Source: Cytophaga hutchinsonii ATCC 33406
Lineage (GTDB): Bacteria; Bacteroidota; Bacteroidia; Cytophagales; Cytophagaceae
Length of the DNA: 64,000 nucleotides
Direction: 5' to 3'
Assembly: GCF_000014145.1 (NCBI RefSeq)
Contig: NC_008255.1
Span: 3,178,001 to 3,242,000 of the forward strand
Shown: piece after piece, positions 1 through 64,000 of the stretch
Layout of the letters: the number at the start of each line of letters is the position of its first letter
Numbering within the stretch: position 1 is the stretch's first letter
Position numbers and translations under genes: made by a program
The notes under the pieces: model-generated
What the model saw: the letters and a program-made list of their open reading frames with translations, nothing else
Database searches by the model: none
Told to the model about the DNA's origin: nothing

Positions 1-615
1 GATACCGGTCCGGATTTCAGACAACAGATGCTCAGAGAGCGTATAAAAAATCTTGATGCCATCCTTTTCACCCACGAACATAAAGACCACATTGCCGGCC
101 TGGATGACGTGAGAGGATTTAATTACGCGCAAAAACGCGACATGCCTGTGTATGCGCGCCATAATGTTATTGATTCATTAAAACGGGAGTTTGCATACAT
201 TTTTGCGGAATATCAATATCCGGGTATCCCACGCATTGATATTCATGAATTAAAAAATGAACCCTTCGAAATTCAAGGGGAAAAAATTATTCCTATTGAA
301 GTGATGCATTTTAAATTGCCTGTTTTTGGTTTCCGTATTCAGGATTTCACCTACATAACCGATGCGAATTTTATTTCGGATACAGAAATAGAAAAAATCA
401 AAGGTTCTAAAATCGTTGTGCTGAATGCACTGCAAAAAGAGGCGCATGTTTCTCACTATACGCTTGAGCAGGCCATTGAAGTGATCAAACACATCAACCC
501 TGAACAGGCCTATTTTGTACACATGGGCCACCGGATGGGCAAGCAGGCAGACGTTGAGAAAGAACTCCCCCATAACATGCATTTTGCTTACGATGGCCTT
601 ACGCTTCAGTTATAA
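1..615 (+). CDS. MBL-fold metallohydrolase (PhnP/phosphodiesterase-like), 5' truncated by window
   Basis: This is the C-terminal 204 codons of a metallo-beta-lactamase-fold hydrolase; the reading frame is open from base 1, so the start lies outside the window. The first residues are DTGPDFRQQM, typical of the PhnP/YycJ-like branch just before the metal-binding motif. The HxHxDH zinc motif is visible as THEHKDH, followed by GLDDVRG. Near the C terminus, HMGHRMG supplies a further probable metal-ligand histidine. Family members cleave cyclic phosphodiesters or related phosphoesters in the cytoplasm, but the substrate cannot be read here. An internal ATG at base 28 is not the real start because the conserved DTGPDFR segment precedes it. 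Fold assignment is firm, substrate unknown. Confidence 0.85.
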   Translation, partial: DTGPDFRQQMLRERIKNLDAILFTHEHKDHIAGLDDVRGFNYAQKRDMPVYARHNVIDSLKREFAYIFAEYQYPGIPRIDIHELKNEPFEIQGEKIIPIEVMHFKLPVFGFRIQDFTYITDANFISDTEIEKIKGSKIVVLNALQKEAHVSHYTLEQAIEVIKHINPEQAYFVHMGHRMGKQADVEKELPHNMHFAYDGLTLQL

Positions 616-728
616 GCCCCCCTCCTTTCTTTTATATAATGCTGCTATTCTGGCTGATGTTGCCTGCCTTACATTCGTTTCATTATACAGGTAACAAACA
701 GCTGCACTATTCTTAAACACATCGCTCA

Positions 729-1196
729 ATGAAATTACAACTCTGGACCATTGGAAAAACCAACGATGCATATTTAAAAGAAGGCTGTGCGCAATACACC
801 AAACGTTTGCCGCACTATTTACCTTTTGAATACCTTGAAATTCCGGAGCCCAAAAATACCAAACTGAGCAGCGATGTGTTAAAGAAGGAAGAAGAAAAAC
901 TGATCTTTGACCGTCTACAGGATTCGGATCAGCTTATTCTGCTGGATGAAAAAGGAAATGAGTTTACGTCTACGGAGTTTGGTCAGTATATACAGAAAAA
1001 AATGAACTCGGTTGCCGGAAATTTAATTTTTCTGATCGGCGGACCGTATGGGTTTTCAGATGCTGTTTATAAAAGAGCGAATGGTAAAATTGCCTTATCA
1101 AAAATGACCTTCTCTCACCAGATGGTGCGCCTGTTTGCATTAGAACAGTTATACAGAGCCTGTACGATAATAAAAGGTGAAAAATACCATCATTGA
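729..1196 (+). CDS. rlmH: 23S rRNA (pseudouridine-1915-N3)-methyltransferase RlmH
   Basis: The 155-residue length is the usual RlmH size. The C-terminal half holds the SPOUT knot signature: FLIGGPYGF, then LSKMTFSHQMVR and the terminal stretch YRACTIIKGEKYHH, with the family's basic C-terminal tail. RlmH methylates pseudouridine 1915 in helix 69 of 23S rRNA in the assembled 70S ribosome, using S-adenosylmethionine. The ATG at 729 gives the expected N terminus MKLQLWTIGKT. It lies 113 bp after the MBL-fold gene in the same direction, so co-transcription is possible. Nothing unusual is seen in the protein. Confidence 0.96.
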   Translation: MKLQLWTIGKTNDAYLKEGCAQYTKRLPHYLPFEYLEIPEPKNTKLSSDVLKKEEEKLIFDRLQDSDQLILLDEKGNEFTSTEFGQYIQKKMNSVAGNLIFLIGGPYGFSDAVYKRANGKIALSKMTFSHQMVRLFALEQLYRACTIIKGEKYHH

Positions 1197-1307
1197 TTGT
1201 AATCCAGCAAGTACACGTTGTTACTGATTGACAAAAATCATATTTTCAGAACGTTTATCTCAAATTCCCGTATTCTATGTTGCTTAGCATTTTAGTTTAA
1301 TTGTTTA

Positions 1308-2141
1308 ATGGAAAAGAACATGAAATCAACATTATTTACTTTAATTACATTTTGTTCAATAAACATTTGTGCCATCAGCCAAACGAATAAAGTAAACCCT
1401 GATCATACAAATTACTACAAGCCTGTAAGTGTCGACCTGAAGCCTGTTAAAGTAGATTTTTCAGATGCGGTCTCTAAAATAGAGTATGCAAAGTTTAAAC
1501 TGAAACTAACCAATACCGGTACCGATTACATTCTTTATAAACCCCAGGAAAGCGCATTTACAATTGAGGGTGCAAACTACCTGCCTCAGGATAAAAAAGC
1601 GGTTCTGGTAGAGCCTTTGGATAATACAAGCCGTACCATTGATGCAAAAGGAAATGGCAGCAATATGCACGCTGCTGACTTTACGTTCAATATTGACGGG
1701 TTGTATAAAGTAATTCCTACGTCAACGGTAAATGCCCCGAATTTCCTGCTGCCGCCATCTGTCAATCAATTTTCTGCCGGGGACTTTACCGTAGAAATGG
1801 TTAACATCAGCAAAAAAACGCAGGAAACAGCTGTTAAATTTAAAGTAACGTATACAGGTGAAGGCATGGGTATTGTTGATCCTAAGAAATTAAGCACCAA
1901 AATTGAATCCGGACAACTGTTTGCAAATGAAAAACGCGACAAAACTTCTGTGCTTGGAAAAGGCGAATCAGAAACATTTATTGCTCTGTTTCATATCGAA
2001 GGCCGCATTGCAGACATGCAATTTGCCAATATGGAAATTGTGTGGAACGATACGTTTAAACATGCTGAACTTAAAAAAATTGACGGAACTGCTGTAACGC
2101 TTACCCTTGATCCGGGACTGACCGCAGGCAAAAACAAATAA
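1308..2141 (+). CDS. Secreted protein of unknown function
   Basis: A 277-residue protein with a Sec signal peptide (hydrophobic stretch LFTLITFCSINICAIS, likely cleaved before QTNK). The rest is rich in beta-strand-forming residues with no catalytic motif that I recognise. Segments such as KLKLTNTGTDYILY and VKFKVTYTGEG suggest immunoglobulin-like or lipoprotein-style beta sandwiches. The phrases KLTNTGTD and VEMVNISKKTQ resemble domains that measure unfulfilled contacts in exported Bacteroidota proteins, but no function can be given. Two starts are possible, ATG 1308 (MEKNMKST) and ATG 1320 (MKST); the second gives a more standard signal peptide. A strong terminator follows the stop codon, so this is probably a single-gene unit. 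Confidence 0.75.
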   Translation: MEKNMKSTLFTLITFCSINICAISQTNKVNPDHTNYYKPVSVDLKPVKVDFSDAVSKIEYAKFKLKLTNTGTDYILYKPQESAFTIEGANYLPQDKKAVLVEPLDNTSRTIDAKGNGSNMHAADFTFNIDGLYKVIPTSTVNAPNFLLPPSVNQFSAGDFTVEMVNISKKTQETAVKFKVTYTGEGMGIVDPKKLSTKIESGQLFANEKRDKTSVLGKGESETFIALFHIEGRIADMQFANMEIVWNDTFKHAELKKIDGTAVTLTLDPGLTAGKNK

Positions 2142-2152
2142 GCTGCAAAAAT

Positions 2153-2182
2153 AAAAAAAGCTCCTTCAAAAGGAGCTTTTTT
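2153..2182. terminator. Bidirectional rho-independent terminator
   Basis: An 8-bp stem AGCTCCTT/AAGGAGCT (2159-2166 and 2170-2177) with a 3-nt loop, flanked by an A run on the left and a T run on the right. It can terminate the secreted-protein gene from the left and the small exported-protein gene (2243-2566) from the right. Confidence 0.85.
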
Positions 2183-2242
2183 ATCTTAACCCAACCTACA
2201 ACAGCACTTTCAACGGGAATATCAGCGCGTTGGTCCATTCAA

Positions 2243-2566
2243 TTATTTTGAACGGTTTTGAAATTGATTTTTATAATTACGTGCTTCAGGCTTCGCGTTT
2301 GAAGGATATACTTCTTTATTTGCCGTTGTTTTCAATTCTATAACTTCTGATTTTTTAAAGTTATTTTTATAGTTACCGGCGTTTTCAGTTTCTATACTTG
2401 CCTGCGTAATTTCTTTACCATTCTGTGCATCAACTTTGGCCTGCGCTTTTGCAGCCTTCATTGAATGCTTATAGTTGTTAACGTTTACCTGCGGATCATT
2501 TTCTGCTGCAAAAGCTAAACTTGAAATTGAGAAGGCGATTGCGGTCATAATTTGTGTAGCTTTCAT
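2243..2566 (-). CDS. Small exported NYK-repeat protein, copy A
   Basis: A 107-residue protein with a clear Sec signal peptide (MKATQIMTAIAFSISSLAFA, cleavage before AENDPQ). The mature part is short, polar and basic, and contains three spaced NYK motifs: NYKHSMK, NYKNNFK and NYKNQF. I do not recognise a domain. It is a close paralogue of the next gene (2799-3122), with the same length and the same motif spacing. The similarity extends into both flanks, so the two arose by a tandem duplication of about 0.55 kb. Each copy has its own terminator and its own upstream element. A periplasmic or surface role is likely from the signal peptide; nothing further can be supported. Confidence 0.8.
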   Translation of the reverse strand: MKATQIMTAIAFSISSLAFAAENDPQVNVNNYKHSMKAAKAQAKVDAQNGKEITQASIETENAGNYKNNFKKSEVIELKTTANKEVYPSNAKPEARNYKNQFQNRSK

Positions 2567-2643
2567 ACGTGTACGTGTTTAAATTAGTTACTGTTCTGAT
2601 ATATTAAATATAACGCATCAGATAGGCTGAGGTGACTCCCAGA

Positions 2644-2670
2644 AATTCGCCATTTTTTACTACGTATTTT
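2644..2670 (-). promoter_or_regulatory. Conserved 27-bp upstream element, copy A
   Basis: This 27-bp block is identical at 26 of 27 positions to 3209-3235 and lies about 80-105 bp upstream of the start of its gene, as does the other copy. It contains the palindrome TACGTA followed on the coding strand by a run of A. Conservation exceeds that of the surrounding intergenic DNA, which suggests a binding site or an upstream promoter element. The regulator is unknown. Confidence 0.5.
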
Positions 2671-2704
2671 CCCTATATTCACTGCTGCCCCCTTTTTTGC
2701 TTAA

Positions 2705-2743
2705 AGCAAAAAAGCAGTCCCTAATAAAGGGACTGCTTTTATT
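2705..2743 (-). terminator. Terminator of copy B small exported gene
   Basis: An 8-bp stem GCAGTCCC/GGGACTGC (2714-2721 and 2729-2736) with a 7-nt loop. An A-rich run on the left becomes a T run on the minus strand. It separates the two paralogous genes. Confidence 0.85.
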
Positions 2744-2798
2744 AACCTAAATACAACAACACATTCAACAGGATTTAGTATTTTTTATATTGTTCTGA

Positions 2799-3122
2799 TT
2801 ATTTAGAACGGTACTGAAATTGATTTTTGTAGTTACGAGCCTGAGGCTTTGCATTAGAAGGATAAGCTTCTTTGTTTGCAGTTGTTTTCACTTCAGAAAC
2901 CTCAGATTTTTTAAAGTTATTTTTGTAGTTACCTGCATTTTCAGTTTCAGTACTTACTTGTGTAATTTCTTTACCATCCTGCGCATCAATTTGTGCCTGA
3001 GCTTTAGATGCTTTCATAGGGTGTTTGTAATTGTTTACGCTTACTTGCGGATCATTTCCTCCGGCAAATACTAAACTGGAAATAGAGAATACAAGGGCAG
3101 TTAATATATATGTAGCTTTCAT
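2799..3122 (-). CDS. Small exported NYK-repeat protein, copy B
   Basis: A 107-residue paralogue of 2243-2566. It has a signal peptide (MKATYILTALVFSISSLVFA, cleavage before GGNDPQ) and three NYK motifs, NYKHPMK, NYKNNFK and NYKNQF. Most differences from copy A are conservative or synonymous, so both copies are probably functional. Upstream on the minus strand is TAAATTTG (3170-3177), an exact match to the Bacteroidota -7 consensus, and further upstream the 27-bp conserved element. Function unknown; the predicted location is the periplasm or outside. Confidence 0.8.
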   Translation of the reverse strand: MKATYILTALVFSISSLVFAGGNDPQVSVNNYKHPMKASKAQAQIDAQDGKEITQVSTETENAGNYKNNFKKSEVSEVKTTANKEAYPSNAKPQARNYKNQFQYRSK

Positions 3123-3169
3123 ACTTGTAAGTGTTTAAATTATTGATATTCTGTTTGTTTTTGATATAT

Positions 3170-3177
3170 CAAATTTA
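3170..3177 (-). promoter_or_regulatory. Candidate -7 promoter box for copy B
   Basis: Reads TAAATTTG on the minus strand, matching TAnnTTTG. It lies 48 bp upstream of the ATG. No good -33 TTTG was found at the usual spacing. Confidence 0.4.
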
Positions 3178-3208
3178 ACGCTTACAAGGCCCTTAAGTCG
3201 CTCCTGAA

Positions 3209-3235
3209 AATTCGCCATTTTTAACTACGTATTTT
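3209..3235 (-). promoter_or_regulatory. Conserved 27-bp upstream element, copy B
   Basis: This is the second copy of the element at 2644-2670, with one mismatch in 27 bp. It holds the TACGTA palindrome and lies about 87-113 bp upstream of the start codon. Its distance to the gene is nearly that of copy A. Confidence 0.5.
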
Positions 3236-3385
3236 ACGCAATAAATTTTAGTGGTTTTAAAAAAATATGTATCTGAAGTATTTAAATCCCTTTTTGGCTT
3301 TTGAAAACTTCAAAAAAAGTACAGAAATCAATTCTGAAGAATAAAAAAATGTGTGCATGTATGCCTGAATGCCACTGGAAACGAA

Positions 3386-4819
3386 TCAATAATAATAGGT
3401 ATAGTCTTTATAATATCTGAGTATAGTGTTTACATAATCAGTTGTTTCATAGCCTCTGCAGTACCCATATTTACATACCTTATCATTATAATATTTGGGC
3501 TGCGTTTTTGCCAGCAGCATCTTCTCAACATTGTCTTCCCACACATTCGGATCAAGTTTGTATTTTTTACACAAGGCTCTTGCATCCTCTACATGGCCCG
3601 CTCCTGCGTTATAAGATGCTAAAATAAATTTCTCTTTGTTGGATTTAGTAATAGCGCTATCTAAAAAATAATTATTTTCTATCCAGCGAATGTATTTTGT
3701 GCCGGCAATAATATTTGCCTGCGGTTTGAAAATATCTTTATCTGATACGCGGCCATATATAAGAGCCGTTCGCGGCATTACCTGCATCAACCCACATGCG
3801 CCTTCCCAGGATTTTAAATTGGGTTTAAAATGAGACTCCTGATGAATGAGTGATGCAACCATACGCCAATCCCACCCGATTTCTTTTGCATGTTTTTTTA
3901 TTATATCATCATACAATGAAATAACAGATAGTAATTCTTTAACAGAATGTCCTTGGGTCTGTGTTAAATCTGCAATATCCGCTGGCAGCGAACGGTACTT
4001 CTTAAGTATCCATTGATAATCACTCGTGTTTTTATTTTTGACCAGCCAGCTATCAAATGCACTTCGCAGGGTGTCCATTTCTGAATGAAACATAAATCCT
4101 ACGGGAGCATTATGTTCAATTATTTTCTCAAGAACCAGATCGGGGAAAACAGCCATTGCTATTGCCGCTTCATTTGCATCAACAATGGTTGCTTCTATTT
4201 CTTTTTTATTCACTTGGCGAAGCAGGAATTCCTTGGTAAGAAGTTCAGCGGTATACGTTACGGTAAAGCTATCCAATGGCTTATTTGAGTTGGTACGTAA
4301 ATAGTGAACATAAGGCGCGTCTTTTAAAAGCGTTACATTCGTTATTTTTTGCACATGGTCTTTATGTTTTACTAAAACCAGATCGGCCATGTAAATGGGT
4401 TTGCTGTAGCATACAGCAGGCATTGGTTTATCAGGAATGATAAATGTTGAAGCGGCCATATGCCCGCCATAAAAATGCAGACTATCGCGGATGTAAACTA
4501 CATTATTAACTAATATAATTTCACAATCGATTTTTTTCTCTTTTAAAAATAACTTCAGCAGTTCATATTCTAAACCAAAAGCTTCTCCTTTATAAACAAA
4601 AAACGTATTGGCATTATTTACGATCAACAGTTTTAGTTTCTTTGTTTTAAGTGGATTCAATACCACCGGATCATCTATGTGCGGCTCTGTTTTATATATT
4701 AAAATACCTGAAGAATCTAGTAATAGATCATTTACTGCCTCATTGGGGAATTCTTTTTTTGCTGATTGGCAACAATAAAAAAATATCAGAAGTGGAATAA
4801 AAATAACAACCTGTTTCAT
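3386..4819 (-). CDS. MltF-like lytic transglycosylase (SBP domain + SLT domain), lipoprotein
   Basis: A 477-residue protein with the MltF architecture: an N-terminal solute-binding-protein type 3 domain (about residues 45-270) and a C-terminal SLT lysozyme-like domain (about 285-440). The SLT domain has the catalytic Glu328 in HQESHF, then GACGLMQVMPRTA and ILASYNAGAG. It cleaves the MurNAc-GlcNAc bond of peptidoglycan with formation of a 1,6-anhydro product. I chose the ATG at 4819 rather than 4849 because it begins a lipoprotein signal peptide (MKQVVIFIPLLIFFYCC), with the lipidated Cys near residue 17. The protein should sit in the periplasm, anchored to a membrane. The start lies about 20 bp downstream of a 15-bp hairpin (4838-4872). 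Confidence 0.87.
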   Translation of the reverse strand: MKQVVIFIPLLIFFYCCQSAKKEFPNEAVNDLLLDSSGILIYKTEPHIDDPVVLNPLKTKKLKLLIVNNANTFFVYKGEAFGLEYELLKLFLKEKKIDCEIILVNNVVYIRDSLHFYGGHMAASTFIIPDKPMPAVCYSKPIYMADLVLVKHKDHVQKITNVTLLKDAPYVHYLRTNSNKPLDSFTVTYTAELLTKEFLLRQVNKKEIEATIVDANEAAIAMAVFPDLVLEKIIEHNAPVGFMFHSEMDTLRSAFDSWLVKNKNTSDYQWILKKYRSLPADIADLTQTQGHSVKELLSVISLYDDIIKKHAKEIGWDWRMVASLIHQESHFKPNLKSWEGACGLMQVMPRTALIYGRVSDKDIFKPQANIIAGTKYIRWIENNYFLDSAITKSNKEKFILASYNAGAGHVEDARALCKKYKLDPNVWEDNVEKMLLAKTQPKYYNDKVCKYGYCRGYETTDYVNTILRYYKDYTYYY

Positions 4820-4837
4820 AACTGAATATACGCAAAG

Positions 4838-4872
4838 AACAAAAATCAATCTGGTTTAGATTGATTTTTGTT
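4838..4872. other. Inverted repeat between mltF-like gene and response regulator
   Basis: Arms of 15 bp (AACAAAAATCAATCT and complement) surround a 5-nt loop. It lies just before the mltF-like ATG on that gene's transcript and downstream of the response-regulator gene. It could be a second terminator for the regulator or a 5' leader hairpin for the transglycosylase. Confidence 0.45.
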
Positions 4873-4905
4873 TCCTATTTATTCTGTCTTCTAATTCCAA
4901 CGGAT

Positions 4906-4942
4906 AAAAAATGCTGTATTTCCAGCTAAGCAGCATTTTTTT
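4906..4942. terminator. Terminator downstream of response regulator
   Basis: An 11-bp stem AAAAAATGCTG/CAGCATTTTTT with a 14-nt loop lies about 125 bp downstream of the response-regulator stop (minus strand). It ends in a T run on both strands. Confidence 0.6.
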
Positions 4943-5064
4943 GCTGATGCTGTTGATTATATAAAATATTTTTAATGCTAAAAAGCATTATAGCTGATTG
5001 AATAAAAGATCTTAACAGGCTTTAATTTAATTAAAAAAATCCTGACACTTAAAATTGAATTATT

Positions 5065-5529
5065 TTACGACAATAATTTTTGTCTGATCATAAATTCAAG
5101 CTGATTGTTTACTTTAAGAAGTTCTTTTGTTAAGTCTTCGTTTTCTTTTCTTAACGTATACAATTCGTGTGCCTGATTGATAAACATCTTTAATTCTTCT
5201 TCATTCCAGGGTTTATTGATGTATCTATAGATCTGGCCTTTGTTTACAGCGTCAATCAATGCCTGCATATCGGTATATCCGGTAAGCAATATTCTGATCG
5301 GATTCGGGAATTCTTTGATAATAGATTCTAAAAATTCTACACCGGTCATTTCAGGCATACGTTGATCTGTAATAATAATTTCAACATCTACGCTTTCAAG
5401 TATTTTACGTCCTTCGCTCGCAGACTCAGCAGTATATATGTCATAAAGCTTTCTGAAATTGGCTTTAAATGCTGACAGGTTATTGACCTCATCATCAATA
5501 TAAAGTACTTTAATTTTTGGCTCTTCCAT
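5065..5529 (-). CDS. Stand-alone response regulator with C-terminal coiled coil
   Basis: A 154-residue CheY-like receiver domain with all key residues: acidic pair D12-D13 (YIDDE), phospho-acceptor D55 (IIITDQRMPEMTG), T83 (LLTGYTD) and K106 (YINKPW). Residues 115-150 are heptad-like and charged, suggesting a short coiled coil for dimerisation or docking. No DNA-binding or enzymatic output domain is present. It therefore probably acts by protein contact or as a phosphate shuttle. The gene is divergent from the ThiF/nitroreductase-GNAT-kinase cluster, 262 bp away, with a palindrome in between. That placement makes it the obvious candidate partner of the kinase at 8858-10999, although no direct evidence links them. 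Confidence 0.9.
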   Translation of the reverse strand: MEEPKIKVLYIDDEVNNLSAFKANFRKLYDIYTAESASEGRKILESVDVEIIITDQRMPEMTGVEFLESIIKEFPNPIRILLTGYTDMQALIDAVNKGQIYRYINKPWNEEELKMFINQAHELYTLRKENEDLTKELLKVNNQLEFMIRQKLLS

Positions 5530-5655
5530 AATTTTATTGATTCATAAAAGGTATTAATTGATACAATCTAAGGCTATATTTTCAAAAAACGTAACATTTT
5601 CAGGGTTTAATGAGTATTATGTAATAAATATAAAAAAAGCATTTGAATAGAATAT

Positions 5656-5682
5656 TGCTATAATAATAAATTTATTATAGCA
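5656..5682. promoter_or_regulatory. Palindrome in divergent promoter region
   Basis: Perfect 11-bp arms TGCTATAATAA/TTATTATAGCA with a 5-nt loop lie in the 262-bp AT-rich gap between the response regulator (minus) and the ThiF-nitroreductase gene (plus). It could be an operator shared by both promoters. No T run follows, so it is not a normal terminator. Confidence 0.45.
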
Positions 5683-5791
5683 TACTTTGCCGTATTTACA
5701 AAGATATTTTTTTTAATATTCAATTCACAAAAATGCACAAATTATTTTGATACAGCTTTAATTGATCAACACCTGATAATTTTATAATGTT

Positions 5792-8104
5792 ATGAATAAA
5801 CGTTTAACTGATATAAATAAATCTGAAGAGGCATTTACAGCTTATAAGCCTATTTTTTTTAGACTTGCTTTTGAAAAAGACAGGTTAGCGCTTGAAAAGC
5901 TTTTAAGTGACAATGACAGGATATTCATCTTTAACGAAATACAGGGGCAATTAAAAGAACTTATCAAATTATTACATCCGACCAGAAAACTTAACGACGC
6001 TGATTACGATTATTTGATTGACAATCACCTTAATGGTCTTCCAATGGAAGAATACGGGGTTTGGGTCTATTATCCATGGTCCAATCGGTTAGTTCATATT
6101 TTGGATGAACATGAATTTATAGAAGTCAGAACAAACAGAAATCAATACAAGATTACACCAGAAGAGCGTGACAAACTCTCGAAACAAAAAATTGGCGTCA
6201 TTGGATTATCTGTAGGACAATCTATTTCTTTAACCTTAGCCTTAGAAAGAAGTTTTGGTGAATTAAGAATAGCAGACTTTGATGTTCTCGAATTAAGCAA
6301 TCTGAATAGAATAAGAAGTGGTTTATCAAATTTAAATTTAAAAAAGACAGTTTGTGTTGCCAGAGAAATTCTGGAAATAGATCCCTTTTTGAATGTTACA
6401 CTTTTCTCAGATGGTATTACCGAGGATAATATAGATGATTTTTTTCTTAAGAACGGTAAGTTAGATCTTGTTATTGACGAGTGCGATGGTTTGGATATAA
6501 AGATATTGTGCCGGTATAAAGCGAAAGAGTTGAAGATCCCTGTGTTCATGGAATCCAGTGACAGAGGTACTATTGATATAGAACGTTTTGATCTGGAACC
6601 TGATCGCACGATTTTACATGGATTAATAGACCATCTTGATCACAAGAAATTAAAATATTTAAAAACGAATGAGGAAAAAATTCCATACATACTTCCTATG
6701 TTAGGGACTGATACCATATCGAAAAGAATGAAGGCTTCTATGGTAGAGATCGAACAAACAATTACGACCTGGCCTCAGTTGGCTTCTTCAGTGGTTTTTG
6801 GCGGTGGTATCGGTGCTGATATTTGCAGGAGAATCATATTAGATCAGTTTCACGACTCGGGTAGATATATTGTTGACATGGAAGAATTAGTCGGCAATAA
6901 AATAAAGATCAATCCAACAACTGAACGATCCTTTCCATCCTTTCCTGAAATTACCGGAGAGGACATGGAAAATACGTATAAAGAATTAAGTATAGAAATA
7001 AGAAGTGCCAACTTCTTATTAAGCGAAGGAACGCTGTTTGAATTAATAAACGCAGCTAATCTTGCTCCTTCCGTTGGAAATAACCAACCATGGAAGTGGT
7101 TTTACAAAGAAGGTTCTCTTTTGCTGTTTCATGATAAAAGTATCACGATTTCATTTGGTGATTATGACGAAGTAGGAAGTAATGTAACGATGGGAGCCTG
7201 CATTGAAAATCTTATCCTGAAAGCTCATCACTTAGGTTTGAATGTCACTAAAAATATTTTCCCACTTCCTGAAAAACCCTTACTCGTTGCTGTTTTCTCA
7301 TTTTCAGAAATATTACCTGCTCAAAAACAACCTACTGATTATTTAGTAAATTATATTGAAAAGAGATGTACAAACAGAAATAATGGCAAAAGAATCTCTG
7401 TAGACAAGTCAGATATTGATTCATTAAAAAATATTGCTCAATCAATACCTGGAGCAGTGTTGCATATTATTGAATCGGATGCCGATTTGGAGGCAATTAA
7501 AAATGTAATCGCCGCATGCGACAGATTAAGGTTTATGCATCCTGAAGGGCATCACGATTTTTTTACTAAAGAAATACGGTGGACAAAAGAAGACTGTGAA
7601 AAAACACGGGATGGTTTAGATATTGCAGCTTTTGATTTAACACCTTCGGAAGTAGCCGGCTTCAAAATGGCCTCAGACCCGGATGTCATTAAATATCTCA
7701 CAATATGGGAAGGTGGAAAAGCTTTTGAAAAGATGACCAGAAAAGCTGTAGATTCTGCGGCTGCCATTGCTTTCTTAACAATGCCAACATACAACAACGT
7801 GAATTACTTATTGGGTGGACAGTGTGTGCAAAGAATATGGCTGGAAGCTACAAAACGGAATTTATCCATACAGCCAATGTTAGCACCTCTTTTTTTATTC
7901 ACAAGATTAATACATGGAAATGGCGAAAACATACCAGCGAAAATGTCTGATGAGCTGAAAGAATTAAGAAAAAAATTCCTTACTATATTTCCGATAAAAG
8001 AAAATATGGGAGAAATATTCCTTTTCAAAATATCACTTTCATCAGAACTCCAGGTTAGATCCCTGAGAAAACCGGTTGAATCAGTTCTTACCTGGACGAA
8101 ATAA
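5792..8104 (+). CDS. ThiF/E1-like adenylyltransferase-nitroreductase fusion (Rv1355c-type)
   Basis: A 770-residue two-domain enzyme. Residues about 110-380 form a ThiF/MoeB/HesA Rossmann fold: nucleotide loop GVIGLSVGQS, then the acidic IADFDVLELSNLNR segment, which in E1-like enzymes binds ATP and the substrate tail. Residues about 410-750 look like a flavin nitroreductase, with AANLAPSVGNNQPWKW near its start and a C-terminal LLGGQCVQRIWLEA segment. The N-terminal 100 residues are helical and unassigned. This fusion matches the family called Rv1355c after a mycobacterial member, whose reaction I do not know. E1-like proteins adenylate a carboxylate, and nitroreductase-fold proteins reduce or dehydrogenate, so a small-molecule product is plausible. 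The gene ends 9 bp before the GNAT gene, so they are surely co-transcribed. Confidence 0.8.
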   Translation: MNKRLTDINKSEEAFTAYKPIFFRLAFEKDRLALEKLLSDNDRIFIFNEIQGQLKELIKLLHPTRKLNDADYDYLIDNHLNGLPMEEYGVWVYYPWSNRLVHILDEHEFIEVRTNRNQYKITPEERDKLSKQKIGVIGLSVGQSISLTLALERSFGELRIADFDVLELSNLNRIRSGLSNLNLKKTVCVAREILEIDPFLNVTLFSDGITEDNIDDFFLKNGKLDLVIDECDGLDIKILCRYKAKELKIPVFMESSDRGTIDIERFDLEPDRTILHGLIDHLDHKKLKYLKTNEEKIPYILPMLGTDTISKRMKASMVEIEQTITTWPQLASSVVFGGGIGADICRRIILDQFHDSGRYIVDMEELVGNKIKINPTTERSFPSFPEITGEDMENTYKELSIEIRSANFLLSEGTLFELINAANLAPSVGNNQPWKWFYKEGSLLLFHDKSITISFGDYDEVGSNVTMGACIENLILKAHHLGLNVTKNIFPLPEKPLLVAVFSFSEILPAQKQPTDYLVNYIEKRCTNRNNGKRISVDKSDIDSLKNIAQSIPGAVLHIIESDADLEAIKNVIAACDRLRFMHPEGHHDFFTKEIRWTKEDCEKTRDGLDIAAFDLTPSEVAGFKMASDPDVIKYLTIWEGGKAFEKMTRKAVDSAAAIAFLTMPTYNNVNYLLGGQCVQRIWLEATKRNLSIQPMLAPLFLFTRLIHGNGENIPAKMSDELKELRKKFLTIFPIKENMGEIFLFKISLSSELQVRSLRKPVESVLTWTK

Positions 8105-8113
8105 ATAAGTATT

Positions 8114-8812
8114 GTGTATAGCATTCGGATAAGAGCTTTTCGTGCGATAGAAGATATTCATTTATGTGAGCAATTTATGAATGGTCATAGAGAAGTGTTG
8201 CAAATATTTGGTATCACTGAAATTACTTCAGCCAATACGGAGTGGTTTTTTAATCCTAATGCATATGTTATTATTGCGGAATCTGTTGAATCGGGTAAAA
8301 TAGTAGGCGGGGCAAGAATACACATTGTAGGGGGTACTCAGCCTTTGCCAATAGAAGATGCTATAGGAAAAATGGATCCTCATATTTACAAATTAGTGGA
8401 AGAACATGGAAAAAAAGGTTCAGGAGAATTATGCGGTTTATGGAATGCAAGAGAAGTTGCCGGTATGGGTATCAGTACCATGTTGACAAGGGCTGCCATT
8501 GCACTGGCGATTCAGTTAAACTTATCTACTTTATTCGTAATATGTGCAGAAAGAACGTATCAAAATATATTTAAAGATCAGGGGTTTGAAATTATTCCTT
8601 CTTTGGGTGATCACGGCGCTTTCTATTATCCTAAATCTGACATGGTGGCGGTGGCTCTTATCATTAATGATCTACGAACATTGCCCAATGCTACAAATGC
8701 CGATAGAATCAAAATTATGGATATGAAAAATAATCCAAATCAAAGAAAAACAGAAGATGGGCCTAAAGATGAATTTGATGTGAACTACAATCTTCTTGTA
8801 AAACAAAGTTAA
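8114..8812 (+). CDS. GNAT-fold acyltransferase, autoinducer-synthase-like
   Basis: A 232-residue protein whose N-terminal 200 residues look like an acyltransferase of the GNAT/LuxI superfamily: beta strands YSIRIRAF and YVIIAES, then IVGGARIHI, the helix region GELCGLWNAREVAGMG, and LSTLFVICAERTYQNIF with a downstream DQGFEIIP. The pattern (an early strand, a GELCGL strand, then a helix at the acyl-CoA site) recalls autoinducer-synthase-type acyltransferases more than simple acetyltransferases. This is by eye and not decisive. The start is GTG at 8114, 9 bp after the upstream stop; the first in-frame ATG would remove the first strand. The C-terminal 35 residues are polar and disordered. It should act on the same molecule as the ThiF-nitroreductase product. 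Confidence 0.65.
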   Translation: MYSIRIRAFRAIEDIHLCEQFMNGHREVLQIFGITEITSANTEWFFNPNAYVIIAESVESGKIVGGARIHIVGGTQPLPIEDAIGKMDPHIYKLVEEHGKKGSGELCGLWNAREVAGMGISTMLTRAAIALAIQLNLSTLFVICAERTYQNIFKDQGFEIIPSLGDHGAFYYPKSDMVAVALIINDLRTLPNATNADRIKIMDMKNNPNQRKTEDGPKDEFDVNYNLLVKQS

Positions 8813-8857
8813 AAAAGCAATATTGTGATTGACCCTTTTAGATATTTTCATTGCACT

Positions 8858-10999
8858 ATGAATAAAAAAACGCTTATTAATGTATTAGCCTTTCTTTTTT
8901 TGCCGTTTTTAATTAATGCTGAGAATATATTTTTATATACAGATCCTTCCAGTATTATGAAAATCGACAAGGGTATTATGTATTTTCAGGATGAAACAAA
9001 TTTATTGACGATTAATGATATTGTTTCCCGCAAGGATTTTATTGCCGTAAATCAAAAAGTTCCAAATCTTGGCGTTACATCTTCCGCTCAATGGTTGAAA
9101 ATCACAATCAAGAATACAACCGATGTTCCTAAACTTTTATTAAAAGTTGATTTTCCGATTATCGATGAAATTGAATTTTATTCATTTGAAGATGGGAAGA
9201 TGCGAATAGAAAAGATGGGCGAATATAAAGATTTTTCGGAACGGAGATACAATGACCCCAATTACATATATGACATCACTATAAAAAACAACCAGACTCA
9301 AACCTATTATCTTAAAATAAAAAGTGGCGAGCAAATTATGCTCCCGATCACAATCGGAACACCACAAAAAATTTTTGAAAGCATCTCAACTAAGGATGCC
9401 ATTTTTGGAATTTATTTCGGGATAATTATTGTAATGTTTTTATATAACTTGTTTCTTTATTTTACTGTTCAGGATAAAAGTTATTTATTTTATGTAATTT
9501 ATATTATGTGCGTAGGACTTACGCAGACGTTCCTGCATGGATATACGTTCAAATATCTGTGGCCCAACAGCTCGTGGTTAGCAATACATACAATGTATCT
9601 GTTACCTTCCTTTGTAGGAATAGCTATTGCTGAATTTGCAAAAGTCTTTTTACAAGTTAAAGAACATTCAAAAATTTTATATAAAGGATTTTACATTATA
9701 AATTTTATATATATAATATGTATCATACTTGCTGTAACAGGAAATTATAATCAAAGCCAACAGGTAATTCATATCAATGCCATGTTGGTGTCTTTGTATA
9801 CATTATTTGTCGGATTTATTATTGCCAGAAAGGGTTATAGACCAGCTATTTTTTTCTCCATTGCGTGGTTTACTTTTTTAATAGGCGTATGTCTGTTCAT
9901 ACTAAAAGATCTTGGAGTTCTTCCTTATAATAATTTTACCGTGTATGCAATGCCTGCGGGAAGCGCAATAGAAGTAGTGTTACTTTCATTAGCATTAGCA
10001 GACAGGATTAATATTCTGAAAAAAGAAAAAGAAGAATCTCAAGCGCAAGCCCTGCGCGCGTTAAAGGAAAATGAATTGATCATAACCAATCAGAATATTG
10101 TTTTAGAACGCAATGTTAAAAAACGAACCAAACAATTGCAGAAAACCAATAATGATTTATCAAGTGCCTTATTGGAGCTGAAGCAAGCGCAGTCTCAATT
10201 GGTGAACTCAGAAAAGATGGCATCCCTTGGGCAACTTACAGCCGGTATTGCGCATGAAATAAACAATCCAATCAATTTTGTGGTTTCAAATGTTAAACCA
10301 CTAAAAAGAGATATTGAAGATATTTATGAGCTGGTAAATAAATATGAAACGATTGAGGTACAAAATATAGAATCTAAAATTTCTGAAATCAATACCTTCC
10401 GAAATGAAATAGATTACAATTACCTGAAAGAAGAGATCGGATATTTACTCAAAGGGATTGAAGATGGTGCCGGCCGTACAGCGGATATTGTAAAAGGGCT
10501 TCGGGTATTCTCCAGACTGGATGAAACAGATTTGAAACGCACCAATATAACAGAAGGTCTCAATTCTACATTAACCCTTTTAAATCCTGAAATTTCAGGT
10601 TCAATAGAATTAGTCAAAAACTTCGGAAACATTCCTGAAATAGAATGTTTCCCGGGAAAACTGAACCAGGTTTTCATGAACATTTTTAATAATGCTATTT
10701 ATGCCATAAAGGCTAAAAAAGATTCTCAGGAAAAAGGCCAATTAACAATAAGCACCTCTGCAGATAATCTTAATGTATATATAAGCATTAAAGACAACGG
10801 TATCGGAATGACAGATGCCGTAAAAGCAAAAATCTTTGAACCATTTTTTACTACCAAAGCCGTTGGCAAAGGTACAGGCTTAGGTATGTCAATCACCTTC
10901 TCTATTATACGTGATCACAATGGTTCTATCGAATTGAATACAGAAGCTGGCGTAGGAACAGAGTTTATAATTGTTCTACCTATTACTTATAAAAATTAA
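8858..10999 (+). CDS. 7TM-DISM sensor histidine kinase, complete (HK1)
   Basis: A 713-residue membrane kinase. A signal peptide ([21 protein letters not shown]) is followed by an extracytoplasmic 7TMR-DISMED2 beta domain (about 25-170) with [13 protein letters not shown]. Seven membrane helices follow (about 180-385), then a coiled coil and a DHp domain with phospho-acceptor His466 in GIAHEINNP. The HATPase domain has its N box in [10 protein letters not shown] (about 608-617), DNGIGM near 646, and GKGTGLGMS. The start is ATG 8858, since the upstream GTG at 8825 would put a polar tail before the signal peptide. It follows the GNAT gene by 45 bp. It should sense an extracellular ligand and phosphorylate a receiver protein such as 5065-5529. 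It is the only one of four tandem paralogues with the histidine. Confidence 0.92.
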
Positions 11000-11035
11000 G
11001 GTGTCCCAATAGCTGGAATATTTTCGTTTTACAGC

Positions 11036-11096
11036 ATATGCGTTACAATAAAAATACCTAACCAATGAGTTTTTTTGCTGTAACGCATATTTTTTG
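11036..11096 (+). terminator. Terminator after HK1
   Basis: Perfect 12-bp arms ATATGCGTTACA/TGTAACGCATAT (11036-11047 and 11079-11090) around a 31-nt loop, followed by six T. It ends the ThiF-nitroreductase/GNAT/HK1 unit. Confidence 0.65.
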
Positions 11097-11126
11097 ATAT
11101 AAATATAAAATATGCCTAAAATAAAT

Positions 11127-11134
11127 TAGATTTG
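11127..11134 (+). promoter_or_regulatory. Candidate -7 box for HK2
   Basis: TAGATTTG matches TAnnTTTG and lies 53 bp before the HK2 start, after the HK1 terminator. No -33 element is present at normal spacing. Confidence 0.4.
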
Positions 11135-11187
11135 ATGTCATAGATATGCTAATTTAATCTAAACAAAGGGCATACCAAACTGCTACA

Positions 11188-13311
11188 ATGATACATATTA
11201 AACGTATTTTAATATTATTCTTTTTTTTACAAAGCACCTTTTTATTCGCCTCAAAAGCTGATTCAATCATATATTTTACAGACACCGGTACCCTTAAAGA
11301 TATAAAGACATCCATCTACATTTTTGAGGATACAAGTTCAGCACTATCTTTTGAGGACGTTATCCTGAAAAATAATTTCACACGTTCAAAATTTGAAGTA
11401 CCTAATTTAGGTGTCAGCAAATCCACTTTTTGGATTAGATTTTCTATTTGCAACAACACACCATCCAAGAATTTACTTTTACAATTATCTTATCCCTTGT
11501 TGGATGTTGCAGACCTGTATTATTTGAATTCCAAAGGAATATATTCCATTATTAAAGCGGGTGATCTAAAAACTTTTTCAAGTAGGAAATATAAAAATCA
11601 AAATTTCATTTATGACGTTTCAATTGATCAAAATGAAACGAAAACATTTTATATGAAAATCAACTCGGCCGAGCAAATATTAATTCCATTATATCTGGGA
11701 GAAAAAGAGATTATTGCAGAATCAAACAGTTTGATGGATATTATGGTGGGGATTTATATAGGAATAATTCTCGTAATGTTTTTATACAATGCATTCATCT
11801 TTATAATGGTTAAAGATATCAGCTATTTATATTATATTGTTTATATACTTTTCATTGGCTTAACTCAAGTAACACTTCTGGGATATGCAAAAAGACTATT
11901 ATGGCCAGAGAACCTTTGGCTTGCAAGTCATGCATTGTACATTGCTGCAGCCATAGGAAGTTCATGTATTGCTATTTTTATCAATAGTTTTTTAAAACTG
12001 AAAACATATGCGCCAAAGCTTGTATTCTGTATTTATATAATTGTATTGTTGTACATATGCTCAATAATCGCAGCCCTTTCCGAACATCAACATTTAAGTT
12101 ATAACATTATTGATATTAATGGAATTATCATTTCCATATTTTGCATGTATGTATCAATCAAAATGTCTTTTCAGGGATATAAACCAGCACGTTTTTTTTT
12201 ATTAGGATGGACGGTTTTTATGATTGGTGTATTAATTTTTGTATTAAGAAATTTCGGATTTTTCCCCTTCAATTCTTTTACAAATTATACAATGCCTGCC
12301 GGTTCGGCTTTAGAAGTAGCACTCCTATCTTTGGCATTAGCAGATCGGATCAATATCCTAAAAAAGGAAAAAGAAGCATCGCAGGCACTTGCCTTGCATG
12401 CCCTGCAGCAAAATGAAATGATTATTACCAACCAGAATATCATACTCGAAAAAAAGGTAGGTGAACGTACGAAAGAAATTGAAGAAGCCAACAGCGCGTT
12501 GTATAAAGCGCTTGCAGAATTAGAAAAAGCAGATACACGTCTTGCAAAGACAGGAAAACTGATTTCACTGGATGGCTTATCTTCAGACAATACTAACACA
12601 TCAAATATTCCGTTAAAAAAAGCGCCGGATGATATTTTTGATTTGCTAACGAAATATGACATGAACGTACCTTGTGATAAGGAAAGTAAAATCATTCCAT
12701 TAAATACACCACGAAACACGATCGACTATTCATCTATCCAAGAAGAAATTGAGCAGCTGCTTAGTGGTATTGAAGATGGAGCTACACGTACAGCTGCTGT
12801 TGTAAAAGGGCTTCGCGTATTTTCCCCCTTAAATGATACGGATCTGAAAAGAATATCTGTTACAGAAAGTATTGATTCCATCTTAACAGATTTACATACT
12901 GAAATTTCCGGAACCATTGAACTCGCAAAAAACTTTACGGCCATACCTGAAATAGAATGTTTCCCGGCTAAGTTGAATGAGGTATTTATGAATATCCTCC
13001 ATAATGCCATACAGGCAATTAAAGCAAAAAAAGACCCGGAAAATAAAGGATTAATAATTATAAGCACATACTCCGATACAAAAAAAATATACATCAGCAT
13101 TAAAGACAATGGCATCGGCATGACAAAAGAAATAAAATCAAAAATCTTTGAGCCCTTCTTTACCACCAAAGATATAGGAAACGGTGTTGGATTGGGCATG
13201 TCGGTTAGTCTTTCCATTATAAGCGATCATAATGGAACAATTGAATTAAATACAACATATGGCAAGGGAACAGAGGTTATTCTTACCCTCCCTATTAATT
13301 ATACGAAATAA
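11188..13311 (+). CDS. 7TM-DISM kinase-like protein lacking phospho-acceptor His (HK2)
   Basis: A 707-residue paralogue of HK1 with the same order: signal peptide (MIHIKRILILFFFLQSTFLFA), DISMED2 domain with NLGVSKSTFWIRF, seven membrane helices (about 184-385), coiled coil ERTKEIEEAN, and a HATPase domain. The HATPase motifs are kept: NILHNAIQAI near 601, DNGIGM, and GNGVGLGMS. The stretch that in HK1 holds [16 protein letters not shown] is replaced by ISLDGLSSDNTNTSN, so the histidine and its helix are lost. The second DHp helix ([20 protein letters not shown]) survives. It may bind ATP or dimerise with HK1, but self-phosphorylation at the usual site is impossible. The reading frame is intact, which argues for selection on the remaining parts. 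Confidence 0.88.
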   Translation: MIHIKRILILFFFLQSTFLFASKADSIIYFTDTGTLKDIKTSIYIFEDTSSALSFEDVILKNNFTRSKFEVPNLGVSKSTFWIRFSICNNTPSKNLLLQLSYPLLDVADLYYLNSKGIYSIIKAGDLKTFSSRKYKNQNFIYDVSIDQNETKTFYMKINSAEQILIPLYLGEKEIIAESNSLMDIMVGIYIGIILVMFLYNAFIFIMVKDISYLYYIVYILFIGLTQVTLLGYAKRLLWPENLWLASHALYIAAAIGSSCIAIFINSFLKLKTYAPKLVFCIYIIVLLYICSIIAALSEHQHLSYNIIDINGIIISIFCMYVSIKMSFQGYKPARFFLLGWTVFMIGVLIFVLRNFGFFPFNSFTNYTMPAGSALEVALLSLALADRINILKKEKEASQALALHALQQNEMIITNQNIILEKKVGERTKEIEEANSALYKALAELEKADTRLAKTGKLISLDGLSSDNTNTSNIPLKKAPDDIFDLLTKYDMNVPCDKESKIIPLNTPRNTIDYSSIQEEIEQLLSGIEDGATRTAAVVKGLRVFSPLNDTDLKRISVTESIDSILTDLHTEISGTIELAKNFTAIPEIECFPAKLNEVFMNILHNAIQAIKAKKDPENKGLIIISTYSDTKKIYISIKDNGIGMTKEIKSKIFEPFFTTKDIGNGVGLGMSVSLSIISDHNGTIELNTTYGKGTEVILTLPINYTK

Positions 13312-13391
13312 ACCGTTCTGACATAGCTAAAAGAATTCATATTTATTAAATTTTCACGATTTGCCCCACGTGATCAAACAGCTTAATCTGA

Positions 13392-15542
13392 ATGAAATAT
13401 TTATTTATAGTATTGTTATCAGCAGCAATTATAAGCGTTGCAGGAGCCTCTCCTATTGTAACCTATACAAATGCCGCTGAAAAATTAAACATTGGCAATA
13501 AGGCTTCAATACGTATAGATACCAATCAGACATATACCATACATCAGATCTTATCAGATACTCCTGAATATGTGTATCCGGAAGCTATGCCAAACCTGGG
13601 TTTAAGTAGTTATGTTTATTGGGCAACCTTTGATCTGGTAAATACATCTTCTGAAAATTTAATCTTAAAATTTAACCAGCCGCTCTTAAATGAAATAACT
13701 CTTTACAGAACAGACGGCAAATCACTTTCAGAAATAACCTATTCGGAAAGCGAGCCTTTCCTATCAAGAAAATATTATTACCCCTCGTATGCATTTGACA
13801 TGAACGCCAACATGGGCGATACCATTACCTATGTATTACGATTCAAAAGTAATGAACCCATTATTTTTGATGTTGACATTGCCAATCAATCTGTAATCGC
13901 TAAAGAAGAACTTCAGCAAGAACTCATAACGGGCATTTTTATAGGAATAATCTTTGTTATGCTTTTTTATAATTTATTTATTTATTTTACTGTTCTGGAT
14001 TCAAGCTATCTCGCTTATGTTTGTTATATTATTTGCATCGGGCTAACTCATATAACATTACCAGGATATGGTTTTAAGTATATCTGGCCAAATTTTCCAG
14101 CCTTTAATGATTTATCTGTTACCCTATTTTCTGTTTTTGCGGCGGTATTTGCTATTGAATTTTTAAAACAATTTTTAAGAACAAAACAACACGTACCTCG
14201 TGTACATAAATTATTTTCATTATTTGAAATCATTTTCATCTGTACTCTTCTTATATATTTTACGGGTAACAAATTACTTGCATTCACGATTATACAGCTT
14301 ATTACATTTGTTCTGTGTATATGCATAATAGTTACAGCAATAAAGATCATATACATTGGCTACAGGCCAGCTATATTCTTTCTGACAGCCTGGCTGATAC
14401 TTTTACTTTCAGCATGTATTTTTATAGCAAAAGATTTTGATATTATTCCATATAATTTTTTTACTATCCATGCTATGCAGATTGGTTCTGCTGTTGAAGT
14501 GATTCTCCTTTCCTTTGCCCTCGCCGATAAAATAAACATTCTAAAAAAAGAAAAAGAATTGTCGCAAGCACAGGCAGTGAACGCATTGATGCAAAACAAA
14601 ATGATCCTTATTAACCAGAATATTGTACTGGAAAGAAAAGTTGGTGAACGTACAAAAGAAATAGAGAATACAAATAACGAATTATACAAAGCACTTGCTG
14701 AACTAAAAAAAGCACAAACACACCTTCTCAACACAGAAAAAATATCTTCAATGAATCCATATCCAACAGATGAAACTAATAAAACCATCCATTTCATTCC
14801 ATCTGTTGCTAATCCTTTAAAAAAAGATCTTGATGATATTCATGACTTGCTGAATAAATACAGCATGGATACTCCAGCAGATACTATTAAAAAAGACAGT
14901 ATTAAAATTGATACCAGCCAGAACAAAAACGATAATGCATCGATCAAAGCAGAAATGGAGCTGTTGTTTAATAACATTGAAAACAGGTCTGTTACAAAAG
15001 TTCCTGTTACAAAAGGGCTGCGGATATCCTACCAATTAGATCATACTGATCTGAAAAGAATACAGGTTTCAGAAAGTATTAACTCAGCGTTAACACGTTT
15101 GGATTCTGATATTTTCAATTCTATTGAACTTGTTAAAAATTTTTCGGCTATGCCCGAAATAGAATGTTCTTCTGAAAAGCTGCAGCTGGCATTGATACAT
15201 ATTTTAACGAATGCCATACAGGCTATTGAAGAAAAAAAGGGTGCGGGAGACAAAGGTCTATTATTCATCCGTACGTTTTCAAATAACGATAACGTATCCA
15301 TCAATATTAAAGATAATGGTATAGGGATGACGGATGAGGTAAAAGAAAAAATATTTGAACCTTTCTTCACCACTAAAGCTATGGGCAAGGGATTGGGCTT
15401 ATCTACTGCCTTGTCCATCATAAGCGCTCATAATGGCACGATTGAATTGAATACAGTATGTGGGGAAGGCACAGAATGTATTATTACGCTGCCTATCAAC
15501 TATGTAAATAACACTGCTGATCCATCCATAGGATTATACTAA
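13392..15542 (+). CDS. 7TM-DISM kinase-like protein, most diverged (HK3)
   Basis: A 716-residue paralogue with signal peptide MKYLFIVLLSAAIISVAGA, DISMED2 domain (MPNLGLSSYVYWATF), seven membrane helices, coiled coil ERTKEIENTN and a HATPase domain with DNGIGM and GKGLGLS. The DHp region is the most eroded of the four: the histidine segment is gone, and the second helix reads NNIENRSVTKVPVTKGLRI in place of the conserved [17 protein letters not shown]. The N box keeps its asparagine (HILTNAIQAI near residue 603). The C terminus has an extra tail (NNTADPSIGLY) that overlaps a 14-bp hairpin spanning the stop codon. It starts 80 bp after HK2. Probably a catalytically impaired receptor or decoy; function unproven. 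Confidence 0.86.
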   Translation: MKYLFIVLLSAAIISVAGASPIVTYTNAAEKLNIGNKASIRIDTNQTYTIHQILSDTPEYVYPEAMPNLGLSSYVYWATFDLVNTSSENLILKFNQPLLNEITLYRTDGKSLSEITYSESEPFLSRKYYYPSYAFDMNANMGDTITYVLRFKSNEPIIFDVDIANQSVIAKEELQQELITGIFIGIIFVMLFYNLFIYFTVLDSSYLAYVCYIICIGLTHITLPGYGFKYIWPNFPAFNDLSVTLFSVFAAVFAIEFLKQFLRTKQHVPRVHKLFSLFEIIFICTLLIYFTGNKLLAFTIIQLITFVLCICIIVTAIKIIYIGYRPAIFFLTAWLILLLSACIFIAKDFDIIPYNFFTIHAMQIGSAVEVILLSFALADKINILKKEKELSQAQAVNALMQNKMILINQNIVLERKVGERTKEIENTNNELYKALAELKKAQTHLLNTEKISSMNPYPTDETNKTIHFIPSVANPLKKDLDDIHDLLNKYSMDTPADTIKKDSIKIDTSQNKNDNASIKAEMELLFNNIENRSVTKVPVTKGLRISYQLDHTDLKRIQVSESINSALTRLDSDIFNSIELVKNFSAMPEIECSSEKLQLALIHILTNAIQAIEEKKGAGDKGLLFIRTFSNNDNVSINIKDNGIGMTDEVKEKIFEPFFTTKAMGKGLGLSTALSIISAHNGTIELNTVCGEGTECIITLPINYVNNTADPSIGLY

Positions 15543-15560
15543 CCGTATGGATGGATCAGT
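15518..15560 (+). terminator. Hairpin spanning the HK3 stop codon
   Basis: Perfect 14-bp arms CTGATCCATCCATA/TATGGATGGATCAG (15518-15531 and 15547-15560) enclose the last codons and the stop. Only a weak AT-rich tail follows, so termination efficiency is uncertain. Confidence 0.45.
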
Positions 15561-15716
15561 ATTTAATATATATTTAAAAAGGAACTTTTGAAAGATTTCA
15601 TCGAACCTATTCAACCGTTTTTATGCAGATCCTTCGCTATATTAATATAGTTTTAAAAAACTACGTTGCCGTGATGCAAATACAAACGTTACTTACATTG
15701 AAAAAGTCTTAATTTT

Positions 15717-17807
15717 ATGAAATGTCTGTGTGTATTTCTATTGCTATTATCAGGAATAATTTCAAAATGTTTAGGAGCATTCCCTATCATAACATATACG
15801 TCTGCCGCTGGTAAAATAAATATTGGCAATCAAGCTGCCATATATGCAGACACAAATCAAACATATACAATACATCAGATTTTATCAGGCACTCCTAAAC
15901 GTATTTATTCTTCAGCCATGCCAAACCTGGGTTTAAGCAATCATGTTTATTGGGCTACATTTAATTTCGTAAATATCTCACCTGAAAAATTAATTTTAAA
16001 GTTTAATCAGCCACTTTTAAATGAAGTAACTCTTTATAGAGCAGATGGAAAAACACTTTCAGAAGTAACGTATTCGGAAAAAAATGTTTTTTTCTCAAGA
16101 AAATATTACTATCCCTTTTATGCATTCGACATGAATGCCGGCATGGGTGATACCATTACGTATGTGTTAAAATTTAAAAGCAATGAACCAATTATTTTTG
16201 ATGTTGATATTGCAACCGAATCTGTAATTGAGAAAGGAGAACTTCAGCAGGAACTTCTTATAGGTATTTTTATAGGAATAATTTTTGTAATGTTTTTTTA
16301 TAATTTATTTATTTATTTTACTGTTCTGGATTCAAGTTATCTGGCTTACGTATTTTATATTTTTTGCATCGGCCTTAGCCAGATAACAATACCAGGGTAC
16401 GGATTCAAATACATCTGGCCTACTGCCCCTGAATTTAATGATCTATCGCTTATATTATTTGCTACATTAGCTACTATATTCGGCATCGAATTTGTAAAAA
16501 TTTTTTTAAAAACAAAACAACATGCACCCAACCTGCATAAATTGTTTTCATTATTTGAAATCATTTTCAGCGGCATTCTTATTCTATATTTTGCGGACAA
16601 AAAAATACTTGCATTTACAGCTTTACAGCTTTTAACATTTGGCCTAAGTGTATGTATTATTGTTACAGCAATAAAGATTATACACATGGGCTACCGGCCG
16701 GCGATATTTTTTCTATCGGCCTGGCTTGTACTCTTACTTGGGTCTTGTATTTTTATTGGAAAAGATTTTGGTTTAGTTCCATATAATTTTTTTACTGCCC
16801 ATTCCATGCAGATCGGTTCTGCTTTGGAAGTAACACTGCTTTCCTTAGCATTAGCAGATCGGATAAACATACTCAAAAAGGAAAAAGAAACCTCGCAAGC
16901 ACTTGCCTTGAATGCATTACAACAAAATGAAATGATTATTACGAACCAGAATACCATACTGGAAAAGAAAGTAGCAGAACGTACAAAAGAAATTGAGCAA
17001 GCCAATAATGCATTATATAAAGCACTTTCTGAATTAGAAAAAGCAGAGACATGGCTTATGCATACAGAAAAAGAAATTTCACCGGATGCATCGAATGCGA
17101 TTCCTTTAAAAAGAGAAACAGATGATATTTTTGATTTATTAACTAAATATGAAATGCATGCACCTTCTGATAATCCGCAAGGTAAAATCATTCCATTAAA
17201 TACTTCACACAGTACGCTTGATTATTCATCCATCAAAGAAGAAATTGAGCAGCTGCTTAGCGGCATTGAAGATGGTGCTACACGCACAGCAGCTGTTGTA
17301 AAAGGACTTCGGGTATTTTCGCCATTAAATGATACAGACCTGAAAAGAATATGTGTTACAGAGAACATCAATTCTGTCTTAACAGAGCTGCATGCTGAAA
17401 TTGCAGAAACCATAAATCTTACAAAAAATTTTAGCCCCCTTCCGCAAATAGAATGCTTTCCGGCTAAGCTGAATGAGGTATTTATAAATATCATCAACAA
17501 TGCCTTATATGCCATTAAAGCAAAAAAAGATCGCGCAGATAAAGGCATGCTGCTTATAAGCACCTATTCCGACACAAAAAAAATATTCATCAGCTTTAAG
17601 GATAATGGTATAGGAATGACTGATGAAGTAAAGGCAAAAATCTTTGAGCCGTTCTTTACTACCAAAGACATAGGAAACAGTTCGGGATTAGGAATGTCTG
17701 TAAGCCTTTCCATTATAAGCGATCACAATGGTACAATTGAATTGAACACAGAATATGGTAAAGGAACAGAGGTTATCATTACCCTGCCTGTTAATTACAC
17801 AAGCTAG
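15717..17807 (+). CDS. 7TM-DISM kinase-like protein, mosaic of HK3 and HK2 (HK4)
   Basis: A 696-residue paralogue. The signal peptide (MKCLCVFLLLLSGIISKCLGA), DISMED2 domain (TYTIHQILSGTP, MPNLGLSNHVYWATF) and seven membrane helices follow HK3 closely. From the coiled coil on ([13 protein letters not shown] onward), the sequence switches to that of HK2, for example DYSSIKEEIEQLLSGIEDG and GLRVFSPLNDTDLKRI. The histidine segment is missing as in HK2. The HATPase motifs NIINNALYAI (near 591), DNGIGM and GNSSGLGMS are intact. The protein thus pairs an HK3-type sensor with an HK2-type output, as expected from recombination between tandem copies. It starts 174 bp after HK3. A role as a ligand-binding modulator of HK1 is possible. 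Confidence 0.87.
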   Translation: MKCLCVFLLLLSGIISKCLGAFPIITYTSAAGKINIGNQAAIYADTNQTYTIHQILSGTPKRIYSSAMPNLGLSNHVYWATFNFVNISPEKLILKFNQPLLNEVTLYRADGKTLSEVTYSEKNVFFSRKYYYPFYAFDMNAGMGDTITYVLKFKSNEPIIFDVDIATESVIEKGELQQELLIGIFIGIIFVMFFYNLFIYFTVLDSSYLAYVFYIFCIGLSQITIPGYGFKYIWPTAPEFNDLSLILFATLATIFGIEFVKIFLKTKQHAPNLHKLFSLFEIIFSGILILYFADKKILAFTALQLLTFGLSVCIIVTAIKIIHMGYRPAIFFLSAWLVLLLGSCIFIGKDFGLVPYNFFTAHSMQIGSALEVTLLSLALADRINILKKEKETSQALALNALQQNEMIITNQNTILEKKVAERTKEIEQANNALYKALSELEKAETWLMHTEKEISPDASNAIPLKRETDDIFDLLTKYEMHAPSDNPQGKIIPLNTSHSTLDYSSIKEEIEQLLSGIEDGATRTAAVVKGLRVFSPLNDTDLKRICVTENINSVLTELHAEIAETINLTKNFSPLPQIECFPAKLNEVFINIINNALYAIKAKKDRADKGMLLISTYSDTKKIFISFKDNGIGMTDEVKAKIFEPFFTTKDIGNSSGLGMSVSLSIISDHNGTIELNTEYGKGTEVIITLPVNYTS

Positions 17808-17843
17808 CACATGTAATTAAGTATGCTTTTATAAGCAATTACC

Positions 17844-19406
17844 CTATTTCCTCTTTAGCCCTTCTGCTTCCTTCATATCCTGCGGAACGACCATTATTAC
17901 ATCTTCGCGTTCCATTTTCATGGAACCGATTGCTCCTCCTTTAAACTTGCGTACGAATTTTTTTTGTGTGTATGAAACCGGACACAAGCTATCGTTTTTT
18001 AAGGTTGAATAGTACGCCGCCAAAGCAGCAGCCTTTTCAATAACATCCTGCGGAAAAGATTTTCCCGATTGATACTTAATGACTACGTGTGAACCGGGTA
18101 CATTTCGTGCATGCAGCCATAAATCATCTTTATGTGCATACTTTAATGTCAGCAGTTCATTGTTTGACGCATTTCTTCCAACCCAAATTTCAAAACCATT
18201 TACTTGATATCGTTTAAACGGAAAAATTTCATCTACCGCTTTTTCTTCTTTCTGATATTTTAATTCAAGCGCCTGCAGCTGCTTGTAATCAGAGATTGAA
18301 TCCAGGCTGGCTAAATCTGCTTTATAACCTTCCTGTTTCAATTTACGCTCTTCAACAATAACTTCTAATTGCTTAAACTGCTTGTGTCTGTTTTTTGATT
18401 TTTTATATAGCTGCTCTGCCATTTTCTGTGGCGAGAGTTTTTCTTTTAACTGTACAACAATTGTTTTATTCCGATAAAAATCAAACAGCTCACGTTCTTT
18501 AACACCTTCTTTCCAATCGTGCAGATTTGCCATGATCACATCGGCAATTTCATTGGGCGGTATCAGGTCGTACAACAGCAGCAATTGTTCGGATGTTTTT
18601 TTAATGTATTTTTCTGCGCCTTCTGCTTTCTTCTGCAGTAAGCTTTTTAACTTTATTTTTCTTTCCTGAAATAAATTATACCGGAAATAAAACTGAACAA
18701 ATTTAGATAGCGTTTCATACAAATCTGTAGAGGAGAAAATTGTATACTCCGTTGGCCACAGACAAAAGCTAACCTGCTGATCCTTCAACTGAATATAATA
18801 TTCTTCCGCTGTAGCAAAGCGATTGTATAAACCCTGCATTTTCTTGGCACATTCAGCGCCTGCTAAACCAGCAACCTGTTCTTTCAGATACTCATTAACC
18901 ATTGCCGGTAAATACATCGGCTTTAACATTTCTTCTACCGATTGCTCCGGATAAAATTGAATGTCTTTATCTATTGTATCTAATGAAAAATCCCAATCGC
19001 GTGTATGTACTTTCCTTACGATTTCTGTTACATTATTTTTTGAAAGCAGTAAAACGTTTGAGCGGGTTGCATACATTTTAAATACAATGCAGGAGCCATC
19101 CATAAACTCAATCACAACGCTACGATCGTTTCTGCCGGCATATACTGCAATTACAGATAATCCATAAATATCGGTAAAGTATGGGTGTACGTTTTGTTTT
19201 GGTTTAGAAATTTCTTCCGGAGCGAATACACATTGAAACATATCTTTCAATAAAACCTTTATGTAAAAAGGTGTCGCATCTGTTTTCTGAAATACCAAAC
19301 AGATTTCGTCTGCCTGCGGTGCAAATGCTTCCGTAAGTTTAGCTTGGTGCAAATCTTTTTGAAATTGCTCTGCAAGTGCATGTAAAATAAAAAAACTGCT
19401 TTGCAC
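17844..19406 (-). CDS. rqcH: NFACT-family RNA-binding protein (RqcH/Rqc2 homologue)
   Basis: A 520-residue protein with an N-terminal NFACT-N domain (QADEICLVFQKTDATP), a long coiled-coil middle and a C-terminal NFACT-R domain holding WLHARNVPGSHVVIKY, the family hallmark. Bacterial RqcH binds obstructed 50S subunits and adds C-terminal alanine tails to stalled chains. The frame is open into tRNA-Leu, but the family N terminus aligns with a GTG start at 19406 (reads MQSSFFILHALAEQF). That start lies only 16 bp after the tRNA-Leu 3' end, so the mRNA may be released by tRNA processing. No ATG exists in the plausible region. The C terminus ends KEAEGLKRK. Confidence 0.9.
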   Translation of the reverse strand: MQSSFFILHALAEQFQKDLHQAKLTEAFAPQADEICLVFQKTDATPFYIKVLLKDMFQCVFAPEEISKPKQNVHPYFTDIYGLSVIAVYAGRNDRSVVIEFMDGSCIVFKMYATRSNVLLLSKNNVTEIVRKVHTRDWDFSLDTIDKDIQFYPEQSVEEMLKPMYLPAMVNEYLKEQVAGLAGAECAKKMQGLYNRFATAEEYYIQLKDQQVSFCLWPTEYTIFSSTDLYETLSKFVQFYFRYNLFQERKIKLKSLLQKKAEGAEKYIKKTSEQLLLLYDLIPPNEIADVIMANLHDWKEGVKERELFDFYRNKTIVVQLKEKLSPQKMAEQLYKKSKNRHKQFKQLEVIVEERKLKQEGYKADLASLDSISDYKQLQALELKYQKEEKAVDEIFPFKRYQVNGFEIWVGRNASNNELLTLKYAHKDDLWLHARNVPGSHVVIKYQSGKSFPQDVIEKAAALAAYYSTLKNDSLCPVSYTQKKFVRKFKGGAIGSMKMEREDVIMVVPQDMKEAEGLKRK

Positions 19407-19422
19407 GATATGAATTACTAAG

Positions 19423-19506
19423 TGCCCACAGGGGGATTCGAACCCCCACACCACTTAAGGCACCACCCCCTCAAGATGGCATGTCTACCAATTTCACCAT
19501 ATGGGC
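19423..19506 (-). tRNA. tRNA-Leu (GAG)
   Basis: An 84-nt class II tRNA. Acceptor arms GCCCATA and TGTGGGC pair with one G-T, the anticodon loop is TTGAGGG (anticodon GAG) on a CCATC/GGTGG stem, and the T arm GGGGGTTCGAATCCCCC is present. The variable arm follows the anticodon stem, as in Leu tRNAs. CCA is not encoded. It sits just upstream of the NFACT gene on the same strand. Confidence 0.95.
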
Positions 19507-19558
19507 GATGGAATTGATTTCAAAGATATAAAATTTTGTCTGATGTTTTGTACAGGAC

Positions 19559-20596
19559 CTATTTAATTATAACATCCTGTATAAACTTTTCTGCATCGGA
19601 ACTAGCAGGTTTATAAAAAACTTTTTGTGTTTTGATTTTACGGATATCCAATCCATCCACATATAAAATTACATACGTCCGATCTACATCAAAATACACA
19701 TGCTTCACAACACCTTCACTTACTGTAAAGAATTCGGGGTTGTAATACACACGGCTCATGGGTGCGTAAAATTTAACTTTCACAGGAATGTACATCGCAT
19801 ATTTTTTTGACCTGTTCGGTATACACGTTGCCGACTCAATAAATTGCGTAGGCAGCGGTACGATCTCTTCATCTACCGGCTTTGTAAGTTTGAGTTTTAA
19901 AATCCCCTCTTCTACTACAGCGTTATCCGGAGTGAATACACATTCATTTGTATCAAACGTATGTGTTGCCAATTGCCAGCGACCATAATCCAGTTTATCA
20001 AAATTATCTGTCCACTTTAATTTAAACGTATCTTTTGATGCGGGCTGATAGGTATAATATTTAACATAATCATATCCGGCTTCCAGCGGAAATTTAGTTA
20101 CATCTATTTTGCCTGCCCAGCCAACGGCACTGCTTGGCCAGATGTTCATCATTAATTTTTGCGGGTGATTCATTTTAACAGCTGCATTACCCGTTAAGCG
20201 GTATACCTCTGCCCCATCTACCGACCAGGCAATGTATTGCGGTGTCCAGGTAAAAGCATAATCGTGAAAATTTTCGTGCGGGTTGAATGGCAGCACGTAG
20301 CGCTTTTCAGACATCAGGTGATTGCCGGTAATGGCATTGAACTGCACTTCGTTTGAATAGCGTCCTAACACTTCTATATCAATTTCATTCCAGCTGGTAG
20401 CAAAATCTGCTTCATCGTAAAAGGTAAAAAATGAATAGATGATACCGCTTGCTTCAGCAGGTTTCATGCGTACTTCAAACTTACCGTACAAAAACGTTTC
20501 TATCGTACGGATTTCAGCCCCCAGGTAAGGCTTCTCCTGCGCATATACGTGTATGGAACTAAGAATAAGTAAAGAAAGAATGAGTCGCTTAAACAT
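19559..20596 (-). CDS. Circularly permuted GH16 beta-1,3-1,4-glucanase (lichenase-type)
   Basis: A 345-residue secreted enzyme (signal peptide residues 1-19, ending VYA). The GH16 catalytic motif EIDIE is at residues 71-75 (nucleophile E71, acid/base E75), followed by FHDYAFTWTPQYIAWSVDG. In normal lichenases the strand pair with W--FD---RW and NN----DG-LKL precedes the catalytic motif. Here it comes after it: WTDNFDKLDYGRWQ and VVEEGILKLKLTKP lie at about residues 195-240, after YDYVKYYTY. This is the gene order of the Fibrobacter succinogenes 1,3-1,4-glucanase, a known natural circular permutation. A C-terminal extension of about 100 residues is unassigned. Substrate inferred from family: mixed-linkage beta-glucan, probably cut outside the cell or in the periplasm. 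Confidence 0.88.
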   Translation of the reverse strand: MFKRLILSLLILSSIHVYAQEKPYLGAEIRTIETFLYGKFEVRMKPAEASGIIYSFFTFYDEADFATSWNEIDIEVLGRYSNEVQFNAITGNHLMSEKRYVLPFNPHENFHDYAFTWTPQYIAWSVDGAEVYRLTGNAAVKMNHPQKLMMNIWPSSAVGWAGKIDVTKFPLEAGYDYVKYYTYQPASKDTFKLKWTDNFDKLDYGRWQLATHTFDTNECVFTPDNAVVEEGILKLKLTKPVDEEIVPLPTQFIESATCIPNRSKKYAMYIPVKVKFYAPMSRVYYNPEFFTVSEGVVKHVYFDVDRTYVILYVDGLDIRKIKTQKVFYKPASSDAEKFIQDVIIK

Positions 20597-20738
20597 AGCC
20601 TAAACTGATTTACTGAACGGTTTGTATGTAACATAACACAAACAAGCGAAAAAGGTTGCATGCAAGTAAGAATCCAACGTTTATTTGCATGCGGCACACT
20701 CACATTCATACATTCTATTTAAATAGCTTTAAAAACGC

Positions 20739-20768
20739 AAAAAGCCTCAGATAAATCTGAGGCTTTTG
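20739..20768 (-). terminator. Terminator of first tRNA-Lys
   Basis: Perfect 9-bp stem GCCTCAGAT/ATCTGAGGC (20744-20752, 20755-20763) just downstream of tRNA-Lys on the minus strand, with a T run following on that strand. Confidence 0.85.
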
Positions 20769-20776
20769 TTTTACTG

Positions 20777-20849
20777 TGATCCCGCTGGGATTCGAACCCA
20801 GGACCCTAACATTAAAAGTGTTATGCTCTACCGGCTGAGCTACAGAATC
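20777..20849 (-). tRNA. tRNA-Lys (TTT), copy 1
   Basis: A 73-nt tRNA. Acceptor GATTCTG pairs with CGGGATC, with G-T pairs, the D arm is GCTCAGCCGGTAGAGC, and the anticodon loop is CTTTTAA (anticodon TTT). The T arm is CTGGGTTCGAATCCCAG. CCA is not encoded. Identical to the copy at 21737-21809. It has its own promoter and terminator. Confidence 0.96.
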
Positions 20850-20889
20850 ATTTCTCAATTTTTGAGCTGTTTTTCAATAATTGAGAATG

Positions 20890-20921
20890 CAAAAGTAGCA
20901 CTTTTTAATAAATAACCAAAA
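20890..20921 (-). promoter_or_regulatory. Promoter of tRNA-Lys copy 1
   Basis: On the minus strand TTTTGG (20916-20921) precedes TACTTTTG (20890-20897) by 18 bp, matching the Bacteroidota -33/-7 pattern. The -7 box lies about 40 bp upstream of the tRNA 5' end. A 9-bp inverted repeat (20852-20860/20879-20887) lies in the leader. Confidence 0.65.
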
Positions 20922-21234
20922 CCTAAGCCACATAAGAAACTAATAACATATACACATATTTAAGAATTACGCGATATATCTTGAAATATAGACGATTAGC
21001 AATGTGAAAACTTTTAGATATACCTTAACAGCTACTATTATTACTTAAAGAGTTTGTATAAAATAACACTATGAAGTTCATAGACTCTGTTATCAAAATA
21101 ATTTTTTATGACCAATATCGAAGTCATAAATGCTTTTCAACGTGTTTATCCCGATTAGCCAATCAATAGATATGAAACAGCACGTTTTTTATTGCGCTCC
21201 GGAAAAATACTTCTACTAAAAAAATAAGCCGCAA
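20922..21234. other. Intergenic stretch without recognised features
   Basis: About 310 bp of AT-rich sequence between the tRNA-Lys promoter and the 3' end of a small membrane-protein gene. I see no open frame, tRNA or strong hairpin here. Confidence 0.6.
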
Positions 21235-21558
21235 TTAGTTTAATGCTCTATTAACCAACACGGTAATATTGGCAATGAAGATGCTGGTAGCCAGCACATA
21301 TAGTGTTAATTCGGTCCAGGATAAATTCAGAAATACCGTTGAAAACACAAGTACACATAAGGATAATACTTTAAAAAGAATACTAAAATACGTTACCCGT
21401 TTCTGTGCTTTCATAGCCTCATAAACATTATCCGTTGGACGTATCATTTTACGTATGACCGAGACAATATTCTCTCCTACAATCATATCAAAAAGAAAGT
21501 CTATAACCGTGATGATTACAATGATATCGGCAACAATTTCTATTGCGGCTATTTGCAT
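21235..21558 (-). CDS. Small integral membrane protein, unknown function
   Basis: A 107-residue protein with three likely membrane segments: about residues 5-28 (IEIVADIIVIITVIDFLFDMIV), 57-77 (FSILFKVLSLCVLVFSTVFL) and 84-104 (ELTLYVLATSIFIANITVLV). A short basic loop KMIRPTDN lies between the first and second segments. I do not recognise a family. It stands alone on the minus strand between the two tRNA-Lys genes, with no partner gene. The codon pattern and the length of the open frame support it as a real gene, but with modest certainty. Confidence 0.6.
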   Translation of the reverse strand: MQIAAIEIVADIIVIITVIDFLFDMIVGENIVSVIRKMIRPTDNVYEAMKAQKRVTYFSILFKVLSLCVLVFSTVFLNLSWTELTLYVLATSIFIANITVLVNRALN

Positions 21559-21698
21559 AAAACATGTATGTTATTATCAGCCGTAAACTGTTAAGTTAAA
21601 AGCCCGGTTTAATATAACTAAAAGCTTTAATACTAAAAACCTTCAAACAGATTATCCGGTTTAAAAAGTCTTGCGCCTTTACTTATGGATATAAAAAG

Positions 21699-21734
21699 AA
21701 AAAGGCTTCATTCAATTGAATGAAGCCTTTTTTC
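21699..21734 (-). terminator. Terminator of second tRNA-Lys
   Basis: The perfect 24-bp palindrome at 21704-21727 is flanked by T-rich sequence. It lies directly downstream of tRNA-Lys copy 2. Confidence 0.85.
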
Positions 21735-21736
21735 TG

Positions 21737-21809
21737 TGATCCCGCTGGGATTCGAACCCAGGACCCTAACATTAAAAGTGTTATGCTCTACCGGCTGAGC
21801 TACAGAATC
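21737..21809 (-). tRNA. tRNA-Lys (TTT), copy 2
   Basis: The 73-nt sequence is identical to copy 1 at 20777-20849, with anticodon TTT and no encoded CCA. The duplicated unit includes the promoter (see 21849-21879), while the terminators differ in sequence. Confidence 0.96.
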
Positions 21810-21848
21810 GTTGTGCTTTTACCGAATATTTTTCCGTAATTGCGAGTG

Positions 21849-21879
21849 CAAAAGTACGAGAGATTCATGAAAATGCAAA
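21849..21879 (-). promoter_or_regulatory. Promoter of tRNA-Lys copy 2, overlapping a divergent gene start
   Basis: On the minus strand TTTG (21876-21879) and TACTTTTG (21849-21856) are 19 bp apart, and the surrounding bases resemble the copy 1 promoter. The -33 part lies inside the first codons of the plus-strand gene starting at 21867. Confidence 0.65.
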
Positions 21880-22607
21880 GCCTAAGTCCTAAAATATTTA
21901 TTATTGCCGCGCTTTTTTTAACCTTAGTTTTCAACATTCAAGCTAATTCATTAAAAAACAACAATATAACCATAGGAGATTCGCTGTTTGAAAAGAAAGA
22001 TTATCAGGCAGCGATTATCTATTACAAAAAAGCCTTTGAAGAAGATCACGCATTTTCCCAACAGATGCTCTCCAGAATGGCTATGATTGAAGAATCTGCC
22101 GATCATTATGTAATGACCTTATATTATCTCAATACCATGTATTCGTATTACCCCGATAGCCGCGTAATTCAAAAAATGGAGGACCTTGGTGACAAATACC
22201 ATTTAAGCGGTTATAGCTATACAGATCTGGAATACCTGATTTCAATTTATAAGGAATACTATTATTACATCATCTTCTCCCTGAGTGCGATTGGTATTCC
22301 ATTCATTGTGTATTTATTTTTACGTTATAAAAAAGGCATTGGCCTGGGCATGCGCCCCTTTATTTTCGTATGTATTCTGGGTGGTGTATTCTATTTGAAT
22401 AATTACGATATCACACCTTCCATGGGTATTATTAAAAGTGATTGCATTATAATGGAAGGTCCGTCATCGGGTTCTGCTGTTGTAGAAAATATTGATGCGG
22501 GCCACCGGGTACGTGTGATCCGGCAGGAAGGTATCTGGTACGAAATCGATTGGAAAAATCAATATCGCTTTGTACGCGATGTGTATTTACTTCCCATCGG
22601 AAATTAA
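21867..22607 (+). CDS. Exported TPR-SH3b-like membrane protein
   Basis: A 246-residue protein. A signal peptide or anchor (FIIAALFLTLVFNIQANS) is followed by a TPR-like helical repeat (IGDSLFEKKDYQAAIIYYKKAFEED, with the neighbouring segment YVMTLYYLNTMY). Two membrane helices follow, at about 141-161 and 170-182, then a C-terminal SH3b-like domain with GSAVVENIDAGHRVRVIRQEGIWYEI. This layout resembles BatE of the Bacteroides aerotolerance cluster, but no other bat gene is nearby, so I leave it unnamed. Starts 21867 and 21873 are both possible; the earlier TTG at 21840 is unlikely. It converges with the next gene and overlaps it by 21 bp. Confidence 0.72.
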   Translation: MKMQSLSPKIFIIAALFLTLVFNIQANSLKNNNITIGDSLFEKKDYQAAIIYYKKAFEEDHAFSQQMLSRMAMIEESADHYVMTLYYLNTMYSYYPDSRVIQKMEDLGDKYHLSGYSYTDLEYLISIYKEYYYYIIFSLSAIGIPFIVYLFLRYKKGIGLGMRPFIFVCILGGVFYLNNYDITPSMGIIKSDCIIMEGPSSGSAVVENIDAGHRVRVIRQEGIWYEIDWKNQYRFVRDVYLLPIGN

Positions 22608-23423
22608 AAAACGTTTCACTTCTCCTCCATCTATTGTTTGTGTCAGTTTATGGTGTGCCAGCTCCAGCTCCATGAGTTGTGCGTGTGTTTGCATGGCAAT
22701 ACTGCGTATCTTACCGGCTGCCACAAGCTGATCCTGCTTACCCAGCACAAACAGCAATTTAATACCATGCCTGTTGATCAGGGAAATAAAGGCCTCCGGC
22801 GGCATACGTAACTTCCGTACATATACCCAGGTCTGATAAATTTTTTCTGTAAGGAATTTATTTTCCAGGTTGCGCTCAATAAACCTGTATGTAATCTGAT
22901 TCAGCAGACCTGCTTTATGCATTCCTTTTGCAATCCGTTTTATTGTTTCCGGATGCTTCATAACGGCTTTAAAAATTTTTCGGGACAGATATGTTGCCGT
23001 TGCAATCCTGAACCATACTGTATTACCAAAACCATCCGGTGCAATCAGTACCATACGCTGTATCCGTAAGGCTTGCAGTTCCAGCATACTTACCGCAAAC
23101 CGGGTACCCATACTGAAACTAAGGATTGAAAATTTTTCAATGGAATACTTTTCACGCAGCTGTTCAATGAGTGCATTCCACTGCGGTATTGAAATGACAG
23201 GTTCGTATGTTTTATTATTTTTAAGTGAAGTAAACAACTCGAACGCAATGACCGAATACTGGCTGCGCACTTGAGGTATGAATGCTGTATAAATGTCTGC
23301 TGTTTGGCCAAACCCGTGAAATAAAAACAGAAATGATGCACCACCTTTGTAATAGGTGTACGACACAGAAATACCATCAACATGTATGACTTCCATTTTT
23401 TCAGGCATTACTTCAGATTCCAT
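22587..23423 (-). CDS. Alpha/beta hydrolase
   Basis: A 278-residue alpha/beta-hydrolase-fold protein. The oxyanion-hole region is LFHGFGQTADIY and the nucleophile elbow is SFSMGT (G-x-S-x-G variant with Ser in FSMG). A later FVLGKQDQLV strand carries the expected acidic residue, and ELAHHKL carries a candidate catalytic His. Family members hydrolyse esters, thioesters or amides; the substrate here is unknown. No signal peptide is evident, so it is likely cytoplasmic. The 3' end overlaps the convergent TPR-SH3b gene by 21 bp, with no terminator between. Confidence 0.85.
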   Translation of the reverse strand: MESEVMPEKMEVIHVDGISVSYTYYKGGASFLFLFHGFGQTADIYTAFIPQVRSQYSVIAFELFTSLKNNKTYEPVISIPQWNALIEQLREKYSIEKFSILSFSMGTRFAVSMLELQALRIQRMVLIAPDGFGNTVWFRIATATYLSRKIFKAVMKHPETIKRIAKGMHKAGLLNQITYRFIERNLENKFLTEKIYQTWVYVRKLRMPPEAFISLINRHGIKLLFVLGKQDQLVAAGKIRSIAMQTHAQLMELELAHHKLTQTIDGGEVKRFLISDGK

Positions 23424-23733
23424 CGGTTAACAGGTTAACCAAATTACTATAATAAAACCGATTTTGATACTTATAGTTTTACTTAAACCATTACTTTAAA
23501 CTAATAAAATATTCAAATAGTACAAATTTTAAGTTTTTAATATTTTTATTATTGACATAAAATAGTAACATTTATTAAATTTTCATACATCTTTAATAAT
23601 TTAAATTATTGATATACAAATAATTAAATATAAATATACAACATTGAAAATATTAGTTAGTTCTGTAAATTAAGAACTAACTAATATTTTCATAACTTTA
23701 CAGTATTAATAGCATACAATTTTCAACATACTT
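23424..23733. other. AT-rich divergent intergenic region
   Basis: About 310 bp, very AT-rich, between the hydrolase (minus) and the GbsR-type regulator (plus). Apart from the long inverted repeat at 23646-23691, I see no gene or RNA in it. It should hold both divergent promoters. Confidence 0.7.
23646..23691. promoter_or_regulatory. 19-bp inverted repeat upstream of the efflux regulator
   Basis: Perfect 19-bp arms (23646-23664 and 23673-23691) with an 8-nt spacer lie 42 bp upstream of the regulator ATG. Each arm contains the tandem AGTTAGTT, so the full site offers several half-sites. No T run follows. Best explained as the operator of the regulator and its efflux operon. Confidence 0.7.
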
Positions 23734-24204
23734 ATGCCAACTGAAATCGTAACTGAAAAACAACGTGTCCTCATAGAAAAACTAGGTGTGTTCTATGAAC
23801 ACGAAGGCCATCATCCGGCAGGTGCGCGGGTTATGGCTCTGATGCTGATTGCTGACAGAAATGAACTGACTTTTGATGAAATAAGAGATGCATTGAACAT
23901 CAGCAAGAGTGCTGCCAGTACAGCCATCAATCTGCTGCTTACCACAAAACGCATTGAATATTTTACAAACCCGGGTGAACGCAAAAGATATTTCAGGGCA
24001 ACGATTGTGAACTGGAAATCACACATGAAAGAAAAACTTGAAGGCATTATTACCATGCATTCACTTATGAAAGAAATTATTGAACAGCGTCCGGATTCAA
24101 CTCCTGAATTCAATGCAAGTTTAAACGAGCTTCATGATTTTATGAGTTTCTTTCACAAAGAAATTCCTTTATTAATTGAACGTTGGAAAACATCTAAAAA
24201 GTAA
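23734..24204 (+). CDS. GbsR/MarR-type transcriptional regulator of the efflux operon
   Basis: A 156-residue winged-helix protein. The HTH lies in LTFDEIRDALNISKSAASTAINLLL (recognition helix SKSAASTAINLL), and the wing is about FTNPGERKRYF. The C-terminal helices form a likely dimer interface. The N terminus (YEHEGHHPAGARVMALMLIAD) matches the GbsR subgroup. It is the first gene of a plus-strand cluster with TolC, MFP and RND genes, 51 bp before the TolC gene. Together with the inverted repeat upstream, this suggests autorepression and control of efflux by a small molecule or antibiotic. The ligand is unknown. Confidence 0.85.
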   Translation: MPTEIVTEKQRVLIEKLGVFYEHEGHHPAGARVMALMLIADRNELTFDEIRDALNISKSAASTAINLLLTTKRIEYFTNPGERKRYFRATIVNWKSHMKEKLEGIITMHSLMKEIIEQRPDSTPEFNASLNELHDFMSFFHKEIPLLIERWKTSKK

Positions 24205-24255
24205 TACAATATTTTCTTACTCAATCCGACTACAACCTAAACTAAAAAAATCTTT

Positions 24256-25581
24256 ATGAGAATTTACTCCTTGTGCATTGGATTCTTGTTGTTTACAACA
24301 CAAGTATATGCACAGCAAAAACTCACCCTCAAAGAATGTATTGCGTTCAGCCTACAGAATCATTTAAGCAATAAAGTTTATCTGAACAATGTAGAGATTG
24401 CGAACCAGCAAGGCAGAGAAGCATTAGCAGGCTATTTACCTCAGGTAGCCGGTACGGCAACGTTTGATTACAATATTAAACGACAAACAACCATCATTCC
24501 TGCAGGCGCATTCAGCCCAACAGAAACAAGACTGCAATTCGGGCAGCCTTTTTTAACAACACCGGTCATACAGCTTGATCAGGTATTATATGATCAGTCG
24601 CTGTTATACGGCATCAAAGCGAACGGTCCGAACAAAGAGATCTCAGCACTTTCATTAAAACAAAATCAGGAAACACTGATCTACAATACTTCAGCGGCAT
24701 ACATCGAAACGGTTATTTATTCAGAACGTATCCGTATCCTCACAATTAATGAAAATAAATATAAAGACCTGTTAGCGATTAAAAAATTACAGTTCGAAAA
24801 GGGTGTTGCCACACAGGTTGAATACAACCGTATTCTTGTAACCTACAAAAACATAACTGCAGAAAAAACGCTTGCCGAAACAAATAAAGAATTAGCCTTA
24901 AACAAGCTGAAAGATGCCATGGGCATGACACTTCAGGAATCTTTATCCATCAACGATTCGCTGGATTATGCAAAACTGATTCCGGATTCGGATGCGAGCC
25001 AGTTTGATGTAACACAACTATATGCATATAAAATAAATGCAGAAAAAATTCACTTACAGGAAATTGATGTGAAGCGAAAACAATCGGCCTTCTTACCTAC
25101 CTTGTCCGGTTATGCGCGCTATGGTGCACAGGCATATGGCGCAGAATTCAATACGGCCTTTGACCGATGGTTTGATTACTCTACTATAGGTTTACGTCTG
25201 AATGTACCTATATTCAGCGGTTTCAGAAGAGACAGCCAGTTAAAGCAAAGTAAATTAACGCTTGATAACGCAAAACAGAATTTTATTATTAATAACAATA
25301 CCATGCAGCTTCAGTATATGAATGCAAATACGCAGTTAAAAAAATCATATAACGATGTTGCAAACAACAAAGAAAATTTAGAATTAGCTCAGGAAGTATT
25401 TGATATTACAAACCTTGAATATCAGAAAGGCAGTGCTACACTAACGGATTTATTAAACGCAGAATATTCTTTAAAAGAAGCACAGAACAATTACATTACT
25501 TCTACTTTAAATTTATTATCCTCTACTCTTAATAACGAAAAAGCAAAAGGTACACTTATACCATTTGCAACTAAACTATAA
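24256..25581 (+). CDS. TolC-family outer-membrane efflux channel
   Basis: A 441-residue outer-membrane factor. It has a signal peptide (MRIYSLCIGFLLFTTQVYA), then LTLKECIAFSLQNHL and the repeated helical hairpins of the OEP fold, with a second repeat beginning near SQFDVTQLYAYKINAEK and ending LTDLLNAEYSLKEAQNNY. It forms the trimeric outer-membrane duct of the tripartite pump encoded by the next two genes. The gap to the MFP gene is 21 bp. Length is normal for the family. Confidence 0.93.
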   Translation: MRIYSLCIGFLLFTTQVYAQQKLTLKECIAFSLQNHLSNKVYLNNVEIANQQGREALAGYLPQVAGTATFDYNIKRQTTIIPAGAFSPTETRLQFGQPFLTTPVIQLDQVLYDQSLLYGIKANGPNKEISALSLKQNQETLIYNTSAAYIETVIYSERIRILTINENKYKDLLAIKKLQFEKGVATQVEYNRILVTYKNITAEKTLAETNKELALNKLKDAMGMTLQESLSINDSLDYAKLIPDSDASQFDVTQLYAYKINAEKIHLQEIDVKRKQSAFLPTLSGYARYGAQAYGAEFNTAFDRWFDYSTIGLRLNVPIFSGFRRDSQLKQSKLTLDNAKQNFIINNNTMQLQYMNANTQLKKSYNDVANNKENLELAQEVFDITNLEYQKGSATLTDLLNAEYSLKEAQNNYITSTLNLLSSTLNNEKAKGTLIPFATKL

Positions 25582-25602
25582 CCTTTCTAAGCATTTATCT
25601 AT

Positions 25603-26664
25603 ATGAAAAAAATTCTGATTATAGGCGGCATTTTAGCACTTGTTGCAATCATTACATTAAGATTGATCAGCAACAAAAAAACACTCAACGAAAGCAAGCA
25701 GGTTGTTGACCGCTCAAAAATTCCTGTTTCGGTTTCCGTTATTGCTGTAGAAGAAAAACCATTGAACAGTTCGTTTCAATTACCCGCATCTCTTGACCCG
25801 ATTGAAGAGTCAAAGATTGCTGTTACCGTAGCCGGTAAAATAACACGTCTATCAATTGAAAACGGATCACGTGTAAGCAAAGGGCAGGTAATTGGTACCA
25901 TTGATTCGCAGCTGAAACAATTGAATCTGGAAGCGGTTGAATTATCTGAAGCAAAATTAAAAAGAGACTATGAGCGTACAAAAGAACTGTACGAAGGAAA
26001 AGCGGCAACAGAAACAAATGTGATTGATGCAAAATATGCTTACGATAACAAGCGCATTGAAGCAGACCAGATCAGAAAGCAGATTGCTGATGGAAACATA
26101 ATTGCACCTTTCAGCGGCATTATCTCAAACAAAAGCCTGAACGTGGGTGAATTTACAAACGTAGGTACAGTGATCGCTACAGTTGTTAATATTCAGAAAT
26201 TAAAAGCGGTTGTATATGTAAATGAAAAAGATGCGTACCGTTTACAAAACGGACAAAACGTATCTGTTTCAACAGATGTTTACCCGGGACAGGAATTTAA
26301 AGGGAAAATTTCGTTCATCAGTCCGAAAGGAGATGCTGCACATAACTACCTGGTAGAAGTATTAATTGATAATAATGGTAAAAATATTTTAAAAGCCGGA
26401 ACGTATGTGCTGGTAAAATTCCGTTCGGAGAGTACTGCTTCAGTTATACAGATACCTAAAATTGCATTGGCAGAAGGCCTTAAAAATCCATATGTATATG
26501 TTGTGAATGGCAATAAAGTTGCTTCGCGCAAAATTATTACCGGCCGTGAAGTAGGCGAATACGTTGAGGTTGTGAGTGGTTTAAAAACCGGAGAGCAAGT
26601 TGTAATCAATGGCCAGATTAACCTGACCAATGGAAGTATCATAAGCATTGTTGGCAACAAATAA
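25603..26664 (+). CDS. RND efflux periplasmic adaptor (MFP)
   Basis: A 353-residue membrane-fusion protein. It has an N-terminal signal or anchor helix (ILIIGGILALVAIITL), a barrel-sandwich lipoyl domain (KIAVTVAGKITRLSIENGSRV and IIAPFSGIISN) flanking a short coiled hairpin, and a beta-barrel with QNVSVSTDVYPGQEF. A C-terminal membrane-proximal domain ends VVSGLKTGEQVVING. It links the TolC duct to the RND pump in the periplasm. It lies 21 bp after the TolC gene and 12 bp before the RND gene. Confidence 0.93.
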   Translation: MKKILIIGGILALVAIITLRLISNKKTLNESKQVVDRSKIPVSVSVIAVEEKPLNSSFQLPASLDPIEESKIAVTVAGKITRLSIENGSRVSKGQVIGTIDSQLKQLNLEAVELSEAKLKRDYERTKELYEGKAATETNVIDAKYAYDNKRIEADQIRKQIADGNIIAPFSGIISNKSLNVGEFTNVGTVIATVVNIQKLKAVVYVNEKDAYRLQNGQNVSVSTDVYPGQEFKGKISFISPKGDAAHNYLVEVLIDNNGKNILKAGTYVLVKFRSESTASVIQIPKIALAEGLKNPYVYVVNGNKVASRKIITGREVGEYVEVVSGLKTGEQVVINGQINLTNGSIISIVGNK

Positions 26665-26676
26665 AATTAAGTAGCT

Positions 26677-29600
26677 ATGTCTATTACAGAAATATCCATA
26701 AAAAGACCATTACTGATTACAGTAATTTTCTTTACGTTGATCCTCTTCGGATGGATCAGTTACAAAAGTTTAAATTATAATTTATTGCCTAAGTTTGAGG
26801 TAAATGTAATTACAGTTCAGACGATATACAGAGGTGCTTCTTCAGACGAGATCCAGAGTTCGATCACCAAACCGGTAGAAGATGCCGTTGCATCTATTGA
26901 AGGTATTGATGTGATCACTTCTACATCTATGGAAGGTGTATCAATGATCGTACTTCAGCTGAAGCCCGGTACAAGCACTATTAATGCACAACGGGATGCA
27001 GAAAGAAAAATCAATGAAATTAAAGCAACCCTGCCGGATGATGTAGATGATCCGGTAATCAGACGTGTTAACCTCGACGAAATTCCGGTATTGAAAATCA
27101 GTGCTACGGCAAATATGACGCAAGGACAGCTCTATGATCTGATTGATCAGAAAGTAAAGCCTTTGATGCTGAATGTTGAAGGGGTTGGTACAGTAAGTAT
27201 CATTGGTGGAAATGAACGTGAAATCAAGATTACGCTTGATAATGATAAGCTTCAGGCATACGGAATTTCTTCTGCATTGGTGAACCAGATCATTGCCAAC
27301 AGTAACTCTTCATACCCTGCAGGTAGTGTAGAAACTACAGACGACCGTTTATCTATCCGTATGAATGCAAAAGTTACTACGGTAGACGAATTAAGAAATC
27401 TTGTTATTACTGAAAATAAAGACGGAAGCCGTGTATTGGTTAAAGACGTTGCAACAGTAACTGACGGGCTTGCTGAATCAACAACAATTAACCGTATCAA
27501 CGGACAAAGCGGTATCGGTATTGAGATCATTAAACAATCCGATGCGAATACAGTAAATGTAAGCCAGAATGCGAAGAAACGTCTGGAAGAATTAAAAGTG
27601 TTATATGCTGCACAGGGATTTAATTATCAGATTGCATCCGATCAATCTGTTTATACGCTTGCTTCTGCTGATGCCGTAATCCACGATTTGTTCCTGGCTG
27701 TACTTATTGTAGGTAGTGTAATGTTATTGTTCCTGCACAGCTTCCGCAGTTCATTATTTGTTCTTGTTGCCATTCCATCTGCAATGATCCCGACATTCAT
27801 CCTAATGTATGTGTTTGGATTCTCGCTGAACCTAATGACATTGATGGGCCTTTCCCTTGTTGTTGGTATTCTTGTGGATGATAGTATTGTGGTATTGGAA
27901 AACATTTTTCGTCACCTTGAAATGGGTAAAAATAAAGTTCAGGCATCTTTAGATGGCAGAAGTGAAATTGGTTTTACAGCTATTGCGATTACACTGGTAG
28001 ACGTTGTGGTATTCTTACCGCTGTCGTTAAGTACCGGTATCATCGGGAATATTCTTCGTGAATTCTCTTTGGTAGTAGTATTCTCTACATTGATGAGTTT
28101 ATTTGTATCCTTTACCCTTACTCCGCTCCTTGCGTCAAGATGGGCAAAGCTGGAAGTATTAAGCAAAGATTCTCTATGGGGGCTGATCAATATTAAGTTT
28201 GAAGAGTTCTTAACAAGCCTGAAAGAAGCTTACGGCAGAGGATTATCGTGGGTACTTAAACGCGGCCATAAAAGATGGGTACTTATCAGCATATTTTTGT
28301 TGTTTGTTGGTGTAGGAGGTCTTCTGGCCGGCGGTTTCATTGGCGCTGCATTTATCAGTGCCGGTGACCGCGGAGAATTTGCGATCAAAGTTGAACTCGC
28401 CCCTGAAACACCTTTATACCAAACAAATTTAAAAGTAAAACAGATTGAAGAAATCTTATTGTCCCAACCGGAGGTAACGAAGGTATTTACCAATGTAGGT
28501 ACCCAATCGGGTGCCATGGGCGGCGGATCTTCCAATTCAAATCTTGCAGAGATCACGGTAACCCTTGTAGATAAGTCTGAACGTGCGTTATCGGCCGATA
28601 AGTTTGGTGTTGAAATGCGCAATAAGATCGGAGAAATACCAGGTATTAAAGTTACTGTATTGCCGGTAAGTATTACCGGTAACAGCCAGTCTCCGATTCA
28701 GATTGCTGTGAAAGGTACCGATATGGATAGCTTATGGAAGGCTGCACGAATGCTCAAAGAAATTGTTGTAGCAACACCGGGTACCGATTATGTGGATTTC
28801 AGCACAAAAAGTTTAAAGACTGAAATTGACATTAAATTAAACAGAGATAAATTATCGAATATTGGCATGAGTATACCTGAAGTGGGTAATGCTATACAGC
28901 TTGCCTTCAGGGGAAATGACCAGACAAAATTCAAAGACAAAGGTGAAGAATACAGCATCAATGTTTCGCTTGACAAAGACGATAAACGCGACATTGAAAG
29001 TGTAAAAAATCTGATCATCCGAAACAGTCAGGGCGCTTCAATCCGTTTGGGTGATGTAGCAGAAGTTTCTGAAATACTTGGCCAGTCTGTATTAGAGCGG
29101 ACCAACCGTATGAACTCTATTAAAGTAACATCTGCAGCTGTTGGCCGCCCTTCGGGAACAATTGTTGCCGATATTCAGGCGGCCCTTGAAAAACAGAAAC
29201 TTCCGGAAGGTATTCTGATCGATTATCAGGGTGATGCAAAAAACCAGAAAGATGCCTTTGGAAGTCTTGGAATGGCTATGTTAATGGGTATTATCCTCGT
29301 TTATCTGATCATGGTTGCCTTGTATGAAAGCATTGTTTATCCATTTGTGGTATTATTTTCTATACCTGTGGCAATGATTGGTGCCTTTTTAGCGTTAGCA
29401 TTAAGCATGGAGACAATGTCTATCTTTGCGATCGTCGGGTTGATCATGCTTCTTGGTTTGGTTGCTAAAAACGGGATTCTGATCGTCGATTTTACCAATC
29501 ACTTAAAAGCAGAAGGTATGTCTCGCTTTGATGCCTTGGTAGAAGCAGGTAAAGAACGTTTGAGACCGATCCTGATGACTACGATAGCTATGATTACGGG

Positions 29601-29829
29601 TATGCTTCCGATTGCGCTAGCTACCAGCTCAGGTGCCGAAGTTAAAAATGGTATGGCCTGGGTAATTATCGGCGGCCTTACCAGTTCATTAATATTGACC
29701 CTGTTCCTGGTACCGACTATGTATATGATTATTGATACAGCAATTGAACGGGTAGAAAAATTCTTCAGAAAGCGTTTTTTCAAAAAAAGCAGAAAAGAAT
29801 TATTGGCGAAAGAAACGATTGATTATTAA
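26677..29829 (+). CDS. RND-family multidrug efflux permease (AcrB/HAE type)
   Basis: A 1050-residue transporter with the twelve-helix, two-porter-domain RND layout. N-terminal helix FFTLILFGWISYKSLNYNLLP; the proton-relay aspartates lie in VVGILVDDSIVVLENIFRH in TM4. GLVAKNGILIVDF occurs in the second half, with a C-terminal GMLPIALATSSGAE motif. It exports hydrophobic or amphipathic compounds from periplasm or inner membrane using the proton gradient. It ends the regulator-TolC-MFP-RND operon; a terminator lies at 29903. Substrate cannot be read, but the paired aspartates fit drug (HAE) rather than lipid exporters. Confidence 0.94.
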   Translation: MSITEISIKRPLLITVIFFTLILFGWISYKSLNYNLLPKFEVNVITVQTIYRGASSDEIQSSITKPVEDAVASIEGIDVITSTSMEGVSMIVLQLKPGTSTINAQRDAERKINEIKATLPDDVDDPVIRRVNLDEIPVLKISATANMTQGQLYDLIDQKVKPLMLNVEGVGTVSIIGGNEREIKITLDNDKLQAYGISSALVNQIIANSNSSYPAGSVETTDDRLSIRMNAKVTTVDELRNLVITENKDGSRVLVKDVATVTDGLAESTTINRINGQSGIGIEIIKQSDANTVNVSQNAKKRLEELKVLYAAQGFNYQIASDQSVYTLASADAVIHDLFLAVLIVGSVMLLFLHSFRSSLFVLVAIPSAMIPTFILMYVFGFSLNLMTLMGLSLVVGILVDDSIVVLENIFRHLEMGKNKVQASLDGRSEIGFTAIAITLVDVVVFLPLSLSTGIIGNILREFSLVVVFSTLMSLFVSFTLTPLLASRWAKLEVLSKDSLWGLINIKFEEFLTSLKEAYGRGLSWVLKRGHKRWVLISIFLLFVGVGGLLAGGFIGAAFISAGDRGEFAIKVELAPETPLYQTNLKVKQIEEILLSQPEVTKVFTNVGTQSGAMGGGSSNSNLAEITVTLVDKSERALSADKFGVEMRNKIGEIPGIKVTVLPVSITGNSQSPIQIAVKGTDMDSLWKAARMLKEIVVATPGTDYVDFSTKSLKTEIDIKLNRDKLSNIGMSIPEVGNAIQLAFRGNDQTKFKDKGEEYSINVSLDKDDKRDIESVKNLIIRNSQGASIRLGDVAEVSEILGQSVLERTNRMNSIKVTSAAVGRPSGTIVADIQAALEKQKLPEGILIDYQGDAKNQKDAFGSLGMAMLMGIILVYLIMVALYESIVYPFVVLFSIPVAMIGAFLALALSMETMSIFAIVGLIMLLGLVAKNGILIVDFTNHLKAEGMSRFDALVEAGKERLRPILMTTIAMITGMLPIALATSSGAEVKNGMAWVIIGGLTSSLILTLFLVPTMYMIIDTAIERVEKFFRKRFFKKSRKELLAKETIDY

Positions 29830-29902
29830 AATGTGTTATAAAAACATTGACATAGGTTTCCCATACTTGTCAATAATGGTTGTAGTTTAGTTTAATAACA
29901 GT

Positions 29903-29938
29903 AAAAGAGTCCCGCAGCAATGCGGGACTCTTCCTGTT
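29903..29938. terminator. Terminator after RND operon
   Basis: Ten-bp GC-rich stem GAGTCCCGCA/TGCGGGACTC (29907-29916, 29921-29930) with a 4-nt loop and a short T tail. It serves the efflux operon and possibly the opposing HD gene. Confidence 0.8.
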
Positions 29939-29979
29939 TTACAGCTGGAACGAATCGCATGTTCTAAGGTACAATGGTA

Positions 29980-30612
29980 TTACCTGGTTTCCAGCAACTG
30001 CAGTTCTGCCGTTAAATTATTTTGTGCTTTTTCTTCGAATGCCTTAAAAAAATAATCTGTCTTAAAAATCCGTTCCATATTCAGAAAATGTGTTAATACT
30101 TTTTTTCTGCCGGGTATATACAGAAAGTCCGGATACAGCGCATATTCTTTTCTTACCTGTTTACAATATTCAGCGTATATATCCCACTCCTGGCCTAAAA
30201 TAGAAAGATCTGCATCCGTAAAATAATTTGTATCCGCATCTGTCTGTTCAATATGACTTTTCGTTGCCAGAATCTGATTTTTACATTTTTGTATTTTTTC
30301 ATCTGAAACAGCAAGCTGTTTCATTCTTTTTTCCGCAATTGCTGCGCTTTGTTCTTCGTTATCCGATCTGCTTGCTTTATACACTACATCGTGATAAAAC
30401 AAGGTAAATAAAAGTGTGTTCCAATCCTGAATGTTATCTTTCACCAATATTAATTGGGCAAGCACATGTTCCAGGTGGCTACGTGTATGATATTTTCTTT
30501 TAGAAGCTGAATACGCCTTTTCAATTTCATTCCACAATGTATCAATCAAACCTGTATCCGTTGTATAGGTGTGTAACAGTGTTGTGAATGTTTGTTTAAG
30601 CATTGACTGCAT
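29980..30612 (-). CDS. HD-superfamily phosphohydrolase (predicted)
   Basis: A 210-residue HD-fold protein. The metal-binding residues are visible as HTRSHLEHVL and FTLFYHDVVYKA, with further acidic residues in EQSAAIAE and DADLSILG. This matches the small predicted metal-dependent HD hydrolases of unknown substrate. It is the last of three minus-strand genes (31671-29980), with 10 bp to the membrane protein upstream. Cytoplasmic. The reaction is phosphate-ester hydrolysis by family only. Confidence 0.8.
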   Translation of the reverse strand: MQSMLKQTFTTLLHTYTTDTGLIDTLWNEIEKAYSASKRKYHTRSHLEHVLAQLILVKDNIQDWNTLLFTLFYHDVVYKASRSDNEEQSAAIAEKRMKQLAVSDEKIQKCKNQILATKSHIEQTDADTNYFTDADLSILGQEWDIYAEYCKQVRKEYALYPDFLYIPGRKKVLTHFLNMERIFKTDYFFKAFEEKAQNNLTAELQLLETR

Positions 30613-30622
30613 ATACGTTTGA

Positions 30623-31030
30623 TTATTTCCGTTTAACCTTCGGCGGTGTACGGTTTGTATTTTTACTGACAGGCTTTTTTACCGCTCCGTTTATGGTTTC
30701 TAATCCACGATTCAAAGCACGTTTCAGTTCCTGTATGTAGTTCCAGTGTAGGATGAAAACAAAAAACGTAACCGGGAACAACAGAATAAGCAATACCTGA
30801 TACCGTACAGATAAAGAATAATTTTTATACACCAGCTCCGGCAATTCTTCTGCAGGAATGCTTGCGTGTGTCAGCAACATTGTTCTATATTCATTATAAA
30901 ACTGAATATAGTTTTTTATAAAAGCGAAATAGCGGTTTCTGTTTATGGAGAATAACATACTGAAACGCATGTGCTGTATTTTTTCGCCATCCTTATTCAA
31001 CAAACCTATATTATCTGATAAACTTTTCAT
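30623..31030 (-). CDS. Small membrane protein, basic C terminus
   Basis: A 135-residue protein with one strong membrane helix at about residues 78-96 (YQVLLILLFPVTFFVFIL) and a lysine/arginine-rich tail (KKPVSKNTNRTPPKVKRK). No domain recognised. Its start overlaps the preceding membrane-protein stop by 4 bp, so translation is probably coupled. It precedes the HD gene by 10 bp. Confidence 0.6.
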   Translation of the reverse strand: MKSLSDNIGLLNKDGEKIQHMRFSMLFSINRNRYFAFIKNYIQFYNEYRTMLLTHASIPAEELPELVYKNYSLSVRYQVLLILLFPVTFFVFILHWNYIQELKRALNRGLETINGAVKKPVSKNTNRTPPKVKRK

Positions 31031-31671
31031 ATTACTTCTTTATGGCTATTGTCTTTCAATGCTGTTACATACATATAGAGCATAGCCACATTAGATAAAG
31101 AAAACAGTACAAAATAAAAAAAGGAATAAAAAACAAATAGCTCCATAAACAGAGACTGCAGAGCCAGCATGGCACACATGCCAACCAATTCAACGATATA
31201 TGAAACGCCCACAAATTTTATTGCCGGCTGCAGATCTCCTCCTGCCGTATTTGAAATTAACTGTATACCAATAATTATCTCTAAGGGAAATAATATGATT
31301 AAAGGAATGTTCGTATAAAATTGATTAGTATAAATGGAATACACCGGCACACCATTCACCATACTCAGGAAAAGCATATATATTGAAGCAAATAACAGAT
31401 ATACATTTACAAGTGCTATTAAAACAATTAAAAATAAAAATATTTTTTGCCCCAGATCAATGCCTACAAACTTGTATAAGTATGCCACACAAACGATATC
31501 GCATACTTTAAAAAAGATGTTTAGTATATGATATCCATACAGATCATCCGAAATTCCGAAGCTTGTATACAGCCCGATTAAAAGCCTTACACTTATTAAT
31601 CCTATGATCAGTTTTAATTGTCCTTTATTTATCCCTTCACTTTTAAAAAATTGATTTTCCATGTTATACAT
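31027..31671 (-). CDS. Multi-spanning membrane protein, unknown function
   Basis: A 214-residue hydrophobic protein with about five or six membrane segments, for example IFLFLIVLIALVNVYLLF, IPLIILFPLEIIIGIQLI and LFVFYSFFYFVLFSLSNVAML. I do not recognise a family. It is the first gene of a three-gene minus-strand unit with 30623-31030 and the HD hydrolase, with a 4-bp overlap to the next. A 58-bp palindromic terminator lies just upstream of it, separating it from the glucosidase. Confidence 0.65.
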   Translation of the reverse strand: MYNMENQFFKSEGINKGQLKLIIGLISVRLLIGLYTSFGISDDLYGYHILNIFFKVCDIVCVAYLYKFVGIDLGQKIFLFLIVLIALVNVYLLFASIYMLFLSMVNGVPVYSIYTNQFYTNIPLIILFPLEIIIGIQLISNTAGGDLQPAIKFVGVSYIVELVGMCAMLALQSLFMELFVFYSFFYFVLFSLSNVAMLYMYVTALKDNSHKEVI

Positions 31672-31710
31672 TGGTTACATTAAACATTAAAGATATAGAA
31701 TTTTAAGCCG

Positions 31711-31768
31711 TAACTATTAAAAAATATAGCCCGCGGTTAAAACCGCGGGCTATATTTTTTAATAGTTA
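31711..31768. terminator. Perfect 28-bp-arm hairpin terminator
   Basis: Arms at 31711-31738 and 31741-31768 are perfectly complementary over 28 bp with a 2-nt loop, including a GC core GCCCGCGG and AT outer parts that give a T run on both strands. It follows the glucosidase gene on the minus strand. Confidence 0.8.
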
Positions 31769-31800
31769 AAATACTTTACCTACAGGCATTAAACGCTCAC

Positions 31801-34446
31801 CTATTCTTCTCTTTTGAATTCATGAATGAGTGTTGCTACAAGTCCCGTCCATCCTGTCTGGTGTGATGCACCGCAGCCTCTGCCATTATCTCCGTGGAAG
31901 AACTCATAGAAGGTAATGAGATCTTTAAAGTTAGGATCGGTACTGAATTTATCGATCTCACCGTTTACAGGGCGTTTACCTTTTTTATCCAGTCTGAAAA
32001 TATTGATCAACCGATCAGATAATTCCGCTGCAATATCTTTCAACGTAAGCATATTGCCGCTACCCGTTGGATATTCAATTACAAATGCATCGCCATAGTA
32101 TGAATGGAATTTCATTAAACTTTCAACGATCATATAATTGATCGGGAACCAGATCGGCCCTCTCCAGTTTGAGTTACCACCGAACATAGCCGAATCAGAC
32201 TCTGCCGGTTTATAAACAACTGAAAATACCTTACCGTGGTAATTGAATTCATATGGTTTCGCTTCATGCTCTTTAGAAAGTGCGCGGATACCATAATCAG
32301 ACAGGAATTCTGTTTCGTTCAGCATACGCTTTAACACCATGGTCATACGGTGGCCGCGCAACAAGGAAAGTAATTTTGTATTGTGATCGCCATCGTCTGT
32401 CCAGCGCGAAACCTGCGAAGCCAGATCCGGACGGTTGGCCAGGATCCATTCCAGTCTGCGTTTAAAATCCGGAAGTTTTTCAACGTTTGATTTTGTTAAT
32501 ACTTCTACCGCAAACAACGGAATGATACCAACAATGGATTTTACTTTTAAGTGCTGGCTTTTACCGTTTGGCAAGTGAATGATATCAAAGTAGAACTGAT
32601 CTTCTTCATCCCACAAGCCAACGCCGGAATCACCAATATTATTCATGGCACCGGCAATGTACAGGAAGTGCTCAAAATATTTTGAAGCCAGATCCTGATA
32701 TACCGGATTTGTCAACGCCAGTTCGGTAGAGATACGCAGCATGTTCAGAGAGTACATGGCCATCCAGCTTGTACCGTCTGATTGCTCGGTTCTGCCGCCG
32801 ATCGGTAATGGCTGACTGCGGTCGAACACCCCGATGTTATCAAGGCCTAAGAAACCACCTTCAAATATATTTTTCCCGTCTTTATCTTTCTGATTTACCC
32901 ACCAGGTAAAGTTCATGGTAAGCTTGTGCAGGATACGTTCCAGGAACGCCGTATCTCCTACGCCATTGTTGCGTTCTTTATCAAGCTCATATACACGCCA
33001 GGTTGCCCAGGCATGCACGGGAGGGTTTACATCACCGAAGTTCCACTCATACGCCGGAATCTGGCCATTGGGGTGCATGTAGTATTCACGCAGCAGAATG
33101 GTTAATTGTCTTTTTGCAAAATCCGGGTCGATCTGTGCAATCGGAATACAGTGGAACGCAAGATCCCAAGCCGCATACCACGGGTACTCCCATTTATCCG
33201 GCATCGAAATCACATTGGAATTATTCAAATGTTCCCAATGACTGTTACGTCCTTTCTTTCTGCTTTCAGGGACCAGGCCTTTACGTACCGGATCTCCATC
33301 CAGCCATTGCTGCACATTGAAATAGAAGAACTGTTTACACCACATCATACCTGCATAGCCCTGACGCTGGATCAAACGCAGCTCTTCATCCTTTACGCCA
33401 TCCTGAACTTCGTTATAAAATTCATTTGCTTCGTGCAGGCGTTTTTCAAAGATCTGGTCAAAATCTTCAAATGGTTTTTTTAATGTTTTATCTGTAAGCC
33501 TGGTACGTACTACTTTCGTTTCACCTGGTTTCACTTTCAGCTTATACATAGAAGAAGCCTTGGTTCCTTCTCGCTGCAGCATGTTCACCGCATTCTGATT
33601 ATCGTTGACAACGTAATCATTGATACCATCTTTGCAATAGCTGTATTTGTTGGCTTTATTGTATAAGCGTTTGTTGTTCGATTCGTTTTCACAAAACAAT
33701 AAACGATCTGCCTGATCGGAATAAAAATTACGTTCGCCGATAAAGTCGTGTTCAATTTTTATTGACCCGTCTTTTTTAGCGGCCATTTTAGGTTTGGCAA
33801 AATCATAGCCCCATGTCCAGATGTTTCTGAACCATAAGGTCGGAAGTACGGTGATTTCAGCCTCTACCGGACCACGGTTCACTACGCTGATCTTGATAAG
33901 GATATCTTCCATATCTCCCTTTGCATATTCAACAAAGACATCAAAATATTTATCCTCATCAAAAACACCGGTATCAATCAATTCATATTCCGGATCGTGG
34001 CGCGAACGTTGGTTTCCGTCGATCAGTTTTTGATAGGGAAATTCAGCCTGTGGATATTTGTACAGCATCTTCATGTACGAATGTGTAGGCGTACTGTCCA
34101 GATAATAGTACAGTTCTTTCACATCTTCTCCATGATTCCCCTGATTTCCAGTCATACCGAACAAACGTTCTTTCAGGATCGGGTCTTTGCCATTCCACAA
34201 GGCTACAGAAAAACACAGCAAGGATTTATTGTCGGAGATACCGGCAATCCCCTCTTCGCCCCAGCGGTAGGTGTAACTGCGGGCCATGTCGTGCGTGGTA
34301 TGTTCCCAAGCAGAACCATCTTCGCTATAATCTTCGCGTACAGTTCCCCATTGACGTTCAGTTAAAAAAGGCCCCCAGTTTTTCCAGGGATTATTTTCTT
34401 TACTTGTCTTTAATCGATTGTGTTCTGCTGTTTTATACTTAGACAT
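31801..34446 (-). CDS. GH63-like glucosidase (MGH1-type)
   Basis: An 881-residue protein with no signal peptide. The N terminus has NNPWKNWGPFLTERQWGTVREDY. The C-terminal (alpha/alpha)6 barrel contains EQSDGTSWMAMYSLNMLR, GGNSNWRGPIWFPINYMI and EFFHGDNGRGCGASHQTGWTG, all typical of GH63 and related bacterial glucosidases. Acidic residues in QSDGTS and DNGRG lie in likely active-site loops. Family members remove alpha-linked glucose or related sugars; the exact substrate is unknown. Length matches the bacterial members. Cytoplasmic location is inferred from the absent signal sequence. The upstream neighbour at 34491 is on the same strand and may be co-transcribed. Confidence 0.82.
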   Translation of the reverse strand: MSKYKTAEHNRLKTSKENNPWKNWGPFLTERQWGTVREDYSEDGSAWEHTTHDMARSYTYRWGEEGIAGISDNKSLLCFSVALWNGKDPILKERLFGMTGNQGNHGEDVKELYYYLDSTPTHSYMKMLYKYPQAEFPYQKLIDGNQRSRHDPEYELIDTGVFDEDKYFDVFVEYAKGDMEDILIKISVVNRGPVEAEITVLPTLWFRNIWTWGYDFAKPKMAAKKDGSIKIEHDFIGERNFYSDQADRLLFCENESNNKRLYNKANKYSYCKDGINDYVVNDNQNAVNMLQREGTKASSMYKLKVKPGETKVVRTRLTDKTLKKPFEDFDQIFEKRLHEANEFYNEVQDGVKDEELRLIQRQGYAGMMWCKQFFYFNVQQWLDGDPVRKGLVPESRKKGRNSHWEHLNNSNVISMPDKWEYPWYAAWDLAFHCIPIAQIDPDFAKRQLTILLREYYMHPNGQIPAYEWNFGDVNPPVHAWATWRVYELDKERNNGVGDTAFLERILHKLTMNFTWWVNQKDKDGKNIFEGGFLGLDNIGVFDRSQPLPIGGRTEQSDGTSWMAMYSLNMLRISTELALTNPVYQDLASKYFEHFLYIAGAMNNIGDSGVGLWDEEDQFYFDIIHLPNGKSQHLKVKSIVGIIPLFAVEVLTKSNVEKLPDFKRRLEWILANRPDLASQVSRWTDDGDHNTKLLSLLRGHRMTMVLKRMLNETEFLSDYGIRALSKEHEAKPYEFNYHGKVFSVVYKPAESDSAMFGGNSNWRGPIWFPINYMIVESLMKFHSYYGDAFVIEYPTGSGNMLTLKDIAAELSDRLINIFRLDKKGKRPVNGEIDKFSTDPNFKDLITFYEFFHGDNGRGCGASHQTGWTGLVATLIHEFKREE

Positions 34447-34490
34447 TCTGCTGCTTGCGCTTAGCGCTTCTATATAATTGGTACTTAAAT

Positions 34491-34964
34491 TTAGTCTATT
34501 ACATCAACGATTTCAAACCCTACCATATAGGTACGCGGCTGATACGTTTGGTTTATTTTTTTCACTTTACGCTTTCCCTGCTGTTCAAGGGTTACATAAT
34601 AATATATTTCCATAAGTTTTACATCCAGCACAAGTTCGCAATCTTCTGTGCTGATGGGTATAACTAAATATGTATTTCGCCCTTCTTCTGATTTTTCAAT
34701 AAGCGCTTCTTTACTTGAAAGAATCTGATTGTGCAATACACGCTCCATCCCTCCAACTACTTTTACAACTACAGTAGTAACTTCTGCGTGCTTCAGGTGC
34801 GTTAATGGAACTAAGGAATCTCCCTCTAACTGATAGAACTCAACTTTAGGAATACCACCTTCGTTGTAATTCAGTATTGTTACATCTTGTGCATAACATA
34901 GGATTATGCTGCACAAATAATAAATTATCGGGAATAGAAATTTCAAGGGACGAAACTCAAACAT
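34491..34964 (-). CDS. Exported protein, unknown function
   Basis: A 157-residue protein with a signal peptide (FLFPIIYYLCSIILCYAQ, cleavage near DVTIL). The mature part is beta-rich with no recognised motif. It lies 44 bp upstream of the glucosidase on the same strand, without a terminator between, so both may share a transcript. This could mean an outer envelope role linked to glycan handling, but nothing in the sequence shows that. Confidence 0.6.
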   Translation of the reverse strand: MFEFRPLKFLFPIIYYLCSIILCYAQDVTILNYNEGGIPKVEFYQLEGDSLVPLTHLKHAEVTTVVVKVVGGMERVLHNQILSSKEALIEKSEEGRNTYLVIPISTEDCELVLDVKLMEIYYYVTLEQQGKRKVKKINQTYQPRTYMVGFEIVDVID

Positions 34965-35141
34965 TGTTTAGAGTAGCTAAGTTAAAAAAATATTTGTTTA
35001 GAGAGGTACTTATCAAGTAACTTGCTTGCAGTAATTCGCATAATATTCTATCTGTGCTGGCTACTACGTTTTAAATAGCGGAATATTTATCCGGATTATT
35101 CAAAACGTATTATTAAATTCAATCTGTTCATACGTAAAAAA

Positions 35142-35594
35142 ATGATTGCGGTTATACAACGTGTAAGAAAAGCTTCGGTAGAAATAGCGGATAAAGAACA
35201 TGCTTCTATTGCAGCAGGTTTGCTGGTTTTATTGGGTATCACGCATACAGATGAAGAACTTGATGTAGAATGGCTTTCAGCAAAAATATGTTCGTTGAGA
35301 ATTTTTTCAGATGAAGCAGGTAAAATGAACCGGTCACTTTCTGAAATAAATGGTGAGCTTCTGGTTGTCAGCCAGTTTACCCTATTTGCCAGTACAAAAA
35401 AAGGAAACCGGCCTTCTTTTATTGAAGCTGCCAGGCCGGAGCAGGCAATTCCTTTATATGAACAGTTTATTGCTGCCTGTGAGATGCAGCTCAATCAAAA
35501 AATCAAAACCGGTATCTTCGGGGCAGACATGCAGGTAGCCTTGATCAACGATGGCCCGGTAACCATACTAATTGATTCAAAAAACAAACAGTAA
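35142..35594 (+). CDS. dtd: D-aminoacyl-tRNA deacylase
   Basis: A 150-residue protein with both DTD signatures: SQFTLFAST (the SQFTL motif) and [11 protein letters not shown], which carries the Gly-cis-Pro motif of the active site. It hydrolyses D-amino acids (and glycine from tRNA-Ala) off mischarged tRNA. The start [13 protein letters not shown] is the family consensus. It ends one base before the MazG-like gene begins, so the two are co-transcribed. Confidence 0.95.
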
Positions 35595-35595
35595 T

Positions 35596-35934
35596 ATGAC
35601 CCTGAACGAGTTACAATCAAATGTAGATCAATGGATTAAAGAACACGGTGTACGTTATTTCAATGAATTAACCAATACAGCATTGCTGGTTGAAGAAGTT
35701 GGTGAAGTGGCGCGCATTATGGCCCGTACCTACGGAGAGCAATCTTTTAAGCAATCCGATAAGGATAAAAACCTGGCCGATGAACTGGCTGATGTGCTGT
35801 TTGTGCTTACCTGTATTGCCAACCAAACAGGTATTGACCTTGAAAAGGCGATGCAAGAAAACATGACAAAAAAGACAAATCGCGATAAGGACAGGCATAA
35901 GAATAACGATAAGCTCTCAAAGGGAGAAAATTAA
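35596..35934 (+). CDS. MazG-like nucleotide pyrophosphohydrolase
   Basis: A 112-residue all-alpha protein with the EExxE(12-28)ExxD metal motif: LLVEEVGEVARIM and DELADVLFVLTCI. It matches single-domain MazG/HisE-like NTP pyrophosphatases, which remove aberrant nucleotides. ATG 35596 is one base after the dtd stop; an earlier frame start at 35572 lies inside dtd and lacks support. The charged C-terminal tail KKTNRDKDRHKNNDKLSKGEN is unusual but common in Bacteroidota versions. Both genes share a quality-control theme. Confidence 0.85.
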   Translation: MTLNELQSNVDQWIKEHGVRYFNELTNTALLVEEVGEVARIMARTYGEQSFKQSDKDKNLADELADVLFVLTCIANQTGIDLEKAMQENMTKKTNRDKDRHKNNDKLSKGEN

Positions 35935-35957
35935 AGTTTGTAAAAAGCCTGTCAGCG

Positions 35958-35989
35958 TTTGACTAACAATTGTTAAATAGCTAATTTTA
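35958..35989 (+). promoter_or_regulatory. Candidate ilvE promoter
   Basis: TTTG (35958-35961) and TAATTTTA (35982-35989, 7 of 8 of the -7 consensus) are 20 bp apart and sit 25 bp before the ATG. Confidence 0.4.
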
Positions 35990-36014
35990 TACACTTAACT
36001 AAAAATCAAAACCG

Positions 36015-37091
36015 ATGAGTGCTTCTAAAGCCGTAAACTTCCCGATTGAACGTACACAACATTCAAGACTATCTGAAACAGATTTTTCGAACTTGGAATT
36101 TGGAACGGTCAACTCGGATCACATGTTTGTGGTTGATTATAAAAAAGGCGAATGGGTAGATCCAAAAATTATTCCCTTTCAGAATATTTCTGTAAGCCCG
36201 GCATGTAGCTCGCTGCACTACGGACAAACAGTATTCGAAGGCATGAAAGCATTCCGGGCACCGAATGGTGACTTGCTTGTATTCAGACCAGAGAAGCACT
36301 TAGAGCGCATGAACAATTCAAACCGCCGTTTATGCATTCCGGAAATTCCTGCTGAATATTTTTATGATGCTATTGATGCCCTGGTAAAGCTTGATCAGGA
36401 CTGGATTCCGAATCAGGAAGGATGTTCGTTATATTTAAGACCATTCATCTTTGCAAACGATCCGTTCATTGGCGTTAAACCATCTTCTGCCTATAAATTC
36501 ATGATCTTTACATGTCCGGTTGCAGGTTACTACAAAGGTACTGTAAAGGTTATCATCGAATCAGATTTCGTTCGTGCATCTCCGGGCGGTATCGGTGCAG
36601 CTAAAACAGGCGGTAATTATGCAGCTTCTTTATTGCCTGCAAAATTAGCAGCAGATAAAGGCTATCAGCAGATCCTTTGGACAGACAGCAAAGAACATAA
36701 ATACTTTGAAGAATCCGGAACGATGAACTTAATGTTCGTGATCAATGATGTATTGATCACGCCGTCATTAGATGGCTCTATCCTTCCCGGTATCACACGC
36801 GATACAATCCTGACCATTGCAAAAGACTGGGGTGTAAAGGTGGAAGAAAGAAGAGTGAGTGTAGAAGAAGTTATTACTGCTTTCAATAATGGAACCTTAC
36901 AGGATGCATTTGGTACAGGTACAGCCGCAACAATCACACAGATTGCTGAAATTCACCACAACGGCAAAGACATGGTGCTGCCGCCGGTTGCAGGCAGAAC
37001 ACTGTCAAATAAATTAAACCAAACCATTGTTGATCTTAAAAACGGCATTGGTGAAGATAAATACAACTGGGTACACAGAATTAAAAAATAA
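36015..37091 (+). CDS. ilvE: Branched-chain amino acid aminotransferase
   Basis: A 358-residue class IV PLP aminotransferase. The PLP lysine is near residue 197 in GAAKTGGNYAAS, the glycine-rich consensus of BCAT. Other signatures are SSLHYGQTVFEGMKAFR, LYLRPFIFA and EESGTMNLMFV. It interconverts leucine, isoleucine and valine with their 2-keto acids using 2-oxoglutarate/glutamate. Length and motif order agree with the larger (type II) bacterial/mitochondrial-like branch. It stands alone between its own promoter and terminator. No leader peptide for attenuation is seen. Confidence 0.95.
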   Translation: MSASKAVNFPIERTQHSRLSETDFSNLEFGTVNSDHMFVVDYKKGEWVDPKIIPFQNISVSPACSSLHYGQTVFEGMKAFRAPNGDLLVFRPEKHLERMNNSNRRLCIPEIPAEYFYDAIDALVKLDQDWIPNQEGCSLYLRPFIFANDPFIGVKPSSAYKFMIFTCPVAGYYKGTVKVIIESDFVRASPGGIGAAKTGGNYAASLLPAKLAADKGYQQILWTDSKEHKYFEESGTMNLMFVINDVLITPSLDGSILPGITRDTILTIAKDWGVKVEERRVSVEEVITAFNNGTLQDAFGTGTAATITQIAEIHHNGKDMVLPPVAGRTLSNKLNQTIVDLKNGIGEDKYNWVHRIKK

Positions 37092-37117
37092 TTCTGCGGC
37101 ATACGTTGAAGAATGTA

Positions 37118-37152
37118 GAAACGCTGTTTATTCATTAAACAGCGTTTTTTTT
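37118..37152 (+). terminator. Terminator of ilvE
   Basis: An 11-bp stem AACGCTGTTTA/TAAACAGCGTT with a 5-nt loop, followed by a T run. Confidence 0.9.
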
Positions 37153-37181
37153 ATTAAATACATTTCATTTCATATGATCTA

Positions 37182-37189
37182 TACTTTTG
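37182..37189 (+). promoter_or_regulatory. Candidate -7 box for NHL-repeat gene
   Basis: TACTTTTG, an exact -7 match and identical to the tRNA-Lys boxes, lies 76 bp before the ATG. No clear -33 at standard spacing. Confidence 0.35.
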
Positions 37190-37265
37190 CAGGCTTTTTC
37201 TGCTAACAATTCAATTAAAAAAAACTATATTTATTATTATAAAATAAAATTTTAAATATATAATT

Positions 37266-38444
37266 ATGAAACGTTTTTGTACCTTTCTTACACTGTTATT
37301 CTTTTTTTTAGCAACAGATTTATCTGCACAAACATATACTTATTCTACTAAATGGGGAGGAACAGGTTCTGCTGCAGGGAAATTTGATGATATTGGTGCC
37401 CTGGATGTTGATGCAGACGGAAATGTATATGTTGCAGATTGGCGAAATTTCAGAATTCAAAAATTTTCAAATACAGGTACATACATTACCTCTTGGGGAA
37501 CGGAGGGCACAGGTGATAATCAGTTTAAAAGGGTTAACAATCTTTGTGTAGATAATGATGGCAATATTTTAGTTTCTGATGCGGGCGCAAGCGTAGTAAA
37601 AAAATACACAAATACAGGTGTGTTCATAAGCAAATTTGGATCTTCCGGAAAACAAGAAGGGCAATTCAATGAGAACCAGGGAATGTTTGTTGATGCTGAT
37701 AATAATATCTTTGTATGTGATGTAAATAATTTCAGAGTTCAAAAATTCTCCAGTAATGGTACGTTTTTATTGAAGTGGGGAAGTTATGGAACTGGTGCCG
37801 GTTCTTTTAATGGCAACTTTGATTTAACAATTGATGCAAGCGGAAATGTTTATGTTGCAGATGTAAACAACAACCGAATTCAAAAGTTTACGAATACGGG
37901 TGTTTATATTAAAACCATAGGAGGATTAGGAACTACAGAAGGTTTATTCAAACAACCAATTGCAATTGATATTGATGCTAATGGCGATTTATATGTAGCA
38001 GAATTGGGAAATCGCAGGATACAAAAATTGACATCTGAAGGTGTTTATATACAATCATGGGGCTCACAAGGGTCAGGAAATGGACAGTTCTCATCTTTAT
38101 ATGGCATATGTGTAGATAAGAACGGTTCTGTTTTTGTTTCCGATTCAGACAGAGACAATGTTCAGAAATTTGTTCCCGCTCTTTCAACAAGTGTTCAAAA
38201 CACAACACGTGTTGAACAATATCTTGCTTATCCCAACCCTGCAAAAGAATCCATTCAATTAAAAAATATTGAAGGAACAGCTGCACGTATTGAATTTATT
38301 AATGCAGCGGGCAGCTTAATTAAATCCATCGATCTGGCGGGAAATGAAAATACGATACAGGTTGAAGACATGCCGCGTGGCATATACCTGCTGAAATGCA
38401 TTTCCGATCAGAATATCATTACACAACGTATTGTATTGCAATAA
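37266..38444 (+). CDS. Secreted NHL-repeat protein with T9SS type A sorting domain
   Basis: A 392-residue protein with signal peptide (FCTFLTLLFFFLATDLSAQ), then about five or six NHL repeats with the pattern GNVYVADxxNxRIQKFxxxGxY, forming a beta-propeller. The C-terminal 75 residues are a type A Por sorting domain: YPNPAKESIQLKN, then GTAARIEFINAAGSLIK and MPRGIYLLK. The protein should therefore be exported by the type IX system and attached to the surface or released. NHL propellers bind proteins, glycans or RNA; the partner here is unknown. It is a single-gene unit with its own terminator. Confidence 0.9.
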   Translation: MKRFCTFLTLLFFFLATDLSAQTYTYSTKWGGTGSAAGKFDDIGALDVDADGNVYVADWRNFRIQKFSNTGTYITSWGTEGTGDNQFKRVNNLCVDNDGNILVSDAGASVVKKYTNTGVFISKFGSSGKQEGQFNENQGMFVDADNNIFVCDVNNFRVQKFSSNGTFLLKWGSYGTGAGSFNGNFDLTIDASGNVYVADVNNNRIQKFTNTGVYIKTIGGLGTTEGLFKQPIAIDIDANGDLYVAELGNRRIQKLTSEGVYIQSWGSQGSGNGQFSSLYGICVDKNGSVFVSDSDRDNVQKFVPALSTSVQNTTRVEQYLAYPNPAKESIQLKNIEGTAARIEFINAAGSLIKSIDLAGNENTIQVEDMPRGIYLLKCISDQNIITQRIVLQ

Positions 38445-38461
38445 AAAAACAATGTATTATT

Positions 38462-38511
38462 AAAAAAACTCAGCAGAAGGTACATGAATCTACTTTCTGC
38501 TGAGTTTTTTT
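38462..38511. terminator. Terminator after NHL-repeat gene
   Basis: An 11-bp stem ACTCAGCAGAA/TTCTGCTGAGT (38468-38478, 38495-38505) with T runs on both strands. It can also end the opposing small gene. Confidence 0.85.
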
Positions 38512-38538
38512 ATATGGCTATGTAAAGCCAACTTATTT

Positions 38539-38760
38539 TTAGCTCTTTTTTTCTACTACTCGTTTATAGGAGTCTTCGTAATAATATACATTGTTGCTGA
38601 GATCACACATCTTTCTGTACCATTCGCCCGAATCATATTGAATGGTATACATGATACCGATCACTTCATCAATTTGATTTCTGATTTTTTCTGATTTGAG
38701 TTTACAGGAATGTAAAATAAAATCTTTGTTAACAGGATCTAAATTCGGCACAAACAGCAT
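38539..38760 (-). CDS. Small protein, unknown function
   Basis: A 73-residue acidic/aromatic protein (C-terminal half with WYRKMCDLSNNVYYYEDSYK), no signal peptide, no recognised family. It stands alone, convergent with the NHL gene and next to a shared terminator. The frame length alone is weak evidence; the terminator and the long intergenic region upstream (about 280 bp) support it. Confidence 0.5.
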   Translation of the reverse strand: MLFVPNLDPVNKDFILHSCKLKSEKIRNQIDEVIGIMYTIQYDSGEWYRKMCDLSNNVYYYEDSYKRVVEKKS

Positions 38761-39002
38761 AAGATATAAAATTAACGTTGACTAAGCATACACTAAAAAA
38801 AACATCGTACAGGAACTGAATTAATTTTAACTAACGAAAAAAAATAAATGGAGTTTTGATATCTGAATAATTAAGAAAAAAAATAATATACTACGTTTCG
38901 AATAATAAATTCCATCACTTGTAATACCTTATGTATTATGGCGTAGTGATTGGCTTGTATTAAAAAAATACTATGAAGAATTCAATTGGCCTTTTTTTTG
39001 AT

Positions 39003-39010
39003 TATGTTTG
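39003..39010 (+). promoter_or_regulatory. Candidate -7 box for small gene 39038
   Basis: TATGTTTG matches TAnnTTTG and lies 27 bp before the ATG. The 277-bp intergenic region before it holds a weak imperfect hairpin (38914-38950) but no gene that I can support. Confidence 0.4.
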
Positions 39011-39037
39011 CACCCCCTTACAAAATTAATACACCCT

Positions 39038-39334
39038 ATGCTTACACCATCTGAATACAAAAATTTATATGCATTGATGGATACCTATCTAGGTTCTGAC
39101 GCTTGTAAAAGTGCCTTTGCAAAAAATAATCAGGCTGAAATTGATTACAGCACTATTGTTATCTGTGTGGATGATCTGATCTGTGAAAATTTTGATTACT
39201 CAAATCCAAACAAGATAAAAGACAAAGTAAATGTATTAAATGGTAAAAATGATTTCAACAAAACGTTGATTGCATTTAAAAACCAAAAGAACGAAATGGT
39301 TTTTTCTATAAAATATTTCGACTTGCCGAAATAA
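39038..39334 (+). CDS. Small protein, unknown function
   Basis: A 98-residue protein starting at ATG 39038 (MLTPSEYKNLYALMD). No signal peptide and no domain that I recognise. It is bounded by a likely promoter and a strong terminator (39340-39382), so it is probably a real monocistronic gene. Alternative TTG at 39008 overlaps the promoter box and is unlikely. Confidence 0.6.
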   Translation: MLTPSEYKNLYALMDTYLGSDACKSAFAKNNQAEIDYSTIVICVDDLICENFDYSNPNKIKDKVNVLNGKNDFNKTLIAFKNQKNEMVFSIKYFDLPK

Positions 39335-39339
39335 TTATC

Positions 39340-39382
39340 AATACGGTCAATGTACAGCATATTGACCGTATTACTTTTTTTT
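39340..39382 (+). terminator. Terminator of small gene 39038
   Basis: Perfect 12-bp arms AATACGGTCAAT/ATTGACCGTATT (39340-39351, 39361-39372) with a 9-nt loop and eight T after. Confidence 0.9.
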
Positions 39383-39542
39383 GCAGTTATTTATGCTGCT
39401 TACTTTTGTTAATCTGCATTACTTCTTTTCTTATACTTATGTAACTTTAAACGCATAAGCTGTAACACTTCCTGATTATTATTTTAATATTATACAATTC
39501 ATCCTTCAAAACCGTTTATTCAGATGTTTACGTATAGGTACT

Positions 39543-41315
39543 ATGGTTAAGAAACTTATCATCCCGATTTTATTATTAGGAGCTGTAATCGCCTATTTTT
39601 TTCTGGTGCATGAAAAAAAGAAAGAAAACGTTCCTGAGTGGCAGCATTTCGATGCGGCAATTTTTAATAAGGCAAAAAAAGAACACAAGCTTGTATTGCT
39701 GCATTTAGGTGCCAACTGGTGTCACTGGTGTCATGTAATGGAAGAACAAACGTATACAGACCCTTTTGTGCTGGAGCTTCTTAATAAAAGTTATATTGCC
39801 TGCAAGGAAGATCACGACGAGCGCCAGGATCTGACAAGTTTATATGCTGCGTACGGCTGGCCGGCAACCATTGTGTTTGATGCAGATGGTAATGAGCTGC
39901 TGAAAGAAGCCGGTTTTATTTCCTCAGACAGATTTATTGCGCTGTTAAAAAAACTGGTAAAGAATCCAACACCCATGCCTACGGATTCAGTGCAGATAGA
40001 GCCTGCGGTCGCAAGCGATTCATCCACACAACAGGCGTTGAACACCTTAAAAAAGAAATTTTACAGTTCGCTGGATATTGAGGGCGGCGGATTTAATTAT
40101 GCGCAAAAATACATTGATTTTGAAACGTTTGAATATGCTTTCAACCACAGCGAAAACGATTCAATCTTAACTAAATGGCTTTACAACAGCGTTGTAAATT
40201 CTGCCGGCCTCAATGATAATGTTTGGGGTGGTGTATTCCAGTATTCTACACACAGTGACTGGAATCACCTGCATTATGAAAAATTGTTATCCATTCAGGC
40301 ACGTTATATAAAAATGTATTGCTGGTATTACAAACGCTTTAACGATGCGGATGCATTAAGCCATGCTGAATCTGCTGCAAAATACGTACAACGTTTTTTA
40401 GATGATCCAAAAGGTGGTTTTTATAATTCTCAGGATGCAGATGTAACACCCGGAGAAAAAGCGACCGAGTATTTTAAATTAAACAATGCTGACCGCATCA
40501 AAAAAGGTATTCCAGCAATTGATAAAAACAGCTACACCAGCGATAATGCGGAAATGATTGAAGCCTGCATTATTTTATCAGCAGCAACAGGCAATAATAC
40601 CTACCTTGAAAAAGCGGTACGTTGTTTTGATTTTATCAAAAAAAACAACAAAACCAACAATGCCTATGCGCACGGAAGCAATTACACAAATAGTATTTCG
40701 CTGAAAGATAATATAGCAATAGTTAAATCCGCTTTGCTGCTGTATCGTGCCACACAAGACGCTGCCTACAAATCTGAGGCGTTACGGATCATACAGGAAG
40801 TAGCCGGAACCTTTTATTCAAAAAAGGGATATATGATTTCCTTTATCGGAAACAGTCCGATTAAAGGCAGTTATAATATTACTGAAAATATTGAAGCATG
40901 CCGTCTCTTAAATTATTGTTCGCATGTTTTTAATGAACCCAAATACAAAATACTGGCACAAACGATCTTTGGTTTCTTAACCAATGAAAATCTTGTGAAA
41001 ACAATGTCTACAGAACCCGGTATACTCAGTGCATACGAAGAATTAAATACCGAACCGCTTAAAGCCGTATTAATGATTAAAAACGGAACGGAGCTGAAAA
41101 CAGATTTCCTCAACAGTTCGCTTTCCTTTCCAGCGTTTTATTTTGACAATACGATCTATACGTCAACAACGATCCCGTCTGATAAATACGAATTGTTTGA
41201 TTCGTTTGATAAAAATTTTATTGTTGCGTGTACCGCCAGCTATTGCAGTTCGCCTATGTTTTCAAAAGACGGATTTGAAAAATTTATATACAGGCGTGCG
41301 TTCAGCACGAAGTAA
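39543..41315 (+). CDS. DUF255 thioredoxin-fold protein (SPATA20-like)
   Basis: A 590-residue protein with an N-terminal membrane anchor (LIIPILLLGAVIAYFFLV). A thioredoxin-like domain (about 45-140) bears the CHWCH motif in LGANWCHWCHVMEEQTY, and the remainder is an (alpha/alpha)6-barrel-like region with LTKWLYNSVVNSAGLNDNVWGG and similar repeats. This is the DUF255/SPATA20 architecture; proposed roles are redox or sugar-related, none proven. The anchor suggests periplasmic exposure. It is followed by a strong terminator and stands alone. Confidence 0.83.
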   Translation: MVKKLIIPILLLGAVIAYFFLVHEKKKENVPEWQHFDAAIFNKAKKEHKLVLLHLGANWCHWCHVMEEQTYTDPFVLELLNKSYIACKEDHDERQDLTSLYAAYGWPATIVFDADGNELLKEAGFISSDRFIALLKKLVKNPTPMPTDSVQIEPAVASDSSTQQALNTLKKKFYSSLDIEGGGFNYAQKYIDFETFEYAFNHSENDSILTKWLYNSVVNSAGLNDNVWGGVFQYSTHSDWNHLHYEKLLSIQARYIKMYCWYYKRFNDADALSHAESAAKYVQRFLDDPKGGFYNSQDADVTPGEKATEYFKLNNADRIKKGIPAIDKNSYTSDNAEMIEACIILSAATGNNTYLEKAVRCFDFIKKNNKTNNAYAHGSNYTNSISLKDNIAIVKSALLLYRATQDAAYKSEALRIIQEVAGTFYSKKGYMISFIGNSPIKGSYNITENIEACRLLNYCSHVFNEPKYKILAQTIFGFLTNENLVKTMSTEPGILSAYEELNTEPLKAVLMIKNGTELKTDFLNSSLSFPAFYFDNTIYTSTTIPSDKYELFDSFDKNFIVACTASYCSSPMFSKDGFEKFIYRRAFSTK

Positions 41316-41331
41316 TCTATTTGAATTAAAT

Positions 41332-41364
41332 AAAAAAACGCTGCGTCATCGGCAGCGTTTTTTT
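41332..41364. terminator. Bidirectional terminator
   Basis: A 6-bp CGCTGC/GCAGCG stem extended by A/T pairs (41332-41344, 41352-41364). It ends the DUF255 gene and the opposing FAD-oxidoreductase gene. Confidence 0.85.
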
Positions 41365-41388
41365 ATTTAAATTTCTTATTGAAGTAGC

Positions 41389-42630
41389 TTATGCCTCTTC
41401 ACCCATCTGAATGACCTTAGCTAAGGTTTTCAGAATTGTATTGTGTTTTTTTACAAAAGGATTATTTTTATCCCATACGTAACCTGCAAGTACAGAACAG
41501 ATCATACGTTTGTGATCCGGATCCGGGTTCTTCGCGAAGAATACAGCATGCAGTGTTCCATCGTACCAGCCTGTTACAAACGAACGGAATGTATCGATAC
41601 CCTGCATCATGTGTTCTACAAAATCTTTTTCCCAGTTTACTTCTTCGCCTTTCAGGAATTGAACAGCCAGCTTCCCGCCTTTTGAACCTGACTCCATAGC
41701 AAAAGTAGCTCCGGAAGAAAATATCGGATCCAGGAATTCGGTTGCATTTCCAGTCAGCACAAAACCATCACCATATAATTTACTTGCAGAGATTGCATAC
41801 CCTTCAATGGTTCTTGGTTCAAATAAAAATTCTTCACTTTTGAAACGTTCTGCTATATGTCCTTCATTCGCAATCATGGCACGCATTCTTTCTTCGGGTG
41901 TACCCGTGTATTCATCGAAATAAGAAGGCTCGCCTACAAAACCAACAGATGTATTACCATTTGAAAAAGGAATTACCCAGATCCATACTTTTGGTTTATG
42001 CACTACGGCTGTAATTCTATTGCCTTCCATTTCTGCAGCAACCGGACGTTTTACATCTTTAATGTGCGTGAATAATGTTCTTCTGGATTCAAATCCTGAT
42101 GGTTTGTCCAAACCAAACATACGTGGTATTACACGTCCGTAGCCGCTTGCATCAATAATAAACCGTGCTTCTATTTCTCTTTTGTTGCCGTTAATATCTT
42201 CTATTGTAGTAACGGAATCCGTACCAAAAAACTTAATATCTGTAACACCAACTTCATATTCTACATCAACACCTTGTCTGGCAGCTTCATCGGCAAGGGT
42301 TTTATCAAAATTCCCACGCGGTACCTGCCAGGTCCAGTTCCATCCATTAGAGAACTGATCCGAGAAATTAAAGTCAGCAATTTCTTTTCCGCGTACAAAC
42401 TTTGCTCCGAATTTTTGCTGAAATCCTTGTGCCTTCACGGCATCCAGGAAACCCGCTTCATCCAGATGCTCCATACATCTTGGCAATAAACTTTCTCCAA
42501 TAACAAAGCGCGGAAACTTTTGCTTCTCAACAATTTTCACCTTGAAACCACTTTTATTAACTAACGAAGCAGCAACAGTTCCTGCAGGCCCTGCTCCTAT
42601 TACCAACACATCAACTTTTTCCCGTTGCAT
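41389..42630 (-). CDS. FAD-dependent oxidoreductase, halogenase-like
   Basis: A 413-residue flavoprotein. The N-terminal Rossmann loop is VLVIGAGPAGTVAA, followed by FPRFVIGESLLPRCMEHL. Residues about 216-221 read WIWVIP, the WxWxIP motif that marks flavin-dependent halogenases and related monooxygenases. FLDPIFSSGATFAMESG near residue 300 matches the same superfamily. Geranylgeranyl-reductase-like enzymes share parts of the fold. Halogenation cannot be claimed without the catalytic lysine mapped by alignment. The gene is 34 bp downstream of comB and last in a minus-strand run. Confidence 0.8.
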   Translation of the reverse strand: MQREKVDVLVIGAGPAGTVAASLVNKSGFKVKIVEKQKFPRFVIGESLLPRCMEHLDEAGFLDAVKAQGFQQKFGAKFVRGKEIADFNFSDQFSNGWNWTWQVPRGNFDKTLADEAARQGVDVEYEVGVTDIKFFGTDSVTTIEDINGNKREIEARFIIDASGYGRVIPRMFGLDKPSGFESRRTLFTHIKDVKRPVAAEMEGNRITAVVHKPKVWIWVIPFSNGNTSVGFVGEPSYFDEYTGTPEERMRAMIANEGHIAERFKSEEFLFEPRTIEGYAISASKLYGDGFVLTGNATEFLDPIFSSGATFAMESGSKGGKLAVQFLKGEEVNWEKDFVEHMMQGIDTFRSFVTGWYDGTLHAVFFAKNPDPDHKRMICSVLAGYVWDKNNPFVKKHNTILKTLAKVIQMGEEA

Positions 42631-42664
42631 TGAATTTGAGTTCTAAATAAAATATCTGATAAAA

Positions 42665-43369
42665 TTATTGGGCAACTAACTTTCCATCACGCATGATAGG
42701 AAGCACGTCATACACATCTTTGGTTAAGCAGAATTCAATATCTTTTATAATACCCAATCCCTGCAGCCTTCTTACGTGCGAGGAGTTTAATAAAAAACCC
42801 ATCATATCATTTTTTGCTGTATAAAACAGATTCAAGGCTGTTAACACAGAATCTTCATCGTGAGAAAAATCGCCTTTTAATGCATCTACAACAGCACCTG
42901 CAAACAGCGTATCTTCTAAATTCATTTTGCCTTTCCATCCTGCACAATGCATCAACACATCGTTTGGCTGACTGCGTAAATAATTAACAATGGATGTAAA
43001 GTTCAAAAATGAACCTACAAGTATTTCTTTCGCACCTGCCGATTTTACAATTGCCTGTGTACCGTTGGTGGTTGTTACAACAATACTTTTTCCTTTTAAT
43101 GCCGGGTCCTGATAACTGAATGGGGAATTCCCAAAATCAAATCCTTCTACTTTTTTACCATCCCGTTCTGCCGCTGTTAAGCAACCTTCTTTTCCTAACG
43201 CAAGGCATTCATCTAATGTAGCTACTGCCGTAATACTTGCTATGCCGTTTGCCAGCGCAGTAGTCATGCAGGATGTAGCGCGCAGGATATCTATTACAAC
43301 AACAACTTTCCCCTCTGTCTTATGTAAATGCACCATTTCGGGTGATAAACAAACATCTATTTTCTTCAT
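42665..43369 (-). CDS. comB: 2-phosphosulfolactate phosphatase
   Basis: A 234-residue protein matching ComB: VVVIDILRATSCMTTALANG, then GFDFGNSPF, VVTTTNGTQAI and LMHCAGWKGKMNLEDTLFAG. It removes phosphate from (2R)-phospho-3-sulfolactate to give sulfolactate. In gliding Bacteroidota a possible destination is cysteate for sulfonolipids (capnines), but the partner enzymes ComA and ComC are not in the window. It is followed by the FAD oxidoreductase (34 bp) and preceded by gcvT (127 bp). Confidence 0.92.
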   Translation of the reverse strand: MKKIDVCLSPEMVHLHKTEGKVVVVIDILRATSCMTTALANGIASITAVATLDECLALGKEGCLTAAERDGKKVEGFDFGNSPFSYQDPALKGKSIVVTTTNGTQAIVKSAGAKEILVGSFLNFTSIVNYLRSQPNDVLMHCAGWKGKMNLEDTLFAGAVVDALKGDFSHDEDSVLTALNLFYTAKNDMMGFLLNSSHVRRLQGLGIIKDIEFCLTKDVYDVLPIMRDGKLVAQ

Positions 43370-43496
43370 TGAATGTATTTATTACCGATTGTACTGTTCT
43401 GGTTATGGGCGAATAAAGTCAATCAGATTTTTAGAGTGCTGCGCAAATCTTTAGCGGAACAAACTAATTGGTAAATCTGTTTGAAATCTGTAGTTT

Positions 43497-44606
43497 TTAT
43501 TTTTTAGGTAAAAACGGAAACTTAACAACTTGTGCTTTAATTAATTTACCTCTAATATTTACGAATAGTTCTGTACCTGCTGCAGCATATTTCTTTTCAA
43601 CATAGCCCATACCGATTCCTTTTCCTAAACACGGTGATTGTGTGCCTGATGTGACTTCACCGATTTTATTTCCTGCTGCATCGGCCAATTCATAATGACC
43701 GCGCGGTATTCCACGCTCAATCATTTCAAAGCCTACCAGCTGACGTGCTACACCGTTTTTTTTCTGTTCCTGTAAAATATCTGAACCTGTGAATGTTTTT
43801 GTAAACTTGGTGATCCAGCCTAAACCTGCTTCCAATGGCGTAGTCTCATCTGTAATGTCATTACCATATAAACAATACCCCATTTCCAGGCGCAGGGTAT
43901 CGCGTGCACCAAGGCCTACAGGCTTCATGCCTACTGCTTCTCCGGCCTGCATAAGTTTCGTCCAGACATCTTTTGCGATGTCATTCGATACATATACTTC
44001 AAACCCGCCGGCACCTGTATAACCCGTTGTTGCAACCAATACATCCTTGTGGCCTGCAAGCTCCATATGCGCGCAGCTATAATATTCCATACCGGCAACC
44101 GGATAAGTGGTTAACTGAGCCAGTACTTCATGCGCTTTTGGCCCCTGTACGGCAAACAGACAGGTGTTTTCAGAAATATCCTGAAAATCCGCGCCTTCAG
44201 CAGCTAGATTTTTTAAAAACCACGCTTTATCTTTTTCAATATTCGATGCGTTGACAACAATGTAATAGGACTCTTCGCCGATGTGATATACCAGCAAATC
44301 ATCTATGATACCACCTTTGGGGTTAGTTAAAGCTGTGTACTGCACTTTGCCAATAGGCAGTACAGATGCATCGTTTGTAGTAATGCGCTGAATTACTTCC
44401 AATGCCTTCGGGCCTTTTAATGTAAACTCACCCATATGCGAAACATCAAACATTCCGGCCGCATTGCGCACCGCCATGTGTTCTTCAATATCAGAAGAAT
44501 AACGCACGGGCATCATATAACCGGCAAATGGCACCATCTTTGCACCTAAGGCAACGTGTACATCCTGTAAAGGAATAGATTTAATAACTTCAGCTGTTTC
44601 GCTCAT
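43497..44606 (-). CDS. gcvT: Aminomethyltransferase (glycine cleavage T protein)
   Basis: A 369-residue T protein. The signatures are AGMFDVSHMGEFTLKGP, QRITTNDAS, FAVQGPKAHE, VATTGYTGAGGFEVY and the C-terminal GKGIGMGYVEKKYA. It transfers the methylene group from aminomethyl-H protein to tetrahydrofolate, releasing ammonia. The other glycine cleavage genes are not adjacent. It starts 40 bp downstream of rnhB, so co-transcription with rnhB is likely. Confidence 0.95.
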   Translation of the reverse strand: MSETAEVIKSIPLQDVHVALGAKMVPFAGYMMPVRYSSDIEEHMAVRNAAGMFDVSHMGEFTLKGPKALEVIQRITTNDASVLPIGKVQYTALTNPKGGIIDDLLVYHIGEESYYIVVNASNIEKDKAWFLKNLAAEGADFQDISENTCLFAVQGPKAHEVLAQLTTYPVAGMEYYSCAHMELAGHKDVLVATTGYTGAGGFEVYVSNDIAKDVWTKLMQAGEAVGMKPVGLGARDTLRLEMGYCLYGNDITDETTPLEAGLGWITKFTKTFTGSDILQEQKKNGVARQLVGFEMIERGIPRGHYELADAAGNKIGEVTSGTQSPCLGKGIGMGYVEKKYAAAGTELFVNIRGKLIKAQVVKFPFLPKK

Positions 44607-44645
44607 GGGTAATGAAAATAATATTTTTTTATTGCTGATTAAATC

Positions 44646-45248
44646 TTAAAAAAGATCTAATTGTTTTGGTTTGAAATGGAAGGACGTTCTGTGGTAAGGA
44701 GTAAGCCCATGTGTCTCCATGGCAAGCCTGTGCTTTTCTGTAGCGTATCCGGCATTTACATCCCAACCGTATTCAGGATGCTCTTTGGCAAGTCTTTCCA
44801 TAAGGGAATCACGGTGCGTTTTAGCTAATACGGAAGCTGCAGCTATAGATAAATAAAGTCCATCTCCCTGCACAATACATACATGTTCAATGCCGGTGTA
44901 TTGTTTGAATCGGTTGCCGTCAATAAGAAGTAAATTTGGTTGCTGTTTCTTTAAGCCTTTTACTGCCTTGTGCATGGCTTTCATGGTAGCGTTTAAAATA
45001 TTGATCTGATCAATAACGGTATGGGAAACTTCCGCTACGTGATAATCAAGTGCATCGCGGATGATATCCTGACGCAGCAATTCGCGCTGTTTTATGGTTA
45101 ACTTTTTAGAATCATTCAACAATGAATGCTTGTAATTGGGTGGAAGAATAACAGCTGCAGCAACGACCGGACCAGCCATGCAACCTCTGCCCGCCTCGTC
45201 CAGACCGGCTTCAATTTTTCCTTCAGAATGAAATGATAAAAGCGACAT
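44646..45248 (-). CDS. rnhB: Ribonuclease HII with C-terminal clamp-binding-like motif
   Basis: A 200-residue RNase HII. Catalytic acidic residues are visible in EAGLDEAGRGCMAGPVVAAAV (D and E) and LLIDGN. It removes RNA primers and single ribonucleotides from DNA. The ATG at 45248 is preferred over the GTG at 45254; only two residues differ. The last residues, QLDLF, match the consensus sliding-clamp-binding pentapeptide QL(S/D)LF, with a disordered basic lead-in (FHFKPK). This suggests recruitment to the beta clamp, as PCNA recruits archaeal RNase HII. First gene of a minus-strand run with gcvT. Confidence 0.95.
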   Translation of the reverse strand: MSLLSFHSEGKIEAGLDEAGRGCMAGPVVAAAVILPPNYKHSLLNDSKKLTIKQRELLRQDIIRDALDYHVAEVSHTVIDQINILNATMKAMHKAVKGLKKQQPNLLLIDGNRFKQYTGIEHVCIVQGDGLYLSIAAASVLAKTHRDSLMERLAKEHPEYGWDVNAGYATEKHRLAMETHGLTPYHRTSFHFKPKQLDLF

Positions 45249-45429
45249 ATCCACAAAGATAATAAGGTATTACATTAAAGCCTAAATGAAAAAAGTGACT
45301 GAAAGCACTATGTGCAAAAAAAGCATTGCCTCCTGCTTCCATTTCTTGTATTACAGCTATTTTTAGTAGCGGAAGGGCTTTCCCAAGTGCCGTTAAGTTC
45401 GTAATTTGCAAGATATTCTATACAATCTT

Positions 45430-45984
45430 ATGTCGACCGAATTTGAAAACCCGTGGAAAACGATCCGGTCCCGCCCGATTTATGATAACCCATGGATTGC
45501 GGTGCGGGAAGAAGATGTTTTAAAACCCAACGGGGCACCCGGTATATATGGGGTAGTTTCTTTTAAAAACAAGGCAATAGGTATCGTCCCTGTTGATTCA
45601 GAAGGATATACCTATCTGGTGGGGCAGTTCAGATATACCCTGAACGAATATTCCTGGGAAATTCCGGAAGGCGGCGGACCAATGAATGAAGCGCCTCTGG
45701 AAACGGCAAAACGCGAGCTGGAAGAAGAAACAGGCTTACATGCTGCTACCTGGAGCGAGCTGGGACGGATTCATACCTCTAATTCGGTGACAGATGAAGA
45801 AGGATTCCTGTTTCTTGCAACAGATCTGACACCCGGCCCAAGCAACCCGGAAGACACCGAACAATTAATCATAAAAAGAGTATCTTTGAAAGATGCCGTT
45901 GCTATGGTTATGAGGGGTGAAATTACCGATAGCTTAAGTATTGCCGGTTTGTTGAAAGCTTTTATGATAGTTTCCAGTTACTAG
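45430..45984 (+). CDS. Nudix hydrolase (ADP-ribose pyrophosphatase-like)
   Basis: A 184-residue protein with a complete Nudix box: GGGPMNEAPLETAK followed by RELEEETGL, fitting Gx5Ex7REUxEExGU. The preceding LNEYSWEIPEGG segment is typical of ADP-ribose/NDP-sugar pyrophosphatases. It cleaves a nucleoside diphosphate linkage; the substrate is not resolved. The start ATG 45430 (MSTEFENPW) is chosen over an upstream TTG at 45406. The final residues IVSSY and the stop codon lie in a copy of the TAGTTTCCAG repeat (see 45967-46003), so the C terminus was shaped by the repeat. Confidence 0.88.
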   Translation: MSTEFENPWKTIRSRPIYDNPWIAVREEDVLKPNGAPGIYGVVSFKNKAIGIVPVDSEGYTYLVGQFRYTLNEYSWEIPEGGGPMNEAPLETAKRELEEETGLHAATWSELGRIHTSNSVTDEEGFLFLATDLTPGPSNPEDTEQLIIKRVSLKDAVAMVMRGEITDSLSIAGLLKAFMIVSSY

Positions 45985-46003
45985 ATAATAGTTTCCAGAC
46001 TAA
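45967..46003. repeat. CTAG/TTTCCAG short repeat, in Nudix 3' end
   Basis: ATAGTTTCCAG occurs twice here (45967-45977 and 45988-45998), 21 bp apart, separated by TTACTAG. The same core recurs at 47162-47262 in inverted form. The stop codon of the Nudix gene lies inside it. Confidence 0.65.
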
Positions 46004-46062
46004 AATAAATGCTCATTAAATTTACATTAGAGAAAAGGACCAAACGTCTTACAAAGATTTGT

Positions 46063-46096
46063 CTAGCAGCTAGGAACTAGCAGCTAGAAACTATAG
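46063..46096. repeat. CTAG-rich short repeat before plsC
   Basis: Four CTAG-containing units (CTAGCAGCTAG, AACTAG, CAGCTAG) lie in 34 bp, ending 2 bp before the plsC ATG. Related to the blocks at 45967 and 47246. Confidence 0.6.
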
Positions 46097-46098
46097 AA

Positions 46099-46860
46099 AT
46101 GAAAAAAGTAATTGAAAAAATATACATGGTATGGGTGTGGACCACCTTTGTTATTGTATTCTCCTGCCTGTATATCCCTTTTTGTATCTCAGTTCAGCGG
46201 GAGTCGTGGAAAAAGTACGGACATTTCCTGAATAAGATCTGGGCGCACACCGTGTTTATGTTTTGTTTTCTTCCCACCAAAGTGGAATGGCGTTTTAAAG
46301 TGAATAAGAAAAAACAATATATCTATTGCGCCAACCATGCCTCCTACCTGGATATCCCAACCATGTGCTATGCCTTACCGGGATACAATGTATTTATTGG
46401 AAAATCGTCGTTGGGTAAAGTGCCGTTCTTCGGTTACATGTTCCGTAATCTATATGTTTCCGTTGACCGTAAAAGTTCAAAAAGCAAATACGATACAATT
46501 GTTCAATCCATGCAGAAAATAGACCTGGGGTACAACCTGGCTATTTTTCCCGAAGGAACTATTTCTAAAAACCATGCGCCTGTATTAATGGAGTTTAAAG
46601 ATGGTGCGTTCAGAATAGCCATTGAAAAACAAGTGGCGATCGTGCCTATGACGATTGTAAATAACTGGCTTATTCTTCCAGACGATGGTAACTACGTACC
46701 GCGCAGAAGGCTCATGAAAACAGTTGTTCATGAACCTATTGAAACAACTGGTTTAACCATGGATGATGTGACATGGCTGAAAGAAAAAACCAAGCAGGTA
46801 ATTGCTGACGAATTAAGAAAACATTTTCCGGAAATATATAACGAAAAAGAAAAGGTATGA
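46099..46860 (+). CDS. plsC: 1-acyl-sn-glycerol-3-phosphate acyltransferase
   Basis: A 253-residue membrane acyltransferase. Block I is NHASYLD (the HX4D catalytic motif), block III FPEGTIS; the N terminus has a membrane helix (VWVWTTFVIVFSCLYIPF). It acylates the sn-2 position of lysophosphatidate in phospholipid synthesis. Its stop overlaps the gatC start by 4 bp (ATGA), a coupled arrangement. Only 2 bp separate the CTAG repeat from the ATG, so initiation may depend on that sequence. Confidence 0.93.
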   Translation: MKKVIEKIYMVWVWTTFVIVFSCLYIPFCISVQRESWKKYGHFLNKIWAHTVFMFCFLPTKVEWRFKVNKKKQYIYCANHASYLDIPTMCYALPGYNVFIGKSSLGKVPFFGYMFRNLYVSVDRKSSKSKYDTIVQSMQKIDLGYNLAIFPEGTISKNHAPVLMEFKDGAFRIAIEKQVAIVPMTIVNNWLILPDDGNYVPRRRLMKTVVHEPIETTGLTMDDVTWLKEKTKQVIADELRKHFPEIYNEKEKV

Positions 46861-47144
46861 GTTTAGATACTAAAACAATTGGAAAGATTGCGCACCTGGC
46901 GCGTCTTGAGTTTGATGATAAATCACTGGAAGCATTTTCAACAGACTTCAATAAAATTTTATCCTGGATCGATAAATTAAATGAAGTGAATACTGATAAT
47001 GTAGAGCCCTTGATTCACATGAGTCATGAATTGAATGTGCTGCGTGAAGACATCGACAAAGTAACCATCAGCCACGAAGAGGCATTAAAAAATGCGCCTA
47101 AAAAAGATTCAGATTATTTCAGAGTTCCTAAATTCCTCTCATAG
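46857..47144 (+). CDS. gatC: Asp-tRNA(Asn)/Glu-tRNA(Gln) amidotransferase subunit C
   Basis: A 95-residue GatC: KIAHLARLEFDD near the N terminus, LSWIDKLNEVNTDNVEPL in the middle, and KDSDYFRVPKFL at the C terminus, all conserved. It stabilises the GatAB transamidase, which makes Gln-tRNA and/or Asn-tRNA. GatA and GatB are not in the window. Its start overlaps the plsC stop by 4 bp. Confidence 0.94.
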   Translation: MSLDTKTIGKIAHLARLEFDDKSLEAFSTDFNKILSWIDKLNEVNTDNVEPLIHMSHELNVLREDIDKVTISHEEALKNAPKKDSDYFRVPKFLS

Positions 47145-47161
47145 TTACCAGGTACTAGTAA

Positions 47162-47262
47162 TTAGTTACTAGATTCCAGACAAGATAAACAACATACATA
47201 TCATAAGAATCATTGAAAATATAATGGTTGATAGTTTTTCTTGTCTGGAAACTAGCAACTAG
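47162..47262. repeat. Inverted-repeat-bounded element between gatC and the TPR gene
   Basis: Arms 47162-47185 and 47239-47262 are complementary at 21 of 24 positions, with a perfect 12-bp core TTCCAGACAAGA/TCTTGTCTGGAA. Total 101 bp. The outer part carries CTAG and AACTAG units like the neighbouring repeats. No open frame inside. Possible MITE-like remnant or a folded intergenic RNA. Confidence 0.65.
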
Positions 47263-47277
47263 AAACTAATAACTAAT

Positions 47278-50277
47278 ATGAACGATTTATTCTTCTGGCT
47301 ACAGTGGAAAAGCTCATACAGAGCGCTCTACGTAGCCCTTTTAATTTTATTCCTTTCAGGCATTGCTGCCGTTTGCATCTCGTATGTGTACGGAGACTTA
47401 TATACGATCGGGTGGAATACAACCGGTGAGTGGAGAAATATTACGCTTGGCTTAGAAGTATTCAATGTAAACCAGTTTGACATTTCTCAGGAAAGCACAC
47501 AATTCTTATTACAAAAAAGATATGTATCAGGCGGAGTAACCATACATCCATGGATTTCCTACACCTATTTAGCTTGTGTCTTAATCGCTTTTGTCTGTTT
47601 CTTAACCATTATCAGCTATGTGGATCTCTGGCTGTATCTGGCCGGCATGACATTGTTTTTATTTTTTGCCGTTGGCATGCATACCGAACTGATCGGAATT
47701 TTCGGTATACATAGCAAAGCTCCTACTGCTTTGATCATTATTCTGTTTGGCGGCTTAACATATTATTTCAATGCCTTCGGAAAAAACACAAATTTCTTTT
47801 TACGCCTGGGTGCATTAACTGCATCCATGGCATTGATTGTACTTGCCATAATTTTCACAAGCGATGTATCTGCCCCATTATTATATGTAGCGAACTATTC
47901 ACTTGTTGTTCCTATCATTATCTGCATCATCTTCATGTTTATTGTTGGATATGACTTTTTACAGTTTTTAGTGATGATCACATCCTATGGTAAATCGGAT
48001 TTCAAAAAAGGGAATTCCATCTGGAATTTCATTCTGATCGGAACCCTGTACCTGATCAATTTATATCTGGTTTATTACCAGCCGGCTTTCATTAAAGATA
48101 TGGGCATTGTATTGCTTCAGCCATTCGCTGTACTTGCAATCTCTGCAGTGCTTGGAATCTGGATGTTTGAAAAAAAAGAAAGTGTAAACAGTATGTTACC
48201 GTTCAACCCGCTTGGAGCCATTCTGTATCTGACACTGGGCATTATAACATTCAGTACCATTTCTTTTGGATATGCAACAGCAAACGATGCCTTAATTACT
48301 ACGCTTGAACTTTCTGCCTTATACATTCAGATCGGCATGGGGCTGGGAATTTTCGTTTATGTACTTGCCAACTTCTGGACAAAATATAAAAACAAAGAAG
48401 AAGTTTACAAACAGTTTTACATCACCTATCAGGTACCGTTTTTTGTAGCGCGCGGCATGGGCTGGGTGATCGTATTGTATTTTTTGTTTTCAACAAACCG
48501 TTTTGTTTTCAGCAGTTCAAAAGCTGCTTACTACAATTCAATCGCCGATGTGTATTTATATACCGGACAGGATGAACTCGCTGTTTCATTTTATAAAGAA
48601 GCTTATACAAATGAATTTCAGAATCAACGCAGTTCGTACACACTTGCTACGTATTACGAACAGCAGGCTGAAAAAGAACTGGCATTTAAGTATTATGAAA
48701 ATGCATTAAATAAAAATACAAGTCCGTTTGCGTACACCGCGCTCAGCAATTTTTATATCAACAACAATCAGTTGTTTCCGGCTATGTTTATGATTCAGGA
48801 TGGTTTGAAAGATTATCCAAACGATCCGCATCTCTTAAACAATCTTGGTTATATCTACCGCATTTTCAGCGAATCAGATTCGGCGGCGTACTTCTTCAAC
48901 AAAGCTGCAAAGTATACCGATGATGATATTCCCGCGGCAAATTTACTGGCGTACTTTGGTGCCAAGGGAAAACTGGAAGAATGTGCGGCCATCTTAAATC
49001 AAACAAATACAGCGCACTCTCCTACGTATATTGCCAATAAGATTGCGATCACAACCATGCTTGGCAAAAAGATCGAAGACAACATTCTTTCCGGAAATAT
49101 GTTAACAGATACGCTGTTAACAGCAGAACAATTCACAGCCTTATATAATTTAGCGTTTAATTCATTAGCTGAAAAAGACACCTTACTTGACCACACATTA
49201 AGCCGTTACAGTAAATATGAAGCCAATGCATTTTATGCATCTAATCTGCTGTATGCAAAAGCCATTCATGTATATTATTCGCAAACAAGCATCGTTGAAG
49301 CAATGGCGTTGCTAAAAGAAATAACCGAAAAAGAACCGACACCAACCTATCTGATTACACTTGCTAACTGGCAGCTAAAGGCCGGTTTGAATCAGGAAGC
49401 ATATGAGACTTACCGCAAATTGATCACGCATCCGGATCAGCGCATGGTCGCCTATAAATGTTTAGCGGCATTAGAAGCAGGAAATCCATCTGAGGTAACG
49501 GAAACACTGCAAGCCTTATCAGCAAGTCTTATGCCGGGTGTAGCAAATATGGCACGCACCTTGCGCGCATCGTTGGCAAAGCCTTCCGTTTCTACGTATG
49601 ATACCTTAAGCGCCAGACAAAAAGTACAGGCACTGCATTATCATGCGCTTACAGCAACAGAAGCTGCTGCATTCAAAAACACAATTAAAGATCCCGTACA
49701 GATATTATTATTGGAATTAAATACCGTTGAACAACTGAACGCACGCATGGATTACATAGCGGCTATGTCGGCATGGAATACATTAAGCACACCGGAAAAT
49801 CTACCGGCAGCAGTGCTTGCACAGGCAAACCTGCAGTATTTAAAAATACTTGCAGGCCTGAAACAATGGGATGCATTGAAAAAAGAACTAACGTCTACTT
49901 CCCTATTACCCAAAAATCTTGGCTACATTGATTATTATACGGCACGTGTACTGCAAAACAGTCCGGATAGCCTGAAGGCGCTGCCTTACTATAAAAAAGC
50001 GATATCCCTGATTGGATATGATCCGTTGGTACAGATTGATTATGCAGACTATCTTGCTGCAACCGTAGGTGAAATTGAAGCGGTAGAAAAATTAGTGGAA
50101 GCGAAAAAAGTCATTCAGTATTCTAAACCCTTAAGTCTGGCTTATATCAATGCATGTATTAAACTTGGTTTGTATAAAACGGCCGGCGATGAATTACAAA
50201 ATATTGAAAGCAGTTTAACAACTGCTGAAATAACATCGATTAAAAATCAATTTTATTCTGCACCGGTAAATCAATAA
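47278..50277 (+). CDS. Multi-spanning membrane protein with C-terminal TPR domain
   Basis: A 999-residue protein. The N-terminal 400 residues contain about ten membrane helices, for example YVALLILFLSGIAAVCI, VVPIIICIIFMFIVGYDF and MGWVIVLYFLFS. The C-terminal 590 residues are tetratricopeptide-like helical repeats (YLYTGQDELAVSFYKEAY, EKELAFKYYENAL, SLKALPYYKKAI), likely outside the membrane core. No enzyme motif recognised. It follows the repeat element, 133 bp after gatC. A scaffold function is a guess. Confidence 0.75.
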   Translation: MNDLFFWLQWKSSYRALYVALLILFLSGIAAVCISYVYGDLYTIGWNTTGEWRNITLGLEVFNVNQFDISQESTQFLLQKRYVSGGVTIHPWISYTYLACVLIAFVCFLTIISYVDLWLYLAGMTLFLFFAVGMHTELIGIFGIHSKAPTALIIILFGGLTYYFNAFGKNTNFFLRLGALTASMALIVLAIIFTSDVSAPLLYVANYSLVVPIIICIIFMFIVGYDFLQFLVMITSYGKSDFKKGNSIWNFILIGTLYLINLYLVYYQPAFIKDMGIVLLQPFAVLAISAVLGIWMFEKKESVNSMLPFNPLGAILYLTLGIITFSTISFGYATANDALITTLELSALYIQIGMGLGIFVYVLANFWTKYKNKEEVYKQFYITYQVPFFVARGMGWVIVLYFLFSTNRFVFSSSKAAYYNSIADVYLYTGQDELAVSFYKEAYTNEFQNQRSSYTLATYYEQQAEKELAFKYYENALNKNTSPFAYTALSNFYINNNQLFPAMFMIQDGLKDYPNDPHLLNNLGYIYRIFSESDSAAYFFNKAAKYTDDDIPAANLLAYFGAKGKLEECAAILNQTNTAHSPTYIANKIAITTMLGKKIEDNILSGNMLTDTLLTAEQFTALYNLAFNSLAEKDTLLDHTLSRYSKYEANAFYASNLLYAKAIHVYYSQTSIVEAMALLKEITEKEPTPTYLITLANWQLKAGLNQEAYETYRKLITHPDQRMVAYKCLAALEAGNPSEVTETLQALSASLMPGVANMARTLRASLAKPSVSTYDTLSARQKVQALHYHALTATEAAAFKNTIKDPVQILLLELNTVEQLNARMDYIAAMSAWNTLSTPENLPAAVLAQANLQYLKILAGLKQWDALKKELTSTSLLPKNLGYIDYYTARVLQNSPDSLKALPYYKKAISLIGYDPLVQIDYADYLAATVGEIEAVEKLVEAKKVIQYSKPLSLAYINACIKLGLYKTAGDELQNIESSLTTAEITSIKNQFYSAPVNQ

Positions 50278-50296
50278 TCTGTTACTGTTTATTCGT

Positions 50297-50851
50297 ATGA
50301 AGATCTATACAAAAGGCGGAGATAAAGGCAAAACCTCGTTGCTCGGCGGAACGCGAGTACCCAAGCATCACATCCGCATTGAAGCGTATGGTACTACAGA
50401 TGAATTAAACAGCTGCATTGGTTTACTGATTGAAGAATTGCCGAACGACTCCGATCAGAAAGCGCTTCTTAAAACTGTTCAGTATAAAATATTTGAATTG
50501 GGCGCGTCCTTAGCGACAGAGCCCGACAAGCAGCAATTATATGCACCTGATCTGACAGAAGCTCATATACAACAGCTGGAAGAGGCGATTGATGCCATGC
50601 AGGCGGTGCTGCCCGAACAAAAATACTTTGTATTGCCCGGAGGACACCGGTCCGTTGCCATGGCACATCTCTGCAGAACCGTATGCAGGCGTGCCGAACG
50701 CCAGGTTGTTCTTTTGAATGAAAAAGATCCTGTACACCCGGTCATCCTTCCGTTCCTGAACCGTTTATCGGATTACCTGTTTGTTGTATCGCGTAAGCTG
50801 GCACAGGATTTTGGAGCAGATGAAGTGTTCTGGATACCTGAAAAGGCGTAA
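50297..50851 (+). CDS. ATP:cob(I)alamin adenosyltransferase, PduO type
   Basis: A 184-residue protein with TKGGDKGKTSLLGGTRVPK (phosphate-binding region), AYGTTDELNSCIGLL and CRRAERQVVLLNE, the PduO/MMAB hallmarks. It transfers the adenosyl group of ATP to cob(I)alamin to give the B12 coenzyme. The consumer enzyme (such as methylmalonyl-CoA mutase) is not in the window. It starts 19 bp after the TPR gene, so it is probably co-transcribed. Confidence 0.92.
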   Translation: MKIYTKGGDKGKTSLLGGTRVPKHHIRIEAYGTTDELNSCIGLLIEELPNDSDQKALLKTVQYKIFELGASLATEPDKQQLYAPDLTEAHIQQLEEAIDAMQAVLPEQKYFVLPGGHRSVAMAHLCRTVCRRAERQVVLLNEKDPVHPVILPFLNRLSDYLFVVSRKLAQDFGADEVFWIPEKA

Positions 50852-50860
50852 AGCCAAATG

Positions 50861-50903
50861 CCAAAAGCTTTAGGCTGTGAGCCTTTTGCATTAAGCTTTT
50901 TAC
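50861..50903 (+). terminator. Terminator after cobalamin adenosyltransferase
   Basis: Nested hairpins: outer AAAAGCTT/AAGCTTTT (50863-50870, 50893-50900) and inner AGGCT/AGCCT, with a T run at the end. It lies between the adenosyltransferase and prfB. Confidence 0.55.
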
Positions 50904-50936
50904 TATATTTACAGTTCCATTCATATCAATACATAC

Positions 50937-52013
50937 ATGACTAACGACCAACTAAAGGAATTAAAAGCGAGTATTCTTGCATTACGGGGATATCTTGGCT
51001 ATGATTCTAAAATGGACGAAATAAAAGCAGAGCAGGAATTATCGCTGGCGCCTACATTTTGGGATGACTCAAAAGAAGCTGAAAAAATTCTTAGAAGTAT
51101 AAAAAATAAAAAAGTATGGACAGATCCATACGATGCATTGCTTACAAAATTAGGCGACCTTGAAGCATTGAATGAATTTTACCAGGCAGGCGACATTGAC
51201 GACAAAGAAATGGATGCTGAATTCGCAGCTGTTGCTAAAGTACTGGAAGAACTTGAATTCAAAAAAATGCTGAGCGCGGAAGAAGATCAGCTGAGCGCAG
51301 TACTTGAAATAAACCCTGGCGCAGGCGGAACGGAAAGCAACGACTGGGCAGACATGCTGATGCGGATGTACATCATGTGGGGTGAAAAAAACGGGTATAC
51401 CGTACGTGAAATTGTAAACCAGCCGGGTGAAGTTGCAGGGATCAAATTTGCTTCGTTAGGAATCGAAGGCCAGTTTGCTTACGGAAATTTAAAATCAGAG
51501 ATTGGCGTGCACCGTTTGGTACGTGACTCTCCGTTCAATGCAGATGGTAAAAGACAAACATCCTTTGCTTCGGTGTATGTATATCCGGAAGTAGATGAAA
51601 CCATCAACATTGAGATCAACATGGGCGATGTGGAATGGGATACCTTCAGAGCAGGCGGTGCCGGCGGACAAAATGTAAACAAGGTTGAAACGGCCGTCCG
51701 GTTGAAACACAAACCATCCGGTTTGATCATCGAATGCCAGCAGGAACGTTCTCAGATCCAGAATAAAGATAAAGCCTTAAAATTATTAAAGTCCCGTTTA
51801 TATCAGATTGAGATAGACAAACGCAACGAGGCTAAAGCGGCAGTGGAAGGAACAAAAAAGAAAATCGACTTTGGCTCCCAGATCCGAAACTATGTATTGT
51901 TTCCGTACAAACTTATTAAAGATGTGCGTACAGGCGTTGAACGCACAGACGTTGACAACGTGCTTGCGGGAGATCTGAACGAATACATCAAAGCATATTT
52001 GCTGATGAAATAA
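50937..52013 (+). CDS. prfB: Peptide chain release factor 2, continuous frame
   Basis: A 358-residue class I release factor. The GGQ motif is in [17 protein letters not shown]; the stop-codon-recognition region contains [16 protein letters not shown], in which the usual SPF tripeptide recognises UGA/UAA. The N-terminal domain begins [17 protein letters not shown]. In most bacteria the RGYL-DYD stretch is interrupted by an in-frame UGA with a programmed +1 frameshift; here it reads CTT GGC TAT in one frame, so no frameshift is needed. Otherwise normal. It ends just before a 28-bp hairpin. Confidence 0.95.
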
Positions 52014-52023
52014 TGCATCAGCA

Positions 52024-52087
52024 AACACCTGTAAATAATAAAAAAGACCCGCATGTGTACGGGTCTTTTTTATTATTTACAGGTGTT
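52024..52087. terminator. Bidirectional terminator with 28-bp arms
   Basis: Perfect arms at 52024-52051 and 52060-52087 with an 8-nt loop; a GC core GACCCG is flanked by T runs on both sides. It ends prfB and the convergent minus-strand gene, whose last codon overlaps its right arm. Confidence 0.85.
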
Positions 52088-54407
52088 ATCTCCTTGCTGC
52101 AAAATACGGTGTAAACGATTCGCAATTGCTGAGCAATTCATCGTAATCATCCGGATATTCTTTTTTAAGCTGCCGGTAATATTTATTTGCCTTGAAGATC
52201 TGGTCTTCATAACTTCTACTCGCATCGTAGCGTTTCTTCTGTTCATACAACACCTGTAAGTTATATTTCTCACAACGCCCAGCCATACGCAAACAAAGCG
52301 CTGCAAATTTTTTAGTCTTACTGTATTGCTTCGCTTTCAGATAATACTGCTTTGCATATTCCGGCTGTATAAAATCCCTGTCGTTATAACCTGTACGGTT
52401 ATACGTACTTGATGACAACGTATACCGCTTCATCATCCATGAATTTCCATAGCAAGTCATATTCAAATAACAGTTGCCGGCCAGAAAGTAGTAGTAATCA
52501 CGGTCTTTGTTAGCAGGGTCATTCGCCCGTTTTAAATATGTGAGCAAGGTTTTAACAAGCTGCGGTTTTGTATATGTTATGGTATCTCCTACGGATCCTT
52601 CATGTTCAGTATAAAAATCAGTATAAAAAGGATTGGAATCGAGATAACGGTAACGTTCATTTTCCCAGATGGAATCATTCACTTTTTCAAAATACTGTAA
52701 CGCCGCCTGAAGATTATTCTTACGCATATACTTTGTTCCTGTAAGATCATACAAAAGATCCAGGTCTTTATGTAAACGCTTGTATGCCCATGCACTGTAA
52801 GCATCCGTGCCTTTCTCCTGCTTCACACGTGCAATAACACTTTTAACCTGATCAGGTGTATATTGAAAATCCAGGTAATCGAAATAATCGTTATAGAAAT
52901 CTCCATATACCATATACGAACCTTTTCTTGTGCGCCAGAAAATTGTTTTCCTCCAGCCATCTTCCTGTTCGGTTATTTCTGACAGATTGACCGTTGAGAG
53001 CAGTGCGGCTGCATCCGGAGCATTATTTCTAAACTCAAGTTCTTTTGAAACCGCAAAGATAAACTTGTAATTGCTCTGTGTATATTGCTTCATAAGCTCA
53101 GCTTTCGAAAATGCAGATAACAACGCATTGCCTTTTGGCTGCACGGCAACTTCACAGAATGTTTTAAGCATGTTCAGGCGATCAGTAACAAACGGGTCCG
53201 TTTGTTTTTGTTTTAACAAAGCTTCAACATCCGTTAATGCACGGCGGTAATCCAGATTCATAATATTCAGATATACCTGTATACTTTCCCATACGGCCGG
53301 GTAATACACCTTGGCCGCAGATATTTGTTTTGTGAACGCATATACTTCATTTGCATACAACCGGTCTTTACGGATACGTTCTTTGTAAACAGCATCAAAC
53401 TCATTTTCTTCCGAATTATATGCTGATATTGAAGGTGTGAACTCTGTGTAGTATGGCGTATAAATCCAGTCTTCCAGTTTATTGACTTCACGCAGCAATA
53501 GAAAAACCAATGCTTTGGATGAAGGATCTACTGCATATATTTTTTTCAGATAAGGCAAACACTTATATGGATTCCTGACTGCTGCCAGCAGCCAAACAGC
53601 GGCCTGCTCCTGTTTGTTTTCAGCAAGCTTTATCACATCCGAAACCTGCACACTATCGTTGTATTGCTGCTGTGCCATAAAACGTTTATCAGGTGCAAAA
53701 GCAAAAACCTGTGCTGCATAATAATTTACCTTCACCGGATCTTTTTCCGTAAGGCAATAAAAATACATACTCCAGTAATCGATAATATCTCTTTCTTTCT
53801 GTCCGGCGAAATTGCCTTCATATATTTTCCGTACGGCATCATGTTGTGTATTGTAATATGCCAAACGCATCGCAAGAAACAGATATCGTTTTTTAAGGTC
53901 ATCCCGGATATTGGTTGTGCTTCGTCTCAATGCTTCCTGCATGAGCTTGTTTCGAACCGGAATGACGGCATATTCATTACGCTCCCACGGATCGCTGATT
54001 TTTTCATTTAGTCCGCTGCACTTTTTTGCAAAAAATAAATAACTCATTGCAGCCGTATCTTTTGTCTGAATCAGCAAGCGTACAAACGAATTGGGAGAAG
54101 AAGACTGGAAATCTTTTTTCTCTAATTTATACACCGCTTCATGGACTGATTCCAGCGAAATAATATTCTTATATGTTTTTCGCCACAAAATAACATTCTC
54201 ATCAAATGCCGTTGTATCTATATTTTTTTCGGAATAAGACCTAAACGAATCCGATGAATAGATAAACAGCTGAAATTCCTTTAATAAAGGGAAATCCGGA
54301 CTGTACATACTGAAACGTACTTCTTCCCCATACGGGTAAAATCCACAGGCAAAAATGCTTCTGCTATTACTTAGTAAAATCAGAATAAAAAGAAGTAATC
54401 TCTTCAT
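52086..54407 (-). CDS. Large exported protein of unknown function, TPR-like
   Basis: A 773-residue protein with a signal peptide (LLLFILILLSNSRSIFA) followed directly by CGFYPYGEEVRF, a conserved-looking start of the mature chain. The body is helical with TPR-like repeats (KKRYLFLAMRLAYYN, NLQAALQYFEKVND, AKQYYLKAKQYS). No enzyme motif. Its 5' end overlaps the 3' end of the upstream lipoprotein gene by 41 bp, so the two are translationally coupled and likely work together. Envelope location inferred from the signal peptide. Confidence 0.75.
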   Translation of the reverse strand: MKRLLLFILILLSNSRSIFACGFYPYGEEVRFSMYSPDFPLLKEFQLFIYSSDSFRSYSEKNIDTTAFDENVILWRKTYKNIISLESVHEAVYKLEKKDFQSSSPNSFVRLLIQTKDTAAMSYLFFAKKCSGLNEKISDPWERNEYAVIPVRNKLMQEALRRSTTNIRDDLKKRYLFLAMRLAYYNTQHDAVRKIYEGNFAGQKERDIIDYWSMYFYCLTEKDPVKVNYYAAQVFAFAPDKRFMAQQQYNDSVQVSDVIKLAENKQEQAAVWLLAAVRNPYKCLPYLKKIYAVDPSSKALVFLLLREVNKLEDWIYTPYYTEFTPSISAYNSEENEFDAVYKERIRKDRLYANEVYAFTKQISAAKVYYPAVWESIQVYLNIMNLDYRRALTDVEALLKQKQTDPFVTDRLNMLKTFCEVAVQPKGNALLSAFSKAELMKQYTQSNYKFIFAVSKELEFRNNAPDAAALLSTVNLSEITEQEDGWRKTIFWRTRKGSYMVYGDFYNDYFDYLDFQYTPDQVKSVIARVKQEKGTDAYSAWAYKRLHKDLDLLYDLTGTKYMRKNNLQAALQYFEKVNDSIWENERYRYLDSNPFYTDFYTEHEGSVGDTITYTKPQLVKTLLTYLKRANDPANKDRDYYYFLAGNCYLNMTCYGNSWMMKRYTLSSSTYNRTGYNDRDFIQPEYAKQYYLKAKQYSKTKKFAALCLRMAGRCEKYNLQVLYEQKKRYDASRSYEDQIFKANKYYRQLKKEYPDDYDELLSNCESFTPYFAARR

Positions 54408-55455
54408 GCGAATAATTGGTTACAGTATGAGGGTTTAAATGAAACAGCGAAACAGTTGTGGTGTCGGTCAAGGGAACATGCTGCTGAATAGCAGCAATAG
54501 AAGTATGAATACTTTCAGCCGTGATCTCTTCCAATTTAAGTTTATCACCTGCCTTCAACAGTATATTGTCTTCCGTAAGAAAATCTTTTTGTACAACATA
54601 CCAGTGTGGTTTTATTTCTTTTACTATATCCTTTAAACCAGCACTTTTAGAAGTTTGTATAAATCCGGAAAAGACATTATTCTTATAGATATGCATCCAG
54701 CTGAATACCGGCAAAGCAACATCCAGATGCAGCGGATATTTCTTTACATTTTTTAAATACTTTTTAAGTTCCTCTGTTTCGAGAATTGTATTTTCACTTT
54801 CCTTACTCAACGGATTATTTAAATTATAACACATCAGCATTGCTTTATCAGCCGGCGGTATGCCCATTTTATCCGGGTATTTATAGGGATACAAACGCAG
54901 CGTAACAGAAATTGATTTCTCGGAAAGTGTTTTAATCCGTGTTAACAGGTAAAAATAATTTTCCTTTGTAGACGGCGTCCAGTCACAATCAATCTGAATT
55001 TCTGAAAATGTTTTTGTTATGCCTGTATATCTTTCTTTGAAAATTTTATTTGTAAGAAATACAATATTATCTGCAAGTGTATCTAAGTCTTTCCTGTTTG
55101 CCTGCACAAAAATAGTATTACGGATATAGATCACAGGAACAATCATTAAATTTATAACCGTGTTGTTGTAGATTGAATCCGGCCCATATATAAAGTCATA
55201 AGCATTTATATGCAGCTCCGACTTTGCAACGGGAATGTTGCCCAGATTTTCATCTGCTTCTACTTCAAAAAATTTTACGTATAATTTCTGAACAGAATCT
55301 TTATACAAACATTCCGCTTCCTTAGACTGCAATCTGTAAGAGGTATTTTGCCAGAAGTAAAAGGCTCTGTCAACATGTGTAGTATGTACCTTATCCGTAC
55401 AGGAAGAGATACAGCTTGCCGTTACCAGCAGTAAAAGTATATACTTAAAACTCAT
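54367..55455 (-). CDS. Lipoprotein with possible TIM-barrel-like fold
   Basis: A 362-residue lipoprotein (signal peptide ending in ISSC, lipidated Cys19). The middle (SEIQIDCDWTPSTKENYFYL, then KSISVTLRLYPYK) reads like a beta/alpha-barrel strand with an acidic residue followed by another strand, as in DUF3142-type glycosidase-like proteins. This is tentative. It overlaps the next gene by 41 bp, so the pair is conserved as a unit here. Membrane attachment is from the lipobox. Confidence 0.68.
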   Translation of the reverse strand: MSFKYILLLLVTASCISSCTDKVHTTHVDRAFYFWQNTSYRLQSKEAECLYKDSVQKLYVKFFEVEADENLGNIPVAKSELHINAYDFIYGPDSIYNNTVINLMIVPVIYIRNTIFVQANRKDLDTLADNIVFLTNKIFKERYTGITKTFSEIQIDCDWTPSTKENYFYLLTRIKTLSEKSISVTLRLYPYKYPDKMGIPPADKAMLMCYNLNNPLSKESENTILETEELKKYLKNVKKYPLHLDVALPVFSWMHIYKNNVFSGFIQTSKSAGLKDIVKEIKPHWYVVQKDFLTEDNILLKAGDKLKLEEITAESIHTSIAAIQQHVPLTDTTTVSLFHLNPHTVTNYSHEEITSFYSDFTK

Positions 55456-55613
55456 ATAACTAAAATGCGAACCGTGTGGCAGTATGCACTAATGGATACT
55501 GTTTTTTATGAGATAAATGTAGCATAAATTTAACCTATTAAATTTATGTGATTCAAAAATATTTTTTCAGAATCCGGAAGTTACTTCTGTTAAAACCGAT
55601 CCGTATATTGGGC

Positions 55614-56840
55614 TTAAAAAAGATTCAGCTGCCCATCATCTTTGGGTGGTTTGGCTTTGCCAAAAACTGTTCTCCCACCATACTTATAGGATTCTGCCCG
55701 CTCCTTCGCAATCACGCGGTCAAAGGCCGTGGAGTCGGGTTCAAAACCTTTTTCCATTTGTTGTGCAGCCAGTGTCAGATTTTTGATCGCCTGATGTTTA
55801 TCCGAATTTCCCAGCTTTGCTTTTTCAATAGACGTTTGAAGAATAGAAATTGTTTCATCGTACACCTTTGTAGGAACCGGGAACGGATGTCCGTCCTTAC
55901 CGCCATGAGCAAACGAAAAACGCGCCGGATCACTGAACCGCGAAGGCGTACCATGGATCACTTCACTTACCAGCGCAAGCGATTGGATAGTGCGTGGTCC
56001 CACACCTTCAAGCAATAACAGCGATTCAAAATTGCGCAGATCACTTTGGTGAGCCAATGCAAGTACACTTCCGAGACGTTTTAAATTTACATCGGATGCA
56101 CGCACTTCGTGGTGGCGCGGCATAATGATCTTTTTTATTTCCGGTAAAATCAGCGAAGGTTTTTCTTTTACAAGGTCTAAAATACCAGTCTTTGCCGAAG
56201 CAGCTTCCGTATCAGCCAGGTTTAAAATCGCTCCCTGATTTTTTCCGTATATAAATGTGTGTGGATTTTCTACAAACGAAACAACTTTATCCGAGTGCCA
56301 GTGATAGCGGCGTGCCATGCCGTTCGCATCATTCATGCCTTGCTGCACCACCGCCCACTCGCCTTCATCCGTTACAATAAAATTATGCAGGTATAACTGA
56401 AAGCCATCCTGTATAGCTGTGTTATCAACCTTTGCAGACAATTTGCTTGATCGCACCAGTTCTGTACCGTTCAATCCGGTGCGGTCTGCAAGCAACAATA
56501 ATTCTTCCGGGGTTTTACGGGAATGTTTTCCTTTCCCTCCGCAAATGTAAATTCCCAGATCGTTGAATTTGGGATTGACTGCTGCTTTCAGGGAACCCAT
56601 TACAGAAGTAGTAATGCCGGAAGAATGCCAGTCCATACCAAGCGCACAGCCAAATGCCTGAAACCAGAACGGATCACTCAGCCTGGTCAATACGGCAGAC
56701 TTTCCATATTCAAGCACAATTGATTCAACGATCGCACCGCCCAGCAAGGTCATACGCTGGGCAAGCCACGGAGGTACTTTCCCATAATGCAAAGGCAGGT
56801 CGGCGTAACGGGTAGCTTGGTTAAAATACAATTTTGGCAT
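55614..56840 (-). CDS. DUF763 protein with HhH-like segment and C-terminal clamp-like motif
   Basis: A 408-residue DUF763 protein: ATRYADLPLHYGKVPPWLAQRM at the N terminus, CGGKGKHSRKTPEELL, and LLLLEGVGPRTIQSLALVSEV, a helix-hairpin-helix-like piece used in DNA binding. Histidine-rich spots (HHEVRASDVNLKR) may hold a metal. The last five residues are QLNLF, close to the sliding-clamp pentapeptide QL(S/D)LF. The family's biochemical function is not known to me; DNA-related activity is inferred from HhH, the clamp-like tail and the neighbours (catalase, LigD, Ku). Start 56840 is divergent from katE. Confidence 0.8.
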   Translation of the reverse strand: MPKLYFNQATRYADLPLHYGKVPPWLAQRMTLLGGAIVESIVLEYGKSAVLTRLSDPFWFQAFGCALGMDWHSSGITTSVMGSLKAAVNPKFNDLGIYICGGKGKHSRKTPEELLLLADRTGLNGTELVRSSKLSAKVDNTAIQDGFQLYLHNFIVTDEGEWAVVQQGMNDANGMARRYHWHSDKVVSFVENPHTFIYGKNQGAILNLADTEAASAKTGILDLVKEKPSLILPEIKKIIMPRHHEVRASDVNLKRLGSVLALAHQSDLRNFESLLLLEGVGPRTIQSLALVSEVIHGTPSRFSDPARFSFAHGGKDGHPFPVPTKVYDETISILQTSIEKAKLGNSDKHQAIKNLTLAAQQMEKGFEPDSTAFDRVIAKERAESYKYGGRTVFGKAKPPKDDGQLNLF

Positions 56841-57015
56841 GTTGGTATAATAACAAATTTTACTTTGTGTTTGTTACATTACTTACTTATTTTTTTACAT
56901 ACTGTTACTTATAATATGTGTTGTACTTGATATTCCGGAAGATTTTTACCGGCAAATTTAAAATCAGCGAAAACATTTTGTAACTTCTGTAAACATCTTA
57001 CAACAACTAGCTATT

Positions 57016-59151
57016 ATGAAAAAGCCTACTTCAAAGACAGAAGGTACAGATCCTAAATTTCAGGATCTCCAAAAAAACACATCGGATGCCACCGATCAAT
57101 TTATGACAACGGATCAGGGATTGAAAATTAATGATGATAATAATTCATTAAAAGCCGGAGAGCGTGGGCCTTCTTTACTGGAAGATTTTATTTTAAGAGA
57201 AAAAATTACACATTTTGATCACGAACGTATTCCTGAACGCATCGTACATGCGCGTGGATCTGCGGCACATGGCTATTTCCAGGTGCACGAATCGATGGCG
57301 CAATATACCAAAGCCGGCTTTTTGCAGGATCCATCAATCAAAACACCTGTCTTCGTAAGATTCTCTACAGTTGCTGGTTCCAGAGGCTCTACAGATCTCG
57401 CGCGCGATGTACGTGGATTTTCTGTTAAATTTTATACAGCGGAAGGAAATTATGATCTTGTAGGAAATAACATGCCCGTCTTTTTTATTCAGGATGCAGC
57501 AAAATTTCCCGACCTGATCCATGCTGTAAAACCGGAACCGCATCATGAAATGCCGCAGGCAGCTTCTGCGCACGATACTTTCTGGGATTTTATTTCACTG
57601 ATGCCCGAATCCATGCACATGATCATGTGGGTCATGTCTGACCGTGCAATTCCACGCAGTTTAAGGATGATGGAAGGTTTTGGGGTACATACGTTCCGAT
57701 TTATAAATAAGAATAATGAATCTCATTTTGTAAAATTCCACTGGAAACCGAAACAAGGTACGCATAGTGTAGTATGGGATGAAGCACAAAAAATTTCCGG
57801 TAAGAATTGTGATTTTCACCGTCAGGATTTGTGGGAAGCAATCGAAAGCGGCAATTTTCCGGAATGGGAATTGGGTGTGCAATTGATTCCGGAAGCGGAT
57901 GAACACAAATTTGCATTTGACCTGCTGGATCCTACCAAGCTTGTGCCTGAAGAGGAAGTGCCGGTTACCATTATAGGAACAATGGTACTGAACCGGAATC
58001 CGGATAATTTCTTTGCTGAAACAGAACAGGTGGCTTTCCATCCCGGACATTTGGTACCGGGCATTGATTTTACAAACGATCCATTACTGCAGGGAAGATT
58101 GTTCTCTTATACGGACACACAATTATCCCGCCTCGGCAGTCCCAATTTTCATGAGATTCCGATTAACCGCAGTGTTGCTCCTACTCATAACAATCAACGC
58201 GATGGCCACATGCGCCAGGAAATTAATACCGGACGTGTAAGTTATCACCCGAATTCATTGGGCGGCGGCTGCCCCTTCCAGGCAAAGATGGCTGAAGGTG
58301 GTTTCACCAGCTTCAACGAACGTATTGATGCAAAGAAAGTTCGGGAACGCAGTGAAAGTTTCTCGGACCATTTCAGCCAGGCTACCCTATTCTTTAACAG
58401 CCAGACAGAAGTAGAGAAAGGGCATATTATTAAAGCACTTCGCTTTGAACTGGGCAAAGTTGAAACAGAAGCAATCCGCGTACGCATGGTTGGTTTGCTT
58501 TCTCAGATTGACAAAACACTGGCAACGAAAGTAGCTGCCGGACTTGGTATCGCAGTTCCTGCTCCTGCATTTCCTATGAATCATGGTGTGGGCGCAGATG
58601 ATGATTTTGAAAAGCATGAGCCTAAAAAAGCAGAGCAGGTAACAAAATCTTCTGATGCACTTACCATATTGAGAAATCCAACGGTTACCCCTTCTATTGC
58701 AACAAAACAGATTGCCTTTTTATGTGCAGATGAGGTAAGTGGTGCGTCTGTGGTGAGTTATAAAAATGCGTTGGAAAGAAAAGGTGCTGTAGTGAAGATC
58801 ATTGCGCCTCACCTTGGATTTATCAAAACAGAAGAAGGTAAAAAAATAAAAGTGGATCAAAGTTTATTGATTGCTGCTTCGGTATTATTTGATGCTGTTT
58901 TTATTCCTGCAGGGAAAGGAATTAAACAATTAAAAGGTATAAAAGAAGTAGCTGAATTTATCACCGATACATACAAACATTGTAAAGTAATTGGTGGCGA
59001 AGACGAAGGTGCTTTAGTAATTCAATCTGTACAAGCGATTATGGAGGCCGGAAAAAATGCAGATGAAGGAATTGTTCTGAATAAAGACACAACGGCATTT
59101 GTTAAAGCACTTGGCAAACATCGTTTCTGGGAACGCGAAGAAGCGGTGTAA
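57016..59151 (+). CDS. katE: Large-subunit catalase with C-terminal DJ-1/PfpI-like domain
   Basis: A 711-residue clade 2 catalase (HPII type). The distal heme His78 is in RIVHARGSAAHGYF, and the proximal Tyr365 in RLFSYTDTQLSRLG, with FSTVAGSRGSTD between. Residues from about 560 form the extra flavodoxin-like DJ-1/PfpI domain (KQIAFLCADEVSGASVV). It destroys hydrogen peroxide in the cytoplasm. It is divergent from DUF763 across 175 bp and upstream of a terminator. Its placement next to NHEJ genes suggests a stress-defence cluster. Confidence 0.95.
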   Translation: MKKPTSKTEGTDPKFQDLQKNTSDATDQFMTTDQGLKINDDNNSLKAGERGPSLLEDFILREKITHFDHERIPERIVHARGSAAHGYFQVHESMAQYTKAGFLQDPSIKTPVFVRFSTVAGSRGSTDLARDVRGFSVKFYTAEGNYDLVGNNMPVFFIQDAAKFPDLIHAVKPEPHHEMPQAASAHDTFWDFISLMPESMHMIMWVMSDRAIPRSLRMMEGFGVHTFRFINKNNESHFVKFHWKPKQGTHSVVWDEAQKISGKNCDFHRQDLWEAIESGNFPEWELGVQLIPEADEHKFAFDLLDPTKLVPEEEVPVTIIGTMVLNRNPDNFFAETEQVAFHPGHLVPGIDFTNDPLLQGRLFSYTDTQLSRLGSPNFHEIPINRSVAPTHNNQRDGHMRQEINTGRVSYHPNSLGGGCPFQAKMAEGGFTSFNERIDAKKVRERSESFSDHFSQATLFFNSQTEVEKGHIIKALRFELGKVETEAIRVRMVGLLSQIDKTLATKVAAGLGIAVPAPAFPMNHGVGADDDFEKHEPKKAEQVTKSSDALTILRNPTVTPSIATKQIAFLCADEVSGASVVSYKNALERKGAVVKIIAPHLGFIKTEEGKKIKVDQSLLIAASVLFDAVFIPAGKGIKQLKGIKEVAEFITDTYKHCKVIGGEDEGALVIQSVQAIMEAGKNADEGIVLNKDTTAFVKALGKHRFWEREEAV

Positions 59152-59165
59152 ATATATTCTTACTT

Positions 59166-59200
59166 ATAAAAAGCTGCAGGTTGGTCCTGCAGCTTTTTTA
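59166..59200. terminator. Terminator after katE
   Basis: A 9-bp AGCTGCAGG/CCTGCAGCT stem (59172-59180, 59186-59194) with A and T flanks on both strands. Confidence 0.88.
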
Positions 59201-59293
59201 TTTTGCTGATAATGTACTATCCGGATTTATACGATGAAAACACTTTCGTCTAAAGAATGCCTTAAACGAACATAATTCATAATTCATAATTAT

Positions 59294-61984
59294 CTACGCC
59301 CCCAGTTTTTTCAAACATTTCTCCATATCAATACCTTTTCCTAATACACCTTTAAACAAATCTCCTTTTTTCTCCAGACGTTTGAAAATAGTTTTAATGG
59401 TAAATGTGGATGGATGTAATCCTTTTTTAACTTCCTTCCATTCCAGCGGTGTTGAAACGGTCGCCCCAGGCTTAGGCCTTACACTGTAAGGCGCAGCAAG
59501 TGTTTGTCCGCCGCGGTTCTGCAAATAATCTACATAAATCTGCTTTTTGCGTTCTTTCGGATTCCGTACCAGACTGGTTAGTTCCGGCAATTCATTATTG
59601 GTAAGCTGCGCGATAATATGTGCAAAATTCTTTCCCTGTTCATACGTATATTTTGCGCCCAACGGAATATAAATATGCAGTCCGGTAGCCCCAGATGTTT
59701 TACAATACGCATCTATCCCTCCTTTATCCAGAATCTTTTTAACTACTAACGCAGTCTCAATAACTTCATCAAACGTATTGTTATCACTTGGGTCAAGATC
59801 AATCACAATAAAATCCGGATACTCAATTTTTTTAACACGTGAGTTCCACGGATTGATTTCAATACAGCCAAGATTTGCCATGTAAATCAATGTTGCTTTA
59901 TTCTGGCATAGCACGTAGTTAATATCCTTGCTGTTTGATTCAGAAAAAATTTCTTTAGCTTCGATCCAGTCCGGCAATGTGTCTCCCATATCTTTTTGAA
60001 AAAAGCTTGAGCCGTCAATTCCATTCGGATGCCGGTTTAACGACTCCGGACGATCTTTTAAATAAGGCAGTATATAATCTGCTGCCTGCATATAATAATC
60101 AATCAGGTCGCCTTTTGTATAACCATCTTCCGGCCAATAAACTTTTGAACGGTTTGAAATTTTTAAAACCTGTCCATCGATTTTAAATTCGCCGGCCTTT
60201 GAATTTTCAGCAGCTGCAACATCCGTTGTCTTTTTATTAGTGGTTGTTTTTTTTGAGGCTGCTTTTTTATGAGCCGTTTTTTTCGTGCTTGTTTTTGCCG
60301 CTGTTTGTTTTATGTTACGCGTTACTTCCATAGCATTGTCTTGTGGTACGTTTATAACCGTAGGCAATTCCCGTGTCACTTCACTGACTTTTTTATCAAT
60401 GCGCATACCCTGAAAAATTGGTTGCCGCATATGTCCATCGCTTGTCCATTCTGAAAAAGCAATTGCACATACCAGCTTAGGTTTTATCCAGGTTACTTTT
60501 TCATTTGTTTTTATTTTCACATCAAACGGAGATTCTTTCTGAATCAGCGGTTTCATCAATTTTAATGTGGAAGCCAGTAACGCCATTGTAAAGCCTCCGC
60601 CCGTATGGCCGATATATACCAGTCGTCCATTTTCATAGGCACCCAAAATCAATGCGCCAAAATCTTTCCGTGAGTTTCTCGGGGCCGTAAAACCACAGAT
60701 AATTGCTTCCTGTGATTTTACGATTTTAAGTTTGATCCATTGGTCAGACCTTGAGCCAAGGCGGTAAATACTATCGGCTCTTTTAGCCATGATCCCTTCC
60801 AGTTTATTTTTCTTTGCAAGTTCAAAAAAACGGATGCCTTCCTTTTCAACGTGGTCACTATATTTCAGATTGGGAAGATCAGGTATTACCTTTTTAAGTA
60901 TTGCTTTGCGCTCAAGCAAGGGTAAATCCCGCAGGTCCCGGCCATCCAGAAACAGAATATCAAAAACACAGTAACATAGATCCGGACTTGGAGTTTCATC
61001 GTACTGCTGCAGCATCTGGAAACTTGATGTGCCGTCTGCATTTAATACAATAACCTCTCCATCCAGCACAACATTGTGTCCGAATGACTGAAGTGACTCA
61101 ACAATTGGTTTATATTTCTTAGTAAAGGAAATCAGATTTCTGGAATACAATTCTACCTTACCCTGATCAATTTCTGCAATGGCCCGATAGCCATCCCACT
61201 TGATTTCAAAAATCCATTCCGGTGAATCAAATGGTGCGTCTTTTAATTTTGCCAGCATGGGTTTCACCTCATGCGGCATCGGGTCTTTACCTTGTTTTAT
61301 TTTTTGTGCCGGAGCGGACTGTACTTTTTTTTTATCTGTTGCAGGTTTATCATCTACCATTTTAATAGCCGATTTTTTTGAAACAGGTGTTGCCGGTTTT
61401 TTAGAAGCAGCCGTTTTTTTTACAATTTTAGAATTTGCCGGAACATAATCTTCGCTGCTGTAAGCATCTTCTGTTGCATACGCATCTTTGTGTTTGATCA
61501 GCAGCCAGGCATTGTCTTTGGATGAATTATTATTTTTTATTTTAACCAGGGCAAATTCACCTTTGAGTTTTTTACCATGCAGTACAAATTTCAGGTTTCC
61601 TTTTTTAAGATCGGCCAATAATTCTTTTTCACCGGTTTTACGATCTTCATTTCCGATGGCATGATACGTGCCTTCATCCCAGATCTCTACAATACCGGCA
61701 CCATAATTTCCTTCCGGAATTACGCCATGAAATGTACGGTATGCAAAGGGATGATCCTCTACCATCATCGCCAGTCTTTTGTCTGAAGGGTTTAATGAAG
61801 GACCTTTCGGAACGGCCCAGCTTTTTAATACACCTTCCATTTCAAGCCTGAAATCATAATGCAGATGTGAAGCGGCATGCCGCTGTATCACAAATTTCAA
61901 TTCCGTACCTGCTGCATTTTTTTTTGCTACCGGTTCAGGTGTATGTTTGAAATTACGTTTCTCTTTATAGGTTTCCAGCGCCAT
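59294..61984 (-). CDS. ligD: Multifunctional NHEJ ligase LigD (PE-LIG-POL)
   Basis: An 896-residue protein with domains in the order phosphoesterase, ligase, polymerase. PE (about 20-160) has FVIQRHAASHLHYDFRLE and FHGVIPEGNYGAG. LIG (about 235-560) has the nucleotidyl lysine K262 in EIKWDGYRA. POL (about 600-890) has NRHPNGIDGSSFFQKDM and the DLDPSD metal pair. Lysine/alanine/threonine-rich linkers at about 190-225 and 560-595 (such as KKTAHKKAASKK) resemble histone H1 tails and may hold DNA. It heals and seals double-strand breaks with Ku. It follows ku by 27 bp. Confidence 0.95.
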   Translation of the reverse strand: MALETYKEKRNFKHTPEPVAKKNAAGTELKFVIQRHAASHLHYDFRLEMEGVLKSWAVPKGPSLNPSDKRLAMMVEDHPFAYRTFHGVIPEGNYGAGIVEIWDEGTYHAIGNEDRKTGEKELLADLKKGNLKFVLHGKKLKGEFALVKIKNNNSSKDNAWLLIKHKDAYATEDAYSSEDYVPANSKIVKKTAASKKPATPVSKKSAIKMVDDKPATDKKKVQSAPAQKIKQGKDPMPHEVKPMLAKLKDAPFDSPEWIFEIKWDGYRAIAEIDQGKVELYSRNLISFTKKYKPIVESLQSFGHNVVLDGEVIVLNADGTSSFQMLQQYDETPSPDLCYCVFDILFLDGRDLRDLPLLERKAILKKVIPDLPNLKYSDHVEKEGIRFFELAKKNKLEGIMAKRADSIYRLGSRSDQWIKLKIVKSQEAIICGFTAPRNSRKDFGALILGAYENGRLVYIGHTGGGFTMALLASTLKLMKPLIQKESPFDVKIKTNEKVTWIKPKLVCAIAFSEWTSDGHMRQPIFQGMRIDKKVSEVTRELPTVINVPQDNAMEVTRNIKQTAAKTSTKKTAHKKAASKKTTTNKKTTDVAAAENSKAGEFKIDGQVLKISNRSKVYWPEDGYTKGDLIDYYMQAADYILPYLKDRPESLNRHPNGIDGSSFFQKDMGDTLPDWIEAKEIFSESNSKDINYVLCQNKATLIYMANLGCIEINPWNSRVKKIEYPDFIVIDLDPSDNNTFDEVIETALVVKKILDKGGIDAYCKTSGATGLHIYIPLGAKYTYEQGKNFAHIIAQLTNNELPELTSLVRNPKERKKQIYVDYLQNRGGQTLAAPYSVRPKPGATVSTPLEWKEVKKGLHPSTFTIKTIFKRLEKKGDLFKGVLGKGIDMEKCLKKLGA

Positions 61985-62011
61985 AATTAAATGGGATTAA
62001 ATGAAACAGAA

Positions 62012-62791
62012 TTATCGTGCTGCTGCTCTTTTCGTTGGCTGCAGACTGGCTTTTAACTGTGCCATCAGATCTTTGGTTGCAGTAGGTTTGGAAGCCGCTG
62101 ATTTTGTTTTGACAACCGTACCTTTTGCTTTTGCCTTAATCAGCTTCAACAATTCCGATGTATAAGTGTCTTTGTATTTAGAAATATCAAACGTTTCCGT
62201 CAGCTGATCAATCAGTGAAAGTGCCATTTTCATTTCACCTTCTTTGATTGCACTTTTAGCAGGAAGATCAAGTGCATCTGCATCTAAGATTTCTTCCTGA
62301 AAACGGATCTTGTTTAATACAATAACATTACCGACCGGTTTCAGGATTGCCAGTGCTTCTTTGTTCCGAAGTACATAATTTGCTACTGCTACTTTCTTTG
62401 ATTTTATCAATGCTTCACGCAGCAAGGCATACGCGCGCGTGCCCGATTTGTCGGGCTGAATATAATACGGCGTTTCGAAATACACGGAATCAATTTCATC
62501 TTCCTGAACGAATTGCAGGATTTCAATTGTTTTCGTTTTTTTCGCATTCGCTTTTTCAAAATCCTTTTCATCAAGGATCACGTAATCATCTTCTATCTTA
62601 TATCCTTTAACAATATTATCCCATGCTACTTCTTTGCCCGTCTTGGCATTCACACGCTGGAATTTTATGTTGGAATGGTCTTTTTTATCCAGCATATCCA
62701 GGTCAAGTCTGCTCTCATGTGTAGCACTGAATAATTTTACGGGTATGTTTACCAGACCAAACCCGATCGCACCTGTCCAGATTGTTTTCAT
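62012..62791 (-). CDS. ku: Ku, NHEJ end-binding protein
   Basis: A 259-residue bacterial Ku: [16 protein letters not shown] at the N terminus, [10 protein letters not shown] and [24 protein letters not shown] in the core, [18 protein letters not shown] near the end. The last 45 residues are basic and alanine-rich ([22 protein letters not shown]), as in Ku proteins that bind DNA with their tails. It forms the homodimer that threads onto DNA ends and recruits LigD. Two bp separate it from the DUF72 gene upstream and 27 bp from ligD. Confidence 0.95.
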
Positions 62792-62793
62792 AA

Positions 62794-63522
62794 CTATGTA
62801 TGTTTTAATTGCATTAATTTTTCCATTGTTTTTGCATTCGCGATCGCATTACCGCCCCATGTATTATCAAAGTAAACAAAGGCTTCTTTTACATCTGAAT
62901 CAATAAGATCGTTACGGAGTTGCTGTAATTGATTGTCAGAATAATTTGATTTATATAATTCCGTATTTCCGTGCATACGTATATATGCGGTATCTGCCGT
63001 TGTTATAAAATCTTCAGGCAAGCCCGGATAGCTGGATGTACAAAAAACAATATTCTTTGATTGTAAAACTTTATATACTTCGTTATTCCACCAGCCTGCA
63101 TCACGAAACTCCAGTACATTTTTAAATGCCGGGTCTAATTGAGATACAATTCGTTCCAGAATTTCAGGCGTATACTTAACACTTGGCGGTAATTGAAATA
63201 GGATGCATTCGAGTTTATCTTTTAATCCTGCTGCTGCAACCTCATACAATTCGGAAATCAAGGATTGTGTACCGTTAAATTTTTTGTAATGCGTAATCTG
63301 ATTGTTTGCCTTTAGGGAAAATCTAAAATCAGCGGGTGTTTTGTCGTACCAGGTTTTCAATGATTTACCCGTCGGAAATCTATAAAAACTTGCATTTATC
63401 TCAACGGTATTATAATGCCGACAATAGTATTCAAGCCACTTGCTTTGCGGCAAGCCTTCCGGATAGAACATCCCTTTCCATTCCCTGTAATTATATCCCG
63501 AACATCCGATGTGAGTACGCAT
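62794..63522 (-). CDS. DUF72 protein
   Basis: A 242-residue TIM-barrel-like DUF72 protein: [19 protein letters not shown] at the N terminus, [25 protein letters not shown] and [20 protein letters not shown]72 is a widespread family of unknown function, structurally related to phosphatases/nucleases in some analyses. It is the first gene of the DUF72-ku-ligD operon with a 2-bp gap to ku, so a role in DNA break metabolism is likely but unproven. The 180 bp upstream hold its promoter; no -7 box was identified. Confidence 0.88.
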
Positions 63523-63631
63523 AAAAATTTCTATTATACCATAAATTACAATAGAATCGTGTTCAGGCTATTACATGATTTATTAAGAAAGTTACATATG
63601 TATGATATTGTATACGTTTTACATTCTTTTT

Positions 63632-63698
63632 AAAAAAGGGTGTTCATACACATAAAATCTACTCATTCAAGTGTAACTTTTATATGTATGAACACCTT
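63632..63698 (-). terminator. Long terminator of the partial gene
   Basis: 19-bp arms (63639-63657 and 63678-63696) with one mismatch and a 20-nt loop. On the minus strand it is followed by a T run. It ends the gene at 63704-64000. Confidence 0.8.
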
Positions 63699-63703
63699 AA
63701 AAG

Positions 63704-64000
63704 TTATTCATGTACTTTGAACATATAATAGTTACCTGTTTTCCCAAACCGGTTGGGAATGGTTGCAAATACATACAAGCCATCACCTATAGAATGAATT
63801 GTTGAACTGTTTACATTATCAGAATCTACCGGATCATTTTCAAACAATAAAATCTTTTCTTTTAATGTTCCATTCATATTATAAATCCAGCAAGTCATTT
63901 TCGACATTCTATATTGTGTTGTGAAAATATACAACAAGCCATCTGAAAACATTATTTTAGGAAAAAACGAAGCCAGTGTCTGATCTTCTGCTTCCTGCTT
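63704..64000 (-). CDS. Beta-propeller-like protein, 5' truncated by window
   Basis: The frame is open from the window edge to the stop at 63704 (98 codons visible); an internal ATG at 63952 is not necessarily the start. The sequence has repeating strands (LLYIFTTQYRMSKMTCWIYNM and GLYVFATIPNRFG), similar to six-bladed beta-propellers of exported Bacteroidota proteins. Too little is visible for a family name. A strong terminator follows. Confidence 0.6.
   Translation of the reverse strand, partial: KQEAEDQTLASFFPKIMFSDGLLYIFTTQYRMSKMTCWIYNMNGTLKEKILLFENDPVDSDNVNSSTIHSIGDGLYVFATIPNRFGKTGNYYMFKVHE

Follow-up and report, generated by a model that had tools for sequence, protein, structure and literature searches.

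A candidate N-acyl amino acid synthase/receptor module in Cytophaga hutchinsonii and other Bacteroidota

Background

Fusions of a ThiF domain with a flavin-dependent oxidase are known from the N-acyl tryptazolone pathway (TrzAS) of mycolic-acid bacteria. TrzS, a member of the Rv1355c family, acts together with the acyltransferase TrzA to form oxazolones from N-acyl amino acids. It cyclises its substrate and then desaturates it oxidatively, and the catalytic residues of the M. smegmatis enzyme are D217, R540 and Q651 (PMC12856293). Oxazolones break down in acid and in methanol (PMC12856293). The physiological role of oxazolones has been called a major unresolved question, with signalling mentioned as one possibility, and a possible signalling role has already been raised by the TrzAS authors (PMC12856293).

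Organisation of the locus

We analysed a locus within a 64,000-nucleotide stretch of the Cytophaga hutchinsonii ATCC 33406 genome (the window; NC_008255.1, positions 3,178,001 to 3,242,000). All genes listed in an earlier note, made from the sequence alone, were found at the positions given there, with gaps of 262, 9, 45, 188, 80 and 174 bp, and with Pfam/NCBIfam matches to ThiF, nitroreductase, Acetyltransf_1, 7TMR-DISM_7TM, DISMED2, HATPase_c and Response_reg:

5065-5529, - strand: receiver-only response regulator, 154 aa (Response_reg 63.5 bits)
5656-5682, no strand: AT-rich perfect palindrome with 11-bp arms and 5-bp loop, in the promoter region shared by the divergent genes
5699-5730, - strand: putative Bacteroidota-type promoter of the receiver gene, TTG-N21-TATCTTTG (pattern match)
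5792-8104, + strand: TrzS/OxzB-like fusion of a ThiF-type cyclase (residues ~1-390) and a flavin-dependent oxidase of nitroreductase fold (~405-770)
8114-8812, + strand: GNAT-fold acyltransferase, predicted N-acyl amino acid synthase, GTG start
8858-10999, + strand: HK1, 7TM-DISM histidine kinase, predicted cognate receptor, ATG at 8858
11188-13311, + strand: HK2, 7TM-DISM receptor without H-box, ATPase motifs intact
13392-15542, + strand: HK3, 7TM-DISM receptor without H-box, N-box altered and G2 box shortened
15717-17807, + strand: HK4, 7TM-DISM receptor without H-box

Gene positions and domains agree with the arrangement described in that note, namely a ThiF/nitroreductase fusion 9 bp from a GNAT gene, which in turn lies 45 bp from a complete 7TM-DISM kinase, with a divergent receiver-only gene. 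The three further paralogues are indeed DISM proteins, but the term kinase array does not apply, as only HK1 has an H-box. A defence system was considered and rejected, since PADLOC gave just weak E1-E2 matches to the ThiF part.

The palindrome in the shared promoter region exists, but it is weak evidence: arms of 11 bp were reached by 12 of 500 Markov shuffles of this 20% GC stretch and in 1/56 other divergent intergenic regions of the family. Being weak and not recurrent, it was rejected as a regulator site of the shared promoter, and it is probably not a defining element. The promoter was assigned by what we take to be the Bacteroidota-type consensus. The receiver-only protein, with a tail ending in ...LEFMIRQKLLS, matches the NosR-family receiver model NF053512 over 139/422 positions (171 bits; cut-off 400), and DQRMP is present in 61/62 receiver homologues. 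No output domain was found in it above family cut-off. Relatives encode a receiver-kinase just downstream; the window genome has none at the same place, and its best near-full-length match elsewhere is 34% identical, with no clear orthologue. Neither in the receiver-only protein nor in the relatives' receiver-kinase was a DNA-binding domain found above cut-off, and therefore no feedback on the operon is visible.

The enzymes and the predicted receptor

The ThiF-nitroreductase fusion falls in the Rv1355c family (NF005901, 917 bits against a cut-off of 476, residues 9-769). D232 of its ECD motif is invariant (14/14) and is also found in the actinobacterial proteins compared, and the actinobacterial relatives have R596 (EIRW) as well; both may correspond to catalytic residues of M. 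smegmatis TrzS. The view that E1-like enzymes adenylate carboxylates and nitroreductases reduce small molecules came near, but it differs from the exact chemistry of cyclisation followed by oxidative desaturation by TrzS (PMC12856293).

Foldseek places the model of the GNAT protein (AlphaFold2, pLDDT 94.3) closest to FeeM, an N-acyl amino acid synthase, and to acyl-homoserine-lactone synthases, including CoA-dependent ones, with FeeM, MesI, BjaI and RpaI at ranks 1-9. By VIA, 170-190 residues align with FeeM/LuxI-type synthases, but the Z score for FeeM (17.2) ties with those for the plain GNATs 1xeb and ElaA (16.6 and 16.5), so that the resemblance to signal synthases expected earlier is supported by the Foldseek ranking and left level with plain acetyltransferases by VIA. 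The Pfam FeeM model (PF21926) gave 11.5 bits, below its cut-off of 27, and matched 1/50 GNAT homologues (E 6.5e-4). The protein would work like FeeM and is not a filed member of that family. Membership of the LuxI family was rejected, as the signature PF00765 did not match the protein up to E 1, nor 50 homologues up to E 0.1. The exosort_acyl model TIGR03694, presumably LuxI-like, matches 2/50 homologues weakly (best E 0.056). A GNAT-profile sequence search of solved structures returned two chance-level matches only, and a search for the GNAT gene on plasmids found none.

HK1 has all parts of a 7TM-DISM histidine kinase, i.e. DISMED2, 7TM, an H-box (HEINNP) and an HATPase domain with intact ATPase motifs. 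In a model of its ectodomain and 7TM part (pLDDT 95.1) the ectodomain matches RetS (3jyb, Z 16.4) and is of the RetS/carbohydrate-module DISMED2 type, which would suit a sugar ligand as well as a lipid. WLS appears at Foldseek ranks 3-6 (E 1.5e-4 to 3.5e-4, rmsd about 21 A); class C GPCRs score above WLS in VIA, and a Wntless-like 7TM was rejected as proof of lipid binding. The DISM protein of the same genome most like HK1 by domain score (L056/L161) retains the histidine (HQINNP, read by eye) and has no synthase beside it.

Conservation and co-variation

Among 80 named loci, the closest of at least 564 ThiF relatives, GNAT lies near ThiF in 77, the module genes overlap or are closely spaced, and a 7TM-DISM protein is encoded immediately downstream of the enzyme pair in 67 of the 68 with at least 3.5 kb of downstream sequence. 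Further loci have a DISM protein at most two genes from GNAT on the same strand (27/27). In a survey of 395 Bacteroidota genomes the acyltransferase was found in 13, each time with a DISM kinase beside it (13/13); the survey profile was built solely from these ThiF-linked loci and may hence overlook GNATs in other contexts. The culturable relatives that carry the locus include Pedobacter. The module is thus kept far beyond close relatives, where the earlier note had allowed that its conservation might end. In three loci ThiF is replaced by a methyltransferase or FAD oxidase with the receptor kept, and a fourth is cut by a contig end; the replacing enzymes are an ICMT-type methyltransferase in L182 and L183 and an FAD oxidase in L043 and L030. 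The DISM protein of L043 carries, as read by eye, a SpoIIE-like output in place of the kinase. As in quorum-sensing systems, the genes for a synthase-like and a receptor-like protein lie together at these loci.

Across 53 loci, the sensor half of the receptor co-varies with the enzymes and the output half with the downstream receiver-kinase. Pearson correlations of the 7TM part are 0.61 with ThiF, 0.59 with the oxidase (NTR) and 0.51 with GNAT, against 0.35 with its own kinase half, which in turn correlates with the receiver-kinase at r = 0.94; the bootstrap difference is 0.216 (95% 0.124-0.308). Rank correlations are weaker (ThiF 0.40, NTR 0.39, GNAT 0.22, own output half 0.27), and partial Mantel tests, with 0/1000 for all 21 pairs, do not separate the pairs. 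Since the sensor half is encoded right beside the enzymes, part of the co-variation could reflect joint transfer without ligand matching. The sensor clade that includes HK2 coincides with gene order (GNAT-first in 16/18 versus 10/72) and comes close to matching an oxidase clade, where it makes up 12 of 13 members; it is not seen in the output tree (84/103), nor is it a clade in the ThiF (42/103) or GNAT (68/106) trees.

Proposed function and alternatives

We propose that the locus is rather probably an autoinducer-like synthase/receptor module, with product and sensing as predicted parts. Judging from fold and context, the GNAT protein would join an acyl group to an amino acid. The ThiF domain, with ATP, would close the N-acyl amino acid to an oxazolone ring and the nitroreductase-fold oxidase would desaturate it, as TrzS, from the same protein family, has been shown to do. 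The uncharged, lipophilic product may then get to the membrane or periplasm, in the producing cell as well as in its neighbours, and bind the 7TM part of HK1. Going by its domains, HK1 would phosphorylate the receiver protein of the divergent gene and, in relatives, also the receiver-kinase encoded just downstream; the final output of the pathway would be encoded outside this locus. HK2-HK4, which lack the usual histidine, cannot autophosphorylate there and would most likely be ligand-binding partners or decoys acting on HK1. Detection of the enzyme product by HK1 is suggested by the conserved linkage, the occurrence of other tailoring enzymes with the receptor, and the co-variation.

The higher abundance of tryptazolones inside cells than in the medium (PMC12856293) counts against a module with a released signal. 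The kinase could instead regulate the pathway, sensing envelope or carbohydrate stress and controlling the making or use of an oxazolone lipid with a role as envelope component, protectant or weapon. The RetS-type DISMED2 ectodomain of HK1 and the SpoIIE-like output in L043 are consistent with this, as is the induction of oxazolones by subinhibitory antibiotics in proteobacteria, with stress roles discussed, in work cited by PMC12856293. We nevertheless consider it somewhat unlikely, because induction was seen with neither antibiotics nor oxidative stress in M. tuberculosis (PMC12856293) and no DNA-binding domain above cut-off was found in either receiver protein. Moreover, by Pearson correlation and in the clade comparison the sensor half tracks the enzymes more than its own kinase half, a match for which a general stress sensor would have no need. 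A plain metabolic cluster, in which an ordinary acetyltransferase has unrelated receptor neighbours by chance, draws on the VIA tie of 1xeb and ElaA with FeeM, but is hardly credible given the close gene spacing and the linkage in 67/68 loci (among the closest 80 of at least 564 ThiF relatives) and 13/13 genomes.

HK2-HK4 lack the HEINNP segment, and thus the H-box of 7TM-DISM histidine kinases, and HK3 also lacks part of the G2 box. Decay into pseudogenes, by duplications after loss of the H-box, would explain this and the altered N and G2 boxes of HK3. It is unlikely, as all three are complete reading frames (696-716 aa), HK2 and HK4 keep their ATPase motifs, dN/dS among the pairs is 0.24-0.34 overall and 0.14-0.18 for the ATPase domain alone (approximate, since dS is 0.9-1.8), and two sensor types are joined to one H-less output. 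The output halves are genus-specific, and HK4 resembles HK3 in its ectodomain (74%) and HK2 in its output half (78-79%). In trees, which were used for placement because the phmmer neighbours come from a set of mostly synthase-linked receptors, the sensors fall in synthase-linked receptor clades other than that of HK1, HK2 with 18 receptors of other genomes and HK3 with HK4 and those of L118, L133 and L137. As these sensors match synthase-linked receptors of other species while their outputs are genus-specific, HK2-HK4 may be decoy or eavesdropping receptors. Support from the enzyme trees for a foreign match is partial. The mates of HK3/HK4 (ranks 82-87 of 102) and HK2 (45-98) lie far from the window's protein in the ThiF tree; in the oxidase tree two of the three HK3/HK4 mates, L133 and L118, are at ranks 5 and 10 of 87, and in the poorly supported GNAT tree the HK2 mates start at rank 11 of 105, so that a match to the local product is possible. 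HK2-HK4 might then be RetS-like modulators of HK1 that have nothing to do with foreign signals and bind either the product of the cell itself or some unrelated ligand. The shared DISMED2 fold would allow this, as would the example of RetS, which blocks GacS by forming a heterodimer and can dispense with its phosphorelay residues or does not fully need them (PMC4866733). This is possible though doubtful, in view of the sensor clades and the ThiF tree. Still bolder than decoy receptors, and improbable as a whole, would be a modular, horizontally moving signalling by N-acyl amino acid derivatives in Bacteroidota, through a GPCR-like 7TM kinase receptor, with oxazolones as signals (methyl esters and FAD-oxidised products in the variants), sensor halves travelling with the enzymes as specificity types, and the three signal-blind receptors HK2-HK4 absorbing or eavesdropping on the signals of other species.

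Comparison with known systems

TrzAS (Rv1356c-Rv1355c) shares with the locus the same NCBIfam ThiF-flavin oxidase fusion, an adjacent N-acyltransferase and nearby signalling genes, which are c-di-GMP genes in M. tuberculosis (PMC12856293) and a GGDEF gene in 5/9 actinobacterial plasmid loci. The gene order differs, the acyltransferase is only remotely like the window GNAT (hhalign probability 81, E 1.2e-5, for the latter against four closely similar Rhodococcus proteins), and a histidine kinase is neither mentioned in PMC12856293 nor present in the nine plasmid loci, whereas the window has HK1. TyzACB carries out the same three reactions as proposed here, and the nearest folds of TyzA are FeeM and BjaI, as for the window GNAT (PMC10404671); OxzAB of Pseudoalteromonas rubra, as it appears in the JBC papers, does likewise. 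No receptor is described in those accounts of TyzACB and OxzAB, in contrast to the candidate receptor HK1. N-acyl tyrosine clusters also combine an acyltransferase with ThiF- and nitroreductase-family genes, but the producers named in the abstract are Pseudomonadota, Actinomycetota and Planctomycetota, and the terms histidine kinase and two-component are absent from the excerpts of PMC12479983.

LuxI-type and FeeM synthases have a GNAT-derived fold like that of the window protein and make an acylated small molecule; the LuxI-type receptor is LuxR rather than a 7TM-DISM kinase, and the window GNAT lacks PF00765 and stays below the FeeM cut-off. Pseudomonas RetS and LadS combine, like HK1, a DISMED2 ectodomain with 7TM and kinase parts; to our knowledge, neither is linked to a synthase. 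The LadS signal is said to be unidentified, and RetS offers the example of a kinase that acts without its phosphorelay residues (PMC4866733), as proposed for HK2-HK4.

The linked receptor suggests a role for oxazolone-type molecules. As GNAT lies beside one receptor type in 13/13 genomes, this role becomes directly testable with a candidate receptor and kinase activity as the readout, in hosts that are not pathogens. No paper joining these genes was among the full-text literature matches listed, nor are we aware, in Bacteroidota, of any synthase and receptor dedicated to quorum sensing by a small molecule. The probable synthesis of a small fatty signal and its probable receptor, encoded in one operon in scattered members of this phylum, look like a new bacterial communication system. 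In the comQXP and agr loci, the signal-making genes and the sensor half of the receptor vary together and the kinase half does not; the co-variation of sensor and signal genes is the same here, but those signals are peptides and the protein families are others. Sensor swapping between loci, together with histidine-less receptors carrying sensors of other species, would show how such specificities evolve.

Gene layout and predicted chemistry

The genome is one contig of 4,433,218 bases, of which the window covers 3178001-3242000. On the plus strand, a gene for a ThiF-nitroreductase fusion is followed after 9 bp by the gene for a GNAT acyltransferase and after a further 45 bp by that for the 7TM-DISM kinase HK1, behind which lie three further kinase-like genes, HK2, HK3 and HK4 (gaps of 188, 80 and 174 bp). 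Features at the locus, in window coordinates, are:

2243-2566 and 2799-3122, minus strand: tandem pair of alike 107-aa small proteins with signal-peptide-like starts
3386-4849, minus strand: MltF-like lytic transglycosylase gene adjoining the module (SLT domain, weak SBP_bac_3; 222.7 bits against NF008112, under the cut-off of 354)
5065-5529, minus strand: receiver-only gene, divergent from the plus-strand run
8858, plus strand: ATG start of HK1
20777-20849 and 21737-21809, minus strand: two tRNA genes, 960 bp apart, with equal scores (71.2 bits each)

The fusion protein belongs to the Rv1355c family (NCBIfam NF005901, 917 bits, cut-off 476). According to PMC12856293, Rv1355c is TrzS, which makes N-acyl tryptazolones together with the acyltransferase TrzA by ATP-dependent ring closure and subsequent O2-dependent desaturation; TyzACB and OxzAB are described as performing the same chemistry on tyrosine or phenylalanine (PMC10404671). 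The GNAT protein matches Acetyltransf_1 weakly (25.6 bits, cut-off 20.7) and the FeeM family under the cut-off. Its AlphaFold2 model is confident (pLDDT 94.3, 50 aligned sequences), and Foldseek ranks FeeM first, followed by the CoA-dependent homoserine-lactone synthases MesI, BjaI and RpaI, with plain acetyltransferases appearing only from rank 10. VIA-align gives a tie between FeeM (Z 17.2, 174 residues), LasI (16.5, 183) and plain GNATs (up to 16.6, 145). The GNAT profile also matches the uncharacterised neighbour of four Rhodococcus Rv1355c-family genes (probability 81, E 1.2e-5, 171 columns). Taken together, these comparisons make an N-acyl amino acid synthase the likely identity of the GNAT protein. 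The two enzymes would act on an amino acid substrate, and their putative product, once released, would be sensed by HK1, which would signal to its presumed phosphotransfer partners.

Near the Rv1355c-family genes of Rhodococcus and Nocardia plasmids, GGDEF genes were seen in five of the nine loci read, out of 13 matches (L149, L164, L166, L167 and L168; that of L164 is unannotated and was called by eye). M. tuberculosis trzAS is likewise reported to be adjoined by c-di-GMP genes (PMC12856293).

Conservation and linkage

The best 80 of at least 564 relatives found with the ThiF profile, a sample biased to close ThiF relatives, are by title nearly all Bacteroidota, the exceptions being L075 (Azovibrio restrictus, a MAG) and L129 ('bacterium'). 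Among these 80, a GNAT gene lies near ThiF in 77 and the ThiF-oxidase fusion is present in 73, the oxidase being the nitroreductase-fold domain. Sequence extends 3.5 kb or more downstream in 68 loci, and in 67 of these (exception L120) a 7TM-DISM gene stands directly 3' of the enzyme pair. The spacing between enzymes and receptor is -38 to 177 bp, frequently -4.

In a less biased survey of 395 genomes drawn evenly across Bacteroidota, the GNAT (E <= 1e-6) was detected in 13 genomes and 11 of 171 genera. All 13, the window included, have a DISM kinase adjoining it, and ten have NF005901 (E <= 1e-60). Since the GNAT profile was built solely from ThiF-linked loci, GNATs of other contexts could escape this survey, although two loci without ThiF were recovered. 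A set of 27 further loci, overlapping the 80 once (L035 and L088 are one contig), has a DISM gene on the same strand within two genes of the GNAT in every case, with ThiF in 23, a detected oxidase domain in 14, a receiver-only gene in 21 and a nearby receiver-kinase in 21. The genome of the window holds 15 DISM genes in total, so that a DISM neighbour would arise by chance with a probability well below 1% per gene, assuming some thousands of genes. The module is patchy: in the relatives search it was represented by a GNAT in 15 of 39 genomes (own genome counted) and was missing from one of two same-genus genomes.

The receptors

The ectodomain and 7TM part of HK1 were modelled with confidence (pLDDT 95.1). 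In the model the ectodomain is predicted to have the RetS periplasmic fold (3jyb, Foldseek E 5.9e-7, VIA-align Z 16.4). The 7TM part resembles the class C GPCR GPR156 (Z 15.5), adiponectin receptor 1 (13.0) and TMEM87A (11.9), with Wntless among its Foldseek matches; such scores between helical bundles may reflect a common arrangement, and the fold is uninformative on the ligand.

HK2, HK3 and HK4 lack the H-box, which is present in all 69 DISM kinases of more than 600 aa at the best 80 of at least 564 ThiF-relative loci. The ATPase boxes are whole in HK2 and HK4; in HK3 the N-box is altered and the G2 box shortened. Pairwise dN/dS in the ATPase domain is 0.14-0.18, a rough estimate at dS of 0.9-1.8, which argues against simple decay. 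The three are mosaics: HK3 and HK4 have an ectodomain in common (74%), HK2 and HK4 an output half (78-79%).

Trees were made with FastTree from a single alignment each. The output halves of HK1-HK4 cluster with those of same-genus L030 and own-genome L056 (support 1.0; HK2-HK4 jointly 0.999), whereas their sensors, i.e. ectodomain plus 7TM, split over three clades, each made up of receptors that are linked to synthases in other genomes: HK1 with L125 and L126 (0.915), HK2 with 18 others (0.964), and HK3 and HK4 with L118, L133 and L137 (0.996). The ThiF tree places the window closest to L078, L070, L084 and L085. The mates of HK3/HK4 rank 82-87 of 102 from it and those of HK2 45-98, which fits foreign sensor types; HK1's pair of close mates, however, lie at ranks 61 and 73. 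Corresponding ranks are 5, 10 and 87 (HK3/HK4) and 35-83 (HK2) of 87 in the oxidase tree, and 6 (HK1's one mate), 11-101 (HK2) and 12-52 (HK3/HK4) of 105 in the GNAT tree, which places the window without support. Provided that the type of sensor reflects the type of ligand, HK2-HK4 may be directed at the products of other species, possibly as decoys, as judged mainly from the sensor and ThiF trees. A precedent for action without phosphorelay residues is the DISM kinase RetS, which works by forming a heterodimer and whose phosphorelay residues are dispensable or not fully required (PMC4866733). HK2-HK4, which lack the beginning of the DHp helix, might dimerise with HK1 in a similar way.

Co-variation of sensor, enzymes and output

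Distances were correlated over 53 loci, with RpoB of the same genomes (obtained for 57 of 60) as a control. The 7TM part correlates (Pearson) with ThiF at 0.61, the nitroreductase-fold domain at 0.59 and GNAT at 0.51, compared with 0.35 for its own kinase half; the kinase half correlates with the downstream receiver-kinase at 0.94. The sensor half thus tracks the enzymes and the output half the receiver-kinase. The mean difference between 7TM-enzyme and 7TM-output correlations is 0.216 (bootstrap 95% 0.124-0.308). By Spearman the correlations are lower (ThiF 0.40, nitroreductase 0.39, GNAT 0.22, own kinase half 0.27). Partial Mantel tests given RpoB yielded 0 of 1000 permutations as high in 21 of 21 tests, and therefore do not separate the pairs; the contrast in size of the correlations does. 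RpoB correlates with each module part at only 0.09-0.37, which makes movement of the module from lineage to lineage probable. As enzymes and sensor half adjoin on the DNA, their joint transfer could yield part of the co-variation and is a partial alternative to matching of sensor and product.

The GNAT gene comes first in 16 of the 18 other loci of the HK2-type sensor clade, against 10 of the 72 remaining linked loci (Fisher p 2.9e-9, ignoring shared ancestry). These GNAT-first members are a near-clade in the oxidase tree (12 within a clade of 13) and scattered elsewhere, the 16 falling within 42 of 103 (ThiF), 68 of 106 (GNAT) and 84 of 103 (output). The smallest clade holding the three mates of the HK3/HK4 sensor has 4 members by GNAT, 8 by ThiF, 9 by oxidase and 45 by output half.

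Variant cassettes

In L182 and L183, ThiF is missing and an ICMT-type carboxyl methyltransferase sits between GNAT and receptor (ICMT 70.6 and 66.2 bits; PEMT, phospholipid methyltransferase, 59.8 and 59.1). Ring closure and methylation alike would leave an N-acyl amino acid without the charge of its free carboxylate, which suggests a permeable signal of lineage-specific chemistry with acyltransferase and receptor constant. In L043 and in same-genus L030 a FAD_binding_4 oxidase occupies this position; the L030 contig stops about 0.5 kb upstream of the GNAT gene, and a ThiF gene may lie beyond. The L043 GNAT is 26% identical to that of the window, and its DISM protein ends in a SpoIIE-like phosphatase (assigned by eye). 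GNAT, oxidase and this DISM protein form a single run (L043:5422-10107), which may be related to the module but free of a kinase.

Two loci have a tandem GNAT pair between ThiF-nitroreductase and receptor (L129:12466-13916 and L141:12259-14223), possibly to serve two different acyl chains or amino acids. Elsewhere in the own genome (L058, C1:1936719-1937327 and flanks), a 7TM-DISM protein carries, by eye, a zinc-ribbon transposase-type C-terminus (WENGFVCKRCGH...) in place of the kinase.

Comparison with known systems

Among the matches listed from searches of open-licence full text, judged by title and opening of the abstract, none joined the synthase pair with a histidine kinase, and the term 'histidine kinase' is absent from PMC12856293 and PMC12479983. 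The idea of signalling as such is not new, since PMC12856293 likens oxazolones to acyl-homoserine lactones and notes c-di-GMP genes nearby. As far as searches of the open-licence literature show, the new element is a dedicated receptor.
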